Below, piece by piece: positions 1-64,000 of a stretch of DNA of 64,000 nucleotides. The stretch spans positions 1 through 64,000 of the forward strand of contig DATDFQ010000059.1 of assembly GCA_036522515.1 (NCBI GenBank), written 5' to 3'. Source of the stretch: Bacteroidota bacterium (GTDB lineage: Bacteria; Bacteroidota; Ignavibacteria; UBA10030; SZUA-254). Numbering within the stretch: the first letter of the stretch is position 1; each line of letters opens with the position of its first letter. The notes beneath the pieces are model-generated. The model was not told where the DNA came from. It worked only from the letters and a program-made list of their open reading frames with translations, and did no database searches. A program made the translations under genes and the position numbers.

Positions 1-1752
1 CTCAGGCCCGGTCAGGCCGATCTGTTTCCCCGCGAGCTCACCCACTTCGGCAAAGTGCCCGGCGGAATCCGCGAGCGACCGCTCGATAAGATCTCCCAGA
101 TCTTTCTTCAGGTCCGCAGGCAACTCCTTGTCGACCGCCCACACGGCGAAGACGAACGGCATTTTTTTCCAATCATACCACTCCTTCGCCAGATCGAACA
201 CGAGCTCGAAGCCTTCGAGCCCGAACTTATTCCTGCGAAGCGCCTCGTCGCCGATCAGAAGAACCGCATCATACCCCGAACAATCGTTGACTCCCCCGTG
301 CATCCGCTCGAAGGTCGCCCGAACCTCATACTTTCTCTCGAGCAGGACCTGAAGAAGCCTGACCGAGGTCGCGGTCTCGTTCGTAATCCCGATTCGTTTC
401 CCTTGTAAATCGCGCCAGCCGTGATTGGAAAAAAGCATCACGCTCTTCACCTGATCGCGTGTGGCGATGCACCAGTTCAGGAGTTGCAGGCGCCCGGCCT
501 GCCCGAAGTAATCCATGAGGGAGAAGGGGCCTGCGATGATTTGCCCTTTCTCCTGAAGGAGGCCCATGCGCCGCGGGTTGACGGGAAGCGTCTTAAAGGC
601 ATGCGGCTCGAAGCGACGGTAGAACGGGACGGAATTCAGGTACGGGATCTTTCCCACGACGTTTTCGGCATACAGATTCAGGGGATTATAATAGACGTCG
701 CGCTCGACCGGAATTTTCCCCGCATCCCGTATGATTTTGATGATCTGGTCCTTGGCGAGCATCATGGGACTCACCGCCCCGGCGTCGTGTGCGATCCGCT
801 CCTGGCCGACCGTACCGTCGATGTCGTCCGCGCCGAAGTTCAGCGCGATCGACGCGACTTCTTCGGTGAGCATGACCCAGTACGCCTTGATGTGCGGGAA
901 ATTATCGAGCATGAGCCGCGAGATCGCGATCGTCTTGAGATCGTCGATGGCGGACGTGAACCGGTGCCGCGGCTTGATGCCGGTATCGCCCGGCTGGAAC
1001 GCGAGCGGGATAAATGTGAGGAATCCGCCCGTCTCATCCTGTGCCTCGCGCAGCTTGATCATGTGGATGATCCGCTCTTCGAGCGTCTCGATGTGGCCGT
1101 AGAGCATCGTGCTGTTCGTCGGAATGCCGAGCCGGTGCGCCGTCTTGTGGACTTCGAACCATGTTTTCGCGCCGATCTTCTGGTTGAAAATCAGTTTTCG
1201 CACCCGCTCCGAGAACACTTCCGCGCCGCCCCCGGGCATCGTCCTCAGACCGGCATCCTTCAGTTGACGCAATACTTCCTCGATCGAAAGCTTGAATTTC
1301 TTGTGGAAGAAATCGATCTCAACGGCTGTAAAAGCCTTTACGTCGAGATTGGGAAATTTTTCATGAATCGACCTCACGATGTCGAGGTAGCGTTCCCACG
1401 GCCAGTCGGCGGGCATCCCGCCGGTGATGTGCACTTCGTGGATGTCGGGGGTCAGCTTCGAGAGGATTTCCTCGGTGGCCATTTCGTACGCTTCGGGGTC
1501 GCCCTTCTTGACCGCGAAGTCGCAGAACTTGCAGGAGAGGATGCAGATGTTCGTGTGCTCGATCTTCTGGTTCAGGACAAAATAGACGGCGTCGCCGCTC
1601 TTCTGCTGCTGGACGAAGTGGGCCATCTTTCCGAGCGAGATGAGGTCGTTCGTGCGGTACATCGTGAGGCCGTCTTCGAGGGAGAGCCGCTCGCCCCGGC
1701 GGACACGCTCCCAGATGGGGAGAAGCTGTTTGTCCTGGAATGCAATCGTCAT
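1..1752 (-). CDS. Aminofutalosine synthase (MqnE) fused to chorismate dehydratase (MqnA), 3' end beyond window
   Basis: One uninterrupted frame of at least 584 codons from ATG 1752 to the window edge. Residues 1-364 are a radical SAM aminofutalosine synthase: the iron-sulfur motif CILSCKFC gives C70, C74 and C77, followed by EVHITGG, the MPGGGAE motif, FEVHKTAHRLG and NSTMLYGHIE. This domain ends at the family's usual PVERD tail. From about residue 365, with no stop and no Met, the frame continues as MqnA: VVGKIPYLNSVPFY, then AGPFSLMDYF, ITNETATSVRLL and MPFVFAVW. MqnA converts chorismate to 3-[(1-carboxyvinyl)oxy]benzoate and MqnE joins that product to the adenosyl moiety of SAM, so the fusion joins steps 1 and 2 of the futalosine menaquinone pathway. 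It is the last visible gene of the mqnP-ubiX-ubiD operon. A GTG at 657 could restart translation, but MqnE has no stop before it. Confidence 0.9.
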   Translation of the reverse strand, partial: MTIAFQDKQLLPIWERVRRGERLSLEDGLTMYRTNDLISLGKMAHFVQQQKSGDAVYFVLNQKIEHTNICILSCKFCDFAVKKGDPEAYEMATEEILSKLTPDIHEVHITGGMPADWPWERYLDIVRSIHEKFPNLDVKAFTAVEIDFFHKKFKLSIEEVLRQLKDAGLRTMPGGGAEVFSERVRKLIFNQKIGAKTWFEVHKTAHRLGIPTNSTMLYGHIETLEERIIHMIKLREAQDETGGFLTFIPLAFQPGDTGIKPRHRFTSAIDDLKTIAISRLMLDNFPHIKAYWVMLTEEVASIALNFGADDIDGTVGQERIAHDAGAVSPMMLAKDQIIKIIRDAGKIPVERDVYYNPLNLYAENVVGKIPYLNSVPFYRRFEPHAFKTLPVNPRRMGLLQEKGQIIAGPFSLMDYFGQAGRLQLLNWCIATRDQVKSVMLFSNHGWRDLQGKRIGITNETATSVRLLQVLLERKYEVRATFERMHGGVNDCSGYDAVLLIGDEALRRNKFGLEGFELVFDLAKEWYDWKKMPFVFAVWAVDKELPADLKKDLGDLIERSLADSAGHFAEVGELAGKQIGLTGPE

Positions 1753-1794
1753 AAGTTATTCAGTTCTTGTCCCAGCGTTGTGCCGCGGGGTAAT

Positions 1795-1823
1795 GAGATC
1801 CTTCGCTTCGCTCAGGATGACAA
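1795..1823. repeat. Intergenic repeat family 1, single arm
   Basis: One arm of the window's commonest palindromic repeat (core ATCCTTCGCTTCGCTCAGGA), here between ubiD and the mqnE/mqnA gene. Other copies lie at 9413, 22082, 30272, 40640, 62055 and 62225. It does not encode protein. Confidence 0.8.
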
Positions 1824-1824
1824 C

Positions 1825-3642
1825 TTACTTCCAAATCTTTCCCCACTTTTCGTCGACCCGCCTGACAATCTCGTCCTTCATCACGAGCGGTTCGGGGTAT
1901 CCGGGTTTCCAGGTGGCATCGATTCCCATGACTCCTTTATGGATGGGACAGATGCCCTCGAGCCTGCTTTCGGTGAAAATGACGTCGCGTTCGCAGTCAA
2001 ACCTGGTAAATATCCCCCAAATATAACTCTCTCTGTCGTGAATATCCACATCGGGGCTGACGGCCGCGATCATTTTGAGCGATGCGAGCTCAGGCATGCC
2101 GACGAGTTTTCGAAGGACCTGCATCCCCGCTGTGGGACCGGGTTCCGGAGTCCCAACTCCCGGCAGATTGGAGAGAGCCGATTCGACTTTCACTATCAAG
2201 AGCGTCTCATCGATGATATCGCAGTCGAGAATGCGGCGATCCAGGGCTGCGAGTTCCGCGCGCGTCGGCGTCACCCTCTTCTCCTCAGCCCCCGATCTTC
2301 GCGAAGACTTCTTCGTCGCGTCGAGTATCATCTTGCTCCCCAGATTCATTTTGTAGCTCGTAAAATCGAGCGTATCGAGCGGGACATTTGGGATCATGAT
2401 GAAATCAAAATGCGGATCGAAATTTTCCCGCATCTCCCGCACCACCGCGTGCCAGTCGCGCACGTCGACGCCCGGCGAGACGGTGACAAGGCACTTCGTC
2501 AGCGAGAGCTGATCGGTGCCCATGAGTCCGAGCGCAGCTTTCATCGCTTCTTTGTGATACCGCTCGTCGATGGAGACAACAAGCAGGTTGTGAAAACCTG
2601 CTTCATAGTACGCCCAGAGGTCCTGCACTTCTTTATGGATCAGCTTGACCAGCCGTCCGAGAAGCTGCTGCGTCGCATCTCCCAAAAACTTGTCTTCCAT
2701 CGGGGGCTTGCCGACGACGATCGCGGGATAAATCGGATTCCGCCGGCGCGTGATTGCCCGGAGATGGAAGACCGGGAATTCTGCCGCGCCGGAGTAGTGG
2801 CCGAAATGATCGCCGAAGGGACCCTCCATGCGCCGCTCTCCGGCGGGAACCACTCCCTCCAGTATAAACTCGGCGGAGGCAGGAACTGAAATCGAAACCG
2901 ATTTGCCGGGTCTGAATTCAACGCGCCGGTTCTGCAAAAAACCGGCGAACATCGCCTCGTCCAATCCTTCCGGAAGCGGCGCCACCGTCGCGATGAGCAA
3001 TGCGGGATCTGTCCCGAGGGCGACCGCGAGCTCGAGGTCTCTTCCCATCTTCCCGGCCCGGGCGTAATGGAACCCGCCCCCTTTATGAATTTGCCAGTGC
3101 ATTCCGGTTGAAGCCTTGTCATAGACCTGAAGCCGGTAGATTCCCATATTCCGTTTGCCGTCGCGGGGGTCGGAGGTGATGACCTGACCGTACGTGATAA
3201 AGCGGCCGCCGTCGTTCGGCCAGCAGACTTGAACCGGCAGCCGGCCGAGATCGGGGGCTTCCACCATCTGTTGGGAGACTCCGGACGAGACGTTTTTTGG
3301 CCTCGCGTTGAAAAAACGCCGAAGGATCGGTTTGTTGCCGAGAAGCCCGTCGAGCGTCGGCGGAAACGCGCTTTCGAGAAATCCGATCAGCTCTTCGCCG
3401 ATCTCGTCCGGATTCCTTCCGAGCGCGAGTTCGATGCGGCGGGCGCTTGCGAAGTGATTGACGATGAGAGGAAATTCCGAGCCCTTCGGGTGCTCGACCA
3501 ACAGGGCCGGTTTGCCCTCCCGTAGGGCGCGTGTCGAAACTTCGGTCAGCTCGAGGGCGGGGTCGATCTCAACCTGGGTCCGGTGGAGTTCGCCGGCGGC
3601 GGTCAACGCCGCCAGGTAACCGCGAAAGTCAGGAGAGGGCAT
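1825..3642 (-). CDS. ubiD: UbiD-family prenyl-FMN decarboxylase, menaquinone type (MqnL-like)
   Basis: This is a 605-residue UbiD-family decarboxylase. Such enzymes use prenylated FMN, made by UbiX, to decarboxylate aromatic acids. Visible family motifs are NMGIYRLQVYD, MHWQIHKGGG, the EGPFGDHFGHYSG active-site segment and PIYPAIVVGKPPMED. Its place between the ubiX/mqnP genes and mqnE/mqnA points to decarboxylation of the prenylated 1,4-dihydroxy-6-naphthoate intermediate (the step called MqnL), not ubiquinone synthesis. It is longer than the roughly 490 residues of proteobacterial UbiD, as is common for menaquinone-type members. ATG 3642 lies 29 bases after the ubiX stop. Confidence 0.9.
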   Translation of the reverse strand: MPSPDFRGYLAALTAAGELHRTQVEIDPALELTEVSTRALREGKPALLVEHPKGSEFPLIVNHFASARRIELALGRNPDEIGEELIGFLESAFPPTLDGLLGNKPILRRFFNARPKNVSSGVSQQMVEAPDLGRLPVQVCWPNDGGRFITYGQVITSDPRDGKRNMGIYRLQVYDKASTGMHWQIHKGGGFHYARAGKMGRDLELAVALGTDPALLIATVAPLPEGLDEAMFAGFLQNRRVEFRPGKSVSISVPASAEFILEGVVPAGERRMEGPFGDHFGHYSGAAEFPVFHLRAITRRRNPIYPAIVVGKPPMEDKFLGDATQQLLGRLVKLIHKEVQDLWAYYEAGFHNLLVVSIDERYHKEAMKAALGLMGTDQLSLTKCLVTVSPGVDVRDWHAVVREMRENFDPHFDFIMIPNVPLDTLDFTSYKMNLGSKMILDATKKSSRRSGAEEKRVTPTRAELAALDRRILDCDIIDETLLIVKVESALSNLPGVGTPEPGPTAGMQVLRKLVGMPELASLKMIAAVSPDVDIHDRESYIWGIFTRFDCERDVIFTESRLEGICPIHKGVMGIDATWKPGYPEPLVMKDEIVRRVDEKWGKIWK

Positions 3643-3671
3643 TCATGATTCCGGCGAGAGCCTCTGCCGCA

Positions 3672-4223
3672 TCACTCCAGTTCCTTGGCGCGCCATCCCC
3701 GGGATTCCCGGATTCCGGCCGCGCCGAGGAGTTTGTCGGTGAACGCGCCGACATATTCCTCCACCGTCTTGGGGACAAAGTAGAGCGGGGGAGCGATCGG
3801 CATGATCACCGCCCCGTCGCGCGAGAGCCGCGTGCACTGTTCGAGAGCGATCGTCGAGAGGGGAGTCTCGCGGATGCAGAGAATCAGCTTGAAGCGTTCC
3901 TTCAGCGCCACCTGCGCGGTGCGTGTGATCAGCGTGTCGCCGATTCCCGAGGCGATCTTGCCGAGCGTGGAGGTCGAGCAGGGGATAATGACGAACACGT
4001 CGAACCGGTTCGAGCCGGACGCGAGGGGAGCGGCGAGGTCGTCGTTCGCGAACTGCCGTTTGACGTACGGCTGCAGCTCCTTCTCGGAGATGTTCAGCTC
4101 GTCTTTCAGGAGCGCTTTCCCCCATTTGCTCACGACCAGAAATTTGTCGGGGGGGCACTTTTTCAGAAAGTCGAGCGCATAGACTGCTCCCGACGAACCT
4201 GTTATCCCGACGACGATTTTCAC
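3672..4223 (-). CDS. ubiX: Flavin prenyltransferase UbiX (MqnM-like)
   Basis: A 183-residue flavin prenyltransferase that adds dimethylallyl phosphate to FMN, giving the prenyl-FMN cofactor used by the UbiD protein next door. The N-terminal KIVVGITGSSGAVYA is the FMN-binding glycine motif. The IIPCSTSTLGKIASGIGD segment and RETPLS motif are family hallmarks. The start is GTG 4223: its GTGA overlaps the TGA of mqnP, and the family's KIVVGITG begins right after it. A longer upstream frame would add 50 residues of Arg-rich sequence that is antisense-like and not part of the family. Confidence 0.92.
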   Translation of the reverse strand: MKIVVGITGSSGAVYALDFLKKCPPDKFLVVSKWGKALLKDELNISEKELQPYVKRQFANDDLAAPLASGSNRFDVFVIIPCSTSTLGKIASGIGDTLITRTAQVALKERFKLILCIRETPLSTIALEQCTRLSRDGAVIMPIAPPLYFVPKTVEEYVGAFTDKLLGAAGIRESRGWRAKELE

Positions 4224-5074
4224 CGGGCGACGGCTCCGGTGACGATCATCGCGAAGACGAGAAATCCGAGGCCGGCGTTGATTTTGAAAAAGGCGAGTTC
4301 GACGTTCGAAGACTTGCGCTGTTCGATCCAGAGGAGGATCCCGGTAAGAAGAAGAAAGGGGACCGCATACCACGTGCGGATCGTGGTGAAGAAAAGGAGC
4401 GCCAGGCAGGTGAACGCCACCACGTGGAGCACCGACGACCAGAGGAGCGCCTTCCTTTTTCCGAACCGGGAAACGAAGGAATAGAGGTTTTCGCGGCGGT
4501 CAAATTCCTCATCGAGAGTTGCGTAGATGATATCGAAGCCGGCGCCCCAGAAGACCGTGAACAGGCACAAGAGGATCGCGGGGGGGAGATTCTCGAACGA
4601 GGGGGAGGCGGCGAACCAGCCCCCGAGAGGCGCCATCGCCATGCCGAGGCCAACGCCGAAGTGGGAGAAAGCCGTAAATCGCTTCATGTAAGGATAAATC
4701 GCAAAAATAAGGAGCGGTATCGGCGAAAGAGCGAGGCAGAACGTCGATATCAACGCCGCCGAGGTCAGATAGACGGCGATGCCGAGGGCCAGCACGATAA
4801 TCGCCTCGCCAAGCTTCATTCTCCCGCTCGGTAATTCGCGCACTACCGTCCGCGGGTTTCGGCCGTCGATGCGCCGGTCGATGATTCGGTTGAGAGCGAA
4901 CGCCGCTGTCCGGGCCCCGATCGCGCTTGTAAGGACAAGGAGAAGGATTCTCAGGGAGGGGAATCCGTGAATTCCGAGCGCCAGACCGCTATAAATCAGA
5001 GGAAGCGTAAAAAGGGTGTGCTCGATCTTTACGAAACTAAGGAACCTGTTGGTCTGGAAGATGGTTTGCTTCAC
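4220..5074 (-). CDS. mqnP: UbiA-family prenyltransferase, menaquinone (MqnP)
   Basis: A 284-residue polytopic membrane prenyltransferase. The first Asp-rich motif is NRIIDRRIDGRNPRT (N62, D66, D70) and the second is DIIYATLDEEFDRREN (D181, D188, D192); in this family they bind Mg-prenyl diphosphate. Eight or nine hydrophobic segments are visible. With UbiX, UbiD and the mqnE/mqnA gene in the same operon it is best read as the enzyme that prenylates the naphthoate headgroup of the futalosine route. It is first in the operon, with a promoter at 5117-5145, and its stop overlaps the ubiX start. Confidence 0.9.
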   Translation of the reverse strand: MKQTIFQTNRFLSFVKIEHTLFTLPLIYSGLALGIHGFPSLRILLLVLTSAIGARTAAFALNRIIDRRIDGRNPRTVVRELPSGRMKLGEAIIVLALGIAVYLTSAALISTFCLALSPIPLLIFAIYPYMKRFTAFSHFGVGLGMAMAPLGGWFAASPSFENLPPAILLCLFTVFWGAGFDIIYATLDEEFDRRENLYSFVSRFGKRKALLWSSVLHVVAFTCLALLFFTTIRTWYAVPFLLLTGILLWIEQRKSSNVELAFFKINAGLGFLVFAMIVTGAVAR

Positions 5075-5116
5075 GGTGAAGGATTCGTGATCTCGTGAGA
5101 GGCGAAAAGTCGGGAA

Positions 5117-5145
5117 AATATAGGCAAAAATTGAGTTTGATGCAA
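5117..5145 (-). promoter_or_regulatory. Predicted promoter of the menaquinone operon
   Basis: On the minus strand: TTGCAT, 17 bases, TATATT. The predicted transcription start is near 5110, about 35 bases before mqnP. It is back to back with the promoter at 5162-5190. Confidence 0.6.
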
Positions 5146-5161
5146 GAAAGCGCCGGAATTC

Positions 5162-5190
5162 TTGAATGTTTCGATAATTTTGACTATACT
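5162..5190 (+). promoter_or_regulatory. Predicted promoter of the parvulin/SurA operon
   Basis: TTGAAT, 17 bases, TATACT, followed by a short leader and a GAAAGGA ribosome-binding site ahead of ATG 5251. This is one of the best matches in the window. Confidence 0.65.
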
Positions 5191-5250
5191 ATTTGTTCGA
5201 TTGCCCCCAAATCCAACCCTTGTAAAATCGCAACCGAAAGGATTTTTTCA

Positions 5251-7269
5251 ATGAAGTTACGATCCGGGACGCTGGCGGCCTTTCTCCTCTCGCTGGGTAT
5301 GTTCCATGGCTGCGCTCCCAAGTATGACGACCAGATTGTCCTCGAAGTAGGCCAGCACAAGGTCACGATGAGGGATTATGAGACGTTTTACCTCCGGAAC
5401 AGCACGACTCTCGATGTCGCCCGGAAAAGCACTCCCGCCGACCGGGAACACTTTCTCGACCTCCTCACAAATTACAAGCTGAAACTCCAGGACGCGTACG
5501 ACCGGCACCTGATCGACGACCCCGAGATCACGAAAGAGCTCCACGAATACCGCGCCACGCTCGCTTCCACCTTCCTGATCGAGAAGGAAATCAGCGGGCC
5601 GGGGATCCGGCGGCTCTACGAACGGCGGCAGAAACAGGTGCACGTTCAGCACATTCTTCTCCCGATGAAGCCCGATGCAAGCCCCCAGGATACGCTCAAA
5701 CTCTATACCAAGGCAACGGATATTATCCGGCGCGCAAAAGCGGGGGAGAACTTTGATTCTCTCGCGATAAAATTCTCGGAGGGACCGGGTGCGAGCACGA
5801 ACCGCGGGGATATTTACTTTATTTCTGGCGGCAAGGTGCCCGCACCTCTTGAAGATGCGATCTACTCCATCCCGCCGGGTCAAATCGGCCCGAACCCCGT
5901 TCGCTCTCCGTTCGGCTATCATGTCGTGCGTGTCATTGAAACAGAACCGACACGGTCCATAAAAGTCCGCCACATCATGGCGCGCTTTCAGAATCAGACT
6001 CCCGATTCCGCCGAGGTGGCGGGCGCTCTCACACGTATCAAGGGGATCCAGGATAGTCTGAAGAAAGGGTTGGATTTCGCGGGCCTGGCGACGAAGCTCT
6101 CCGAAGACGGGGGGAGCTCGGGCCAGGGGGGCGACCTGGGTTGGTTCGAGCGGGCCCGGTGGGTGCTGCCGTTCGATCAGGCCGCCTTCAAACTCAAGGT
6201 GGGCGAGGTCTCCGGAATTGTCAGGACTCCGTTCGGATTTCATATCCTGAGATGTGACAGCTCGAAATCGCTCGGATCGTACGCCTCCATGGAAAGCGAG
6301 CTCAAGAAGACCTACCAGCAGACCCGGTACAACGACGATTACACGGCCTTTGTCGATTCACTGAAGAGACAATTCGGGTATTCATTCCATGAGGAGGCGC
6401 TGAAGGACCTCCTTTCCCATGTCGATTCCACGAAAACGACCGAAGACAGCGCCTGGGACGAGAAGCTCACTCCGGAGATCCGGAAATCCGCACTGATGAC
6501 GATCGCCGGGCGGCCGGTGACCCTGGATACGGTGATCACGATCCTCCGGAACAAACCGGAGTTCCGGAGCGCTTCGCTCCGCGAGGGTGAATTGAAGCCT
6601 CACATCGATCGAATCGCCGACGCATTCCTTTTTGAAGAAAAATCGGCGGGGCTGGAATCACGCTATCCCGATTTCGCGGCTCTGATGAAGGAATACACCG
6701 ACGGCATCATTCTCTATAAGCTGGAACAGATGGAGGTCTGGAACAAGACGACCGTGACCGATTCCTCTCTCCGGAAATACTATGCCGAGAACAAGGATAA
6801 GTTCATGTTCCCCCCTCGGCTCAGGATCGGCGAAATCTATCTCGAAGCCGATACCTCGGCCCTCATGATTTACGATTCCCTCAAACACGGTGCGGACTTT
6901 ACCGCCCTGGCGACTCAATGGAATGAGGACGCCGACCTGAAGGCCAAAGCGGGCGAGAAGGGCTTCCTGATCCCCGACACCGGAGAAGTTGCGGCACAGG
7001 CCTCCGCGCTCGCCATCGGAGAGATCTCCGAGCCGTTCGAGCTCGAGAACGGCGGCTATGCCATCGTAAAGCTCCTCGGGAAGGAGCCGGCACGCCAGAA
7101 ATCGTATGAGGAAGCCGGTGCGGAAGTTTCAAACTCCTATCAGGAACACCAGTCGAAGCTTCTTGAGCAACAATGGGTCGACCGGGTGCGGCAAAAGTTC
7201 CCGGTGAAGCAGAACAAAGAACTGCTCAAGAACGCGTTCACCTCCCCGCAGGCGTCCGGACCTCCGTGA
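5251..7269 (+). CDS. Three-parvulin-domain peptidyl-prolyl isomerase lipoprotein
   Basis: 672 residues. The start is ATG 5251, which opens a lipoprotein signal ending LGMFHGC with lipidated C21; the frame extends further upstream but that part is promoter. A SurA-type helical segment is followed by parvulin (PpiC) domains at about residues 130-232 (VHVQHILLP...GYHVVRVIE) and 238-335 (IKVRHIMARF...GFHILRCD), and a third, more divergent one at 524-615. Periplasmic folding helpers of this type escort outer-membrane and secreted proteins. It is first of three such genes in a row, with only one base before the next ATG. Substrates are unknown. Confidence 0.88.
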   Translation: MKLRSGTLAAFLLSLGMFHGCAPKYDDQIVLEVGQHKVTMRDYETFYLRNSTTLDVARKSTPADREHFLDLLTNYKLKLQDAYDRHLIDDPEITKELHEYRATLASTFLIEKEISGPGIRRLYERRQKQVHVQHILLPMKPDASPQDTLKLYTKATDIIRRAKAGENFDSLAIKFSEGPGASTNRGDIYFISGGKVPAPLEDAIYSIPPGQIGPNPVRSPFGYHVVRVIETEPTRSIKVRHIMARFQNQTPDSAEVAGALTRIKGIQDSLKKGLDFAGLATKLSEDGGSSGQGGDLGWFERARWVLPFDQAAFKLKVGEVSGIVRTPFGFHILRCDSSKSLGSYASMESELKKTYQQTRYNDDYTAFVDSLKRQFGYSFHEEALKDLLSHVDSTKTTEDSAWDEKLTPEIRKSALMTIAGRPVTLDTVITILRNKPEFRSASLREGELKPHIDRIADAFLFEEKSAGLESRYPDFAALMKEYTDGIILYKLEQMEVWNKTTVTDSSLRKYYAENKDKFMFPPRLRIGEIYLEADTSALMIYDSLKHGADFTALATQWNEDADLKAKAGEKGFLIPDTGEVAAQASALAIGEISEPFELENGGYAIVKLLGKEPARQKSYEEAGAEVSNSYQEHQSKLLEQQWVDRVRQKFPVKQNKELLKNAFTSPQASGPP

Positions 7270-7270
7270 G

Positions 7271-8128
7271 ATGCGATCTCTCCATCCCGGTTTTTTTCTC
7301 CTCCCGATCCTACTCTTCGGCTGCCGTCAGCAGCCTTCCGGCCGGGTTATCGCACGGGTCGGTTCGGCCGAGCTGACGCTGGACGAGGCGAAAGCCCATA
7401 TCGACACCACCCGGGCCGCGCTCGACTACGCTCTGAACGACTACGCCTCGTATTGGGTCAACACGGAGCTTTTGTACCAGGAAGCGAAGCGCCAGGGAGT
7501 CGAGAACTCCCCGGAGTTTATCCGCCAGCTTGAGGAAGTGCGCCGCCAGCTCGCGAACCAGACATACCTCGAGCACTTCGTCTATTCGGATACCGCCGGG
7601 CTCACGCCGGAAGCGATGCAGCAGTACTTCAAGGAACACGCCCGGGAATTCCAGATCCGCGAAAACACTCTCCAGCTCAATCTCCTCGCGCTGAACAGCC
7701 GCGATCTTGCAAATTCGTTCTCCGCATCGGTGACAAAGGGCTCGGCCTGGCCGGCCGCCGTTGAACATCTCCTGCACGATTCGTCGGCCGCATCGAGCGT
7801 GCTTGCCTCGACGCACGCGCAATACTACACGATGCAAACGCTCTTCCCGCCCGAGCTCTGGAAGGTCGCATCCGCGCTCTCGGTCAACGAGGTTTCCTTC
7901 CCCGTCAAAACCGCGGGCGGATACTTCGTTCTCCAGTGCCTCGCGCGGTACGATCAGGGATCACCCGCCGCGTTTGAACTCGCCCGGCCCGAAGTCCGGC
8001 AGAGGCTTCTCATGGAGTCGAGACGGCGCCGCTATGACGAACTCCTCGGAACCCTTCGGTCGAAGGCCGATGTTGAACTGATGTTGGGAACTCATCGAAC
8101 AACCGACTCCACGCATGCTCACGAATAA
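7271..8128 (+). CDS. SurA-like lipoprotein with degenerate parvulin region
   Basis: 285 residues. It opens with a lipoprotein signal (PILLFGC, Cys at residue 18), then a SurA_N-like helical part with VIARVGSAELTLDEA. The C-terminal half has the late parvulin landmarks (SVNEVSFPVKTAGGYFVLQCL) but not the usual first strand with its His (xxHIL), so isomerase activity is doubtful and a chaperone role is more likely. It starts one base after the preceding gene and overlaps the next by 14 bases, so translation is probably coupled. Confidence 0.75.
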   Translation: MRSLHPGFFLLPILLFGCRQQPSGRVIARVGSAELTLDEAKAHIDTTRAALDYALNDYASYWVNTELLYQEAKRQGVENSPEFIRQLEEVRRQLANQTYLEHFVYSDTAGLTPEAMQQYFKEHAREFQIRENTLQLNLLALNSRDLANSFSASVTKGSAWPAAVEHLLHDSSAASSVLASTHAQYYTMQTLFPPELWKVASALSVNEVSFPVKTAGGYFVLQCLARYDQGSPAAFELARPEVRQRLLMESRRRRYDELLGTLRSKADVELMLGTHRTTDSTHAHE

Positions 8129-9407
8129 CGCCCGGGCCGCCCTTTTCCTGGTCCTTCTGTTCCTCTGCGGCCTGCAGGTCCTTATCGCGCAGCCCGAGGT
8201 CATCGACCGGATCGTCGCCGTCGTCGGCAAGGAACCGATACTGATGTCGGACCTCAACGCGCAGTCCGAATTCTATTCGTTTAACAACCATGTCGATCTC
8301 AGCACGCCCGGTCTCAAGCAGCAGGTGCTCGAGGCGCTGATCAACGAGAAACTCATGCTGGCGAGCGCGCTCGAGGACACCACGATCACCGTGACCGAGG
8401 ATGAAGTCACCGCCCAGCTCGACCAGCTCGTGGCGCAGCGGATACAGCAGGCCGGCTCGGAGAAAAAAGTCGAAGAGCTCTACGGCATGCCAATCACAAA
8501 GATGAAGAGGGAATTCCGCGACGAAACGCGGAAAAGGCTCCTCGTCCAATACCTGCAGCAGGCAAAGTTCGGGAACATCAAACCCTCCCGCCGCGAGGTG
8601 GAGGAATTCTTCGCGCAGTTCAAGGACAGCCTTCCCCCGGTTCCCGAGGGGGCGGATCTCTATCATATTTTCAAGCTCCCCATGGTCGGGGAATCGGGAA
8701 AGCGGGTCGTCCGGGCGAAGGCGTCGCTCGTTCTGGATTCCATCCGGGCCGGGGGCGATTTTGCGGATTTTGCGCGCCGCTATTCACAGGATCCCGCGAC
8801 CGCCTCCTCGGGCGGCGATCTCGGTTCCTGGCGCCGCGGCCAATTCGTAAAAGAGTTTGAAGAGGTGGTGTTCGGCTTGAAGGAAAACCAGATCTCGGAC
8901 ATCGTGGAGACATCGCGCGGGTTCCACATCATTCAGCTCCTCGAGCGTCGCGGCGAATCGGTTCATGCCCGGCATATACTGTTTAAGATCGGGATCGACA
9001 GCGCCGCCGCCGATTCGACGATCGCTTTTCTCAAAGCGCTCAAAGACAGCATCGCGCATGGCGCCGATTTTTCCGACCTCGCAAAGCGTCACTCCGACGA
9101 CAAGGAATCCGGCCCGCTGGGCGGAGCGCTCGGAAACCTCCCGGTCAGCCAGTTCGACAAGTCGCTGCAGGATCTCGTCCGGACCATGAAGGCGGGCGAG
9201 GTGAGCGATCCGGTGCCGGTGACCACCGGCTCCACCTCCGGCTTTCAAATCATCTACCTGAAGAAACACACCCAGGAGCACAGCATGAATCTCCAGGACG
9301 ACTGGACGCAGGTGGAAAATCTTGCGGGATCGTACAAGCAGAACCTCGCATACCAGAAATGGATCAAGCAGCTCCGCCAGCAATACTTTTGGGAAGTGCG
9401 GATGTAA
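8115..9407 (+). CDS. surA: SurA-type periplasmic chaperone / peptidyl-prolyl isomerase
   Basis: 430 residues with a Sec signal peptide (about 1-25, ending LIAQ) and the SurA N-terminal signature VIDRIVAVVGKEPILMSDL. Two parvulin domains follow, at about 180-280 (ending FHIIQLLERRGE) and 282-385 (VHARHILFKIG onward). SurA receives unfolded outer-membrane proteins in the periplasm and passes them to the BAM complex. Length and domain order match E. coli SurA (428 residues). It is third in the chaperone operon. A hairpin repeat begins six bases after the stop. Confidence 0.9.
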   Translation: MLTNNARAALFLVLLFLCGLQVLIAQPEVIDRIVAVVGKEPILMSDLNAQSEFYSFNNHVDLSTPGLKQQVLEALINEKLMLASALEDTTITVTEDEVTAQLDQLVAQRIQQAGSEKKVEELYGMPITKMKREFRDETRKRLLVQYLQQAKFGNIKPSRREVEEFFAQFKDSLPPVPEGADLYHIFKLPMVGESGKRVVRAKASLVLDSIRAGGDFADFARRYSQDPATASSGGDLGSWRRGQFVKEFEEVVFGLKENQISDIVETSRGFHIIQLLERRGESVHARHILFKIGIDSAAADSTIAFLKALKDSIAHGADFSDLAKRHSDDKESGPLGGALGNLPVSQFDKSLQDLVRTMKAGEVSDPVPVTTGSTSGFQIIYLKKHTQEHSMNLQDDWTQVENLAGSYKQNLAYQKWIKQLRQQYFWEVRM

Positions 9408-9412
9408 AAGGC

Positions 9413-9476
9413 TTGTCATTCTGAGGAGCGTAGCGACGAAGAATCTCCGAGATCCTTCGCTTCGCTCAGGATGACA
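9413..9476. repeat. Intergenic repeat family 1, two facing arms
   Basis: Two opposed arms (GTCATTCTGAGGAGCG... and ...CTTCGCTCAGGATGAC) fold into one long imperfect hairpin between surA and moxR. It could end or attenuate transcription after surA. Confidence 0.8.
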
Positions 9477-9526
9477 TTCGAGGGGTTGTTGTTCAATAAG
9501 CAGCACATCATCACCAAGAGGACGAA

Positions 9527-10531
9527 GTGAATACAGGCCGGCCGGTACGAGAATTGAGCGACGTTGAGGCGGTTGCAGCGCTGCGGGAAAGCTTTGCCGC
9601 GATCAAGGCTGAAATCGCAAAAGTGATCATCGGGCAGGATGAGGTGGTCGAGCAGCTCCTGATTTCCCTTTTGGCCCGCGGTCATTGCCTCCTGGTGGGG
9701 GTCCCGGGGCTCGCGAAAACCCTGCTGATCAAGACTCTCGCAGAAGTGATGGATCTGAAATTCAGCCGGATCCAGTTCACGCCCGACCTGATGCCGAGCG
9801 ATATCACCGGCACGGAGATCATCGAGGACAACCGCGCCACGGGAACGAAGTCGTTCAAGTTCGTCAAGGGGCCCGTCTTCGCGAACATCCTCCTCGCCGA
9901 CGAAATCAACCGCACGCCCCCGAAAACACAGGCGGCGCTTCTCGAAGCGATGCAGGAGCATCACGTGACGGCGGCTGGGCAGAAATACGTTCTCGAAGAA
10001 CCGTTCTTTGTCCTCGCGACACAAAATCCGATCGAGCAGGAGGGGACCTACCCGCTTCCCGAGGCGCAGCTTGACCGGTTCATGTTCAACCTGTGGCTGG
10101 AATATCCCTCCGAGAAGGAGGAGATCGAGATCGTCAAGTCGACGACCAGCATGTACTCTCCGAAGCTCACCCACATGCTCGGAAAGGAAGAGATCCTCTT
10201 TTATCAGGAACTGGTCCGGCGGGTCCCCGTCGCCGACAATGTCGTGGCCTATGCCGTGAACACCGTGACACGCACCAGACCGAAGGCGGCGGCATCTCCT
10301 CAATTCATCAAGGATTGGCTGAGCTGGGGGGCGGGTCCTCGAGCGTCCCAATATCTGATTCTCGGCGCCAAGACCCGCGCCATCCTTGCTGGCCGGCATA
10401 CGCCCGACGTGGAGGATGTCCGCAAGGTCGTAGGGCCGGTGCTTCGCCATAGGATTGTCCCGAACTTTAACGCGGAGGCCGACGGTGTCGCTGCTATCCA
10501 GATTGTCGAGAAGCTGTTAGAGAACGACTGA
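9527..10531 (+). CDS. MoxR-family AAA+ ATPase
   Basis: 334 residues. The Walker A is GVPGLAKT (residues 58-65), the Walker B region is ILLADEINRTPPKTQAALLEAMQE, and the sensor segment ATQNPIEQEGTYPLPEAQLDRF is diagnostic of MoxR. MoxR ATPases act as chaperones that mature or remodel VWA-domain partners, and a VWA membrane protein lies two genes on at 12598. The start is GTG 9527 with AGAGGA seven bases upstream. No promoter was found immediately upstream, so read-through from the surA operon is possible. Confidence 0.92.
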   Translation: MNTGRPVRELSDVEAVAALRESFAAIKAEIAKVIIGQDEVVEQLLISLLARGHCLLVGVPGLAKTLLIKTLAEVMDLKFSRIQFTPDLMPSDITGTEIIEDNRATGTKSFKFVKGPVFANILLADEINRTPPKTQAALLEAMQEHHVTAAGQKYVLEEPFFVLATQNPIEQEGTYPLPEAQLDRFMFNLWLEYPSEKEEIEIVKSTTSMYSPKLTHMLGKEEILFYQELVRRVPVADNVVAYAVNTVTRTRPKAAASPQFIKDWLSWGAGPRASQYLILGAKTRAILAGRHTPDVEDVRKVVGPVLRHRIVPNFNAEADGVAAIQIVEKLLEND

Positions 10532-10541
10532 CGCGCTGCAC

Positions 10542-12593
10542 ATGGCGAACGCCCGTCCGGTGCTCCGATCAGCACGAGCAACACTGCTCCTTGTTTCTCT
10601 TCTTTGCCTGACCCTCTCCGCTTCTTCCCCGGCGCAGAAAAAGTACTGGGTCTATTTTATCGATAAAGGTCCCTCCGTCGCAAGCCCATCATCCTCTGAG
10701 AGCCGCCTGACGCCCCGCGCATTGCACCGCAGGGAGAAGACGCTCCCCCCCGGCATGCTCGTCGATTTCCAGGACCTGCCCCTCTCGAGCCCATACCTTC
10801 AGGCGATCCGCGATGCGGGTGGCGTTCTTGCGAACGAAAGCCGGTGGATGAACGCGGCGAGTTTCTATCTTGCGCCGGATCTGGTCGATCCCGTGTCGCG
10901 CCTTCCGTTCGTCAAACGCATCGCCCCGGTCGCGGCCTTCGGCGGCCATAAGGAAGAGCAGACCGGCGGCAAGTATGCAGCGCCCGCGCTCCCTGTTTCC
11001 ACGTCGATCGATTATGGCTCGTCGCTCGCCCAGGTGGAGGCGATTCATGCGACACTTCTCCACGACCTGGGGATTACCGGTTCGGGGGTGCTGGTCGGAA
11101 TGCTCGATTCGGGTTTCCGCTGGAGAGTGCACGAGGCGCTCCGGACCAGGCATGTCATCGCCGAGTATGATTTCATTTTCAAGGACAGCACGACTTCGAA
11201 CGAAAGCCCGGACACTCCCGATCAGGACGTCCATGGAACCCTCACGATGTCGGTCCTCGGAGGCTACATGCCCGGGAAACTCATCGGTCCGGCCTTCAAC
11301 GCCGATTTCATCCTGGCGAAAACGGAAGACATCCGGAGTGAAACCCCCGTCGAAGAGGATAACTGGGCGGCGGGGCTCGAATGGATGGAATCGAGAGGGG
11401 TGGATGTCGTGAGCAGCTCTCTCGGTTATGATATTTTCGACGGCGGATCGGGCTACACGTGGGCGCATGGCGACTTTAACGGCAGGACGTCGGTGACTGC
11501 CCTTGCGGCCGCGCGCGCGGCGAGGCTGGGGGTGGTCGTCTGCGACGCGATGGGGAACGAGGGGAACGGAGACGGGGTGGCGGGGACCATGCTGACGCCG
11601 GCGGACGCGGATAGCATCGTCTCGGTCGGAGCGATCACGTTCGGAGAAAAGCTGGCTGGATTCAGTTCTACGGGCCCCACGAACGACGGGCGCACGAAGC
11701 CGGATGTCGTGACTCCCGGAGTCCAGGTCTTCTGCGCCCGCGTACCCGATTCATACTGGCTGCAACAGGGTACTTCGCTCGCCACGCCGCTCGCGGCGGC
11801 TTCGGCGGCGCTTGTTCTTTCCGCGAGGCCTGAATTGACTCCCATTCAGGTTCGGGACGCGCTCCGCTCCACAGCCCGGCCGGTCGTCGACAGCATCAGG
11901 TTCCCTTCGAGTCCGAACAACTTCACCGGATGGGGCCTCGTCAACGCGTTCGACGCCGCGCTCAGCTTCGGACCTGTCTTCGGCAATACCCCAGGGATCG
12001 CCGTGACCCATTCGGAAAGTGTCGTGTCGAGTATTGTGGTATCGGCGAAAGGGATCGTTCCCGCGAGCGTGACTCTCCATTATTCCGGCGCGATCGACCG
12101 GGAAAACGCGTCCATCGGGATGACGCTCGATTCCGCGATGTTTTATCCGACTTCGGGCAGGTACCGCGCGATTATTCCCCGCCAACTGCATGGAACGCTC
12201 GTTCAATTTACGATCAATGCCTCCGACAGTGCGGGAAATTCTTACCAGAGTCCCGCTCCATCGACCCGGTCGGTATGGCATTTGCGGTACGGTCTCGGAG
12301 GCGTCGAAAGGGATCCGTTGCTTCCGAACCTTTTTTCTCTCGCGCAGAATTACCCGAACCCCTTTAACGGAAGAACGATCATCGAATTCGACCTACCGGT
12401 CGCGGACGTCGCGGACGTCCGGGTCTATGATCTCCTGGGCAGGCAGGTAGCGGTGCTCACTCACGGCTTTCAACAGGCCGGGTCCGGCCACACGGTCCTG
12501 TTCGACGCGGGCGATCTGGCGAGCGGGGTTTATTTCTACAGGCTGACGACCCCCCGCTTCGTCTCCACGAGAAAAATGATGCTGGTCCGGTAG
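10542..12593 (+). CDS. Subtilisin-family (S8) serine protease with T9SS C-terminal sorting domain
   Basis: 683 residues. It has a signal peptide ending SASSPAQ. The catalytic triad is intact: D189 (VGMLDSG), H231 (DVHGTLT) and S412 (GTSLATP), with N339 of AMGNEGNG as the oxyanion residue. A beta-rich stretch leads to a type IX sorting tail of about 85 residues (AQNYPNPFNG, VYDLLGRQVAVL, GVYFYRL, final MMLVR). It is therefore predicted to cross the outer membrane by T9SS and be anchored or released at the surface. It sits between moxR and the VWA gene, 10 bases after the former, an unusual place for a secreted protease. Substrate unknown. Confidence 0.88.
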   Translation: MANARPVLRSARATLLLVSLLCLTLSASSPAQKKYWVYFIDKGPSVASPSSSESRLTPRALHRREKTLPPGMLVDFQDLPLSSPYLQAIRDAGGVLANESRWMNAASFYLAPDLVDPVSRLPFVKRIAPVAAFGGHKEEQTGGKYAAPALPVSTSIDYGSSLAQVEAIHATLLHDLGITGSGVLVGMLDSGFRWRVHEALRTRHVIAEYDFIFKDSTTSNESPDTPDQDVHGTLTMSVLGGYMPGKLIGPAFNADFILAKTEDIRSETPVEEDNWAAGLEWMESRGVDVVSSSLGYDIFDGGSGYTWAHGDFNGRTSVTALAAARAARLGVVVCDAMGNEGNGDGVAGTMLTPADADSIVSVGAITFGEKLAGFSSTGPTNDGRTKPDVVTPGVQVFCARVPDSYWLQQGTSLATPLAAASAALVLSARPELTPIQVRDALRSTARPVVDSIRFPSSPNNFTGWGLVNAFDAALSFGPVFGNTPGIAVTHSESVVSSIVVSAKGIVPASVTLHYSGAIDRENASIGMTLDSAMFYPTSGRYRAIIPRQLHGTLVQFTINASDSAGNSYQSPAPSTRSVWHLRYGLGGVERDPLLPNLFSLAQNYPNPFNGRTIIEFDLPVADVADVRVYDLLGRQVAVLTHGFQQAGSGHTVLFDAGDLASGVYFYRLTTPRFVSTRKMMLVR

Positions 12594-12597
12594 ACGC

Positions 12598-14760
12598 ATG
12601 GCAAAATTCTCCTTCTCTCTCGGTGGAAATGTCCTTGTCGCGCTCCTCCTTGTAGCCGCGCTTCTCGGGGCGGCGTTTCTATTCTACAGGTACACGCTTC
12701 CCCCGCTCGCCCCTCTGCGAAGAACGCTTCTGTCGGTCATCCGGTCCCTTGCCCTCGTTCTCATGCTCCTCATATTTTTCGAGCCGGTGTTGCGGCTCGT
12801 GCAGACCGACCACCAACCGGCGGGGCTCGCCGTTCTGATCGACAACTCACAGAGCATGACGATTCCGACAGCGCGCAACCCGGCGTCGGACATCAGGCCG
12901 CTCATTAACAACAGCGAACTCTCGCATCTCCCCTCCGGCGCGGGCATGAAGCTGCATCTCTTCGCGTCAAAACTTCAGCCGGAGCAATCCGCGCTCCCCG
13001 AATCCCTCCGCTTTGACGGCGAGACCACCGACCTTTCCGCCGCTCTCGCCGGCCTCAAGGACCGGATTGAAAAGGAGAATATTCGCGGCGTGGTGCTGAT
13101 TTCGGACGGGAACTACACGAACGGAAGGAACCCGGTCTACGATGCCGAAGCGCTCGGGGTTCCTCTCTTCACGGTGGGAGTGGGAGATACCGCCGAGCAG
13201 AAAGATATCCTTGTCGCAAAGGCGGTCTCCAACGCGATCGCCTACGCGGAGACGCGCGTGCCGGTCGATATCTCGATCAAGTCGTCCGGGTATGCGGACC
13301 AGAACGTCGAGGTCACTCTCTCCGAGGGACCCTCTCTTCTCGATCGCACCGTTTTGAAAGTAAAGGAGGGCACGCATGAGTATCCGCTGCGGATGTTCGT
13401 CGAGCCGAAGGAGGAGGGGACAAAGAAGTACACCGTCAGCGTCTCCAGGCTGCCGGGCGAACTGACCGAGAAGAATAATGCGCGGTCGTTTTTCGTGAAA
13501 GTCCTCCGGAGCAAGCTGAGGATTTTGCTCTTCGCGGGTGCCCCGGCCCCCGACGTCGCCGCCGTCCGTCAGGCCTTCACGGAGGACGGACATTTCACGG
13601 TGGCGTCGTATGTACAGAAGAGCAGGGATGTATTCTACGAGGGCCCGTTCCGCCGCCAGCTCCTCGATAGCGCCGACTGCCTGGTTCTCGTCGGATTCCC
13701 GTCGCAGGGATCATCCCCTGCGATTCTTCAACAGGTCGCCGAGGCCGTCGACAGGGAAAAGAAACCGGTTTTCTTTATAAACAGCAGGAAGACCGATTAT
13801 GCAAAACTGCAGCAACTGGAGCCCGCGCTCCCCTTCAGCTGGTCGGGGGTAAGCCAGAATGAAGGCCTGATCGGGGCCGCAGTCCCGGCGCTGCACAGGA
13901 ACCATCCTCTGGCCACCCTGCAGGGAACGATGACCGATGAAACCTGGCAACGGCTCCCGCCGATCTTCAAAACCCAGACGATCTTCCGCGCCAAGCCGGG
14001 ATCGGACATCCTTGCTTCGGGAACGTTTCAAAATACGGTGATCGGTGAGCCGTTGATTCTTTCGCGAAACCTCAACGGCGAAAAATCTTATGCGATCACG
14101 GGGGAGGGCGTCTGGAGATGGAGGTTGCTCGTTCAGGACGACACGCGGCTCGTGAATTTCTTTCCGGTTCTGATGGGGAACGTTGTCCGGTGGCTCACGA
14201 CGAGGGAAGACCAGAAGAGGGTGCGGATTGCGCCTCTGAAAGAGGTGTTCACGACCGCGGAGCAGGTGGAGATGGAGGGCCAGATCTATGACGAACAGCT
14301 CCGTCCGGAAGACGACGCCGAGGTGACCGTCGATCTCGAGCACGGCAAGGAGAAAACGAAGATTTCCCTGAACGCGGTGGGAAACGGACGGTACGAGGGA
14401 TCGCTGGACGGACTCCCGGGGGGCGACTACACGTTTACAGGAAAGGCGACCGCAGGAGGCACCGCGGTCGGTGAAGACCGCGGGAAATTCACCGTGGGCC
14501 AGGTGAACCTCGAATTTTTGCAAACGAGGATGAACAAGCAGCTCCTCGAACAGATGGCCTTTCAGACGGGCGGCAGGTATGTCGACATCGATTCGGCCGC
14601 CGGACTTTTCCGCGACATCGCGTCGGCAGTCAAGTTCGAACCGAAGGAGCTGGTGAACGCGAGCGAGATCGAGCTCTGGAACTGGAAATACCTCGCGGGG
14701 CTGATCATTCTGCTCCTCGCGGTGGAATGGTTCCTCCGGAAGAGGAGCGGGATGCTGTGA
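12598..14760 (+). CDS. Membrane protein with VWA-like and glutamine-amidotransferase-like regions
   Basis: 720 residues. Two N-terminal transmembrane helices (about 10-31 and 43-64) are followed by a VWA-type region with the metal-ion motif DNSQS (D82, S84, S86). A middle part (RILLFAGAPAPDVAAVRQAF...DCLVLVGFP) resembles class I glutamine amidotransferase-like folds without catalytic residues. A last helix lies near 695-715, ending RKRSGML, so the bulk is probably periplasmic. Proteins of this layout usually accompany MoxR, DUF58, DUF4159 and DUF4175 genes; MoxR is two genes upstream and the DUF genes lie at 62282 and 62976. Its exact function is not established. Confidence 0.75.
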   Translation: MAKFSFSLGGNVLVALLLVAALLGAAFLFYRYTLPPLAPLRRTLLSVIRSLALVLMLLIFFEPVLRLVQTDHQPAGLAVLIDNSQSMTIPTARNPASDIRPLINNSELSHLPSGAGMKLHLFASKLQPEQSALPESLRFDGETTDLSAALAGLKDRIEKENIRGVVLISDGNYTNGRNPVYDAEALGVPLFTVGVGDTAEQKDILVAKAVSNAIAYAETRVPVDISIKSSGYADQNVEVTLSEGPSLLDRTVLKVKEGTHEYPLRMFVEPKEEGTKKYTVSVSRLPGELTEKNNARSFFVKVLRSKLRILLFAGAPAPDVAAVRQAFTEDGHFTVASYVQKSRDVFYEGPFRRQLLDSADCLVLVGFPSQGSSPAILQQVAEAVDREKKPVFFINSRKTDYAKLQQLEPALPFSWSGVSQNEGLIGAAVPALHRNHPLATLQGTMTDETWQRLPPIFKTQTIFRAKPGSDILASGTFQNTVIGEPLILSRNLNGEKSYAITGEGVWRWRLLVQDDTRLVNFFPVLMGNVVRWLTTREDQKRVRIAPLKEVFTTAEQVEMEGQIYDEQLRPEDDAEVTVDLEHGKEKTKISLNAVGNGRYEGSLDGLPGGDYTFTGKATAGGTAVGEDRGKFTVGQVNLEFLQTRMNKQLLEQMAFQTGGRYVDIDSAAGLFRDIASAVKFEPKELVNASEIELWNWKYLAGLIILLLAVEWFLRKRSGML

Positions 14761-14802
14761 TCAAAGAGATGTTCCGGCCCTTGCGGGGGAACATCTCTTT
14801 GA
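14761..14802. terminator. Perfect 15-bp hairpin between convergent genes
   Basis: TCAAAGAGATGTTCC (14761-14775) pairs perfectly with GGAACATCTCTTTGA (14788-14802) around a 12-base loop. It begins directly after the stop of the VWA gene and faces the end of the convergent repeat protein. There is no T-run, so it may act as a bidirectional terminator or mRNA 3'-end stabiliser. Confidence 0.65.
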
Positions 14803-14834
14803 AACTGGCAGAGCTCGCCGGAGTTGCCGATGCT

Positions 14835-17800
14835 CTATTTGACGACGATCATTCTCTTTGTCAGGGTGAACGTCCCCGCCGTCAATCGATAATAGTAGAT
14901 GCCGCTCGAAACCCCGCTGGCGTCCCAGCTGACCGACTTGTACCCCGGATCCTGAACCCCGTCCACCAGGGTCGCAACATCCTGCCCGAGCAGATCGTAC
15001 ACCCGTAACACCACATGGCTCTGGTACGGCAATTGATACCTGACAATTGTCGATGGGTTAAACGGATTGGGATAATTCTGGCCGAGCGCAAATTCCGCGG
15101 GACGTTGTCCCGGTTCCGCAACCCCGGATTGCTCCGGCGGAGAAGGGGGAGCGTCTCTCCCTTCGACAATCCTGATCCGTCCTGCTTGTGGCACGGCGCC
15201 CGCCGAGCTCAGATATAACTTTCCCGCATTGTTTGTCTTCACCCAGTAGGCCTTTCCGGGATCGATTGTCGTGGCAATCGTGTATGCGCTGTTATAACCG
15301 AAGAATGGCGATGTGACCAGACTACCGGGCGCGCTCGTGATGCTGGAAACGTTGACGGGGACGCTTATCGATCCGACGATGTTCCATCCCGGCACTACAT
15401 CAATCGAGTCCGTCGTCCGGGGATAACCGGTGATCGAGTCGATTTGATCCCCGTTGAACTTCACCCAGTATCCTTTCCCATTTTCAAGAACGGGTTGCGT
15501 GACGTAACCCCCCTGGTAGGCGAACGCGTTTGATATTGCAGAGGGAAAGAGAATCGACTTATGGTAATCATCCGGGGTCACCTGCACCGAGAGCATGTTC
15601 CATCCGTTCGCCACCGTATCCTGGAACGTCGTTTGTGCTCTCACGAACACCCATGCCGCACCGGCGTTTTCATTGTCGGTCGGTCCACCCGCGATGACGG
15701 TGTTGCCATCGGCGGAAAGGGACGCTGAGAAGCCCTGGTAAGCACCGCTGGTCCCCGTGCCGACGAGCTTGCTACCAAGTTGAGTCCACACACTCCCTGA
15801 GCGTGTGAAGGCCCACGCCGCTCCGGCGTTTCCATTGTCGAGCGGTCCACCGACGATTGCCGTATTGCCATCGGCGGTAAGGGAGACTGAGGTTCCTCTT
15901 TTAGCAGGGTCCACCGCCCCTGTGCCGGCGAGAAGGGTCTGCTGCGTCCAGACACCGGCTGAGCGCGTGAAGACCCACGCGGCACCGCTATTACTATGGT
16001 AACTATACCCCCCCTCAATCGCTGTATTGCCATCTGCGGAGAGAGCGACTGAGGAGCCTCTGTTGCCAGGTCCCAATACCGGCCCTGAGCCGACAAGTTT
16101 TGGTCCCTGCTGGTTCCACAAACCTCCCGAGCGTGTATAGATCCAGGCCGCACCTGCATTACCATTGTCGCCGTCTCCCCCTACGATTGCCGTATTGCCA
16201 TCGGCGGAAAGGGCAACTGCGTAGCCCTCACGGCCAGTACCTGCGGCGGCGTCCAGGCCGACGAGCTTCGACCCCTGCTGCGTCCACACACCTCCGGAGC
16301 GTGTGAAGACCCAGGCAGCACCCTTTTGGGTGTTGTCGATCGGTCCACCCACGATCGCCGTATTGCCGTCGGCAGAAATGGAGACTGAGTAACCTTGTTC
16401 GGCACCCCCGACAGCGCCCGTACCGACTAGTTTCGGTCCCTGTTGCGACCACACACCGCCTGTCCGCACGAATACCCATGCGGCACCAGCATAATTACTG
16501 TCGAGCGGTCCACCCACGATCGCCGTATTCCCATCGGCGGAGAGGGCGACTGAGGCGCCTTGGTAAACGGGGCCCACCCCGCCCGTGCCGACGAGCTTCG
16601 TCCCCTGCTGGGTCCAGGCACCGGCTGTCCGCGTGAAGACCCACGCGGCACCAGCATAATTACTGTCGAACTGTCCACCCACGATTGCCGTATTGCCGTC
16701 GGCGGAAAGAGAGACCGACTGACCTTGTCCGGCTCGACCCACCGAGCCTGTGCCGAAAAGCTTCGATCCTTGCTGGGTCCACACACCTCCGGAGCGTGTG
16801 AAGATCCACGCGGCTCCCCGATTTGCATTATCGGTATGCCCACCCACGATCAAGAAGGTGCCAGAGGAGGAAAGGGCGGCTGAGACGCCTTGTCGGGCAC
16901 CCCCCACACCGCCCGTGCCGACAAGCTTCGATCCCTGCTGCGCCCACGCGAGAGGAAGGCCACTGCGCGTGAAGACCCAGGAAGCACCCCAATTACTACT
17001 GTCGCCTTGTCCACCGACGATCGCCATATTGCCGTCGCCGGACAGGGAGACGGAAGAGCCCTGGAAAGCAGCGCCCACGGCGCCGGTGCCGACAAGCTTC
17101 GATCCCTGCTGCGTCCACAGCAATGTAACGCCATTGCGTGTGAAGACCCACGCCGCTCCGGCGTTACCGTTGTCGAAGAATCCACCGATGATTGATGTAC
17201 TGCCGTCGGCGGAAAGGGCGACCGACTGACCTTGTGCGGCGGCACCAACAGCGCCGGTGCCGACAAGCTTCGATCCCTGCTGCGTCCACACGGGTGGAAG
17301 GCCGCTGCGCGTGAAGACCCATGCCGCTCCGGCGCTACTATTGTCGGAATTTCCACCGACGATTGCCGTATTGCCGTCGGCGGAAAGGGCGACCGAGGCG
17401 CCTTGTCGGGCATTCCCCACACCGCCCGTGCCGACAAGCTTCGATCCTTGTTGGGCCCACACACCGCCTGCGCGCGTGAAGATCCATGCCGCACCGGCGT
17501 TTCCATTGTCGAGCGGTCCACCGACAATTGCCGTATTGCCGTCGGCGGAGAGGGAGACCGACTGACCTTGTTCGGCGGGACCAACAGCGCCGGTGCCGAC
17601 GAGCTTCGCGCCCTGCTGCGTCCACACGCCTCCGGAGCGTGTGAAGACCCAGACCGCACCCATCCCACTGTCGTTCTGCCCACCCACGATTGCCGTATTG
17701 CCATCGGCGGAAATGGCTACCGAGTGGCCTTGTCGGGCGAAACCTATAGAGCCTGTGCCGAAAAGCTTCGATCCTTGTTGTGTCCAGGAACTATCCGTGC

Positions 17801-18050
17801 GTGTGAAGACCCACGCCGCGCCCCTTTGGTTGCTGTCCAGGTCTCCACCCACTATTGCAGTGCTGCTGTCGGCCGAAATGGCGACGGAGACGCCTTCCCC
17901 AGGAAAAGGTACGGCACCGGTGCCGACGAGCTTGCTTCCTTGCTGCGTGTACTGTGCTTCCGCAGAATTTTTTGCCGCGAAGATCAGAGCAATGACAACA
18001 AGAATCGTCATCGTTTTTTTGAGCCTCCACCCGAACGTACCTCGAATCAT
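14835..18050 (-). CDS. Exported protein with 14 propeller-like repeats and T9SS sorting domain
   Basis: 1071 residues. A signal peptide (residues 1-32, ending NSAEA) is followed by 14 repeats of 54-57 residues (34-808), each running WTQQGSKLVGTG..., SVSLSADGNTAIVGG..., GAAWVFTRSG. The units look like beta-propeller blades of FG-GAP/integrin type; fourteen would fit two seven-bladed propellers, which is inference. Two related modules beginning GWNMLS and GWNIVG and each ending in GK-YWVK come next, then a T9SS tail (GQNYPNPFNPST, VYDLLGQDVATL, GIYYYRL, RMIVVK). It should be a surface or released protein, possibly for adhesion or sugar binding. ATG 18050 has GGAG six bases upstream and a promoter at 18079-18107. 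Confidence 0.85.
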   Translation of the reverse strand: MIRGTFGWRLKKTMTILVVIALIFAAKNSAEAQYTQQGSKLVGTGAVPFPGEGVSVAISADSSTAIVGGDLDSNQRGAAWVFTRTDSSWTQQGSKLFGTGSIGFARQGHSVAISADGNTAIVGGQNDSGMGAVWVFTRSGGVWTQQGAKLVGTGAVGPAEQGQSVSLSADGNTAIVGGPLDNGNAGAAWIFTRAGGVWAQQGSKLVGTGGVGNARQGASVALSADGNTAIVGGNSDNSSAGAAWVFTRSGLPPVWTQQGSKLVGTGAVGAAAQGQSVALSADGSTSIIGGFFDNGNAGAAWVFTRNGVTLLWTQQGSKLVGTGAVGAAFQGSSVSLSGDGNMAIVGGQGDSSNWGASWVFTRSGLPLAWAQQGSKLVGTGGVGGARQGVSAALSSSGTFLIVGGHTDNANRGAAWIFTRSGGVWTQQGSKLFGTGSVGRAGQGQSVSLSADGNTAIVGGQFDSNYAGAAWVFTRTAGAWTQQGTKLVGTGGVGPVYQGASVALSADGNTAIVGGPLDSNYAGAAWVFVRTGGVWSQQGPKLVGTGAVGGAEQGYSVSISADGNTAIVGGPIDNTQKGAAWVFTRSGGVWTQQGSKLVGLDAAAGTGREGYAVALSADGNTAIVGGDGDNGNAGAAWIYTRSGGLWNQQGPKLVGSGPVLGPGNRGSSVALSADGNTAIEGGYSYHSNSGAAWVFTRSAGVWTQQTLLAGTGAVDPAKRGTSVSLTADGNTAIVGGPLDNGNAGAAWAFTRSGSVWTQLGSKLVGTGTSGAYQGFSASLSADGNTVIAGGPTDNENAGAAWVFVRAQTTFQDTVANGWNMLSVQVTPDDYHKSILFPSAISNAFAYQGGYVTQPVLENGKGYWVKFNGDQIDSITGYPRTTDSIDVVPGWNIVGSISVPVNVSSITSAPGSLVTSPFFGYNSAYTIATTIDPGKAYWVKTNNAGKLYLSSAGAVPQAGRIRIVEGRDAPPSPPEQSGVAEPGQRPAEFALGQNYPNPFNPSTIVRYQLPYQSHVVLRVYDLLGQDVATLVDGVQDPGYKSVSWDASGVSSGIYYYRLTAGTFTLTKRMIVVK
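15627..17951 (-). repeat. Fourteen tandem coding repeats of about 165 bp
   Basis: DNA encoding the 14 protein repeats (lengths 55, 54, 55, 57, 57, 57, 55, 55, 55, 55, 56, 56, 54 and 54 codons). Neighbouring units are visibly similar at the base level, for example the recurring GATTGCCGTATTGCC on the plus strand, so unequal recombination could change copy number. The units are contiguous, with no spacers. Confidence 0.9.
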
Positions 18051-18078
18051 AATTTCTCCATTATGTTAGTCATGCAGT

Positions 18079-18107
18079 AATGTACCCTCCCGAAACCGGG
18101 TTGGCAA
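18079..18107 (-). promoter_or_regulatory. Predicted promoter of the 14-repeat protein
   Basis: On the minus strand: TTGCCA, 17 bases, TACATT, about 22 bases before the likely transcription start of the ATG 18050 gene. Confidence 0.5.
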
Positions 18108-18128
18108 TCACGTAATCACGGGAAAGAG

Positions 18129-18157
18129 TTGACTCTTCACCCTCTTTTGGCTACTAT
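18129..18157 (+). promoter_or_regulatory. Predicted promoter of the sensor kinase operon
   Basis: TTGACT, 17 bases, TACTAT. Predicted start near 18164, 17 bases ahead of ATG 18181, with AAAGG as a weak ribosome-binding site. It is divergent from the promoter at 18079-18107. Confidence 0.6.
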
Positions 18158-18180
18158 TGAGCTGAAAGGCAAACCGTCCG

Positions 18181-21100
18181 ATGCAGGTTCCCCCCAGGCT
18201 CATTGGTATCATTGCTCTCCTTTGGAGTGTTTTGGATCTCGCCTCACCCGCGGGCATCCAGGCTTCCCGGCCGGCGGCCCCAACCGGCACATCCGACAGC
18301 ATGATCCACCCCGTTACTCCAGATAAACTGCTCTCCCTCGATAAGTACCTGATCAGGTATGAAGACATACCGCTCCCGAACTTCGGACTCATCAATGATA
18401 TCATCCGTGACGATCGCGGTTTTCTCTGGGTTGCAACAACCCGGGGCCTGTTCAAATACGACGGGTATCAGGTCAAAGAATATCCGAACGGCTACGAACC
18501 GATTCGCAATAGAGATAATATCACAAAGATTCTTCGAATGGACGACGGATCACCGCTGCTCTCCACCGGAAAGGGGCTCTGGAGGTTCGATCTCAAGACG
18601 GAACTGTTTGACTCCTTTCTCCCCGAGGCGGAATTCTCGGAGGTCAGAGTTCGTTCGATTGTGAACGACTCAAACGGCACGATCTGGATAGGAACAGAGT
18701 CTCACGGGCTGTTTGGGTACAATCAAAGAACAAAAGCGGTGCGGCGATACACCACAGGGAAGGGACTGAGCGACGATCGCATCACCGCGCTCCTGGCCGA
18801 TCGATCGGGAACCCTCTGGATCGGAACCCTCGGCGGCGGTCTCAACTGTCTTGATCCTGCAACCTCAACGATTGTCTCCTATCGTGCCGCAGGGCGGGAG
18901 GATCGCCGGTTGCTTTCGGATCACGTGACCTCTCTGTGCGAAGCCGAAAATCGCGACATATGGATCGGCACCGATAATGGCTTGAATGTTCTCGAACCGG
19001 CGAGCCGTCAGATCCGGCGGGTAAGCCTCCCTTCGCCGATCCGGCATACAATCTGGTCGATGGCGCGCGATCCGGCGGGCAGTTTGTGGATTGCCGCATC
19101 AGACCTGGGGTTGCTCAACTATCGCGGCGAAGTCCTCACTCGCTTTCCCGCCTCGGGTGAGCTGGCCCGCTCGCTGAGTAAAATCAGAGCGTTGTACTTC
19201 GATCCGGTCGCCACAGGCAAGGCGAATCTTCTTCTCTGGATCGGAACGCGCAGCGGCGTCACCAAGCTCCTCGTCTCATCGAACCCGTTCGCCAACCATT
19301 TGCGCAATCAAGACTCGCTCCAACTTGACCGGGGGGCCGTCCTCTCGTTTTGCCGGGACCGGACGGGAATTCTCTGGTTGGGGTTGTGGGGCGGGGGGTT
19401 GGAGGGTCTCCGGCGGGTTGACGGGAGGTACCGCCGTATCAGCCACTTTGAACACGATTCGGGCGATCCGCTCTCTCTTCCCAGCAACGACATAGGATCT
19501 CTCGCCGAGGACCGGAACGGAAATCTCTGGATCGGGACTTCCCGGGGACTCGGAATGCTCGATCATCGCCGGAAACAGATGATCATCGACCGGCATGTCG
19601 AGGGGGATTCGACCAGTCTTTCGGGGGATGAAATAAACGAAATTCATGAGGACCGGAACGGCGCCGTCTGGTTCTGTACGAAAGGGGGGCTCTCGCGGTT
19701 GCTCCCAGGCGGGATGCACCGGTTCGAAAATTTTCTGGATGATCCCGGCGACGCGCGTCAAACAGGAGGGAACACAGTTTCCGGGATCGTTGAAGATCGC
19801 CTCTCGAATAGTTGGGTGGCAACGTACGGGAGGGGGTTGAACAAGATTGATTCCAGCGGAAAAATTACGCGATATCTGTGTCCCGCCGACTCTCCGGGCG
19901 TCGGAGAGAATCGCATCGACCAAATCGCCGAAGATCCGGACGGTTTGCTTTGGCTCAGCACGCGGGCCGGTCTCGTCTCCTTCGACCCCCGGAGCGGAGT
20001 GTACGGGCGATTCCCGATTGAAGACCTTCGGGACGGGCACATCTTCGGAATCTCGATCGACCGCGACGGCGACCTGTGGTTATCCACGGCCATCGGGCTC
20101 GGGAGATTCAGTCCGAAAAGCAGGGAGTTCGAGAGGTTTGACGAGCAGAACGGGCTGCAATTCAAGGAATTCTTTTCAGCGTTCTATCGCGACGATGCCG
20201 GGCGCCTTCTCGCGGGCGGCTCGGACGGATTCATGGAGTTTTCGCCCGCGGATGTTCCCGATCACCCGCCTGCTCCGGTGATCGTGATTACAAGTGTTTC
20301 GGTGTTCGACAGCGCGCTCCCCGCTTCTGTCCTGAACTCAAGCGAAGTGCGGCTCTCGCATGACCAGAATTTTTTTTCCTTTACCTTTGCAGCGCTTGAT
20401 TATTCCAACCCCCGGCGCAACAGGTTTGCCTATAAGATGGAGGGGATTGACGAAAAGTGGGTCGATGCGGGCACCCGCAACTTTACGAGCTATGCCAATC
20501 TGGATCCCGGGGGCTACATTTTCCGCGTCAAAGGGTGCAATAGCAGCAACGTCTGGAACGAGGCGGGCGCCTCCATCTCGATTATGATCACGCCGCCGTA
20601 CTGGCGGACGTGGTGGTTTCGCATCCTGGTTGCGGCCCTTTTCGGATGCGCGCTCTATACCGCCTACCGGTACAGGCTCGGGAGACTCCTTGCGGTCGAA
20701 CGTCTCAGGCTCCGCATTGCCGACGACCTGCACGACGATGTGGGGAGCAACCTGAGCGCGATTGCAATGGTGAGCAGGGTGTTGCAGCGGACGCCGGATT
20801 TGACAGAAGCGACAAAACTCAAACTTGCCGAGATTTATGATACCGCGGTGACGACCTCCGAGGGAATGAGGGATATCGTATGGTTTATCAAGCCGGGAAA
20901 CGACACGCTTGAAGATCTGTTCCTGCGATTGAAAGAGATCGCCTCAACGTTGCTTGCGGATATCGATTACGAGCTTCATGCGCCCGCGGGGGGAAGCTCA
21001 GTCCGGACCACTCTCGAATTCAAGAGAAACTTCTTTCTCGCATTCAAGGAGATTCTCACCAACGTTGTCAAACACGCGTCTGCCACGAGAGTCGAGATCC

Positions 21101-21309
21101 GTGTCGAGCAACGGGACCGGGTGCTGGAAGTTGTCGTTTGGGATAACGGGCGGGGGTTCAGTCCGCTTTCGCCAGCTGACCCCGCATGGAAACCGGCGGG
21201 CAACGGCCTCGGCAACCTGAGGAGCCGGGCGTTGACGATCGGGGGAAACTTCGAGATCAGCTCGGAGCGCGGGAAAGGGACGACGGCGAAGTTGTGGGGA
21301 AAGTTATGA
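18181..21309 (+). CDS. Propeller-type sensor histidine kinase (Reg_prop, Y_Y_Y, HisKA_3, HATPase)
   Basis: 1042 residues. An N-terminal signal segment is followed by a long periplasmic run of Reg_prop blades with the recurring GxLWIGT pattern (about 55-735), a Y_Y_Y domain (about 739-808) and one transmembrane helix (811-833). The cytoplasmic part has a HisKA_3 dimerisation region with phospho-acceptor H851 in ADDLHDDVGSNLS, then a HATPase with N box NVVKHAS (near 961), DNGRGF and GNGLGNL. Such kinases in Bacteroidota often sense extracellular sugars or polymers. Here there is no REC or AraC output on the same chain; the separate LuxR-type regulator follows. The divergent 14-repeat exported protein is a plausible but untested regulatory target. 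Confidence 0.92.
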   Translation: MQVPPRLIGIIALLWSVLDLASPAGIQASRPAAPTGTSDSMIHPVTPDKLLSLDKYLIRYEDIPLPNFGLINDIIRDDRGFLWVATTRGLFKYDGYQVKEYPNGYEPIRNRDNITKILRMDDGSPLLSTGKGLWRFDLKTELFDSFLPEAEFSEVRVRSIVNDSNGTIWIGTESHGLFGYNQRTKAVRRYTTGKGLSDDRITALLADRSGTLWIGTLGGGLNCLDPATSTIVSYRAAGREDRRLLSDHVTSLCEAENRDIWIGTDNGLNVLEPASRQIRRVSLPSPIRHTIWSMARDPAGSLWIAASDLGLLNYRGEVLTRFPASGELARSLSKIRALYFDPVATGKANLLLWIGTRSGVTKLLVSSNPFANHLRNQDSLQLDRGAVLSFCRDRTGILWLGLWGGGLEGLRRVDGRYRRISHFEHDSGDPLSLPSNDIGSLAEDRNGNLWIGTSRGLGMLDHRRKQMIIDRHVEGDSTSLSGDEINEIHEDRNGAVWFCTKGGLSRLLPGGMHRFENFLDDPGDARQTGGNTVSGIVEDRLSNSWVATYGRGLNKIDSSGKITRYLCPADSPGVGENRIDQIAEDPDGLLWLSTRAGLVSFDPRSGVYGRFPIEDLRDGHIFGISIDRDGDLWLSTAIGLGRFSPKSREFERFDEQNGLQFKEFFSAFYRDDAGRLLAGGSDGFMEFSPADVPDHPPAPVIVITSVSVFDSALPASVLNSSEVRLSHDQNFFSFTFAALDYSNPRRNRFAYKMEGIDEKWVDAGTRNFTSYANLDPGGYIFRVKGCNSSNVWNEAGASISIMITPPYWRTWWFRILVAALFGCALYTAYRYRLGRLLAVERLRLRIADDLHDDVGSNLSAIAMVSRVLQRTPDLTEATKLKLAEIYDTAVTTSEGMRDIVWFIKPGNDTLEDLFLRLKEIASTLLADIDYELHAPAGGSSVRTTLEFKRNFFLAFKEILTNVVKHASATRVEIRVEQRDRVLEVVVWDNGRGFSPLSPADPAWKPAGNGLGNLRSRALTIGGNFEISSERGKGTTAKLWGKL

Positions 21310-21376
21310 CAACCACGGGGGTGCCCCCCGTGAATACGTGATTGCGAGGAGGGAGTTATTACGGTATACTGTGGAC

Positions 21377-22042
21377 ATGACTGACATTTCTTTCCCGCGG
21401 ACCGGCCATGAAACATCCGTCTGGTTGGTGGAAGACAACGAGCGGTTCCGGGCCAACATCAAAGATCTCATCGACGAGACCGAAGGCCTGACCTGTGAGT
21501 TTTCCGCTCCGTCGTGTGAAGACGCGCTGACGCAATTGCAAACCGAGGCTGCGCCGGATATCCTCCTGATGGATATCGGGCTGCCGGGAATGGACGGCAT
21601 CGAAGGGATCGTAAGAGTAAAGCTTCTCGCCCCTTCGATTCAGGTCATTATGCTGACGGCCTTCGACGACAGCGATAAAATATTCCGGGCGATATGTGCA
21701 GGCGCTTCGGGATATCTTCTCAAAAGCGTCCGGCCTGACGAGATCATCCGGTCTCTGACGGATATCCTCAAAGGCGGCGCTCCCATGAGCGGACAGATCG
21801 CACGGAAAGTCCTGGAAATGTTTACGGAAATGGGGGCACCGAGAGGAAACTACGAAATCACAAGGATGGAGAGGGAAATCCTTCAACGCCTCGTGGAGGG
21901 ATGTCCGAACAAGGAGATCGCCAAGGACCTCGGAATCAGCTTCCACACAGTCGATACCCACCTCAGAAATATCTACACGGAGCTCCAGGTTCACAGCCGC
22001 AGCGCGGCGGTTGCAAAGGCTCTGAAGGAGAGATTGCTTTAA
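21377..22042 (+). CDS. NarL/LuxR-family response regulator
   Basis: About 221 residues from ATG 21377. The receiver domain has the acidic pair in WLVEDNE, the phospho-acceptor D66 in LLMDIGLPGMDG, then MLTAFDD and the conserved Lys in YLLKS. A LuxR-type helix-turn-helix follows (ITRMEREILQRLVEGCPNKEIAKDLGISFHTVDTHL, in parts). It lies 67 bases after the histidine kinase and is its obvious cognate partner. The start is uncertain: GTG 21371 and GTG 21338 are in frame, and the only purine-rich site (GAGGAGGGAG, 21346-21355) fits neither ATG 21377 nor GTG 21371 at ideal spacing. Confidence 0.9.
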   Translation: MTDISFPRTGHETSVWLVEDNERFRANIKDLIDETEGLTCEFSAPSCEDALTQLQTEAAPDILLMDIGLPGMDGIEGIVRVKLLAPSIQVIMLTAFDDSDKIFRAICAGASGYLLKSVRPDEIIRSLTDILKGGAPMSGQIARKVLEMFTEMGAPRGNYEITRMEREILQRLVEGCPNKEIAKDLGISFHTVDTHLRNIYTELQVHSRSAAVAKALKERLL

Positions 22043-22081
22043 GCCGTCCCGCCCCCCGGTAATGCCTCAGTTTCCCGTTGG

Positions 22082-22171
22082 TTGTCATCCTGAAGGAGCG
22101 TAGCGACCGAAGGATCTGGCTTTTTGCCATTCGGACGGACGGAGATCCTTCGCTGCGCTCAGGATGACAAT
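22082..22171. repeat. Intergenic repeat family 1, two facing arms
   Basis: Opposed arms TTGTCATCCTGAAGGAGCG and CGCTGCGCTCAGGATGACAA flank about 30 bases of unrelated sequence, after the response regulator. A large cruciform or terminator-like hairpin is possible. Confidence 0.8.
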
Positions 22172-22196
22172 AATAGAGTGAGAGACTGCCTGTCCC

Positions 22197-22225
22197 TTGC
22201 TTTTCCCTCTTAAAAGAGCTAATTT
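22197..22225 (+). promoter_or_regulatory. Predicted promoter of the amidohydrolase/ATPase operon
   Basis: TTGCTT, 17 bases, TAATTT. Predicted start near 22232, leaving an untranslated leader of about 80 bases before ATG 22315. Confidence 0.5.
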
Positions 22226-22314
22226 CAACAGTGGTGAAACTTCCGTACCTCCAGGCCGTTTATAGAACGGTTCGTTCACCTCGCGTCATCCCTTTACTCA
22301 TCACAGGAGTCCCT

Positions 22315-25300
22315 ATGTTCAGTTGCATCAAGCCAGGCAGGGCCGGCGTTTTCTCGTTCGTACTCGCGACGGCAATTTGTCTCTTCGGATCCACCGGTTC
22401 CGGCCAGGTAAAACCGGCGGTCGGCATCCATCAAAATACACCCAGCGTCCACGCCTTTACGAACGCGAGAATCGTCACCGCCCCCGGCAAAGTGATCGAG
22501 AAAGGAACGCTCGTCATTCGCGACGGAACGATCGTCGCGGTCGGCGCCTCGGTCGCGGTTCCGGCGGACGCCCGCGTCTGGGACCTCTCGGGCATGACCA
22601 TCTACCCCGGATTCATCGACAGCTACTCGGATGTCGGGGTTCCGAAGAAACCCACCCCGGGCCAGGACCAGCCGCCTCCCCCAAAACCGCCGGACGCACG
22701 CGGGCCGAAACACTGGAATGAATTCGTTCTCTCCTCGCAGAATGCGGACGAGATGTTCATGCCCGATTCAAAGGCGGCGGAAAAGTTGCGGGGCATGGGA
22801 TTCACCACCGTGCTCGTGCTTCCCCAGAAAGGAATCTTCCGCGGATCGAGCGCAGTCTTCGACCTTGGCGAGGGAACACCCAACGACCTTCTTGTCAAGC
22901 CCCGCGTCGCCCAGCATGTGACATTCGAGAACTCGAACGGCGACGCCTATCCCAATTCCCTGATCGGAACCATCGCCCTGATCCGCCAAACGTTCCTCGA
23001 CGCGCAATGGTACCGGAGCGCGATGCAGGCTTCGGCAAAGTATCCGTCGGAGCCTCGTCCTGAATTCGTTGCGGAGCTCGCCGCCCTTGAGGGCGCGATC
23101 AGCGGGGGGCAGCCCGTCATGTTCGAATCGACCGACGAGCAGAGCCTGCTGCGGGCGGCCAGAATCGCGAAGGAGTTCAGTCTAAAGGCCTGGGTGCGCG
23201 GCAGCGGCTACGAGTACCGGCGGATCGATGCGGTCAAGGCGACGGGGCTTCCGATCGTCCTGCCGGTGAATTTTCCCGACGCCCCCGCGGTCCAATCGCC
23301 CGAAGAGGCGCTCAACGCGAGCCTTGAAGATCTTCGTTACTGGGACGAAGCGCCCGAGAATCCAAAAAAACTCTACGACGCAGGGATCACGTTCGCTCTT
23401 ACCACCGCCACGCTGAAAGACGCCTCGACGTTCCCGGCCAATCTGCGCAAGGCGATCGAGCGGGGCCTCTCCCGGGATGCGGCCCTTGCGGCGCTGACAA
23501 CGGTCCCCGCGAAGTTGTACGGGATCGACCAGAAGGCCGGAACGCTTGCCCCCGGAAAGCTGGCAAATTTCGTCGTCGCAGACAGCGATATCTTCAATGA
23601 AAAAACAAAGATCCTCGAAACCTGGGTGGACGGAAAGCGCTACGAGGCCAAGCCGAAGCCCGAGGTCGATCTGCGCGGCGAATGGACTCTCGAACTTGCC
23701 GGAGCGCCCGTGAATGACCTTACGTTGAACCTGAAAGGGGACGCCGGCGCCTTGCAGGGGACGTTGAAACGGAACGGGAGGGAAGTGAAACCGACGAACG
23801 TTTCGCTGGCGAACCTTCTCCTGGAACTTTCATTTAACGGCGATTCGGTCGGAATGGACCGGGTCATCCGGATGTCGGGAACGGTGAGCGGAGAGCGGAT
23901 GATAGGAAGCGGCGAACTTGCAGACGGGAAGCGTTTCAGCTGGAGCGCACACCGCTCGGCGGCCTTCAAGCCGGAGCCCGATACGTCGAAAGCCAAGCCG
24001 GTCTCCCCCTCGATGTTCACCGCAGTCTATCCTCCGGTGGCATTCGGTCGGGCAAAAGCGCCCGCACAGCCCTCTCATCTGATGGTCCGCGACGCGACCG
24101 TCTGGACGTGCGGCCCGCAGGGGACTCTTGAGCACACCGACGTGTTGATGTCGGGCGGAAAGATCGTCAACGTGGGAAAGCACCTCGCGGCGCCCAAGGA
24201 CGCGGTGATCGTGGACGGAAACGGGAAGCATATCACACCGGGTTTGATCGACTGCCATTCGCACACCGCGGTCTCGGGAAGCGTCAACGAAGCGGGCTCC
24301 GCGATTACGGCAGAGGTGCGGATCGGAGACGCCATCGACGCAAACGACATCTCCATCTACCGTGAACTCGCGGGCGGATTAACGGTCGCGCACGTGCTCC
24401 ATGGCTCCGCGAACCCGATCGGCGGCCAGTGCCAGCCCATCAAACTGCGCTGGGGCTTGTTGCCCGAGGAGATGAAGTTTGAAGGGGCTCCGCCCACCAT
24501 CAAGTTTGCCCTGGGAGAGAATGTGAAGCAAAGCAACTGGGGCGACAAATATACCACCCGCTATCCCCAGACGAGGCAGGGCGTGGAGCAGACCATCCGG
24601 GACGAATTCCGGGCGGCGCTCGATTACGAGCGGACATGGAAGGATTTCGAGAGCGGCAAATTCAAGATCCCTCCCCGGCACGACCTGCGACTCGAGACGA
24701 TGGTGGAGATCCTGAAAGGGAAGCGCATCGTGCATTGCCATTCCTACCGGCAGGATGAAATCGAGATGCTGATGCGCCTCGCAGAGGATTTCGGGTTCAG
24801 GATCGGGACATTCCAGCACGTTCTCGAGGGATACAAGGTCGCGGACCAGATTGCGGCGCACGGCGCGGGGGGATCGACGTTCAGCGACTGGTGGGCGTAC
24901 AAGATCGAGGTGTATGACGCCATCCCCTATAACGGGGCCCTGATGCACGACGCCGGAGTGACGGTGTCGTTCAATTCCGACAGCGACGAGCTCGCCCGAA
25001 GGCTCAACACAGAGGCGGCCAAAGCGGTGAAGTACGGGGGGCTCTCCCAGGAGGAGGCGCTGAAATTTGTCACGATCAATCCGGCGAAACAGCTTCGCGT
25101 CGACAAACGGGTCGGATCGCTTGAGACGGGGAAAGACGCCGACTTCGTCGTCTGGAGCGGGAACCCTCTCTCCACCTACTCAATCTGCGAACAGACGTGG
25201 ATCGACGGGCGGAGATATTTCGACCGGGAGGAGGACCGGACGATGAACGACGAAGTGACCCGCGAGCGCGCCGCCCTAACCCAGAAAGCGCTCCAGTCGA

Positions 25301-25398
25301 AAAAGGGAGGCTCGATGGATTCGAAGCCGACCGCATCGATGGAAGACAAAGAGCCCTACTCGTGCCATGAAGAAGAGTCGGGAAAGGAGCTACGCTAA
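22315..25398 (+). CDS. Exported two-module amidohydrolase; N-terminal module lacks metal ligands
   Basis: 1027 residues with a signal peptide (about 1-31, ending GSTGSGQ). The start ATG 22315 has ACAGGAG just upstream. Module 1 (about 45-455) has the amidohydrolase frame (NARIVTAPGKVIEKG, IYPGFIDSYSD, APGKLANFVVADSD), but the metal-binding HxH is replaced by DSYSD and later His ligands are absent. Module 2 (about 590-980) is complete: GLIDCHSH, HCHSYRQDE, FQHVLEGYK and FNSDSDE. It resembles imidazolonepropionase-like hydrolases, so a cyclic amide or peptide substrate is possible but not known. The next gene starts one base after its stop. Confidence 0.82.
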   Translation: MFSCIKPGRAGVFSFVLATAICLFGSTGSGQVKPAVGIHQNTPSVHAFTNARIVTAPGKVIEKGTLVIRDGTIVAVGASVAVPADARVWDLSGMTIYPGFIDSYSDVGVPKKPTPGQDQPPPPKPPDARGPKHWNEFVLSSQNADEMFMPDSKAAEKLRGMGFTTVLVLPQKGIFRGSSAVFDLGEGTPNDLLVKPRVAQHVTFENSNGDAYPNSLIGTIALIRQTFLDAQWYRSAMQASAKYPSEPRPEFVAELAALEGAISGGQPVMFESTDEQSLLRAARIAKEFSLKAWVRGSGYEYRRIDAVKATGLPIVLPVNFPDAPAVQSPEEALNASLEDLRYWDEAPENPKKLYDAGITFALTTATLKDASTFPANLRKAIERGLSRDAALAALTTVPAKLYGIDQKAGTLAPGKLANFVVADSDIFNEKTKILETWVDGKRYEAKPKPEVDLRGEWTLELAGAPVNDLTLNLKGDAGALQGTLKRNGREVKPTNVSLANLLLELSFNGDSVGMDRVIRMSGTVSGERMIGSGELADGKRFSWSAHRSAAFKPEPDTSKAKPVSPSMFTAVYPPVAFGRAKAPAQPSHLMVRDATVWTCGPQGTLEHTDVLMSGGKIVNVGKHLAAPKDAVIVDGNGKHITPGLIDCHSHTAVSGSVNEAGSAITAEVRIGDAIDANDISIYRELAGGLTVAHVLHGSANPIGGQCQPIKLRWGLLPEEMKFEGAPPTIKFALGENVKQSNWGDKYTTRYPQTRQGVEQTIRDEFRAALDYERTWKDFESGKFKIPPRHDLRLETMVEILKGKRIVHCHSYRQDEIEMLMRLAEDFGFRIGTFQHVLEGYKVADQIAAHGAGGSTFSDWWAYKIEVYDAIPYNGALMHDAGVTVSFNSDSDELARRLNTEAAKAVKYGGLSQEEALKFVTINPAKQLRVDKRVGSLETGKDADFVVWSGNPLSTYSICEQTWIDGRRYFDREEDRTMNDEVTRERAALTQKALQSKKGGSMDSKPTASMEDKEPYSCHEEESGKELR

Positions 25399-25399
25399 C

Positions 25400-26719
25400 A
25401 TGAAAACGATATTAATTGCCCTTTGCCTGTCCGTCATCGTGTGCGTCTTGCCTGCGCGCGCATCCGAAACTCCCGCGAAGAAACAGGATCACCCCATCGC
25501 GCTTGTCGGGGGAACGATTCATACGGTCAGCGGTTCGGTCATCGAAAACGGGACCCTCCTCTTCGATAAGGGAAAGTTGACCGCGATCGGGGCGAACGTC
25601 GACCCCGGAGCGGGAGCCGAAAAAATCGACATCCGCGGGAAACACGTCTACCCCGGGCTCATCGACGCCCGGTCCGCAATCGGGCTGGTCGAGATCGACG
25701 CGGTGCGGGCTTCCCGCGATGTCAATGAAAGCGGAAGCGTGAACCCGAACATTCGCGCCGAAGTGGCGGTGAATCCCGAGAGTGAAATCATCCCGGTGAC
25801 GCGCGCCAACGGCGTGACGGTTGCCCTGACGATGCCCGACGGGGGTGCGATCAGCGGATCGGCGGCTGCGATCGAGCTCGACGGTTGGACATGGGAGGAG
25901 ATGACTCTCAAGGCGCCCGTCGGAATGGTCGTGAACTGGCCCTCCATGCGGATCAACCATGCCTGGTGGGAGCAGCGTTCGGAGGAGGATCAGAAGAAGG
26001 CGCGCGACAAGAATCTGAATGAATTGCGCGGGGCCTTCCTCGATGCGAGGGCCTATCTGAAGGCGAAACAATCCGAGACGCAGGCGAATATTCCGTTCCA
26101 TAAGACCGACCTGCGATGGGAAGCCATGGCGCCGGTTCTGAACCGGGCGGTTCCGGTCCTTATGAACGCCGAGGAGATCGAACAAATCGAGGCTGCCGTG
26201 GCCTGGGCGGGGCAGGAGAACGTCAAGCTCATCCTCGTGGGAGGATATGATTCATGGCGGATCGCCAACGTGCTCAAGGAGAAGGATGTCGCCGTCATCG
26301 TCAATCCGATACACCGGACGCCCTGGCGGAGCTGGGAGGCGTACGATGAGGCGTTTACGCTTCCCAAGAAACTGTCGGAAGCCGGCGTGCGCTTTTGCAT
26401 AGCGGGGGACGGCGGAGGTTCGAACGAGCGCAACGTGCCGTACCACGCCGCCACCGCCGCATCATACGGATTGCCGAGGGAGGAAGCGCTCAAAGCCGTC
26501 ACCCTCTATCCCGCGCAGATCCTTGGGATCGCGGACCGCGTCGGATCCCTCGAGGTCGGAAAGGACGCCACGCTCATCGTGACCGACGGCGATCCGCTGG
26601 AAATCATGACTCACGTGGAGATGGAATTCATCCGTGGAAAGAACATCAGCCTCAACAGCAAGCACACCCACCTGTACGAAAAGTACAAGGAGAAATACAG
26701 GCGGACGGGCGCGAAGTGA
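25400..26719 (+). CDS. Exported amidohydrolase-fold protein lacking the HxH metal motif
   Basis: 439 residues with a signal peptide (about 1-22, ending LPARAS). ATG 25400 follows AAGGAGC and sits one base after the preceding stop. The fold landmarks are there (LVGGTIHTVSGSVIENG, HVYPGLIDARSA, FCIAGDGGG, VGSLEVGKDATLIVTDGDP), but the HxH is DARS and no His remains at the later ligand positions. It is therefore probably not a metal-dependent hydrolase by itself. Pairing with the two-module protein suggests a complex in which only one of three modules is catalytic; that is inference. Confidence 0.8.
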   Translation: MKTILIALCLSVIVCVLPARASETPAKKQDHPIALVGGTIHTVSGSVIENGTLLFDKGKLTAIGANVDPGAGAEKIDIRGKHVYPGLIDARSAIGLVEIDAVRASRDVNESGSVNPNIRAEVAVNPESEIIPVTRANGVTVALTMPDGGAISGSAAAIELDGWTWEEMTLKAPVGMVVNWPSMRINHAWWEQRSEEDQKKARDKNLNELRGAFLDARAYLKAKQSETQANIPFHKTDLRWEAMAPVLNRAVPVLMNAEEIEQIEAAVAWAGQENVKLILVGGYDSWRIANVLKEKDVAVIVNPIHRTPWRSWEAYDEAFTLPKKLSEAGVRFCIAGDGGGSNERNVPYHAATAASYGLPREEALKAVTLYPAQILGIADRVGSLEVGKDATLIVTDGDPLEIMTHVEMEFIRGKNISLNSKHTHLYEKYKEKYRRTGAK

Positions 26720-26728
26720 CGCCCATTT

Positions 26729-28852
26729 GTGGCGGCCTTGACGACCATATTCCAGGTTGAGGCTCTTTGCTGTGCGGATGAAGAACACCTGATCCGGAAG
26801 AAACTCGACCAGACCCCGGGGATCGAGAGTTTCAGCTTCAACCTGATCTCCAGGACGCTGACCGTGCGGCATTCCTGCACGGTCGAATCGATCGTCGGGG
26901 CGCTCCTTGATATCGGATTCAGCGCAAGATCGGATCAGGGCCTCGACGAGCCGCAGACGTTCTGGGAGCGCCGCAACCACCTTCTCTTTACCCTTACCGC
27001 CTGTCTGTTTCTCGCCGCGGGGATCATCGCCGGCTTCGCCGGCGCTCCGCAGCCCGTTCTGATACCCCTCTTTCTCTGTTCGATCGCCGCCGGGGGCTGG
27101 CGGATCGCCGTGAAGGGGTTCAAAGCCGGGAAGAACCTGGCTCTCGACATGAACTTCCTCATGACGATCGCGACAGCCGGCGCACTTGTCATCGGAAAGT
27201 GGGAGGAGGGGGCGGCGGTCATCGTTCTCTTTTCGCTTTCGCAGTTGCTTGAGCGTTACACGATGGAGCGCTCGCGCAAGGCGATACGGTCATTGCTGAA
27301 TCTCTCCCCGGCGATGGCCACGGTCAGGCGCCGGACGGCGGAGGTGACGGTAAGAGTCGAGGAAGTCGGTGTCGGCGAGCGGATCGTCATCAAACCGGGA
27401 GAGCGCATCCCGCTCGACGGCGTGGTCGAATCGGGCGAGTCGGCGGTGAACCAGGCGCCGATCACCGGAGAGTCGCTCCCGGTCCTGAAACGGACGGGTC
27501 ATGAGATTTTTGCCGGAAGTCTCAACGAGCGCGGCATGCTCGAGGTGCGAGTAACGAGGTTATTTCGCGACACGACGTTATCGCGGATCGTCCGGATGGT
27601 GGAGGAGGCCCAGACGGAGCGCGCTCCGGTGCAGAACGTCACCGACCGGTTCGCCCGGATCTACACTCCCGTGATCATCTCCGCGGCCGTTGCGGTTGCA
27701 GTCCTTCTCCCCCTGCTGTTCCATCAACCCTTCGGCGTCTGGTTTTACCGGTCGCTCGTCCTGCTCGTCATTGCCTGCCCGTGCGCGCTCGTGATCTCGA
27801 CACCGGTTACGATCGTGAGCGGCCTCTCCAACGCCGCGAGGAAGGGAGTCCTCATCAAGGGTGGCCGCCACCTCGAAGAAATCGGCCGGGTTCGCGCGAT
27901 CGCATTCGATAAAACAGGAACGTTGACGGAGGGCGCGCCGCGGGTGACGGACGTGGTCCCGCTCGATTCGCTGACCAGAAACCAGATCATTCAGCTTACC
28001 GCCGCGGTCGAGGCGAGATCCGAACACCATCTCGCGGCCGCAATCCTGAAACGGGCCGACGAGGAAGAGCTGTCGATCGACAACATTGCCTACCAACAGT
28101 TTGAATCCCTCACCGGAAAAGGGGTCCGCGCGACGATCGACGGGGTGGCCTACGTCGTCGGGAACCACGCGCTGATCGAAGAGAAGAAGATCTGCTCGCC
28201 CAGGGTGGAAGCGCTCCTCCGGCAGCTGGAGGGAGACGGCAAGACGGCGATCATCCTCGGCACCGAAACCGAGGCCCTCGGGATTATTGCGATCGCCGAC
28301 GCGGTTCGATCCGGAAGCGCCGGGATCACCCGGGAGTTGCACGCGGAGGGGATTCAGAAAGTCATCATGCTGACCGGGGACAACGAAGGGACCGCCAGGG
28401 TGATTGCGCAGAGGACGGGTATCGACGAGTATTACGCGGGAATGCTTCCCGATGAAAAAGTGGAGAGGATCCGCGCCCTGAAGAAGGAATACGGGAGCGT
28501 TGCGATGGTCGGAGACGGAATCAACGACGCGCCGGCTCTTGCGGCGTCATCGGTGGGGATTGCGATGGGGGGGTCCGGCACGGACGTCGCGCTTGAAACC
28601 GCCGATATCGTGTTGATGTCGGACGACCTTTCCAGGCTGGTCTCCACAATTCAGCTGAGCAGGAGGACTCTCTCCGTGATCAGGCAGAATATCCTGATCT
28701 CTCTCCTGACGAAGATCGTCTTCATGGTCCTTGCCGTTGCGGGGGTTGCGACGCTCTGGATGGCGGTACTGGCTGACGACGGAGCAACGCTCCTCGTTAT
28801 ACTGAACGGACTGCGAGTGCTGGGATTTCGGGGCGGAAAAGCGTCAACGTGA
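26729..28852 (+). CDS. Heavy-metal P1B-type ATPase (Zn/Cd class)
   Basis: 707 residues. A short N-terminal metal-binding domain carries a CC motif (EALCCADEE), as in Zn-ATPases with CCxxE, instead of CxxC. The membrane Cys-Pro-Cys is C350-P351-C352 (IACPCALV), the phosphorylated Asp is D394 (FDKTGTLTEG), the SEHHLA motif takes the HP position, and the hinge is GDGINDAPAL. The last helix has DDGATLLVILNGLRVL, whose Asp is typical of Zn/Cd exporters. GTG 26729 is the likely start (TTG 26738 is an alternative), nine bases after the amidohydrolase stop. Co-transcription with the amidohydrolases may link it to their metal supply or detoxification. Confidence 0.9.
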   Translation: MAALTTIFQVEALCCADEEHLIRKKLDQTPGIESFSFNLISRTLTVRHSCTVESIVGALLDIGFSARSDQGLDEPQTFWERRNHLLFTLTACLFLAAGIIAGFAGAPQPVLIPLFLCSIAAGGWRIAVKGFKAGKNLALDMNFLMTIATAGALVIGKWEEGAAVIVLFSLSQLLERYTMERSRKAIRSLLNLSPAMATVRRRTAEVTVRVEEVGVGERIVIKPGERIPLDGVVESGESAVNQAPITGESLPVLKRTGHEIFAGSLNERGMLEVRVTRLFRDTTLSRIVRMVEEAQTERAPVQNVTDRFARIYTPVIISAAVAVAVLLPLLFHQPFGVWFYRSLVLLVIACPCALVISTPVTIVSGLSNAARKGVLIKGGRHLEEIGRVRAIAFDKTGTLTEGAPRVTDVVPLDSLTRNQIIQLTAAVEARSEHHLAAAILKRADEEELSIDNIAYQQFESLTGKGVRATIDGVAYVVGNHALIEEKKICSPRVEALLRQLEGDGKTAIILGTETEALGIIAIADAVRSGSAGITRELHAEGIQKVIMLTGDNEGTARVIAQRTGIDEYYAGMLPDEKVERIRALKKEYGSVAMVGDGINDAPALAASSVGIAMGGSGTDVALETADIVLMSDDLSRLVSTIQLSRRTLSVIRQNILISLLTKIVFMVLAVAGVATLWMAVLADDGATLLVILNGLRVLGFRGGKAST

Positions 28853-28866
28853 GAAGGAGTGCGTTC

Positions 28867-28986
28867 TTACGACTCCATCACAACGAGATACGTGTTGATG
28901 ACGCCGAGAGCCAGATAGATGGTGATTCCCAGCGACACGCCCCACTCCAACAGCAACGGGATTTTGCTCAAGATTGCTGATACCAT
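28867..28986 (-). CDS. Small single-helix membrane protein, 39 residues
   Basis: ATG 28986 encodes 39 residues, beginning MVSAILSKIPLLLEW and continuing as one hydrophobic helix (GVSLGITIYLALGVINTYLVV) to MES. A strong AAGGAGGG lies five bases before the ATG, and a promoter (TTGCTA, 17 bases, TATATT) lies at 29021-29049. That combination makes a real gene likely despite its size. It converges on the P-type ATPase with 14 bases between the stops. A regulatory subunit of that pump or of another membrane complex is conceivable; no family is recognised. Confidence 0.7.
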   Translation of the reverse strand: MVSAILSKIPLLLEWGVSLGITIYLALGVINTYLVVMES

Positions 28987-29020
28987 ACATCCCTCCTTGG
29001 GATTAGTCTTCCTACCAATA

Positions 29021-29049
29021 AATATACCTGTGTCAATGACAAATAGCAA
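29021..29049 (-). promoter_or_regulatory. Predicted promoter of the 39-residue membrane protein
   Basis: On the minus strand: TTGCTA, 17 bases, TATATT. Predicted start near 29014, giving a leader of about 28 bases that holds the Shine-Dalgarno AAGGAGGG. Confidence 0.6.
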
Positions 29050-29092
29050 TAGATGTGACGCGGAGCCGGGGGTCGTTCAGATACATATTTGA

Positions 29093-29112
29093 GAAAACCG
29101 CGCAGTACGCGG
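29093..29112 (-). terminator. Candidate terminator after the CheY-like gene
   Basis: On the minus strand: CCGCG, a 5-base loop, CGCGG, then TTTTCTC. The stem is short but GC-only and followed by T residues, 49 bases beyond the stop of the CheY-like regulator. Confidence 0.45.
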
Positions 29113-29160
29113 GAATGAAGCGGTTTGGAGGGTTTTTTTTGAGGCTTTGCGGGGAGGGGT

Positions 29161-29544
29161 CTACGAATCCGTATTCAGGACCACATTTCGTATCGTTTGG
29201 TGGATTTCGTGCATGTCGACGCGCCCCTTTCGCAAATAGGGGATTCCGTGCATCTTGAGCGTCGCGATGTCCTTCACATCCAGATCGCGGCCCGTAATGA
29301 CGATGACGGGGACCGACTTGTGTTTCGAATGGTCTTTGAGCTCCCGGATCAGATCGAAGCCGCTGAGCCGGTTGAGGGCCAGATCCATGATGATTGCGGA
29401 GGGTTTTTCCTTGTCCACCCACTGTAGGAAGTTTTCCTCGAGCGGAAAAAGGACGCCCTTGAAGCCTTCATCCTCCACGACGAATTTCATGAGCTCGGAA
29501 AAGCCGGGGCTATCTTCGACGATAAGGACTGTTTTCTTCTTCAT
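29161..29544 (-). CDS. Single-domain CheY-like response regulator
   Basis: About 127 residues from ATG 29544, opening MKKKTVLIVEDSPGFSELM. The acidic pocket is E9-D10, the phospho-acceptor Asp is in AIIMDLALNRLSGFD, and VIVITGR holds the conserved Thr. The usual Lys appears as YLRKG. There is no output domain, so it probably acts by protein-protein contact in a phosphorelay. It is transcribed alone from a promoter at 29644-29672. An in-frame GTG at 29568 would add eight residues. Confidence 0.85.
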   Translation of the reverse strand: MKKKTVLIVEDSPGFSELMKFVVEDEGFKGVLFPLEENFLQWVDKEKPSAIIMDLALNRLSGFDLIRELKDHSKHKSVPVIVITGRDLDVKDIATLKMHGIPYLRKGRVDMHEIHQTIRNVVLNTDS

Positions 29545-29643
29545 GATCTGCGCGTTTGAAGACTGCACACGGGATTTGCCCGGATGGATGAGTTAGGAAA
29601 CCGACGCCCCGAAGATACTCGTTCTAGCGCTGAAAGGTACCTG

Positions 29644-29672
29644 AACATAAAAAAAAACGAATTAAAAGTCAA
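29644..29672 (-). promoter_or_regulatory. Predicted promoter of the CheY-like regulator
   Basis: On the minus strand: TTGACT, 17 bases, TATGTT, with a run of nine T in the spacer. The leader would be about 93 bases. Confidence 0.55.
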
Positions 29673-29709
29673 CCTGAATGCAAGGTCTGGTTGAGTTTCG
29701 TCGCCCTCT

Positions 29710-29780
29710 CGTTCCGCGACCTGAAGGTCGCGGCTACCGAGGCCTCGGGCTTGGTAGCCGCAGCCTTTAGGCTGCGGTCG
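29710..29780. repeat. Intergenic repeat family 2, copy 1
   Basis: Two perfect 8-bp-stem hairpins, CCGCGACC-TGAA-GGTCGCGG (29713-29732) and CCGCAGCC-TTTA-GGCTGCGG (29757-29776), are joined by a segment bounded by CTACC and GGTAG. A second copy in opposite orientation lies at 36271-36334. Confidence 0.85.
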
Positions 29781-29876
29781 TTTACCCTCGGCGCGTTACC
29801 GTCTTTGCCGTCACCCGTCAGGCGGCGATCGACCGGATCGGGCCTCTCCGCTGACTCTCCCCGCCTCAGGATCTCA

Positions 29877-29905
29877 TTGACTTTAAGCGATAATTTTGGT
29901 AGATT
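29877..29905 (+). promoter_or_regulatory. Predicted promoter of rplU-rpmA
   Basis: TTGACT, 17 bases, TAGATT, with a leader of about 42 bases and AGGA ten bases before ATG 29954. Confidence 0.6.
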
Positions 29906-29953
29906 ATTCCACCAAATTTCCCTTTAGAACCAGTAAATCAGGATAAAATCGTC

Positions 29954-30262
29954 ATGTTTGCGGTCGTCGATATCTCAGGGCAGCAGATGAAGGTGAGCCC
30001 CGCTGAACGGGTCCACGTTCCAAGACTTTCGAACGAAGTGGGGAGCACGGTGAAGTTCGACCGCGTTCTGCTCGTCTCCGATGAGACGGGCGTGAAAATC
30101 GGCAATCCTTTCGTCAAGAGCGCCTCCATCGAGGCGAAGGTCCTCGGCCACGTAAAGGACGATACGGTCATCGTGTTCAAGAAAAAGCGGCGCAAGGGTT
30201 ATCGCGTCCGCCGCGGTCACCGGCAGCAGTACACCGAAATCGAAATCACCGGCATCGCATAA
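29954..30262 (+). CDS. rplU: 50S ribosomal protein L21
   Basis: 102 residues with the L21 pattern: MFAVVDISGQQMKVSPAERV at the start, then KARVLGH-like VLGHVKDDTVIVFKKKRR and the basic end KGYRVRRGHRQQYTEIEI. L21 binds 23S rRNA in the large subunit. It is the first gene after its own promoter and is followed by rpmA, the usual pair. Confidence 0.97.
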   Translation: MFAVVDISGQQMKVSPAERVHVPRLSNEVGSTVKFDRVLLVSDETGVKIGNPFVKSASIEAKVLGHVKDDTVIVFKKKRRKGYRVRRGHRQQYTEIEITGIA

Positions 30263-30271
30263 TCGAATCAT

Positions 30272-30307
30272 CGTCATCCCGAGGGAGCGAAGCGACCGAA
30301 GGATCTC
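30272..30307. repeat. Intergenic repeat family 1, single arm, inside the rplU-rpmA operon
   Basis: The arm CGTCATCCCGAGGGAGCGAAG continues to ACCGAAGGATCTCTC. It separates rplU from rpmA, which are normally adjacent, so it must be transcribed. Confidence 0.8.
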
Positions 30308-30334
30308 TCTTTTTGATTTCAGGAGCATCAGGAT

Positions 30335-31613
<1,279 letters not shown>

Positions 31614-31618
31614 CAGGG

Positions 31619-32044
31619 TCAGGCTCCCAGATCCATCTTCATCACGACCTTCGCCCCGCCTTCAAGCCGCTCGAACTCCACGCTGTCCATCAGTGTCCGC
31701 ATGAGGAACACGCCGCGCCCGTTTTCGCGGAGCAGGTTCTCCTCCGCCAGCGGATTCGGTAACGCTTCGGGGTTCACCCCGCCTCCTTCGTCCTGAACCT
31801 TCACGGTGAGGGACGAGTTGTTCACCTCGCACGTCAGCGTGACTTTCTTCTTCGGATCGCGCTTGTTCCCGTGGATGATCCCGTTGTTCACCGCTTCGGT
31901 CGTCGCCACCAGGAGCTTGTTGTAGCGGGTGTCCCCGAGCGCCAGATCCTCGTTGATCTTCTCCAGGAACTCCTCCACCTTGATGATCTCGTTCGGGGCG
32001 CTCACCAGGACAAGTGTGAAGACCTTATGTTCACGTTTTGGCAT
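31619..32044 (-). CDS. RsbW-like anti-sigma/serine kinase ATP-binding protein
   Basis: 141 residues with a single HATPase_c_2 fold: N box VATTEAVNNGIIHGNK, G1 box VQDEGGGVNP and G2 region LRENGRGVFLMRTLMD. Such proteins bind a sigma factor or phosphorylate a STAS-domain partner. No sigma factor or STAS gene is next to it, so its partner is unknown. It lies 13 bases after the barrel gene and is the last gene of the MBL-SDR-barrel operon. Confidence 0.85.
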   Translation of the reverse strand: MPKREHKVFTLVLVSAPNEIIKVEEFLEKINEDLALGDTRYNKLLVATTEAVNNGIIHGNKRDPKKKVTLTCEVNNSSLTVKVQDEGGGVNPEALPNPLAEENLLRENGRGVFLMRTLMDSVEFERLEGGAKVVMKMDLGA

Positions 32045-32057
32045 CGAGCTCTTTGGC

Positions 32058-33980
32058 TTACATGTGTACGGTGAGGGACATAGTTATGTTTGCGAAGGAA
32101 CGCCCGGCGGAACCGGTTTGTGTCTGGTTTTCGAACCAGCCGTTCGTTGAGAATTCGGTCCGCTCGCCGACGTTCCAGACGATGCCCGTCACCGGGCCAA
32201 TGCTGCGCAAAAAGCGGTCCAAACTTCGTTCCTGCCCCGTGAAGATGTATCTGCGCTGACTAAAATAACGAATACCTGTTGAAAAAAGCAAACTCCGCCC
32301 CATGCGGTAACGGATCGTGCCGAGATACGTTTGATCCTCGAAAGAGGTCAACGGAAGCTCGGAAAAATCCGACCACCGCAGCTCTCCCTGCTCATAGAGC
32401 CTGATTCCGCTGAACCATTCCAGCCGGAGCCGGTTCGTGAGGTCCCATCCCGACGAATCGGTGAAGGAAAACTGTCTGAAGGCGAAACTCCGGATCGGCG
32501 AGGAAGGCGACTCGAAATCGTACACCGTGTAATTCGCGAGCACCTCGAACGTGTTGGTCGACGAGAATTCGCCCGAGGGCAACCAGGCGAGCCGCGGCGC
32601 CAGACGGATGACCCTGTTCCACGTATTGTCGGCGCTCCGGCTCGAGAAGACATAGACGAGGTGGTTCAGGTTGGCGTTCGCCTGCATCCAGAACGTGAAG
32701 TGCCGGTTGAGGCGGTGGGACCAGAGGAAGCTCGCGATGTACCACAACTCGTCGCGGTCGTCGTCGTTCAACGCGCTCGGAGTGTCGTACCGGAGAAGGC
32801 TGCCCGACGCGGAGAGCGTGAGAGTGTCGGATGGGGGGAGCCCGATCGTCAGCCTCGAGGAGACGGAGCTTCGCCGGGAGTGGTTATTCTTTCTCTCCTC
32901 CGAGCGGGCCGCCGGGCCCGGGTTGCCCGCGGGGGTGAGCGGCTCTCCCTCCACGGAATGGGTCTCGTCCCGTTCCTGGTACGAGAACTGGGCGGACCCG
33001 CGAAACGAGTCCCACGGCGTGTAGTCGAGCCGGACGGCGCTCTCCAGTTTCATCTCGTCGATGTTCGTGTTCGGCGTGGTCCCGGATGCGCTTCTGAACC
33101 GGTCCTCACGGCCGATCGAGCGGGAAGCGAGGTTCCCCTGAACCGTCATCGACATCCTGCCCGAAAAGCCGTAGGTCAGGGAATCGGCGACCGCGAGGGC
33201 GTCCTCTGTGCGTGTCTCAATATTCTGGGCCACGCCGAACTCCCGCTGAACGTCGGAATCGGCCGCGAAGTAGAAATCGCGCCGGTTCCTGGAGTAGATG
33301 AACTGGAGAGAGTTCTGCGTCTGTTCGAAGAAGACCTTCTCGATGCTCAACAGCGCGTTTCGGGTTTCGAGCGTGCGGGGAGTGAGTTTGTCATACTCCC
33401 ACTTGCCGGTGAGGAATGTGCGGTATCCGTTGTAGTCGAGCCCGTCCCCGGCAAGATCAAGCAGGTACGAGGGCCCGTGATCGCGCTGATCGAGCTGGTG
33501 GTCATAGCGGACGCCGATATAAGGCTCGATCGTGAAGTGGCTGACAGGCTGATAGGAGAGCCCTCCGTAGAGCGACTGGGTCGCGGCGTCGCTGATCCCG
33601 ATGTCCTTATTGTTGGAGAGGCTGAAAAAGGAAACCTTCATCCCCGCGCTCAACGGCGTCCAGAGCCGGCGCTGGAGGGAGAGGTCGAGCGTATGTTCGT
33701 CCGTGATGAGTTTGCGGTCGGTCTGGATCATTGTGGAGAGAAACCGGTCCGCCAGCTTGACGGAGAACGGGCCCTGCATCGTCTGAAACAGGGCAAGCCC
33801 GTTCCAGTGGTTGGTATTGATCATCTTGTCGAAGGAGATCGAGGCGATGTTGAGCCGCGAGACGGTGTCGGGCCGGGCCTCGCCGGGCCTGAGGACGGGA
33901 TAGTCGTCCTGCCCCAGCGCCGCGTGGGAGAGGAGACAGAGGAAGCACGCCGCTCCGACCGCGGGCCGGAGGCTCACCAT
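32058..33980 (-). CDS. Predicted outer-membrane beta-barrel protein of unknown function
   Basis: 640 residues. A signal peptide (about 1-23, ending AALGQ) is followed by many alternating amphipathic strands rich in Tyr, Phe and Arg, such as YIGVRYDHQLDQR, RMSMTVQGNLASRS, RLDYTPWDSFRGSAQFSYQ and LRLEWFSGIRLYEQGELRW. The last residues (ITMSLTVHM) resemble a terminal strand. No specific family is recognised; a porin-like or surface-barrel role is inferred. The start overlaps the end of the SDR gene by seven bases. Confidence 0.7.
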   Translation of the reverse strand: MVSLRPAVGAACFLCLLSHAALGQDDYPVLRPGEARPDTVSRLNIASISFDKMINTNHWNGLALFQTMQGPFSVKLADRFLSTMIQTDRKLITDEHTLDLSLQRRLWTPLSAGMKVSFFSLSNNKDIGISDAATQSLYGGLSYQPVSHFTIEPYIGVRYDHQLDQRDHGPSYLLDLAGDGLDYNGYRTFLTGKWEYDKLTPRTLETRNALLSIEKVFFEQTQNSLQFIYSRNRRDFYFAADSDVQREFGVAQNIETRTEDALAVADSLTYGFSGRMSMTVQGNLASRSIGREDRFRSASGTTPNTNIDEMKLESAVRLDYTPWDSFRGSAQFSYQERDETHSVEGEPLTPAGNPGPAARSEERKNNHSRRSSVSSRLTIGLPPSDTLTLSASGSLLRYDTPSALNDDDRDELWYIASFLWSHRLNRHFTFWMQANANLNHLVYVFSSRSADNTWNRVIRLAPRLAWLPSGEFSSTNTFEVLANYTVYDFESPSSPIRSFAFRQFSFTDSSGWDLTNRLRLEWFSGIRLYEQGELRWSDFSELPLTSFEDQTYLGTIRYRMGRSLLFSTGIRYFSQRRYIFTGQERSLDRFLRSIGPVTGIVWNVGERTEFSTNGWFENQTQTGSAGRSFANITMSLTVHM

Positions 33981-34771
33981 ATTCCAAGCGACTCGCCGGC
34001 ATCGACATTGATCGAAGTTCCGTTGATGAAACTTGCGGCTTCCGATGCAAGGAACAGGACGGCGTTTGCCACGTCCCCGGGCGATGCGAGACGGACGGGA
34101 ACTTTGGGAGGCGGGGCCTGGGGCGGCACTTCCCCGGGGGATTTCTGGGAGAGCGCACCGATCGACTTGATCGTCTCCTCGGCGAGGGGCGTGTCGGACG
34201 GTCCGGGATTTACGCTGTTCACAGTGATATGATCCCCCTCGAGCCCCTTCGACAGCGACTTCGTGAAATTGAGCAGAGCGGCATTGATCACACCCGGAAG
34301 GAGAAACAACGGGCCCGGTTCCCTGCCCGCCATCCCGACGATGTTGATGATCTTTCCTCCGCCGCAGGCTTTCATATGTTCGATCACTTCACGCGAGGTG
34401 CGGATATATCCGAGGAGCTTGAGCTGAATGTGATACTCCAGGTCCTCTTCGGACGTTTGCAATATCCCGCCGACATGCATGCCGCCCGCGTTGTTCACAA
34501 GGATATCGATCCGACCGAATTTGCTCATCGCGGCGCCGACGAAGCGCCGGATATCGTTGAGCCTGGTCATGTTGGCTTTGACCGAAATGATATCGGTCCG
34601 GAGGCCCGACCTGAGTTCGTCCACAATCTGCTGGAGCCGCGGCTCATCGCGTCCGCAGATTGCGAGCCTCGCCCCCTGCGCGGCCATGGCCGAGGCCACG
34701 GCGCGTCCGATTCCGCCGCTCCCCCCGGTGATGAGAACAACCTTCCCTTCCAGGCCGGTGGTAAGGGGCAT
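33974..34771 (-). CDS. SDR-family protein without the Ser-Tyr-Lys catalytic triad
   Basis: 265 residues from ATG 34771, which has GAGGAC seven bases upstream. The Rossmann parts are normal: TGGSGGIG (15-22), LVNNAGG (92-97) and the VNSVNPGPSDTPLAEE tail. Where active members have Ser, then YxxxK, this protein has G146 and P159-G-V-I-N163, although the following AALLNFTKSL aligns well. It probably binds NAD(P) but does not reduce by the usual mechanism. It lies between the MBL and barrel genes in one operon; its role is unknown. Confidence 0.82.
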   Translation of the reverse strand: MPLTTGLEGKVVLITGGSGGIGRAVASAMAAQGARLAICGRDEPRLQQIVDELRSGLRTDIISVKANMTRLNDIRRFVGAAMSKFGRIDILVNNAGGMHVGGILQTSEEDLEYHIQLKLLGYIRTSREVIEHMKACGGGKIINIVGMAGREPGPLFLLPGVINAALLNFTKSLSKGLEGDHITVNSVNPGPSDTPLAEETIKSIGALSQKSPGEVPPQAPPPKVPVRLASPGDVANAVLFLASEAASFINGTSINVDAGESLGIW

Positions 34772-34781
34772 TAAAACGTCC

Positions 34782-36176
34782 TCATAGTTCGGCCTTCTGG
34801 CCGCGCACCGGGATCCCGACATTCCTGTACCCGAGGCGTGTCAGTCCGGCCTGCAGATCCGATGCGCGTCCAGCTTCCCCGTGCACAAGGTAAATTTGCC
34901 CGAGGAGCTTCTTGTCGAACTGGCCGATATACGCGAGAAGTTCGTTCCCGTCTGCATGGGCGCTGAACGAATTGTGGACGATCACTTCCGCCTTGCGCTT
35001 ATAGATCGTCCCCAGGATCCGGACCTCCTCGTCTCCGTTCACGAGCCGTTTCCCGAGCGTGTGATCGGCCTGGTATCCCACCATGAGAACGGTGTTCCGG
35101 GAGTCGGAAACGTTGTTTGCAAGGTGGTGCAGGATCCTGCCCCCCTCGCACATTCCGGATGCGGCGATAATCAGGCAGGGGCCCTTCAAATCATTAAGCT
35201 TGATGGATTCTTCGACGGACCGGATGTACTTGAGCTGGCTCAGGCCGAACGGGTCGTGGTGCTGCCGGATGTGCGTATTGACGTCGTCGTCGAAACACTC
35301 GGGGTGCGCCTTGTAGATGTCCGTCGCATTGACCGCGAGCGGACTGTCGACATAGATCGGAATGCGGGGAAGCGTTCCCGCGTCCCAGAGCTGGTGCAGG
35401 GTGTAGACGACATCCTGCGTTCTCCCGACGCTGAACGCGGGCATGATGATTTTCCCGCCCCGCTCGATCGTCCGGGTCAGATCGGCAGCAAGCTGTTGTC
35501 CCATGTTCTCCGGCGGGTCGTGCAGCTTCCCTCCGTAGGTGCTTTCGCTGATCAGCAACCCGACGTCACCCATGAACACGGGATCGCGGATGATCGGCAT
35601 ATCGCGCCTCCCGAGGTCACCGGTAAAACCGAAAACCTTCGATGTTCCGTTTTCCCGGACCGAAACCTTGATGGAGGCCGAGCCGAGGATATGCCCCGCA
35701 TCGAAAAACTCGACCGTCACGTCCGGGGTCACGTTGAAGGGAGTCTGGTAGGGGAGGCCCTTGAATAATTTCATCGCGGCTCCCGCGTCGTCGGAAGTAT
35801 AGAGCGGCTCGATCAGGGGGAGATTCTGTCTGGCCAGTTTCTTGTTCAGGAACTCCGCGTCCTTTTCCTGTATGAAGCCACTATCCGCAAGCATGATCGC
35901 GCAGAGATCTTTGGTGGCGAGGGTGCTGTAAATAGGGCCGGAGTAGCCCTGTTTTACGAGGCCGGGGAGATTTCCGCTGTGGTCGATGTGCGCATGGGAG
36001 AGGACGACCGCATTGATCGAACGGGGGTCGAAGGGGAATGTCCGGTTGCGCGCGTTTGCCTCCTCACGCCTCCCCTGGAACATGCCGCAGTCGAGGAGGA
36101 TCGTCGATCCTCCGGCGCGGAGCAGGTGCATGGAACCGGTGACGGTCTGTGCCGCCCCCTGAAATTCTATCTGCAT
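34782..36176 (-). CDS. MBL-fold beta-CASP RNA-processing-type hydrolase
   Basis: 464 residues from ATG 36176. It opens IEFQGAAQTVTGSMHLL, the standard start of YSH1/CPSF73-like bacterial proteins, with zinc ligands in LSHAHIDHSGNLPGL. The beta-CASP insert contains PAFSVGRTQDVVY, and the C-terminal part has IIAASGMCEGGRILHHL and HNSFSAHADGNELL. These match the RNA-specific metallo-beta-lactamase family. The promoter at 36205-36233 makes it the first gene of a four-gene operon. Confidence 0.9.
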   Translation of the reverse strand: MQIEFQGAAQTVTGSMHLLRAGGSTILLDCGMFQGRREEANARNRTFPFDPRSINAVVLSHAHIDHSGNLPGLVKQGYSGPIYSTLATKDLCAIMLADSGFIQEKDAEFLNKKLARQNLPLIEPLYTSDDAGAAMKLFKGLPYQTPFNVTPDVTVEFFDAGHILGSASIKVSVRENGTSKVFGFTGDLGRRDMPIIRDPVFMGDVGLLISESTYGGKLHDPPENMGQQLAADLTRTIERGGKIIMPAFSVGRTQDVVYTLHQLWDAGTLPRIPIYVDSPLAVNATDIYKAHPECFDDDVNTHIRQHHDPFGLSQLKYIRSVEESIKLNDLKGPCLIIAASGMCEGGRILHHLANNVSDSRNTVLMVGYQADHTLGKRLVNGDEEVRILGTIYKRKAEVIVHNSFSAHADGNELLAYIGQFDKKLLGQIYLVHGEAGRASDLQAGLTRLGYRNVGIPVRGQKAEL

Positions 36177-36204
36177 TGCGGATTCTTGCGGTACGTGTTG
36201 GCGT

Positions 36205-36233
36205 ATGGTACGCAGTTTTGCCCAGAGAAGCAA
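36205..36233 (-). promoter_or_regulatory. Predicted promoter of the MBL-SDR-barrel-RsbW operon
   Basis: On the minus strand: TTGCTT, 17 bases, TACCAT, with the predicted start about 22 bases before ATG 36176. Confidence 0.55.
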
Positions 36234-36270
36234 CGTAACCGGCCGAATTTCAATTGCCGAACCAAAAAGA

Positions 36271-36334
36271 CCGCAGCCTGAAGGCTGCGGCTACCAAGCC
36301 CGAGGAATCGGTAGCCGCGACCTTCAGGTCGCGG
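36271..36334. repeat. Intergenic repeat family 2, copy 2 (inverted relative to copy 1)
   Basis: Hairpins CCGCAGCC-TGAA-GGCTGCGG (36271-36290) and CCGCGACC-TTCA-GGTCGCGG (36315-36334) are joined by CTACC...GGTAG. The reverse complement reads in the same order as the copy at 29710-29780. Confidence 0.85.
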
Positions 36335-36378
36335 AACGATCAGGCGACCCTACTGAGCCGGCACCGGAGCGAGGAGGA

Positions 36379-37998
<1,620 letters not shown>

Positions 37999-38625
37999 TC
38001 ATTTTGTATGAATTGGACCCCGTGTGACGATCCCGCCCGACAACACCAGCTTCAACCCCTCTTCAACCGACAGGTCGAGAACCTGCATGCTTTCTCTCGG
38101 CAGCAGGATCATTGTGCCAGACGTGGGATTCGGCGGGTTTGGTATGTAAACGCTGATCAGTTCAGAAACGGCGGAACCGGAATGAATCGTCAATTGGTTG
38201 GTGACGAAGCCGATCGCCGACAGTCCGACGCGCGGGTACTCGACGAGCACGACTTCACGAAAAGATTTTCCCCGCTGTCCGGGTTGAAACGCGTTCATGA
38301 GATCCCTGGTGGCGCCGTAAATCGTCCGCGCCAGCGGGATGGAAGAGATGACCCGCTCGAAGAACTTGAAGATCGCAGCGCCGATCAGATTCCGCGAGAG
38401 GACGCCCAGCACCATGATCAGGAGTATCATCGTGATAAACCCGAGCCCCTGGGTGTGCCGGGAGAGCAACCGATCGAACAGGGGGGAGATGATGCCGTCG
38501 ACCGTACTGAAGAGCAGAGTGAAGACCCACACAGTGATCACGACCGGGACGATGACGAAGAACCCGCGCCAGAACGTCGCCCGCAACGCTTGCCAGAATG
38601 TCTGGCGGCTCGTTTCCCAGGTCAT
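37999..38625 (-). CDS. DUF502-family membrane protein
   Basis: 208 residues from ATG 38625; its ATGA overlaps the kdsB stop. Two transmembrane helices near the N-terminus (FFVIVPVVITVWVFTLLF and LGFITMILLIMVLGVLSRN) are followed by the DUF502 pattern IPLARTIYGATRDLMNAF, VVLVEYPRVGLSAIGFVT and VYIPNPPNPTSG. The family is conserved but has no established function in bacteria. Its place between kdsB and pyrG suggests an envelope role. A longer upstream frame that overlaps kdsB was rejected as the start. Confidence 0.88.
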   Translation of the reverse strand: MTWETSRQTFWQALRATFWRGFFVIVPVVITVWVFTLLFSTVDGIISPLFDRLLSRHTQGLGFITMILLIMVLGVLSRNLIGAAIFKFFERVISSIPLARTIYGATRDLMNAFQPGQRGKSFREVVLVEYPRVGLSAIGFVTNQLTIHSGSAVSELISVYIPNPPNPTSGTMILLPRESMQVLDLSVEEGLKLVLSGGIVTRGPIHTK

Positions 38626-39395
38626 TCCGCCTGGACCGATTGTTGCTCGCGGAGGAGGGTCCGGACCTTGTCCACGTCCTCCGCGGTATCGACCGGGATG
38701 CTTTCGAAATTTGTCACACGCGTCTTGATCCGGATCCCCCGGTCGATGATGCGCAGCTGCTCGAGCTGCTCGATTTCCTCCAGCTTCGAAGGAGGCCACG
38801 ATGCGAACTCGAGCAGGAACTCGCGCCGGTACGCATAGATGCCGACATGCTTGAAGTAGGCGGGGCGGGCCGGAGGATGCCCGTCAGTCCCGTCCCGGAA
38901 ATGTGGGATCGGAGATCTCGAAAAGTAAACTGCGAACTGGCCCGAGTCGGTCACAACCTTGACGACACTCGGATTCACCGCCTCCTCCGGATTCTCGATC
39001 TTGCGAATGAGGGTGCCGACGCGAATCTGGGGATCGTTCAACAGGAGTTCGGCAGCCTCGTCGATCATCCTCGGCACGATGAGGGGTTCGTCGCCCTGCA
39101 CGTTGACGATGATTTCAGTGCCGGTCATTTCCTTTGCGACCATCGCGATGCGGTCGCTCCCCGAGCGGGCCTCCTCCGGAGTGAGGACGCACTCTCCGCC
39201 GAAACTTCGCACTACGTCTGCGATCCTCTTGTCGTCGGTCGCGACGATGACTTGCCCGGCGAGCCGCGCACGCTTCGCCCGTTCCCAGACGTGCTGGATC
39301 ATCGGTTTTCCGCCGAACTTGATGAGCGGTTTGGCGGGCAGGCGCGTCGACCCGTACCGCGCGGGGATGATGATCGCAACCGAAGGCGCGGTCAT
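38622..39395 (-). CDS. kdsB: CMP-Kdo synthetase (3-deoxy-manno-octulosonate cytidylyltransferase)
   Basis: 257 residues: IIIPARYGSTRLPAKPL nucleotide-binding start, VATDDKRI, RSGSDRIA, and the metal/sugar segment VNVQGDEPLI. It activates Kdo as CMP-Kdo for LPS inner core, which is direct evidence of a Gram-negative envelope. It starts three bases after gatC ends and overlaps the DUF502 gene by four bases. Confidence 0.95.
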   Translation of the reverse strand: MTAPSVAIIIPARYGSTRLPAKPLIKFGGKPMIQHVWERAKRARLAGQVIVATDDKRIADVVRSFGGECVLTPEEARSGSDRIAMVAKEMTGTEIIVNVQGDEPLIVPRMIDEAAELLLNDPQIRVGTLIRKIENPEEAVNPSVVKVVTDSGQFAVYFSRSPIPHFRDGTDGHPPARPAYFKHVGIYAYRREFLLEFASWPPSKLEEIEQLEQLRIIDRGIRIKTRVTNFESIPVDTAEDVDKVRTLLREQQSVQAE

Positions 39396-39398
39396 CTC

Positions 39399-39713
39399 TT
39401 AACCCTTCCCGCGCCTGGAGGGAGCGTCGCCGATGACCTTCGGAACTTTGAAAAACTTGTCCGTCTTGTCCGGGGCGTTTTTCAACATCTCCTCTCTGGG
39501 GGAAGACGGCCGTGTGCGGTCCTCCCGGAACACGTTCGAGATTTCGATCACGTGGGAAAGGGGTTCGACGTGCGACGTATCGAGCTCGTTCAGTTTTTCC
39601 ATGTAGGCGAGAATCTGGTTCAATTGGTTTTTGAATTTCTCCTTCTCCGCCGCGGTAAACCGCAGGCGGGCCAGCTCAGCCACATGTTCGACGTCGTTGA
39701 TTGTGACGGGCAT
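39399..39713 (-). CDS. gatC: Asp/Glu-tRNA amidotransferase subunit C
   Basis: 104 residues: TINDVEHVAELARLRFTAAE start, ILAYMEKLNELDTSHVEPL middle and FKVPKVI end are the GatC signature. GatC stabilises the GatCAB complex that amidates misacylated Gln- and Asn-tRNA. gatA and gatB are not in the window, so the subunits are encoded apart. It lies nine bases after plsC. Confidence 0.94.
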   Translation of the reverse strand: MPVTINDVEHVAELARLRFTAAEKEKFKNQLNQILAYMEKLNELDTSHVEPLSHVIEISNVFREDRTRPSSPREEMLKNAPDKTDKFFKVPKVIGDAPSRRGKG

Positions 39714-39722
39714 GAGACCCTC

Positions 39723-40436
39723 CTACTGATTCTTGTAATTTCGTTCGATTGCGGCGTGAACGTCGTCGCGCATCGCAAGCTCCGAGCTCTTTCCGTTCGA
39801 GCCGCGCGGTTGTATCGGCCGTTCGACCACAAGCGTGATGGTTCCGGGCTCAATCCGGAGGGACCCCTTCGGCATGATCTTATAGCTGCCGTTGATCGTG
39901 AGCGGGACGACCGGAACGCCGGCCTTCGCAGCCAGATTAAAAGGCCCGCGCTTGAACGGTTGCAGCTTTCCGTCCTCTGTGCGCGTTCCCTCGCCGAACA
40001 TCAGGACGGAGCCGCCGCCGCGGGTGATTTTCGCCGCGGCCTCCTCCAGCCCGTGCATCGCCTCCTGTCTGTTCCGCCTGTTGATCGCGATGTATGTTCC
40101 TCCATAGCGCAGGCCCCACCCGAATACCGGAATCCGTTCAAGTTCTTTTTTATAGACGATCCGGACTTCGCCCGGGAGGCCCGCGATCACAGCGGGAATA
40201 TCGAACATGCTGGCATGATTCGCGACCAGAACGTGATTTTGATTGAAATCAACCCGCTCCACCCCTTCGACGATGAGATCGACGCCGCACAAGGCGAGCA
40301 CGGTGCGGGAATAGAACCGGGCCATCGAATAGTACGCGCGCTCGGACCTGATCACCAGCGATGTCAGCGTCATGATCGCGGCCATGAAGGCCGTAAAGAG
40401 AGCAGCGAGCACCACCCTCACGGCCGAGAGGATCAT
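39723..40436 (-). CDS. plsC: 1-acyl-sn-glycerol-3-phosphate acyltransferase
   Basis: 237 residues. An N-terminal membrane helix is followed by the acyltransferase motif NHASMFDIP (HxxxxD), YGGTYIAINR, FGEGTRTEDGK and GVPVVPLTINGSY. It transfers acyl groups to lysophosphatidate to form phosphatidate. The ATG overlaps the stop of a 52-codon open frame upstream. It heads the gatC-kdsB-DUF502-pyrG operon. Confidence 0.92.
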   Translation of the reverse strand: MILSAVRVVLAALFTAFMAAIMTLTSLVIRSERAYYSMARFYSRTVLALCGVDLIVEGVERVDFNQNHVLVANHASMFDIPAVIAGLPGEVRIVYKKELERIPVFGWGLRYGGTYIAINRRNRQEAMHGLEEAAAKITRGGGSVLMFGEGTRTEDGKLQPFKRGPFNLAAKAGVPVVPLTINGSYKIMPKGSLRIEPGTITLVVERPIQPRGSNGKSSELAMRDDVHAAIERNYKNQ

Positions 40437-40591
40437 TGCAGAAACCCCGGAAATTTCCCAAGAAGAGAGACGAACAACGAATCGGCCGGGTAAGGATGGT
40501 GAGGGATCAGGGGGCGGCTCGGCGTTGCGTGGCGGAACACATCAGCGGAATTGCCTGGCACCGTCTTGCCCTCGCGACGAGTGAACGACAT
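40433..40591 (-). CDS. Possible 52-residue leader ORF coupled to plsC
   Basis: ATG 40591 opens 52 codons (MSFTRREGKTVPG... ending SLLGKFPGFLQ) whose TGA overlaps the plsC ATG as ATGA. A promoter at 40604-40632 would start transcription about six bases before this ATG. There is no Shine-Dalgarno site and the Pro/Arg-rich composition is not protein-like, so it may simply be an untranslated or structured leader. Confidence 0.3.
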   Translation of the reverse strand: MSFTRREGKTVPGNSADVFRHATPSRPLIPHHPYPADSLFVSLLGKFPGFLQ

Positions 40592-40603
40592 CGTGGTTTG
40601 ATT

Positions 40604-40632
40604 AATTTACAAAAACGAGGGCTGAAAATCAA
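40604..40632 (-). promoter_or_regulatory. Predicted promoter of the plsC-pyrG operon
   Basis: On the minus strand: TTGATT, 17 bases, TAAATT, about 160 bases before the plsC ATG. Confidence 0.5.
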
Positions 40633-40639
40633 GAAGGAT

Positions 40640-40720
40640 TGTCATCCTGAGCGTAGCGAAGGATCTCAATCCTTCGAGGCGCGAGATCCTTCGGTCGCTG
40701 CGCTCCCTCAGGATGACAAC
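40640..40720. repeat. Intergenic repeat family 1, two facing arms
   Basis: Opposed arms TGTCATCCTGAGCGTAGCG and CGCTGCGCTCCCTCAGGATG, with an inner ATCTCAATCCTTCGAGGC segment, lie between two divergent promoters. Confidence 0.85.
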
Positions 40721-40732
40721 CGATAAGGCGGC

Positions 40733-40761
40733 TTGAATTTGTCGAGCACGCTTAGTACAAT
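40733..40761 (+). promoter_or_regulatory. Predicted promoter of the SGNH-like gene (near-leaderless)
   Basis: TTGAAT, 17 bases, TACAAT. The transcription start would lie about five bases before ATG 40773, and no ribosome-binding site is visible. Confidence 0.55.
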
Positions 40762-40772
40762 GGTTTGATTTT

Positions 40773-41975
40773 ATGACTCTTCCATCAGGCATCCCCCTCA
40801 GGAGAATCGATCACCTCGTCATCGGCGCACTCACCGTGGCCGCGATTTATTTCTATGCGGGATTTTTCTTTCCCGATCCATACATTCTCTCCTATGGGAC
40901 ACACACACGGAAGATCCTGTGGTTCATCCGGATCTGTCTCCCGCTCCTGTATGCCGGGACGGTCATGCTCTACGTCCAGGTGCGCCGGCAGAAGGTGGAT
41001 CGCGCCTCCGTGGCATTGCTGATCGTAACCGCGCTGATCACCCTCTCCGTCGCCTATACGGTCGGAGACATTTACTATCAGCATTGGGCCGACAACCATC
41101 ACGCCCAGTATCACCCGTATCTCCAGTTGATGCCCGCGGATGACAGCGTTTCGCAGGAAAGGAAGCCCGGAGCGCTCTCGGTGTATTGCGTGGGGGGATC
41201 GACGACGGAGCTTGCCGACAGCTCTGGTGTGGATTGGCCTTCGCGGGTCGAACGGGAACTCCGGACCGGATACGGAATGCAACATGTGGAGGTGTATAAC
41301 CGCGGGAGACAGTGGTACACCTCGCTCCATACGCTGATCAATTATGAGACCAATCTCAGGAGGCACAGGCCGTCGGTCGTCCTGTATATGGAGTCGGTCA
41401 ACGACCTTCTGCAGAACGCGGACTTTTCATATTTCAGCCACGGCCGTTTCCGGGAAGATTACGGACATTTCTATGGGCCGGTCAACAGGGTGATCAACCG
41501 GCGCAGTCTCTGGCGCTATCTCGGGGACGTCATCCCCGCGCTCTGGTTTGCCCGCCCCCGGCAGGCGCTCACCACCGGAATATTCCCGGGCGCGGCGGCG
41601 TATGCGCGAAACATCGAATCGTTGATTGAATTGGCGCGGAATGACAGCACGCGGGTGGTGCTCATGACCGAGCCCTGCCTGCTCAAGCCCGAGATGACTG
41701 AAGCCGAGCTTTCTGCAATCTGGATGATCAGAGTGGAAGCGGTGAACGATACTTTGGCCTGGAGCAGCGAAACGGTGCTGAACGGGATGAGGCAATATAA
41801 CGACACGGTGCGGGCGATCGCGGCCCGAAACCGGGTGCCCTTGATCGATCTTGAACGAGAACTCCCCAAATCACTGACGTATTTCCGGGACGAGGTGCAT
41901 TACCGCGATACGGCATTTCCCCTCATCGCCCGGTTCGTGGCCGCGCGGCTCCATGAGATCCTTGTGTCCCCATGA
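40773..41975 (+). CDS. Membrane-anchored SGNH/GDSL-like hydrolase
   Basis: 400 residues. Three N-terminal hydrophobic helices (about 14-33, 48-67, 78-95) are followed by an SGNH-like domain: VGGSTTEL provides the block I Ser, ESVND the block III Asn, and FRDEVHYRD the late Asp-His pair. This is the layout of acyl- or acetyl-esterases that act on envelope or exported polysaccharide, but the substrate is unknown. The next gene overlaps its stop by four bases. Confidence 0.75.
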   Translation: MTLPSGIPLRRIDHLVIGALTVAAIYFYAGFFFPDPYILSYGTHTRKILWFIRICLPLLYAGTVMLYVQVRRQKVDRASVALLIVTALITLSVAYTVGDIYYQHWADNHHAQYHPYLQLMPADDSVSQERKPGALSVYCVGGSTTELADSSGVDWPSRVERELRTGYGMQHVEVYNRGRQWYTSLHTLINYETNLRRHRPSVVLYMESVNDLLQNADFSYFSHGRFREDYGHFYGPVNRVINRRSLWRYLGDVIPALWFARPRQALTTGIFPGAAAYARNIESLIELARNDSTRVVLMTEPCLLKPEMTEAELSAIWMIRVEAVNDTLAWSSETVLNGMRQYNDTVRAIAARNRVPLIDLERELPKSLTYFRDEVHYRDTAFPLIARFVAARLHEILVSP

Positions 41976-42628
41976 AGATTCTCGCACTCACGGACATCCA
42001 CGGAGCGTATAAGAAGGCGAAGGAGATCATCGACCGGCATCCCTCGGACGTGGTTCTGATCGGTGGCGATCTGACCACGGCGGGATCCGTGAAGGAGGCC
42101 GAGGAAGCGATCAGGTTATTTCAAACCGGCCCGGGACGGATTTTCTCCGTTTCCGGAAACATGGATTTGCCCCAGCATGACCAGATGATGGCGAGGGTGG
42201 GAGTCTCTCTCGATTCCAGGGGAGTCAAGATCGACGGGATCGGCTTTTTTGGAGTCTCCGCGGCGCCCGTCTCTCCGATGCACACCCCCTACGAGATAAG
42301 CGAGGAAGAGATCGCCCGGCGGATCGAAGCCGGCTTTTTGCAGGTGCGGGAGTGTCCGGTCAAGGTGTTCGTGCCCCACGCCCCTCCGTATGGAACCAGG
42401 GTGGACATCATCCACATGGGCATTCACGTCGGGAGCACGGCGGTCCGCGACTTCATTGAAGAGAATTCTCCCGCCGTCGTGGTCTGCGGCCACATCCACG
42501 AGGGCCGGGGGCAGGATCGTCTGGAAGGAAGCCGGATCGTCAACTGCGGAGCGGCGATGAACGGGTATTTTGCCACCATCGATATTGGAGAGGAAATCAC
42601 GATCGAGAACCACCAGCTCGGGCACTGA
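41972..42628 (+). CDS. Calcineurin-like metallophosphoesterase
   Basis: 218 residues with the full metal-ligand set: DIHG (D7, H9), GGDLT, GNMD in place of the common GNHE, VPHAPP and CGHIHEG. The GNxD variant occurs in the YfcE-like and related small phosphodiesterases. Substrate is not evident. The start ATGA overlaps the SGNH gene, so the two are coupled; a non-coding stretch with the dcw promoter follows. Confidence 0.87.
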   Translation: MKILALTDIHGAYKKAKEIIDRHPSDVVLIGGDLTTAGSVKEAEEAIRLFQTGPGRIFSVSGNMDLPQHDQMMARVGVSLDSRGVKIDGIGFFGVSAAPVSPMHTPYEISEEEIARRIEAGFLQVRECPVKVFVPHAPPYGTRVDIIHMGIHVGSTAVRDFIEENSPAVVVCGHIHEGRGQDRLEGSRIVNCGAAMNGYFATIDIGEEITIENHQLGH

Positions 42629-42784
42629 TGGAGTAGCGCCGAACTCCCCCTGCTCCCACCCCAAAATCCCCCCTTTCTCCCCCTCGAAATTCGCAAAAAA
42701 TGAGCATTTCTGGAGACCGCCATTGGGCATGCCGCACCGGTACCATTAAAAATATCTAAAAGTGGTATTTCCGCATTATTTTGC

Positions 42785-42812
42785 TTGACTTTCAATCGAA
42801 AAACCCTACATT
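42785..42812 (+). promoter_or_regulatory. Predicted dcw-cluster promoter
   Basis: TTGACT, 16 bases, TACATT, about 84 bases of leader before mraZ. The interval 42629-42784 holds nothing else recognisable. Confidence 0.55.
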
Positions 42813-42824
42813 GGTAAACCACAG

Positions 42825-42849
42825 TGGGGAAAAGTGGGTAATAATGGTG
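42825..42849 (+). promoter_or_regulatory. MraZ-box array (three TGG-type repeats at 10-base period)
   Basis: TGGGG (42825), TGGGT (42835) and TGGTG (42845) are spaced exactly 10 bases apart, five bases between units, as in known MraZ operators (TGGGN repeats). They lie just downstream of the predicted promoter and upstream of mraZ, so MraZ autoregulation is likely. Confidence 0.75.
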
Positions 42850-42902
42850 TGGAAATCATTTTGTTTTGAAGGATAGAATTACGAACAGGGCTAGCTGAAG
42901 CA

Positions 42903-43343
42903 ATGTCATCATTCAAGGGTTCATATATGTATTCTGTGGACGAAAAAGGGCGCGTAAATCTGCCTGCCAAGCTGCGGAAATATGTCTCTCCCGACACGAA
43001 TGACACATTTGTTCTCACGCGGGGTTTCGAGAAATGTCTCTTCGTTTACCCGATCGACGAGTGGAACAGGCTGGAAGAAAATTTGCGAAATTTATCCGGG
43101 TATGATCCGGAGCATCGCCGGTTCATCAGAGCGCTTCTCGAGCTCGCCTCGGAGAGCCAGCTGGACGCCCAGGCCCGCCTATCAATCCCCCAGGAACTGA
43201 GGGAATATGCCAACATCGAGAGCGAGGTCAGGATTATCGGAACCCTCGATAAGATCGAACTCTGGAACCCTCAGGTGTACGTCGAATACCGAAACTCTCA
43301 GCCGGAAACGTACGAGAGTATCGCCGCGAAGGTCATGAAATAG
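42903..43343 (+). CDS. mraZ: Transcriptional regulator MraZ
   Basis: 146 residues with the two SpoVT/AbrB-like repeats: FKGSYMYSVDEKGRVNLPAKL and ESQLDAQARLSIPQELREYA (in parts). MraZ forms a ring, binds the boxes upstream of its own gene and controls the dcw cluster. It is first in the cluster, followed after 18 bases by rsmH. Confidence 0.95.
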   Translation: MSSFKGSYMYSVDEKGRVNLPAKLRKYVSPDTNDTFVLTRGFEKCLFVYPIDEWNRLEENLRNLSGYDPEHRRFIRALLELASESQLDAQARLSIPQELREYANIESEVRIIGTLDKIELWNPQVYVEYRNSQPETYESIAAKVMK

Positions 43344-43347
43344 CGAG

Positions 43348-43365
43348 ATGAACAAGAGAACTTGA
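43348..43365 (+). other. Five-codon mini-ORF overlapping the rsmH start
   Basis: ATG 43348 encodes MNKRT and its TGA overlaps the TTG start of rsmH as TTGA. rsmH has no clear ribosome-binding site, so the mini-ORF could bring ribosomes to it. This is suggestive only. Confidence 0.3.
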
Positions 43366-44294
43366 TACCCGGTGATTACCACACTCCTGTCCTTGTCGAT
43401 TCCGTTCTTCACTACCTCCGGCCCGTGCCGGGCGGCGTCTATGTGGATGGCACGGTCGGCGGAGCAGGCCACGCCGAAGAGATTCTCATGAAGAGTTCCC
43501 CCAACGGAAAACTCATCGGGTTCGACATGGATTCGGATGCGATCGCGTTTGCGGGCAAACGCCTCAAGAGATTCGGAGACCGTGTCACGCTCATCAGGGA
43601 TAACGCGGCCAACATCGGCAGGAATCTCAGAGACGCCGGAATCGGGCGGATGGACGGAATGCTCCTTGATCTGGGCGTTTCCTCGCACCAGATCGGGTCA
43701 CCGGAGAGAGGGTTCAGTTTCCAGTCCGGCGACCGGATCGACATGCGGATGGACCGGAGTCACGAACCGGACGGGTGGACCGTGATCAACACCTACCCGC
43801 AGGAGCGGCTCGCGGAGATACTCTGGAAATTTGGAGAAGAGCGGGGAGCACGCCGGATCGCAAAGCTCCTCGTCCAGCGGCGCCGGAGCAAGACCATCGA
43901 TACGACGGACGAACTCGCGGCCCTGATACGCCCGGTGGCGACCGGCGGAAATCCGCAACAGACCCTCGCAAGAGTCTTCCAGGCGATACGGCTGGAAGTC
44001 AACAGGGAGCTGGAAAACCTCCCCCGGGCGTTGTCCGGCGGGTTGGAATTCATCGTTCCGGGCGGAAGGCTGGTAGTGATCTCCTACCACTCGCTGGAAG
44101 ACCGGATCGTAAAAACGTTTTTCAGGGATGAATCGAAGACTTCGGTGGCGTCGGGGACGAAGCTCCTCCCCGACCGGCCGGCGGTGCCGCGATTGAGCGT
44201 GCTCACGCGGAAGCCCGTCGTGCCTTCGTCCGAAGAACTCGCCCTCAACACACGGTCCCGCAGCGCCAAGCTGAGGGCCGCGGAGAGAATATGA
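43362..44294 (+). CDS. rsmH: 16S rRNA (cytosine-1402-N4)-methyltransferase
   Basis: 310 residues. The start is TTG 43362: the family's YHTPVL begins four codons later and there is no in-frame ATG or GTG upstream after mraZ. SAM-binding motifs are YVDGTVGGAGHAEEIL and GFDMDSDAI; the later DLGVSSHQI and VISYHSLEDRIVK segments are RsmH hallmarks. It methylates C1402 of 16S rRNA. Its end overlaps ftsL by four bases. Confidence 0.95.
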   Translation: MIPGDYHTPVLVDSVLHYLRPVPGGVYVDGTVGGAGHAEEILMKSSPNGKLIGFDMDSDAIAFAGKRLKRFGDRVTLIRDNAANIGRNLRDAGIGRMDGMLLDLGVSSHQIGSPERGFSFQSGDRIDMRMDRSHEPDGWTVINTYPQERLAEILWKFGEERGARRIAKLLVQRRRSKTIDTTDELAALIRPVATGGNPQQTLARVFQAIRLEVNRELENLPRALSGGLEFIVPGGRLVVISYHSLEDRIVKTFFRDESKTSVASGTKLLPDRPAVPRLSVLTRKPVVPSSEELALNTRSRSAKLRAAERI

Positions 44295-44731
44295 ACAATA
44301 TGAAAAGCGCCGGCACGACCGTCGAACTTCCCGCCCCGCGCGCGACGGCGGAACGGCGCTATGTCTATAACGGTGAGCCCCCCGCGGAACCTGTGTATGA
44401 GGTTGCCCCGCGCAGCAACCGGCCTGTACAACGCCCCAAGCGTTCCGCATTCACGGTCATCGCGACGCTCGTCGCAGTTTCGCTGATGATCGTCTTCTAT
44501 GTGTGGACAAAAATAAGCGTCGACAGACTGGCCATCGAGGTGAATGAGCTGCAGGCGCAGAATCAAAAGATCATGAACGCCAACGCGCTGCTGCAGGCCG
44601 AGATCAATAAGAAGTCGACGCTCGAGCGGATCGGAAGGATGGCAACCCAGCTCGGCCTCACGTACCCCAAGGAGCAGCCCGCCTGGATTGAAATCGACGG
44701 CGAGAAGCTCGACGAACTCGAATCACACTAA
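44291..44731 (+). CDS. ftsL: Cell-division protein FtsL-like
   Basis: 146 residues. A cytoplasmic, Pro/Arg-rich N-terminus (about 1-50) leads to one membrane helix (FTVIATLVAVSLMIVFYVW) and a coiled coil with LAIEVNELQAQNQKIMNANALL, ending at LERIGRMATQLGL. This bitopic layout between rsmH and ftsI identifies FtsL, which joins FtsQ/FtsB at the septum. Sequence identity in this family is always low, so position carries weight. ATGA overlaps rsmH. Confidence 0.85.
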   Translation: MNNMKSAGTTVELPAPRATAERRYVYNGEPPAEPVYEVAPRSNRPVQRPKRSAFTVIATLVAVSLMIVFYVWTKISVDRLAIEVNELQAQNQKIMNANALLQAEINKKSTLERIGRMATQLGLTYPKEQPAWIEIDGEKLDELESH

Positions 44732-44767
44732 CATCCGAATCATCCACGGATCATCAGAGACGCACCG

Positions 44768-46810
44768 ATGAGCTATCAGGAAAACAACGCCCCGCTCGGA
44801 AATACCGCAGGATCGCTCCGGCCGGTGACCCTGCGTGTGAGGATCGTGCTCGGGTTGATCCTGGCATTCTTCGCGCTGGTGGGATTGCGGCTTGCTCAAG
44901 TCCAGGTCGTGGATTATCAAAAGTACCGCGGCATCGCGCAGAAGCAATACCAGGCGAAGGTCGATCTTCCCGCGGCCCGCGGGACGCTGACGGACCGCAA
45001 CGGCGCGATGATCGCGTCCAACACATCGCTCGTGTCATACGCGGCGGATCCGAAGCTGGCGGCGGACGATGCGAGAGCCATCGCCAGGAGATTTTCCAAG
45101 CTCTTCGGCAAACCGGCGGGCTACTACCTCGAGAAGCTCCGCTCGGACTCCCGGTTCGTCTGGCTCGAACGGCTGGTGAGCGTCAGCAGCCTCAAGAAGA
45201 TCGATCCGCATGAATTTGACGGGCTTGTCGTCCGCTACGAGCCCAAGCGCCTCTACCACGACCAGGTGGCGGGCCAGCTGATCGGCTCCACGGACCTCGA
45301 TAACAAGGGAATCGCGGGGATCGAATCGAAGTTCGACGCGGACCTTCATGGCGTCGAGGGGTGCGTCATTTTTCAGCGCGACGGGCTCGGCCGCGCCCGA
45401 CCGTCCGTCGACTTCCCCCGCGTCGAGCCGGTGAACGGTTCGGATATCTCGCTCACGATCGACATGGAAGTGCAGCAGATCGCCGAACAGGAGCTCAAGA
45501 AGGGCGTCGACCAGTTTAACGCCGACGGCGGGATCACGATCATCATGCGTCCCGGGACGGGCGAAATACTGGCGATGGCGCAATGCCCGACGGTCGATCC
45601 GAACAACTTCAAGAACTATCCCCTCGAGCAGCAACGGCTTCGCGCGGTGACCGATCTCTTCGAGCCGGGATCGGTCTTCAAGATCGTGACCGCGTCGGCT
45701 GCGCTGGAGAACAAGCTTGTCGCGCCCGAGAGACGGTTCTTCGCGGAGAACGGAACGTACGTCGTGCCCGTTCTGAACAGCAAGCCCCGCACGATTGTGG
45801 ACACCCATAAGGAGGGGTGGATCACCTTCATGGAGGCGATGGAGTTTTCGAGCAACATCGTGATGGCAAAAGTGAGCGATATCGTCGGGAGCGAGCGCCT
45901 GTACAAGATGGCGCGGGATTACGGGTTCGGCATTCCCACGAATATCGAACTTCCGGGCGAAGTGAACGGGGTGCTGAAAAAGCCGGCCGATTGGTCCGCA
46001 ACGACACTGAACACCATCGCGTTCGGGTACGAGGTCGGAGTCACGCCGCTGCAGATCGCGACCGCCTATGCCGCCGTCGCGAACGGCGGGATGCTCATGA
46101 AGCCGTACATTTTTGCCAGGGAAACCGACCAGGCGGGGCTCGTCGTCCGTTCCGGACAGCCGGAACAAATCAGGCGCGTGATCTCTCCCGCGACGGCCCG
46201 GACGTTGACGGGATTCTTTGAGGGTGTCGTGACGAAGGGAACGGGAAAGCCCGCGGCGATTCCCGGCGTGAAAATCGCGGGGAAGACGGGCACGTCAAAA
46301 AAGATGGTCCAGGGTCACTATGAACAGGGGAGCTACACCGCGTCGTTTGTCGGGTTCTTCCCCAGCGACGATCCGCGGATTCTCTGCCTCGTGATGCTCG
46401 ACAATCCCCGCGGAGGAAATTACACCGGCGGCGCGACCAGCGCTCCGGTGTTCCGGGCCATCGCCCAGCGCCTCCTGAACCGGTCCGAGCTCTTCGCTCC
46501 CGCGGTGCCGAATAACCAGGTCATCGTGAAAAACACTCCCCGCACCGGGGGCGGCGACGAGAGAGACCGGGACGAGACGGTTGCCGCGGCTCCGGACCGC
46601 CAGGTTGCGGCGGCGGGAATCGTGCCGGATGTGCGCGGATTCAGTTTGCGCCGCGCGGTGAACCTCCTCGGAACCGGAAAGCTCGTGCCGGTGGTGAACG
46701 GCTCCGGCGTCGTGGTGAGCCAGTCTCCCGCGGGGGGATCGTCCGCAAAACCAGGAATGCGAGTTCTCCTCACATGCCAGTCCAAATCGGCCGCCTTCCT
46801 CGGCAATTGA
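44768..46810 (+). CDS. ftsI: Septal peptidoglycan transpeptidase FtsI/PBP3 with C-terminal PASTA domain
   Basis: 680 residues. An N-terminal helix (about 22-42) is followed by a dimerisation domain with ARGTLTDRNG. The transpeptidase has all three motifs: SVFK (S302, K305), SSN (S361-N363) and KTG (K506). A single PASTA domain (about 615-677, VPDVRGFSLRRAVNLL) ends the protein; E. coli FtsI lacks this, but it is seen in FCB and Gram-positive homologues. It cross-links peptidoglycan at the division site. Confidence 0.94.
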   Translation: MSYQENNAPLGNTAGSLRPVTLRVRIVLGLILAFFALVGLRLAQVQVVDYQKYRGIAQKQYQAKVDLPAARGTLTDRNGAMIASNTSLVSYAADPKLAADDARAIARRFSKLFGKPAGYYLEKLRSDSRFVWLERLVSVSSLKKIDPHEFDGLVVRYEPKRLYHDQVAGQLIGSTDLDNKGIAGIESKFDADLHGVEGCVIFQRDGLGRARPSVDFPRVEPVNGSDISLTIDMEVQQIAEQELKKGVDQFNADGGITIIMRPGTGEILAMAQCPTVDPNNFKNYPLEQQRLRAVTDLFEPGSVFKIVTASAALENKLVAPERRFFAENGTYVVPVLNSKPRTIVDTHKEGWITFMEAMEFSSNIVMAKVSDIVGSERLYKMARDYGFGIPTNIELPGEVNGVLKKPADWSATTLNTIAFGYEVGVTPLQIATAYAAVANGGMLMKPYIFARETDQAGLVVRSGQPEQIRRVISPATARTLTGFFEGVVTKGTGKPAAIPGVKIAGKTGTSKKMVQGHYEQGSYTASFVGFFPSDDPRILCLVMLDNPRGGNYTGGATSAPVFRAIAQRLLNRSELFAPAVPNNQVIVKNTPRTGGGDERDRDETVAAAPDRQVAAAGIVPDVRGFSLRRAVNLLGTGKLVPVVNGSGVVVSQSPAGGSSAKPGMRVLLTCQSKSAAFLGN

Positions 46811-46956
46811 AACGCGGCGCGGCGATCGGCCGGTGATTGGCCAGAGATCGGAACGACATGAATTGGAATCGAAACTGCGGCGGGGAATCGGGAGAGGTCG
46901 AGATTGCGCCGCAGTCCCCGATTGAGGAATACAGGGTCTGGAATGAAGCGTGTCCC

Positions 46957-48462
46957 ATGATGTTATCGAAGTTGCTCGAAGGAGTGACCGTCGCCAAGAT
47001 GTTCCAGACGATGTACGGCCAGATGGTCGTCACCCACGACGTCGAGGTTCACGCTCTCCAATACGATTCGAGGAAGGTCGAGAGGGGAGACCTTTTCGTG
47101 GCGCTCCGCGGAAGCGCGCAGGACGGGCACCGGTTTATTGCCGGCGCGGTGGAGAGAGGGGCAAAAGTGGTTGTGCTGGAGGACGACCGGGCGCTGCCGG
47201 ATTCGTACTTCATGCACGCGGGCGTCGCAAAAGTCGTCGTACCGGATTCGAGGATTGCTCTCGCGCAGCTCTCGGCCGCTTTTTACGGCAACCCCTCCCG
47301 CGGGCTCGAGCTCGTCGGGGTGACGGGAACGAACGGAAAAACGACAACCGCGTACCTGTTGAAATCGATACTCGAATCGCGGGGATCGAAGGCGGGGCTC
47401 ATCGGTACCATCGAGTATGCGATCGGCGACCGGGTGGTGCCCGCGACGCACACGACGCCTGAATCGCTGGAGCTGAACGGGCTGCTCTCACAAATGCTGG
47501 GCGAGGGCTGCTCGGCGGTTGTGATGGAAGTGTCGTCGCACGCGTTGGAGCAGAGGAGGGTCTACGGACTCGGTTATCGCGCCGCGGTCTTCACGAACCT
47601 GACGCAGGATCATCTAGATTATCACGGCACAATGGAACGCTACTTTGAAGCAAAAAAAATCCTGTTCGAGAACCTTGACCCCGGCGCCTGGGCCGTCGTC
47701 AATCTCGACGACGAGTGGGGCGGGAAGATGCTCGCAGCCGCGAGGGGCAACAAGTTGACCTTTGGGATTCAAAGCGCGGCCGACGTCCGTGCCACGAAAA
47801 TATCGCTTTCGATGAGGGGGACGGCATTCACCATCGCCCACTCCGGCGAGGAGACCGCGATCGAGACGCCGCTGGTCGGAAGGTTCAACGTCAGCAATAT
47901 CCTTGCGGCCTTCGGAACGGGCATCGCGCTCGGAATTCCGAAGCCGGCCATGCAGAAGGCGATCGGCACGATGAATCGGGTGCGCGGGCGGTTCGAGACC
48001 GTCGCCTCCCCGAAAGGCTGGACGGCCGTGATCGATTATGCGCATACGCCCGATGCGCTCGAGAAAACGCTCGCCGCGGTGCGCGACGTGGTCGGCACGG
48101 GCGGCGGCAGAATCGTCACCGTCTTCGGGTGCGGCGGAAACCGCGACCGGACGAAGCGGCCGAAGATGGCCCGGGTGGCGACCGGGATGAGCGACATCAC
48201 GGTCGTCACGTCGGACAATCCCCGGCAGGAAGATCCGGAACGGATTATCGACGAGATCATGACGGGAGTGCGTCCCGGATCGACGACGTACAGGGAAACC
48301 GACCGGAAGGAGGCCATCGGAACGGCGCTCCGGTTGGCCGCCAAGGGGGATGTTGTGCTGATCGCAGGAAAGGGGCACGAGGACTACCAGGTCATCGGCG
48401 ACCGGAAGATCCATTTCAGCGACCGGGAAGTCGTCGATGCATTCGTCCGTTCGCAGGCATGA
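46957..48462 (+). CDS. murE: UDP-MurNAc-tripeptide ligase MurE
   Basis: About 501 residues from ATG 46957 (MMLSKLLEGV). The ATP site is VGVTGTNGKTTTAYLL, with THTTPESLELNGLL and EVSSHALEQRRVYGL. The substrate segment SDNPRQEDP fits enzymes that add meso-diaminopimelate (DNPR). The open frame extends upstream to TTG 46837, but the added 40 residues are not family-like, and MurE length favours 46957. A five-codon frame (ATG 46943) ends across this start. murF follows with a four-base overlap. Confidence 0.94.
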   Translation: MMLSKLLEGVTVAKMFQTMYGQMVVTHDVEVHALQYDSRKVERGDLFVALRGSAQDGHRFIAGAVERGAKVVVLEDDRALPDSYFMHAGVAKVVVPDSRIALAQLSAAFYGNPSRGLELVGVTGTNGKTTTAYLLKSILESRGSKAGLIGTIEYAIGDRVVPATHTTPESLELNGLLSQMLGEGCSAVVMEVSSHALEQRRVYGLGYRAAVFTNLTQDHLDYHGTMERYFEAKKILFENLDPGAWAVVNLDDEWGGKMLAAARGNKLTFGIQSAADVRATKISLSMRGTAFTIAHSGEETAIETPLVGRFNVSNILAAFGTGIALGIPKPAMQKAIGTMNRVRGRFETVASPKGWTAVIDYAHTPDALEKTLAAVRDVVGTGGGRIVTVFGCGGNRDRTKRPKMARVATGMSDITVVTSDNPRQEDPERIIDEIMTGVRPGSTTYRETDRKEAIGTALRLAAKGDVVLIAGKGHEDYQVIGDRKIHFSDREVVDAFVRSQA

Positions 48463-49844
48463 AGCTGTCGCTCTCCGACCTGCTCGGCATCGAGCACACC
48501 GCGATGTGGAATATCGACGGGCTCCGGAGGAAATCGTTTACGGATGTTTCGACAGACTCCCGGTCGGTGAATGAAGGAGAGCTCTTCGTCGCCATCCGGG
48601 GCGAGAGTTTCGACGGCCATCAGTTCGTCGAAACCGCTTTCCGGCGCGGGGCTGCCTGCGCGGTCGTCGACCGGAGGGCGAATATTCACGCGTACCGGAA
48701 GCGTCCGTTCCTTGTCGTCCACGACACCACGAAGGCGCTCGGCGGACTGGCGCACGCGTACCGGAAGAAATTCGACATCCCGTTCCTCGCGGTTGCGGGG
48801 AGCAACGGCAAGACGACGACGAAAGAAATGATCACGAACGTACTCCGATCCCGGTATTCCGTGCTCAGCACGGAAGGGAACCTGAACAACCATATCGGCG
48901 TCCCGCAGACGCTCTTCCGGCTGAACCGGCGCCATGAGTTCGCGGTGGTTGAGATCGGGACGAACCACTTCGGCGAGCTGGATCATCTCTGCTCCATACT
49001 CGATCCGACCCACGGAGTGATCACGAACATCGGCCGGGAACACCTGGAGTTTTTTAGATCATTGAGCGGGGTTGCCCGGGCCGAAGGCGAGCTGTTCGAC
49101 GCGCTGCGGCCCCGGGGGACGGGGTTTGTCAATGCCGACGATCCCCGGATCCGAACCATCGCGCAGAAGCTCCGGAGAAAGGTCTCCTACGGCTTCACCG
49201 CGGGAAGCGTGCGCGGGACCCTTGCCGGGATCGGGCCGGACGGGTGCGCGACATTCCTGGTAAAGGCGCGCTCGCGGAGGGCGTTCAAGGTCGCCCTCAG
49301 GACGCCGGGGCTTCACGCCGCGGTCAACGCGCTTGCGGCCGCCGCCGTCGGCTTGTCCTTCGATGTTCCGCCCCGGGAAATCGGCCGGGCGCTCGGAACG
49401 TTTTCGAGTGTGGGCAAAAGAATGGAAGTGCTGCGCTCGTCCGGGCTGACGATTTTGAACGACACCTATAATGCGAACCCCGATTCCGTGCTGACCGCGC
49501 TCCGGACGCTGGAGGGGATGAAGACGAGCGGCAGGAAGATTGTCGTCCTCGCAGACATGCTTGAGCTGGGCGAATCGTCCCGGACCGAGCATGAGCGAAT
49601 CGGAAAGGCAGTGGGCAGGATGGGAATCGACGCCCTGTTCACGTTCGGAAAGGGAGCGGCCGCCATTCATGAAAGCGCCGCGATCCGGACCCGCCGGCAC
49701 TTCGGAACAAAAGGCGAATTATCGAGGGCGCTTCTCGCCCTCGCGGCCGAACCCGACATTATTCTCATCAAAGGATCGCGCGGCATGAAAATGGAAGAGG
49801 TGACAATGGCACTGCAACAACGGCGCGGGGGAAAAGCGAAATGA
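48459..49844 (+). CDS. murF: UDP-MurNAc-tripeptide-D-Ala-D-Ala ligase MurF
   Basis: 461 residues from ATG 48459, whose ATGA overlaps the murE stop. The ATP site is VAGSNGKTTTKEMI, followed by STEGNLNNHIGVP, EIGTNHFGE and the C-terminal NDTYNANPDS motif. It adds D-Ala-D-Ala to complete the cytoplasmic pentapeptide precursor. The frame is open far upstream inside murE, but the family start is clear. Its end overlaps the next, non-dcw gene. Confidence 0.95.
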   Translation: MKLSLSDLLGIEHTAMWNIDGLRRKSFTDVSTDSRSVNEGELFVAIRGESFDGHQFVETAFRRGAACAVVDRRANIHAYRKRPFLVVHDTTKALGGLAHAYRKKFDIPFLAVAGSNGKTTTKEMITNVLRSRYSVLSTEGNLNNHIGVPQTLFRLNRRHEFAVVEIGTNHFGELDHLCSILDPTHGVITNIGREHLEFFRSLSGVARAEGELFDALRPRGTGFVNADDPRIRTIAQKLRRKVSYGFTAGSVRGTLAGIGPDGCATFLVKARSRRAFKVALRTPGLHAAVNALAAAAVGLSFDVPPREIGRALGTFSSVGKRMEVLRSSGLTILNDTYNANPDSVLTALRTLEGMKTSGRKIVVLADMLELGESSRTEHERIGKAVGRMGIDALFTFGKGAAAIHESAAIRTRRHFGTKGELSRALLALAAEPDIILIKGSRGMKMEEVTMALQQRRGGKAK

Positions 49845-50344
49845 AGCGAGTTCTTTTCGTGGTATTATTAAGCGTCTCCATGCTCGGAACGATGCAGCGC
49901 CGCGCCGATTTCGGCGGGACCTGGAAGATGGCGATCGTGAAGAGCAAGAACCTCCCGCCCTCCTTTAAGAATCTGAAGGTCTATCAGATGAACATTCAGC
50001 AGACCCCGGATTCGATGACCGTGATCGTCGGGTTCGAAGGGATGGGCCAGAAGGTCGTTCTTCCCCCGTCGGTCTACGTCTTCGACGGGAACGAACGGTA
50101 CCGGGAAGACACCGCGCGTGGTTCGAAGCGGTGGACCAAATCGACCTGGACGACGACCGGGCAAAAACTGATCATGACGAGCCGGGTCATTCAAAGCCGG
50201 CCGGGGCGGGAAAGCCGTTATACGGAGACCGACACCTGGGAGTTGACCGGCAGCTCCACGCTCCGGCTTCACGTTGACCAAAAATTTGAGGGGAAGGATT
50301 CGACGAACAGCGAGATACGGGTCTTTCGTCGCGTAGGGAAGTAA
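49841..50344 (+). CDS. Exported lipocalin-like small protein inside the dcw cluster
   Basis: 167 residues. A signal peptide (about 1-22) is followed by FGGTWKM, a GTW start like that of lipocalin-type beta-barrels, and a predominantly beta sequence (YQMNIQQTPDSMTVIVGF, ETDTWELTGSSTLRLHV). No known dcw gene matches. It overlaps the murF stop by four bases and the mraY ATG by one base, so it is translated as part of the cluster. A periplasmic role tied to cell-wall growth is inferred from position only. Confidence 0.72.
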   Translation: MKRVLFVVLLSVSMLGTMQRRADFGGTWKMAIVKSKNLPPSFKNLKVYQMNIQQTPDSMTVIVGFEGMGQKVVLPPSVYVFDGNERYREDTARGSKRWTKSTWTTTGQKLIMTSRVIQSRPGRESRYTETDTWELTGSSTLRLHVDQKFEGKDSTNSEIRVFRRVGK

Positions 50345-51468
50345 TGCTCTATTATTTTCTTGAATATATCCGTCACAAGTACAGCCCGCCGGGATTCGGG
50401 ATGTTCCGGTATATCACCGTCCGGGCCGGCGCCGCAGCGATAACGGCACTGATCATCTCCTTCTGGCTCGGGCCGAAGATCATCCGCATGCTGAAGGAGC
50501 ATCAGATCGGGGAAGCGGCGAAGCTCGAGGCCCCGAAGTCGCATCTCAGCAAGGCCGGGACGCCGACCATGGGAGGGCTCATCCTCCTGGCAGCGATCCT
50601 CGTGCCGGCGGCGCTCTGGGCGGACATCAAGAACGGCTATGTCTTTCTCATCCTGGTCGTCACCGCCTCCCTCGGGGCGGTCGGGTTCCTGGATGATTAC
50701 CTGAAGGTCGTCCGGAAGAAACGAAAAGGGTTGATCGAAGAATACAAGCTCATCGGCCAGATCGCCGTCGGGTTGTTCGTCGGATGCGTGATTTATTTCT
50801 ATCCCAACTACATCGACCCCGACCTCTGGAAGATCAAATCGAGCACGACGGTCCCGTTTTTCAAACATATGGAAATCGACTTCCAGTGGTTCTACATCCC
50901 GATGGTCATTTTCGTGATCACCGCGACCAGCAACGCGGTCAACCTCACCGACGGCCTCGACGGGCTGGCGGCCGGGACCGTCGGCATCGTGGTCCTGACG
51001 CTTGCGGTCATGAGCTACGTTTCGGGGAATGCCGTCCTGAGCCAGTACCTGACCATCCCGTATCTGCGCGGCACGGGAGAACTCAGCATTTACTGCGCCG
51101 CGCTGGTGGGGGGAGTCCTCGGGTTCCTCTGGTTTAACGCATACCCCGCGCAGGTGTTCATGGGCGACACGGGATCGCTCGCGCTGGGCGGGGCCGTCGG
51201 CGCGCTTTGCGTGTTGATTAGAAAGGAACTGCTCCTGCCGACGCTGGGCGGAGTGTTCCTGGTCGAGACTCTCTCGGTGATCATTCAGCGGTACTACTAC
51301 AAGTACACGAGGCGGAAGTACGGCGAAGGCAGGCGCATCTTCAAGATGGCGCCGCTCCATCATCATTTCGAAATGCAGGGGTGGCCCGAGCCGAAAATCG
51401 TCACACGCTTTTACATTATGGCGATCCTGCTCATGATCCTGAGCCTTGCGACGTTCAAAGTCCGATGA
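50344..51468 (+). CDS. mraY: Phospho-MurNAc-pentapeptide transferase MraY
   Basis: 374 residues, about ten transmembrane helices. Hallmarks are KAGTPTMGGLILL, GFLDDYLKV, the NAVNLTDGLDGLAAG catalytic loop, FNAYPAQVFMGDTGSLALGG and the HHHFE motif near the end (MAPLHHHFEMQGWPE). It makes lipid I from UDP-MurNAc-pentapeptide and undecaprenyl phosphate. TAATG joins it to the preceding gene and ATGATGA to murD. Confidence 0.97.
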   Translation: MLYYFLEYIRHKYSPPGFGMFRYITVRAGAAAITALIISFWLGPKIIRMLKEHQIGEAAKLEAPKSHLSKAGTPTMGGLILLAAILVPAALWADIKNGYVFLILVVTASLGAVGFLDDYLKVVRKKRKGLIEEYKLIGQIAVGLFVGCVIYFYPNYIDPDLWKIKSSTTVPFFKHMEIDFQWFYIPMVIFVITATSNAVNLTDGLDGLAAGTVGIVVLTLAVMSYVSGNAVLSQYLTIPYLRGTGELSIYCAALVGGVLGFLWFNAYPAQVFMGDTGSLALGGAVGALCVLIRKELLLPTLGGVFLVETLSVIIQRYYYKYTRRKYGEGRRIFKMAPLHHHFEMQGWPEPKIVTRFYIMAILLMILSLATFKVR

Positions 51469-52898
51469 TGAACTGTGACGGGGCGACAATCGGCGGCGGG
51501 GAATCGATACAGGAACTTGACTACGACGAGACGATGACGGACCGGTCGGTGCAGGGGAAACATATTTCAGTTCTCGGCGCGGCGCGAAGCGGCGTGGCGG
51601 TGGCCCGTCTCCTGCAGCGGAACGGAGCCGACGTGTTCGTGAGCGACAGCGGCCCCGCCTCGCGGCTCGAGCCGCAGCTCTCGGAGTTGCGCGCGCTCGG
51701 AATCCCGTACGAGACCGGGGCGCACGGCCCGAAGGTGCTGGATGCGGACCTGCTCGCGATCAGCCCGGGCGTGCCCTCGAACCTCCCGGTCGTCCAGCAG
51801 GCAGAGTCGCGCGGCCTGCGCGTCCTGAGCGAGCTGGAGATAGCTAGCTGGTTTTGCCCGGCCCCGATGGTCGCGGTGACGGGAACAAACGGAAAAACGA
51901 CTACGACAACGCTGATCGGCAGAATGCTCCACGACGCAAAGAGGAAGAACGTGGTGGCGGGCAATATCGGCACCGCCTTTTCGGCGGCGGTGGATGAACT
52001 CGACAAAGATTCGGTGGCGGTGCTCGAGGTGAGCAGCTTTCAACTTGATCACACCGAAAGCTTTCACCCCGCGGTCTCGATCATTCTGAATATTACTCCG
52101 GATCATCTCGACCGGTATGAGCGGGACTTCGACCGCTACGCCGCCTCGAAATGCCGCGTGTTCGAACACCAGACGGCCGAAGATGTGCTGATCGTGAACG
52201 CCGACGATCCGGGAACGCGCGATCAGATACGGCGGAGGCAACCGCTGCCCGTCCGGATCCTTGAGTTCGGTCTCGCGCAAGGGCCGGGCGAGGGCGCGTT
52301 CGTCGAAAATGGTGATCTCGTCGTGTTGCTCGGCGGGGTGCGGACTCCCATCGTCGCCGCGTCCGATATCAGCATCCGTGGGGTTCATAACCTCTATAAC
52401 GCGATGGCGGCGACGCTCGCGGCGAAGGTGCTCGGCGTGTCCGCTCCGTCTCTCAGGGCGACGCTGAAAAACTTCAAGGGCGTCGAGCACCGGCTCGAAT
52501 TCGTCCGGGAAACCGGGGGAGTCAGATATGTGAACGACTCGAAGGCGACGAACATCGATTCCGTCTGGTACGCCCTGCAGGCGTTCGAGGAGCCGATCGT
52601 CCTTCTGCTCGGCGGACGGGACAAGGGGAACGATTACTCGAAGCTCTACGAGCTCGTGGACAAACATGTCAAAGCGATCGTGGCGATCGGTGAGTCGGCG
52701 GAGAAGGTAAGAACCGCGTTTGAGAGCCGGAAGAAAGTCGTGACGGCCGGCTCGATGGAAGATGCGGTCCGGGCGGCGCGGTCGCTCGCCTCGCGGGGCG
52801 ATGTCGTGCTTCTCTCGCCCGCGTGCGCCTCGTTCGACTGGTTCGAGAACTACGAACAGCGGGGACGCGTCTTTAAAGAAATAGTCAATTCATTATGA
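51465..52898 (+). CDS. murD: UDP-MurNAc-L-Ala D-Glu ligase MurD
   Basis: 477 residues from ATG 51465, which overlaps the mraY stop; ATG 51534 (MTDRSVQGKHISVLG) would give 454 residues, closer to the family mean, so the start is open. Domain 1 has VLGAARSGVAVARLL, the ATP site is VAVTGTNGKTTTTT, then EVSSFQLDHTESF and a C-terminal YVNDSKATNIDS with LLGGRDKG. It adds D-Glu to UDP-MurNAc-L-Ala. ftsW follows after ten bases. Confidence 0.95.
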   Translation: MMNCDGATIGGGESIQELDYDETMTDRSVQGKHISVLGAARSGVAVARLLQRNGADVFVSDSGPASRLEPQLSELRALGIPYETGAHGPKVLDADLLAISPGVPSNLPVVQQAESRGLRVLSELEIASWFCPAPMVAVTGTNGKTTTTTLIGRMLHDAKRKNVVAGNIGTAFSAAVDELDKDSVAVLEVSSFQLDHTESFHPAVSIILNITPDHLDRYERDFDRYAASKCRVFEHQTAEDVLIVNADDPGTRDQIRRRQPLPVRILEFGLAQGPGEGAFVENGDLVVLLGGVRTPIVAASDISIRGVHNLYNAMAATLAAKVLGVSAPSLRATLKNFKGVEHRLEFVRETGGVRYVNDSKATNIDSVWYALQAFEEPIVLLLGGRDKGNDYSKLYELVDKHVKAIVAIGESAEKVRTAFESRKKVVTAGSMEDAVRAARSLASRGDVVLLSPACASFDWFENYEQRGRVFKEIVNSL

Positions 52899-52908
52899 GG
52901 AACAGGGT

Positions 52909-54075
52909 TTGAAATTTCATCGCAACCACGTCGATTTCGCGATGCTCGTCGCCGTCCTGGCGCTCATGCTTCTGAGCCTCGGGGTGGTTTACAGCGCGTC
53001 GGCAAGCTACGCGCTCGCGAAGTACGGGGAGAGCGAGCGGATGCTGACGAGCCATGCCCTGAAGGTGCTTCTCGGAATGCTCGGCCTCTTCATCGGATTG
53101 CGGGTCGATTACCACAAATTGCAGCGCCTGACAAAGTGGGGCGTGGCCGCGGCGGTGGCGTTGCTCTTCGTGACCCTGGTCCTCGGGGGTGAGGCGAAAG
53201 GCGCGACCAGATGGCTCCGGTACAGCAGCATCGGGTTCCAGCCGTCGGAATTCGCGAAGTACGCGCTGCTCTTTCATCTGTGCTCGCTGATTGCGACCAA
53301 GGGAGACCTGATACGGGATTTTAAACGGGGGTTTATCCCGATGATGGTCTGGATCGGACTCGTCACATCGCTCGTCATGCTGCAGCCGAATTTCAGCATG
53401 GGCGTTATGATCTTCTTCCTGAGCCTCATCATGCTGTTCATCGGCCGGGCCAAATTCTCGCACCTGGCCATTACGTTCGCCATTCTTACGCCGATCCTGA
53501 TACTCTATCTCCTGAGCGCGGAGTACCGGCGCGCGCGCATCATGGCCTTCCTCGGCGGGAGCGGAGGGGGGGCGCGATCGAGTTACCAGTCCTCGCAGGG
53601 AATCCTCGGGTTCGGCAACGGAGGGATCTTTGGGGTCGGTCCGGGGGAAAGCAAGCAGCGTGATTTTTTCCTCCCCGAATCGTACGGGGACTTTGTCTTC
53701 TCCATCGTCGGCGAGGAGTACGGGTTCGTCGGGACGATGTTCTGCCTGCTTCTCTTCCTGACGATCGCGTTCAGGGGATTCAGGATCGCCCGGTTCGCAC
53801 GCGATATCTTCGGAAGGAACCTCGCGATCGCCGTTACGTGCGCCATCACGTTTTATGCGTTGATCAATGCCGGCGTCACGCTCGGCATTCTTCCCACGAC
53901 GGGCCTGCCGATGCCGTTCGTGAGTTACGGAGGGTCGTCGATGGTCTTCTCGGCGTGTGCGATAGGAGTCTTACTGAATATTTCATCGCAAACGGATCTG
54001 CACCCGAGGGCGAGGCAGGTTCCCGTGGTCGGCTCCGTGAATGCCGGCGATGCAAATGTCGGGAAGGTCTACTGA
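52909..54075 (+). CDS. ftsW: Septal SEDS glycosyltransferase FtsW
   Basis: 388 residues, ten hydrophobic helices. The start is TTG 52909 with AGGAACAGGG just upstream; no ATG is available. SEDS motifs are present: KGATRWL with GFQPSEFAK, IFGVGPGESKQRDFFLPESYGDFVFSIVGEE (in parts) and MPFVSYGGSSM near the end. It polymerises lipid II at the septum with FtsI. The murG start lies directly after its stop. Confidence 0.95.
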   Translation: MKFHRNHVDFAMLVAVLALMLLSLGVVYSASASYALAKYGESERMLTSHALKVLLGMLGLFIGLRVDYHKLQRLTKWGVAAAVALLFVTLVLGGEAKGATRWLRYSSIGFQPSEFAKYALLFHLCSLIATKGDLIRDFKRGFIPMMVWIGLVTSLVMLQPNFSMGVMIFFLSLIMLFIGRAKFSHLAITFAILTPILILYLLSAEYRRARIMAFLGGSGGGARSSYQSSQGILGFGNGGIFGVGPGESKQRDFFLPESYGDFVFSIVGEEYGFVGTMFCLLLFLTIAFRGFRIARFARDIFGRNLAIAVTCAITFYALINAGVTLGILPTTGLPMPFVSYGGSSMVFSACAIGVLLNISSQTDLHPRARQVPVVGSVNAGDANVGKVY

Positions 54076-54076
54076 T

Positions 54077-55216
54077 GTGGAGCCGCTCCATGCAATTTTC
54101 TCCGGCGGCGGGACCGGCGGGCATCTCTTCCCGGCCCTGGCAATCGCAGACGAGGTCAAGCGCCTCGAACCCGCTGCGGAGATCATGTTTATCGGCACGA
54201 GAGACAGGATCGAAGCCCGCGTGGTCCCGCAAAAGGGATACGCGTTTCGATCCATCTGGATCAGCGGGTTTCGGAGGGGTTTTTATGCGGGCAACATACT
54301 TTTTCCGATCAAAGCGGTGGCCGGACTGATGCAGGCGATTTCCATCATAAAACGGTTCAAGCCGGATGTGGTTGTCGGAACGGGCGGGTATGTTTCAGGC
54401 CCGGTCCTTCGGGCCGCGGTCATGCTGAAGGTTCCGACGCTGATTCAGGAACAAAACAGCTACCCCGGCGTCACCACCCGCCTCCTCTCGCGAAAGGTGG
54501 ACGAGGTGCACCTGACGTTCGAGAGCTCGAAGAAGTATTTCGACCGGACCGAGGACGTTTTTGTCACCGGAAATCCGACGCGAAGCGATCTCGACGGCGT
54601 AAATCCCGACGAAGCGTGCAGGTACTTTTCGTTCGACCCCTCGGACCGGAACAAGACGATCCTCGTCGTCGGAGGGAGCCTTGGTGCGAGATCGCTCAAC
54701 CTGGCGATGGAAACGCATCTGGAGATGCTGATGCGGCACGGTCTCCGGATCGTCTGGCAGACGGGTCCGGATGACATTGAGAAAGCAAAACGCCTGGCGG
54801 GGCAATACGCCGCAGGCCGGATCTGGACGGGAGCGTTCATCGACAGGATGGAATACGCCTACCGGGTGAGCGATCTCGTGGTGTGCCGCGCCGGGGCGAC
54901 GACGATCGCGGAGCTGACGCGGCTGGGAAAACCGGCGCTTCTGGTCCCCTATCCGCATGCGGCCGCGAACCACCAGGTGGAGAACGCGCGCTCCCTGGCC
55001 GGCTCGGGCGCCGCGGAGGTCGTCTTCGATCACGAATCCCTCGCGGTGCTGGGTGAACGGATCATCGCCGCGCTCGACGAACACCGGCTGAACGAGATGA
55101 GCGTCAGGAGCAGGAAGCTCGGCAAGCCGGATGCGGCCCTCCGGATTGCGGAGCATGTGATCCGGTTGGCGCGGAGCGGGCATCCCGCGCCGGATGCAGC
55201 GTCGCCGAAGGGGTAG
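54077..55216 (+). CDS. murG: Undecaprenyl-PP-MurNAc-pentapeptide GlcNAc transferase MurG
   Basis: 379 residues from GTG 54077, with GGAAGG ten bases upstream; ATG 54056 and 54041 are in-frame alternatives overlapping ftsW. Motifs: FSGGGTGGHLFPALAIAD, GTGGYVSGPVL, IQEQNSYPGV, VVGGSLGARSLN, RAGATTIAEL and YPHAAANHQ. It adds GlcNAc to lipid I to make lipid II on the inner face of the membrane. Confidence 0.95.
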   Translation: MEPLHAIFSGGGTGGHLFPALAIADEVKRLEPAAEIMFIGTRDRIEARVVPQKGYAFRSIWISGFRRGFYAGNILFPIKAVAGLMQAISIIKRFKPDVVVGTGGYVSGPVLRAAVMLKVPTLIQEQNSYPGVTTRLLSRKVDEVHLTFESSKKYFDRTEDVFVTGNPTRSDLDGVNPDEACRYFSFDPSDRNKTILVVGGSLGARSLNLAMETHLEMLMRHGLRIVWQTGPDDIEKAKRLAGQYAAGRIWTGAFIDRMEYAYRVSDLVVCRAGATTIAELTRLGKPALLVPYPHAAANHQVENARSLAGSGAAEVVFDHESLAVLGERIIAALDEHRLNEMSVRSRKLGKPDAALRIAEHVIRLARSGHPAPDAASPKG

Positions 55217-55223
55217 CCGGAGG

Positions 55224-55730
55224 ATGGAAGAACACACGTTGCCGCCCGGCGCCGCTGTCTTTAAGTACAAACTCGATTTTTATTATCAGCAGGCGTTGCT
55301 CTACCTTGTGACCCTGTTGTTGTACGGCGGAATCCGGGGAACGATCACCTTCGAGCGGTTGCCGTCGCTCGGGGCGGACCCGATCCTGTACATCATTATT
55401 TTGTTCGTGATCATCTCGTTCGTTGTGCTCGCGTTGAACAAGGCGCGTGACCGCAAGCTGATTGTGGCGGCGGATAAGATCATCTTCCACCACAAGTTTC
55501 ACGAGCGGGAGATTCCGTTCTCGGCGATCGAATGGTTTCACATCGGCCGGGAACGCAGAGTTCAGACCGCGGGCCGGTCACAGGTGATCGTCTTTAAAAT
55601 GAAACATCGCAGGCGATTGTTCCGCATCAGGGTCGGCAGGTACGAGCACGAAAAAGAGCTCATCGCCGAGATGCAGCGCATCGCGCAGAGTATTCCCAAG
55701 GGCAAACGGCCCGACGTCGGCCGGCCCTGA
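55224..55730 (+). CDS. Membrane protein with PH-like domain, unknown function, inside the dcw cluster
   Basis: 168 residues from ATG 55224; ATG 55194, overlapping murG, is in frame and also possible. Two hydrophobic helices (QALLYLVTLLLYGGI and ILYIIILFVIISFVVLAL) are followed by a basic, beta-rich domain (KLIVAADKIIFHHKFHEREI, then IEWFHIGRERRV) resembling bacterial PH-like domains. It is not a known dcw gene, yet it lies eight bases after murG in the same transcription unit. Function is not known. Confidence 0.68.
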   Translation: MEEHTLPPGAAVFKYKLDFYYQQALLYLVTLLLYGGIRGTITFERLPSLGADPILYIIILFVIISFVVLALNKARDRKLIVAADKIIFHHKFHEREIPFSAIEWFHIGRERRVQTAGRSQVIVFKMKHRRRLFRIRVGRYEHEKELIAEMQRIAQSIPKGKRPDVGRP

Positions 55731-55754
55731 TTTTTACCGGACAAGGAGAAGGTT

Positions 55755-56117
55755 ATGATACAGGCTCTTCCGTACATATTATTGGGGCTCATTGTGGGGG
55801 TGCTGGCGGGAGTCCTCGGCATCGGGGGAGCGGTGTTCGTCGTTCCGGCGCTCGTCTACATCTTCGGATGGGAACAGCATATGGCGCAGGGGACCACGCT
55901 CGCGATGCTGCTCCCTCCGATCGGGCTGTTTGCGGCGTGGACGTACTACAAGGCGGGGAACGTCGACTTTAAAGTCGCGGCGCTCCTCTGCGTCGGTTTC
56001 CTTGTGGGCGGATATTTCGGCGGGTCGTTCGCGAACCAGGTTCCCGCGGACTCGTTGCGGAAGATCTTCGGGGTCGCGTTGTTGATCATTTCGTTGAGGA
56101 TGATCATCGGAAAGTGA
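55755..56117 (+). CDS. Half-size TauE/SafE-family membrane protein
   Basis: 120 residues, with a strong AAGGAGAAGG ribosome-binding site. The opening LLGLIVGVLAGVLGIGGAVFVVPALVY is the TauE/SafE signature, followed by GWEQHMAQGTTLAMLLPP and two or three more helices. Full-length members have two such repeats (about 250 residues); this is one repeat and must dimerise if it transports. The family moves sulfite or organic anions, but the cargo here is unknown. It sits between murG and murC. Confidence 0.82.
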   Translation: MIQALPYILLGLIVGVLAGVLGIGGAVFVVPALVYIFGWEQHMAQGTTLAMLLPPIGLFAAWTYYKAGNVDFKVAALLCVGFLVGGYFGGSFANQVPADSLRKIFGVALLIISLRMIIGK

Positions 56118-56166
56118 CCCGAAGCGTCGAGACTGGAAAAATCAAAAGAGGTATTTACACGGGATT

Positions 56167-57561
56167 ATGTTCAGCTCCATTAAAAAAATACACTTCGTCG
56201 GAGTCGGCGGGATCGGAATGAGCGGAATCGCCGAGATCCTGCTGGATCAGGGATTCAAGATCAGCGGCTCCGACAGGGCGACCGGCGAGGTGACCGACCG
56301 CCTCCAAACGCTCGGGGCCGAAATCTTCGAGGGCCACAAGGCGCAGAATGTCGGACCGGATGTCGACGCGCTCGTCTATTCTTCGGCGATCTCGCACGAC
56401 AACCCGGAACTGGTCGAAGCGCAGAAGCGGAAGATCCCGGTCATCCGGCGCGCGGAGATGCTCGCCGAAGTGATGCGCCTCAAGTACGGAATCGGCATTG
56501 CCGGTACGCACGGCAAGACGACCACGACGTCGATGGTGAGCCTGATTCTGATGGAGGGGGGCCTCGACCCCACGGTCGTGGTCGGCGGGAAGCTGAGCGG
56601 CCTCGGCGGAACGAACGCCCGGCTCGGCCACGGCGAGTTCATCGTGGTGGAGGCGGACGAGTTCGACCGGTCGTTTCTCTCGATCACGCCGACGATCGCG
56701 GTCCTCACGACGCTTGAAACGGACCATCTGGATTGTTATCGGGACCTCGAGGATATCAAGGGCGCGTTCATCCAGTTCGCGAACAAGGTTCCTTTTTACG
56801 GGTTCATTGTGCTCTGTTCCGACGAGCCCGCGCTGCAGGATATCATGCCGCGCCTCAACAGGAAAAAGACGGTCACCTACGGGATCAATCCGCAGGCCGA
56901 CGTGCAGGCGCTGGACCTCCGGTTCAAAGACAATACCTCCACGTTCACGGTGATGAGGGAGAAGCGGGAGCTCGGGCAGGTCACTCTGCAGATTCCGGGC
57001 AGGCATAACGTGCAGAACGCGCTCGCGGCGATCGCCGTCGGGCTGGAAGTGGGCGTCCCGTTCGAGCGGGCGAAGGAGGGGATAGAAAAGTTTACGGGCG
57101 TCTACCGCCGGTGGGAGAAAAAGGGGGAAGTCAACGGTATTTCCGTCTACGACGACTACGCCCATCACCCGACGGAGTGCCGGGCGACGCTCTCGGGAGT
57201 GAAGGCGGGCTGGCGGCGCCGGGTCGTGTGCGTGTTTCAGCCGCACCTCTACTCGCGAACGCGGGATTTTTACGAGGAGTTTGCGAAGTCGTTCCTCCTC
57301 TCCGACGTGCTCGTGGTGACCGATGTCTATCCGGCGCGCGAAGAGCCGATCCAGGGAATAACCGGAGAGTTGATCGCAAACGCCGCAAAAGAGTACGGGC
57401 ACAAGGAAGTGTTCTACCTCGCCGACAAGGCGGCCGTTCCGGGGCTTCTCGGGAAGATCACGAAACGGGACGACATCGTGATCACGATGGGCGCGGGAGA
57501 CATCTGGAAATACGGGGAGGAATTTCTCAAACAATTGAAGAAGAAGAAACCGGGTTCCTGA
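56167..57561 (+). CDS. murC: UDP-MurNAc-L-alanine ligase MurC
   Basis: 464 residues: N-terminal FVGVGGIGMSGIAEILL, ATP site GIAGTHGKTTTTSMVS, EADEFDRSFL, YDDYAHHPTE and FQPHLYSRTRDF. It adds L-Ala to UDP-MurNAc, the first peptide step. murB starts one base after its stop. Confidence 0.97.
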   Translation: MFSSIKKIHFVGVGGIGMSGIAEILLDQGFKISGSDRATGEVTDRLQTLGAEIFEGHKAQNVGPDVDALVYSSAISHDNPELVEAQKRKIPVIRRAEMLAEVMRLKYGIGIAGTHGKTTTTSMVSLILMEGGLDPTVVVGGKLSGLGGTNARLGHGEFIVVEADEFDRSFLSITPTIAVLTTLETDHLDCYRDLEDIKGAFIQFANKVPFYGFIVLCSDEPALQDIMPRLNRKKTVTYGINPQADVQALDLRFKDNTSTFTVMREKRELGQVTLQIPGRHNVQNALAAIAVGLEVGVPFERAKEGIEKFTGVYRRWEKKGEVNGISVYDDYAHHPTECRATLSGVKAGWRRRVVCVFQPHLYSRTRDFYEEFAKSFLLSDVLVVTDVYPAREEPIQGITGELIANAAKEYGHKEVFYLADKAAVPGLLGKITKRDDIVITMGAGDIWKYGEEFLKQLKKKKPGS

Positions 57562-57562
57562 C

Positions 57563-58483
57563 GTGATCACAATCGACGACATACGAAAGCATTTCCGCGG
57601 GCAGATCCGGCTCGGCGAACCGCTCAGCAAGTACACGTCGTGGCGCGTGGGCGGGCCTGCGGACTACTACCTCGAGCCGGCGGACAAGGAAGACGTCGCC
57701 TCGATCGCCGCGTTCCTCGAACAGGAGAACATCCCGGTGCTCGTGCTCGGCAAGGGGAGCAATATGCTCGTGAGCGACAAGGGGGTCCGTGGCGCGGTGA
57801 TGAACCTCGAACACGGGCTTTCCGGGATGCGCTCTGAAAACGGAATCGTCTTCGTGGATGCGGGAGTCACGATGGTCCGGTTCGTCGATTTTTGCATCCA
57901 GCAGGGTTTCCAGGGAGTCGAAATGCTCCCCGGGATACCCGGCACGGTCGGAGGCGGTGTCATGATGAATGCGGGCGCCTACGGCGGCGAGATTTCCGAT
58001 TACCTTGTCGACGTCGAAGTCCTCCGCAACGGTGAGATCATCCGGGTCGCGAAGGCGGACGCGGGCTTCTCGTACCGCCGCTCCGGATTCGCAGAGGACA
58101 TCATTCTCGGGGCTTCGTTCAAACTCCCCCAGGGGGACAGGACGGAGACCGCGAACAGGCGGAAAGAGCTCCTCATGAAACGGAACCGGGCTCAGCCGGT
58201 GAATTTTCCGAACTCGGGGAGCATGTTCAAAAACCCGCCGGGAAAATTCGCCGCGAAGCTGATCGACGAGGCGGGCATGAAGGGAATGAAACGAGGGGAC
58301 GCCCAGGTTTCGGAGCGGCATGCGAACTTTGTCGTCAACCTCGGGAACGCGACCGCCAACGATATTCTGGAGCTGATCGAAGTGATCCGGAGGACCGTGC
58401 AGGAGAAATTCGGGGTCTCGCTGGAGCTTGAAGTCAAGCTCGTCGGGTTTCCCAACGAAGTCTACCGGGAGGTCAACTCATGA
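57563..58483 (+). CDS. murB: UDP-N-acetylenolpyruvoylglucosamine reductase MurB
   Basis: 306 residues from GTG 57563. FAD-binding and active-site motifs are SWRVGGPADYYLEP, LGKGSNMLVSDKGVRG, GIPGTVGGGVMMNAGAYGGE, SYRRSGF and NSGSMFKNPPG, with the proton-donor Ser in the last. The form is the shorter type II enzyme. It reduces the enolpyruvyl group to make UDP-MurNAc. Its end overlaps ftsQ by four bases. Confidence 0.96.
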   Translation: MITIDDIRKHFRGQIRLGEPLSKYTSWRVGGPADYYLEPADKEDVASIAAFLEQENIPVLVLGKGSNMLVSDKGVRGAVMNLEHGLSGMRSENGIVFVDAGVTMVRFVDFCIQQGFQGVEMLPGIPGTVGGGVMMNAGAYGGEISDYLVDVEVLRNGEIIRVAKADAGFSYRRSGFAEDIILGASFKLPQGDRTETANRRKELLMKRNRAQPVNFPNSGSMFKNPPGKFAAKLIDEAGMKGMKRGDAQVSERHANFVVNLGNATANDILELIEVIRRTVQEKFGVSLELEVKLVGFPNEVYREVNS

Positions 58484-59286
58484 GCGCGCAGGTTCAAGTG
58501 CAGGAGCGCGACGCCATGCCCCGGAACCGCTGGGGGTTGTGGCTGCTGGTGCCTCTGGTCGCGTGCACGATCGCGATTTTCGTCTTCTCGCACGAGTGGA
58601 AGAAATCGCTGAAGCTCCGGCATGTCGAAGTGGAAGGGTTGCACGCGCTCAGCGTCCAGGAAATAACCTCGCTGAGCCGCGTGCCGATGAACACGCCGCT
58701 CTTCGATGTGGATCTGGCCGCGGCCCAGCAGAGGATCGCGGCGAATCCGTTCGTCAAGGTCGCGAGCGTCACCCGGCAATACCCGGACCTCCTGCGGATC
58801 TCGATTCAGGAGCGGGAACCGATTGCGACGGTGAACGGGGGCCAGGTCTGGTATATCGACGCCTCGGGCGTGCTGATGCCGTTCCGGCAATCGGCCCTGA
58901 AGCTCGATCTTCCGATCATCAGCGGGGTGAGCGGGGTGCAAAATGCCAAAGGGGGAGAGGTGGTCGCCGACAAGGAGATTGCCGAGGCCCTCGAGATCCT
59001 CCACGAGGCGCGGGCGATCGATTCGAGCCTCTATCACTTCATTTCGGAAATAAACATGAACCACGGGGGAGACATTACGCTCTTTTCGGTCGATGCGGGC
59101 GCCCCGATCATCTTCGGCCGCGGCGACGCGTTGCGAAAGCTCTATCTCCTTCAAACGTTCTGGCAGAACGTCGTGAAAGTGCAGGGGCCCGAGAAATTGC
59201 AGTCGATCGATCTCCGGTTCGACGACCAGGTGGTCGCAAAGTGGAACCAGCAAACGGACAAACCGGCAACGAAAGCTTCGCTATGA
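58480..59286 (+). CDS. ftsQ: Cell-division protein FtsQ
   Basis: 268 residues. A cytoplasmic N-terminus and one membrane helix (WGLWLLVPLVACTIAIFVF) lead to a POTRA domain (LRHVEVEGLHALSVQEI...NPFVKVASVTRQYPD) and a FtsQ beta-domain ending IDLRFDDQVVAKW. Position between murB and ftsA is diagnostic. FtsQ joins FtsL and FtsB to recruit FtsW/FtsI. ATGA overlaps murB. Confidence 0.93.
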   Translation: MSAQVQVQERDAMPRNRWGLWLLVPLVACTIAIFVFSHEWKKSLKLRHVEVEGLHALSVQEITSLSRVPMNTPLFDVDLAAAQQRIAANPFVKVASVTRQYPDLLRISIQEREPIATVNGGQVWYIDASGVLMPFRQSALKLDLPIISGVSGVQNAKGGEVVADKEIAEALEILHEARAIDSSLYHFISEINMNHGGDITLFSVDAGAPIIFGRGDALRKLYLLQTFWQNVVKVQGPEKLQSIDLRFDDQVVAKWNQQTDKPATKASL

Positions 59287-59335
59287 CGCGAATCGAACCA
59301 TCCACCGCAAGGCGAATGAGGGAAGGAACTCGGGA

Positions 59336-60577
59336 ATGGATAACGAAATAATTGTCGGGCTCGATATCGGAACAACGAAGGTCTGCAGCGTCGTCGCTTC
59401 GGCGGATGAAGGCGGCCGTTTCAACGTTCTCGGCGTGGGGAGGAGCCCTTCCGACGGGCTGACGCGCGGCGTGGTGACAAACATCGACAAGACCGTCCGT
59501 TCGATCCAGAGCGCGGTCGCCGAAGCGGAGTCTCGGTCGGGGATCAAGATCCAGTCGGTCATCGTCGGCATTGCGGGAGACCACATTCAGAGCTTTCAGA
59601 GCCGGGGAGTGATCGCGATCAGCAGGCCGGAGAATGAGATTACGCAGGCCGACGTCCACAGGCTGATCGAGGACACGAAGCGCGTCGCGCTCCCCTCCGA
59701 CCGGAGGATCATTCATGTGATCCCCCAGGAATTCATCATCGACGGGCAGGACGGCGTGTGCGATCCCGTGGGCATGTCGGGCGTACGGCTCGAAGCGAAC
59801 GTCCATATTATCACCGGCCTCGTGACGGCGGCGCAGAATATCTACAAGTGCGTGCAGCGCGCCGGGCTCCAGATCCGCGACATGGTGCTGGAGCCGCTGG
59901 CATCGAGCTACGCCGTGCTGGAAGAGGAGGAGGAGGAAGTCGGCATCGCCCTTCTCGACGTCGGCGGCGGAACGACCGACCTCGCGGTCTTTGAAGACAG
60001 GACAATCCGGCATACGGCCGTCATTCCGGTGGCGGGCAACCAGGTCACCAACGATATCAGGAAGGGGCTCGGGGTCCTCACCGAGCAGGCGGAGAAATTG
60101 AAGTGCCTGCACGGGTTCGCGTATGCGGCGAGCGTCGTCGACGACGAGCCGATCACGATTCCCGGCATCGGCGGACGCCCGCCGCTTGAAATCGACAAGC
60201 GGCTCCTTGCACAAATCATCCAGCCGAGGATGGAAGAGATCTTTGAGATTGCGGCGATGGAAATCAAACGCTCCGGCTATTCGCGCCATCTTGCCGCGGG
60301 CGTGGTCTTGACAGGAGGGGGCGCGCTCATTAAGGGAGCCTCGGAGCTGGCGCGCGAGGTGCTGGGAATGCCGGTGAAGCTCGGCATACCGGGGGGGTTC
60401 AATGCGGGGCTCGTCCGGGAAATCGAAAACCCGATCTACGCGACGTGCGTGGGCCTGGTGCTTCACGGGCTCCGGAACAAGGAAACGACTCCGCTTCATT
60501 TCGACAACGGGCAAAACGGAAGCGGCTCGGTCAAGAAAATCCTCTTCAAGATGAAAAGCTGGTTCGACGAATTGTAA
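59336..60577 (+). CDS. ftsA: Cell-division protein FtsA
   Basis: 413 residues of the actin-like fold: phosphate 1 motif IVGLDIGTTKVCSVV, the SHS2 (1C) domain, LLDVGGGTTDLAVF and VLTGGGALIKGASE. A C-terminal amphipathic end (VKKILFKMKSWFDEL) matches the membrane-targeting helix. FtsA tethers FtsZ to the membrane. ATG 59336 follows GGAAGGAA. Confidence 0.96.
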   Translation: MDNEIIVGLDIGTTKVCSVVASADEGGRFNVLGVGRSPSDGLTRGVVTNIDKTVRSIQSAVAEAESRSGIKIQSVIVGIAGDHIQSFQSRGVIAISRPENEITQADVHRLIEDTKRVALPSDRRIIHVIPQEFIIDGQDGVCDPVGMSGVRLEANVHIITGLVTAAQNIYKCVQRAGLQIRDMVLEPLASSYAVLEEEEEEVGIALLDVGGGTTDLAVFEDRTIRHTAVIPVAGNQVTNDIRKGLGVLTEQAEKLKCLHGFAYAASVVDDEPITIPGIGGRPPLEIDKRLLAQIIQPRMEEIFEIAAMEIKRSGYSRHLAAGVVLTGGGALIKGASELAREVLGMPVKLGIPGGFNAGLVREIENPIYATCVGLVLHGLRNKETTPLHFDNGQNGSGSVKKILFKMKSWFDEL

Positions 60578-60616
60578 CCGATTGTAAAATAAACAGACGC
60601 ATTAAATCAAATCACA

Positions 60617-60622
60617 TATAAT
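60617..60622 (+). promoter_or_regulatory. TATAAT box upstream of ftsZ
   Basis: A perfect TATAAT lies in the AT-rich 79-base ftsA-ftsZ gap, but no TTG-type -35 stands at the 16-18-base spacing seen elsewhere. It could be a secondary ftsZ promoter. Confidence 0.3.
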
Positions 60623-60656
60623 AAACACTCACTCACTAACATAAGGAGATACACTA

Positions 60657-61832
60657 GTGATAGAGCTCGATAATTACTTCGACCACGGAGCAAAGATCCG
60701 TGTGGTGGGGGTTGGGGGAGGCGGGGGGAATGCAATCAACAGCATGATCGACAAGAGGCTCCAGGGAGTCGATTTCTTTGCGATCAATTGCGACATGCAG
60801 TCTCTCGAGCGCAACAAGGCGCCGAACAAGATCCAGATCGGGAAGAACCTGACGCGGGGTCTCGGCGCGGGAGCGGATCCTTCGATCGGCCAGCGGGCCG
60901 TCGAGGAGGACCGCGACGAGATCGCACGATCGATCGCCGGCAGCGACATGGTGTTCGTCACCGCCGGAATGGGCGGCGGAACGGGGACCGGCGGCGGCCC
61001 GATCGTCGCAAACATCGCGAAGAGCATCGGCGCGCTGGTCGTCGGCATCGTCACGCGGCCGTTCACCTGCGAGGGAAAGAAGCGGATGGCCCAGGCGGAA
61101 GCCGGGATCGAAGAGATGAAGAAGCAGGTCGATACGCTGATCGTCATTCCGAACCAGAAACTCCTCTCGATCGTCGAACGGAACACGCCGTTGCAGGAGG
61201 CGTTCGACCACGCGAACGAAGTGCTTCACAACGCGACGCGGGGGATTTCGGAATTGATTACGATTCCGGGGTTGATCAACGTCGATTTCGCGGATGTCCG
61301 TACGATCATGCGCGAGATGGGCGACGCGCTCATGGGTTCGGGAGTCGCGGCGGGTGAAAACCGCGCGATCGAAGCGGCGCATGCGGCGATTTCGAGCCCG
61401 CTCCTTGAGGGCGTCTCGATTTCCGGAGCGCTCGGCGTTCTCGTCAACGTCACCGGCGGGCCCACGATGTCGCTCGTCGAAGTCGACGAAGCGGTCAGCG
61501 TGATCCACGAGGCGGCAGGCGAAGAGGCGAACGTGATCATGGGTGCGGTGATCGACGAGAACCTCGGCGACGAGATGATGGTGACTGTGATCGCCACGGG
61601 CTTCAACAAGCGGGGCGTAAGCGGTGTGCGGGTCGCCCGGCAGACGGCGAAGGTGATCGAGCGGATTCCCGTCGGGCTTCAGGATCTTCAGAGGCTCGAG
61701 GAACCGGCGTTCATGCGGAAAGGAATCGAAATCACCGTAAACCCGTTCCGGTCGGACGATATGGACCAGCCGGAAACCGACAGCAACGCGGATACGGATA
61801 AGCCGGCGTTTCTCCGCAAGATCATGGACTGA
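60657..61832 (+). CDS. ftsZ: Cell-division GTPase FtsZ
   Basis: 391 residues from GTG 60657, with a strong TAAGGAGAT eight bases upstream. The tubulin signature is GGGTGTGGGP, after VVGVGGGGGNAINSMI. The T7 loop is NVDFADVRTIM. The tail ends DKPAFLRKIMD, the short conserved peptide that binds FtsA, as in Bacteroidota (xPAFLRR). It forms the division ring and is the last gene of the dcw cluster. Confidence 0.97.
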   Translation: MIELDNYFDHGAKIRVVGVGGGGGNAINSMIDKRLQGVDFFAINCDMQSLERNKAPNKIQIGKNLTRGLGAGADPSIGQRAVEEDRDEIARSIAGSDMVFVTAGMGGGTGTGGGPIVANIAKSIGALVVGIVTRPFTCEGKKRMAQAEAGIEEMKKQVDTLIVIPNQKLLSIVERNTPLQEAFDHANEVLHNATRGISELITIPGLINVDFADVRTIMREMGDALMGSGVAAGENRAIEAAHAAISSPLLEGVSISGALGVLVNVTGGPTMSLVEVDEAVSVIHEAAGEEANVIMGAVIDENLGDEMMVTVIATGFNKRGVSGVRVARQTAKVIERIPVGLQDLQRLEEPAFMRKGIEITVNPFRSDDMDQPETDSNADTDKPAFLRKIMD

Positions 61833-61947
61833 TGAACGAACTGAACCGGTACAATTCTTCATCCGAATAGCATGGCGCGCCGCTCTGCCGGTTGACCCTG
61901 GCGGTTAAACCCGGTCGATCGGTGCGCCGGCTACTTGTGATATCTCG

Positions 61948-62042
61948 TTCCGCCGCTCTGCGGCGGAATGCATACCGGGACGCTCCGCGTCCCCGGCCGC
62001 GCAGCGGCCGAAATATTCGTTCCCACGCAGAGCATGGGAACG
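61948..62042. repeat. Repeat family 3: four consecutive palindromes
   Basis: Perfect hairpins at 61948-61968 (TTCCGCCG/CGGCGGAA), 61977-61993 (GGGACG/CGTCCC), 61994-62010 (CGGCCGC/GCGGCCG) and 62018-62042 (CGTTCCCA/TGGGAACG). They may contribute to termination after ftsZ. Confidence 0.8.
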
Positions 62043-62054
62043 AGACCCCCGCGG

Positions 62055-62091
62055 TTGTCATCCTGAGGGAGCGCAGCGACCGAAGGATCTG
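62055..62091. repeat. Intergenic repeat family 1, single arm
   Basis: TTGTCATCCTGAGGGAGCGC continues to ACCGAAGGATCTG. A partial arm, ACCGAAGGATCTGGC, recurs at 62225-62240. Confidence 0.8.
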
Positions 62092-62113
62092 CAGCGTCGC
62101 ATCTTCATCTTAT

Positions 62114-62147
62114 CTCGTCATCCCGACATGTTTTAGGTCGGGATCTT
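62114..62147. repeat. Small hairpin repeat related to family 1 at its ends
   Basis: ATCCCGAC, an 8-base loop ATGTTTTA, GTCGGGAT; preceded by CTCGTC and followed by a T-rich CTTTAT. It could act as a terminator on the plus strand. Confidence 0.55.
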
Positions 62148-62244
62148 TATAAAAGAGTTGAAAGATGCTGACCAGGAGCATGTCAGCATGACGAGGTGGA
62201 GAGACGTTCGGTCAAATTGAAACACCACCGAAGGATCTGGCTTG

Positions 62245-62273
62245 TTGCTTCTCGCTCCTCGAATTGATAGATT
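62245..62273 (+). promoter_or_regulatory. Predicted promoter of the DUF4159-DUF4175 unit (near-leaderless)
   Basis: TTGCTT, 17 bases, TAGATT. The start of transcription would fall within a few bases of ATG 62282. Confidence 0.5.
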
Positions 62274-62281
62274 ATGAGAGC

Positions 62282-62956
62282 ATGAAAACCGCTCTCATCC
62301 TCGTCGTTGTGCTCGTTTTTCTTGTTCCCGCCGGCGTTCTGCCTCAACAGGCGAAGCTTTCCAGCGCCTTCAAAATCGCGCGCCTGAAATATACGGGCGG
62401 CGGCGATTGGTACAACGACCAGCAGGAGGAAGTGAACCTGCTGGCGTTCGTCAGGGAGCATTCCCTGATCGATGTGGAACCCGCCTACGAGTTCGTCGAA
62501 ATTACGAATGACCGGCTCTTCACCTATCCGTTCATTTTCATGACCGGGCATGGGAACATCTCGTTCTCCGACCTCGAGGTCAAGCGGCTGCGGACCTATT
62601 TGGAGAACGGCGGCTTCATTTATGCGGACGACGACTACGGCATGGATAAGGCCTTCCGGCGCGAGATCAAGAAGGTGTTCCCCGAGCAGGAGCTCGTGGA
62701 GCTTCCCTATTCCTTTGGACTCTATCACTGCGAGTACGAGTTTCCGAACGGCCCGCCCAAGACCCACGAGCACAACGGAAAGCCCGCCCAGGGGTTCGGC
62801 CTCTTCCATAACAGAAGGCTCGTCCTCTATTATACATATGAGTCGAACCCCAGCGACGGCTGGAACGACGCCGAGGTCCACGGCGACCCCCCGGCAAAAC
62901 GCGAGGAAGCGCTTCATTTTGGAACAAATATCGTCACCTGGGCGTTAACACATTAA
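62282..62956 (+). CDS. DUF4159-family exported protein
   Basis: 224 residues. A signal peptide (about 1-22, ending GVLPQQ) is followed by a ThuA/glutamine-amidotransferase-like DUF4159 domain: IARLKYTGGGDWYND, PFIFMTGHGNISFSD, LRTYLENGGFIYADDDYGMD and LVELPYSFGLYHCEYEF (in parts). The family is usually encoded next to MoxR, DUF58, DUF4175 and VWA genes, and here the DUF4175-like gene follows after 19 bases. Function is unknown. ATG 62282 is the best start; an in-frame upstream codon would cut into the promoter. Confidence 0.85.
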   Translation: MKTALILVVVLVFLVPAGVLPQQAKLSSAFKIARLKYTGGGDWYNDQQEEVNLLAFVREHSLIDVEPAYEFVEITNDRLFTYPFIFMTGHGNISFSDLEVKRLRTYLENGGFIYADDDYGMDKAFRREIKKVFPEQELVELPYSFGLYHCEYEFPNGPPKTHEHNGKPAQGFGLFHNRRLVLYYTYESNPSDGWNDAEVHGDPPAKREEALHFGTNIVTWALTH

Positions 62957-62975
62957 GCCGGCCAGGCCTGCTCTC

Positions 62976-64000
62976 ATGCAACCTCAGCATCCATCATCCC
63001 TCTATTCAGACATCCTTCGCCGGATCGCTTCGGTCCGGAGGAAGGAGAACCGGCTTGCCCTCCTGTACGGAACCCTGGCGGCCGGCATGCTCTGCCTTCT
63101 GATTCTTCTCGCAGCGGTTGTCGTCGAAGAGCTCTTTTCATTCGGGACGCCGGGGCGCACGGCGGTGTTTTCCGTTGCCGCGGCGGGAATGCTGGGATCC
63201 CTCTTCTGGTTCGTCGTCCGTCCGGTGATGCGCATGGCGGGGATCCTCAAGTCGGCGGGAAGCGCCCTCCTTGCAGAAAGGGTCGGCAAACATTTTCCGG
63301 AGGTTCGCGACCGTTTGCTCGACGCCATGCAAATGTACGAGCAGCGTGAGATACTGCAACCGAACTATTCCGTCGATTTAATCGATGCCTCGTTCACCGA
63401 CCTCTACCGGCAGATCCAGCCGTTGAATTTTGCCGACGCGGTGAATGATTTTGCGGTGCGGAAGATGGGAAAGGTTGTGCTCTTTGCTGCGGGGATTTTT
63501 CTCCTCACGTTCGTCACCTCCCCGACCGGGTTTCTCGGATCGATGTACAGGATCGTCCATTACAACGTTTCGTTTGCGGACCCGCTCCCGGTCCGTTTCA
63601 AGATCGAGCCGGGCAACGTGGACGCCGTGCGGGGCGAGACCGTTCCGATCGTGGTGCGCACCGAGGGGAAGCCCGTCGATGCGATCTCGTTGCTCACCCG
63701 ACAGAGGGGGCAGCTTGAATTCGAAACCCAGTCGCTCAAACTGCAGGGGGGAGTGTTCAAGACGGAGCTCGGGAACATCCGCGCCTCGACCGAGTATTAC
63801 GCGTCGGTCGACGATATCAAGAGCGATAAGTTCACCATCAACGTTCTCGACAGGCCGCTCGTCCGGACCCTGCAGGTCAGGTTGAGCCCGCCGGCGTACA
63901 CCAGGCTACCGGCGAAGACACAGGATGAGAACGCCGGGGATATAAACGCCTACCCCGGCACGAAAGCCGCGATCCACATCGTCTCCAGCAAGCCGCTCTC
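62976..64000 (+). CDS. DUF4175-like membrane protein, 5' part
   Basis: Open from ATG 62976 to the window edge, at least 341 codons. Two hydrophobic helices (ALLYGTLAAGMLCLLILLAAV and AVFSVAAAGMLGSLFWFVV) and a third near 172-190 are followed by a large, probably periplasmic part beginning PLPVRFKIEPGNVDAVRGE. The segment GSALLAERVGKHFPEVRDRLLDA is typical of DUF4175-like proteins found beside DUF4159 and MoxR. The full length cannot be seen. Confidence 0.75.
   Translation, partial: MQPQHPSSLYSDILRRIASVRRKENRLALLYGTLAAGMLCLLILLAAVVVEELFSFGTPGRTAVFSVAAAGMLGSLFWFVVRPVMRMAGILKSAGSALLAERVGKHFPEVRDRLLDAMQMYEQREILQPNYSVDLIDASFTDLYRQIQPLNFADAVNDFAVRKMGKVVLFAAGIFLLTFVTSPTGFLGSMYRIVHYNVSFADPLPVRFKIEPGNVDAVRGETVPIVVRTEGKPVDAISLLTRQRGQLEFETQSLKLQGGVFKTELGNIRASTEYYASVDDIKSDKFTINVLDRPLVRTLQVRLSPPAYTRLPAKTQDENAGDINAYPGTKAAIHIVSSKPL

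Follow-up and report, generated by a model that had tools for sequence, protein, structure and literature searches.

A conserved one-chain fusion of the futalosine-pathway enzymes MqnE and MqnA in Ignavibacteria and some neighbouring bacteria

Introduction

Can the first two enzymes of the futalosine route, an alternative pathway to menaquinone (vitamin K2), be made as one protein when they are ordinarily two? The question is raised by a gene at the start of a 64,000-nucleotide stretch of Ignavibacteria DNA, here called the window. The two steps concerned, dehydration by MqnA and radical addition by MqnE, are established for stand-alone enzymes. The original prediction, made from the window alone, was that MqnE passes into MqnA in this gene with neither a stop nor a Met at the junction; it also held that the product of MqnA is the co-substrate of MqnE, which agrees with established knowledge of the pathway. 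The early steps of the futalosine pathway are a target for drugs, with MqnE inhibitors that act on Helicobacter pylori (PMC13280913); the same paper also names the enzymes of both early steps.

Results and Discussion

A single uninterrupted frame

On the minus strand of the window, a frame opening with the ATG at position 1752 runs to position 1 as 584 codons free of stops. In its translation the end of MqnE, PVERDVYYNPLNLYAEN, continues in frame into the start of MqnA, VVGKIPYLNSVPFY. The predicted passage from one enzyme into the other is thereby borne out, and the junction contains no ATG, though V366 is encoded by GTG. Position 1 is the first base of contig C59, so that the gene is cut by the contig end. 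The missing end lies on contig C31, whose final 141 bases exactly repeat the first 141 of the window. The joined sequence encodes a complete protein of 623 amino acids; it supplies the stop and also the MqnA C-terminus that the original prediction had proposed to look for left of position 1. The final A of this stop, TAA, is the A of the mqnC start codon ATG.

Given that the window begins at a contig end within the gene, an artefact of assembly or sequencing that joined two genes has to be considered. The junction, however, is over 650 bases away from the contig end, and dozens of independent assemblies carry the same uninterrupted frame. Because these genomes share the frame, a sequencing error hiding a stop or frameshift is excluded, and we rejected the assembly artefact, whose probability we regard as negligible.

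The same order is represented by 59 relatives from six families (G001-G059). By our count the frame is open across the junction in 47 of them; in the remaining 12 nothing crosses it, and several of these are without any MqnE. Two separate mqnE and mqnA genes, an arrangement among close relatives that would have spoken against the prediction, occur in none of the 59. Complete orthologues number 29 and are 618-631 amino acids long. Within the same class, 18 further genomes carry the fusion (families f13, f15 and f16) and 19 have a stand-alone MqnE (f12 and f20).

An alignment of the junction was used to scan 84,980 GTDB species, and the best 80 loci by similarity were taken, a selection by which distant fusions could be missed. 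Of these best 80 loci, 66 are one-frame fusions with the junction in question, as expected of a real fusion, and the other 14 are unfused. Among the best 80, the fused loci are labelled Ignavibacteria, Bacteroidota, Chlorobi or Kapaibacterium with five exceptions, which are as follows: a Syntrophaceae MAG (L129), a Deltaproteobacteria MAG (L130), two KSB1 MAGs (L135 and L145, the latter with a frame break within MqnE) and the unclassified L099. The genes neighbouring L129 are unlike the Ignavibacteria operon, and L129 and L130 are sisters in the tree. While MAG contamination is possible, the L129 neighbourhood fits transfer better than mis-binning, and the fused genes of L129, L130, L135 and L145 suggest transfer out of Ignavibacteria-type bacteria. 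The one-chain MqnE-MqnA is a real, long-conserved fusion, maintained in Ignavibacteria and some neighbouring bacteria and probably of a single origin.

One relative (L032, approximately 2880-4320, minus strand; G002:C179) carries, upstream of its intact fused gene, tandem partial 5' copies of it. Between them is a short gene that by eye resembles those of NYN-domain proteins.

Domains and catalytic residues

The N-terminal domain (residues 1-360; 673..1752, minus strand) is assigned to the radical-SAM enzyme MqnE, aminofutalosine synthase. Residues 13-357 match NCBIfam TIGR03700 over positions 1-350 of 351 with 472.6 bits (cut-off 434.55), and Radical_SAM and CofH_C domains are recognized; the MqnC model scores below its own cut-off on the fused protein. 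The CxxxCxxC cluster motif of the radical-SAM domain, C70-C74-C77 (1522..1545, minus strand), is invariant in an alignment of 49 fusions.

The C-terminal domain is assigned to MqnA, chorismate dehydratase. Residues 365-584 of 623 are encoded in the window (1..660, minus strand), the last 39 residues and the stop on contig C31 (L005), and residues 366-575 match PF02621 with 133.5 bits (cut-off 26). The active-site residues were identified from chains in the PDB in which Streptomyces MqnA has designed changes, namely Asn to Asp in 7ywc, Asn to Ser in 7an7 and Ser to Ala in 7an8. By alignment with these chains they correspond to Asn373 (634..636, minus strand) and Ser437 (442..444, minus strand), both invariant in 49/49 aligned fusions.

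Both halves and the junction are under purifying selection: comparisons with L131 and L127 give a dN/dS of approximately 0.04-0.15, rough values given the near-saturation of synonymous sites. Of the two halves, MqnA is evolving faster. A degenerate MqnA half was considered and rejected.

Predicted structure and the junction

The structure was modelled for L127, a protein of the same length as that of the window and 83% identical to it (mean pLDDT 87.1, pTM 0.86). Residues 1-364 of the model superpose on MqnE 6xi9 (Z 42.1, rmsd 2.2, 348 residues), and residues 361-616 on the SCO4506 structures of MqnA (Z approximately 32, rmsd 2.0-2.3), with a lower Z of 23.2 for MqnD 2czl. The model contains two complete folds without a real linker: the last strand of MqnE leads through a short turn of about four residues (361-364; 661..672, minus strand) into strand 1 of MqnA. 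No solved structure covering both domains was among the Foldseek and VIA matches listed. Stand-alone MqnE of Pedobacter heparinus (6xi9/6xig; TIGR03700) has the same whole fold and radical-SAM motif at approximately 40% identity, but ends where the fused protein runs on into MqnA. Stand-alone MqnA of Streptomyces (SCO4506, 7ahr) and Deinococcus (DR0370, 2i6e/6o9a) likewise shares the whole fold and the active-site Asn and Ser, but as separate proteins with 24-30% identity.

The junction has the length found in the window in 51 of 59 fused loci and is longer by 3 residues in seven and by 15 in one. That the two enzymes act consecutively, that nearly all members lack a linker, and that the pTM for the two domains together suggests a defined orientation to each other all speak for a channelling module, in which enolpyruvyl benzoate would be handed from the MqnA half to the MqnE half without release. 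The few longer junctions, on the other hand, indicate that exact spacing is not essential, and co-regulation by itself could maintain the fusion. We therefore treat channelling as a tentative and rather doubtful reading of the model.

An internal start near the junction might also, or mainly, yield the MqnA half as a protein of its own; an in-frame ATG, GTG or TTG is present there in 39 of 59 members, including the GTG at V366 in the window. Yet ATG is found in only 7/59, always within the first MqnA strand, and a Shine-Dalgarno-like stretch precedes just one of 45 such codons. Since the start-like codons are moreover at no single conserved place, we consider an internal start very unlikely.

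Operon and pathway context

The operon of the window runs ubiA, ubiX, ubiD and fused mqnEA, followed by mqnC on contig C31. Its first gene encodes a UbiA-type, MqnP-like prenyltransferase (4220..5074, minus strand; TIGR01475 above cut-off). Next are genes for a UbiX-type flavin prenyltransferase (3672..4223, minus strand; TIGR00421 above cut-off from residue 52 of a longer open reading frame, with the GTG that overlaps the ubiA stop as its assumed start) and a UbiD-type menaquinone decarboxylase (1825..3642, minus strand; TIGR03701, 502.7 bits, cut-off 495.9). The mqnC product matches TIGR03699 with 448.9 bits (cut-off 428.1), and an MqnD-type gene is located on the same small contig. The full order seen most often in the 66 fused loci is ubiA-ubiX-ubiD-mqnE-mqnA-mqnC, with mqnD often on the opposite strand, and contig ends may account for shorter lists.

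The window's genome contains MqnC, MqnD and the late genes of the futalosine set but gave no match for MenD. Because MenD is absent, the futalosine route is likely the source of menaquinone in this organism. No clear MqnB or MTAN-type nucleosidase for removal of the purine base was found genome-wide. The only two PF01048 proteins (L162 and L163) both score best as purine-nucleoside phosphorylases, one of them scoring below the PNPH equivalog cut-off, and a phosphorylase may carry out the base-removal step.

A dispersed intergenic repeat, CTGAGCGAAGCGAAGGATC, has four copies in the window at up to two mismatches (1797-1815, 9451-9469, 22144-22162 and 40647-40665) and none in shuffles. One copy lies between ubiD and the fused gene.

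A second MqnA-like gene beside rplS

Three PF02621 genes are present in the window's genome, encoding MqnD, the fused domain and a stand-alone MqnA-like protein. The last is located outside the window (L006:1720-2511; G000:C56:296219-297010, plus strand), directly behind rimM-trmD-rplS, and its family follows rplS in 28/28 loci in which rplS is visible. The tree places this family as the sister group of the intact MqnA that lies close to MqnE in families f12 and f20. Conservation of the stand-alone gene throughout the taxonomic order and this kinship with an intact MqnA of the same class would fit an arrangement in which the rplS-linked gene is the chorismate dehydratase and the fused MqnA half has a structural or regulatory role.

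Three observations stand against such a division of labour. The catalytic Asn, which the fused half keeps together with the Ser, is found in 0/30 members of the stand-alone family, its place being taken by Tyr or Phe in 27/30, mostly Tyr. The gene also persists in five near-complete genomes (G022, G029, G037, G049 and G052) that have no matches for MqnE, MqnC or MqnD and no MenD above cut-off. Finally, several fused genomes do without it: in those of L083, L129, L130, L135 and L143 the only PF02621 matches are the fused domain and MqnD. Dependence on the rplS-linked gene was accordingly rejected, in view of the missing Asn and its absence from several fused genomes, and we consider the arrangement highly improbable.

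As the stand-alone protein lacks the Asn, outlasts the pathway genes and is missing from several fused genomes, the fused domain is likely the chorismate dehydratase of the pathway, and the stand-alone gene is probably not a pathway enzyme. The family keeps conserved positions of its own, for example His175 in 29/30, and looks like an ancestral MqnA with a new function. A wider scenario, in which the linker-free chain channels 3-enolpyruvyl benzoate and the displaced native MqnA beside rplS, having lost its Asn, acquired a new, conserved role apart from menaquinone synthesis, seems unlikely to hold in full. Tallying stand-alone MqnA or MqnE genes is misleading in Ignavibacteria.

Origin of the fusion

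Rokubacteria, Gemmatimonadota, Bacillota and Chloroflexota carry mqnE and mqnA as unfused tandem pairs. In Rokubacteria, Gemmatimonadota and Desulfotomaculia, a single stop separates mqnE from an mqnA that directly continues its frame, and MqnE of the unfused pairs ends at the residue of the fusion junction, for example L148 ...YNVVKIWN*GVMPRVGRIPYLNCEPF. The two genes of the Chloroflexota pairs overlap and are read in different frames. These pairs (L148-L161, from Rokubacteria, Gemmatimonadota, Chloroflexota and Desulfotomaculia) share the gene order of the fusion, and often its frame but for the one stop, while encoding two proteins instead of one. They illustrate a possible route to fusion.

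In a tree of 44 MqnE rows, the fused sequences form one clade (100/97) that adjoins the pairs of Chloroflexota, Rokubacteria and Gemmatimonadota (100/99), in the trees its closest unfused relatives. A topology that places fused MqnE with its unfused counterparts from the same class is rejected (AU p 0.0045), as is one that places it with every unfused MqnE sampled from its phylum (p 0.0003). Fused MqnA groups with the same outgroups at 100/100, and within that group the single fused clade is weakly supported (59/89). These trees are most simply read as a single origin, with later inheritance and some transfer. From the few outgroups sampled we infer the direction of transfer, with the pair imported from another phylum. 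Such a history would amount to an apparent replacement of native mqnE and mqnA, throughout a lineage, by a fused cassette of the type of another phylum.

A further tandem arrangement was seen within the phylum (L041, G191:C11:335396-337045, family f26), where MqnE is followed by one TGA and then by MqnA in the same frame. This MqnA belongs to a different lineage, so that the pre-fusion arrangement is the same with an MqnA of another type.

Proposed function and comparison with known fusions

We posit that the fused gene encodes one bifunctional enzyme that supplies menaquinone and arose once, through loss of the stop or overlap in a tandem mqnE-mqnA pair, and we hold this to be very probable. 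The C-terminal MqnA half would dehydrate chorismate to 3-enolpyruvyl benzoate, with which the 5'-deoxyadenosyl radical generated in the N-terminal MqnE half would yield aminofutalosine. The ancestral pair would have been of the kind seen in Chloroflexota, Rokubacteria and Gemmatimonadota, and the fused gene would then have been inherited through Ignavibacteria-type lineages in a ubiA-ubiX-ubiD-mqnEA-mqnC operon. The bifunctional reading is favoured by the single frame, matches above cut-off to both families, invariant catalytic residues, purifying selection, the operon and the lack of MenD, as well as by two full folds in one model, unfused pairs that end at the same residue, and the trees. 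The faster MqnA half, the 59/89 support of the MqnA clade, the second MqnA-like gene and the lack of a clear MqnB or MTAN count against it. From sequence and model we infer both activities, translation as a single chain without internal restart, and import from another phylum. With both early enzymes in one natural chain, the protein would be convenient for studying the movement of enolpyruvyl benzoate and for assaying both steps with one protein.

No published description of a fused MqnE-MqnA was found in the open-access literature searched, and a 2014 survey of the futalosine pathway does not mention the fusion. Fusions of enzymes from the same pathway are already known; the MqnE-MqnA variant is apparently new, though prior notice is possible. 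A near parallel is FbiC / CofGH, the bifunctional FO synthase of F420 biosynthesis (NF006687), which is likewise a one-chain fusion within one pathway and has a radical-SAM half of the CofH/MqnE type. It differs in that both halves are radical-SAM domains and serve another pathway, and the window protein scores 247.5 against the NF006687 cut-off of 1018.
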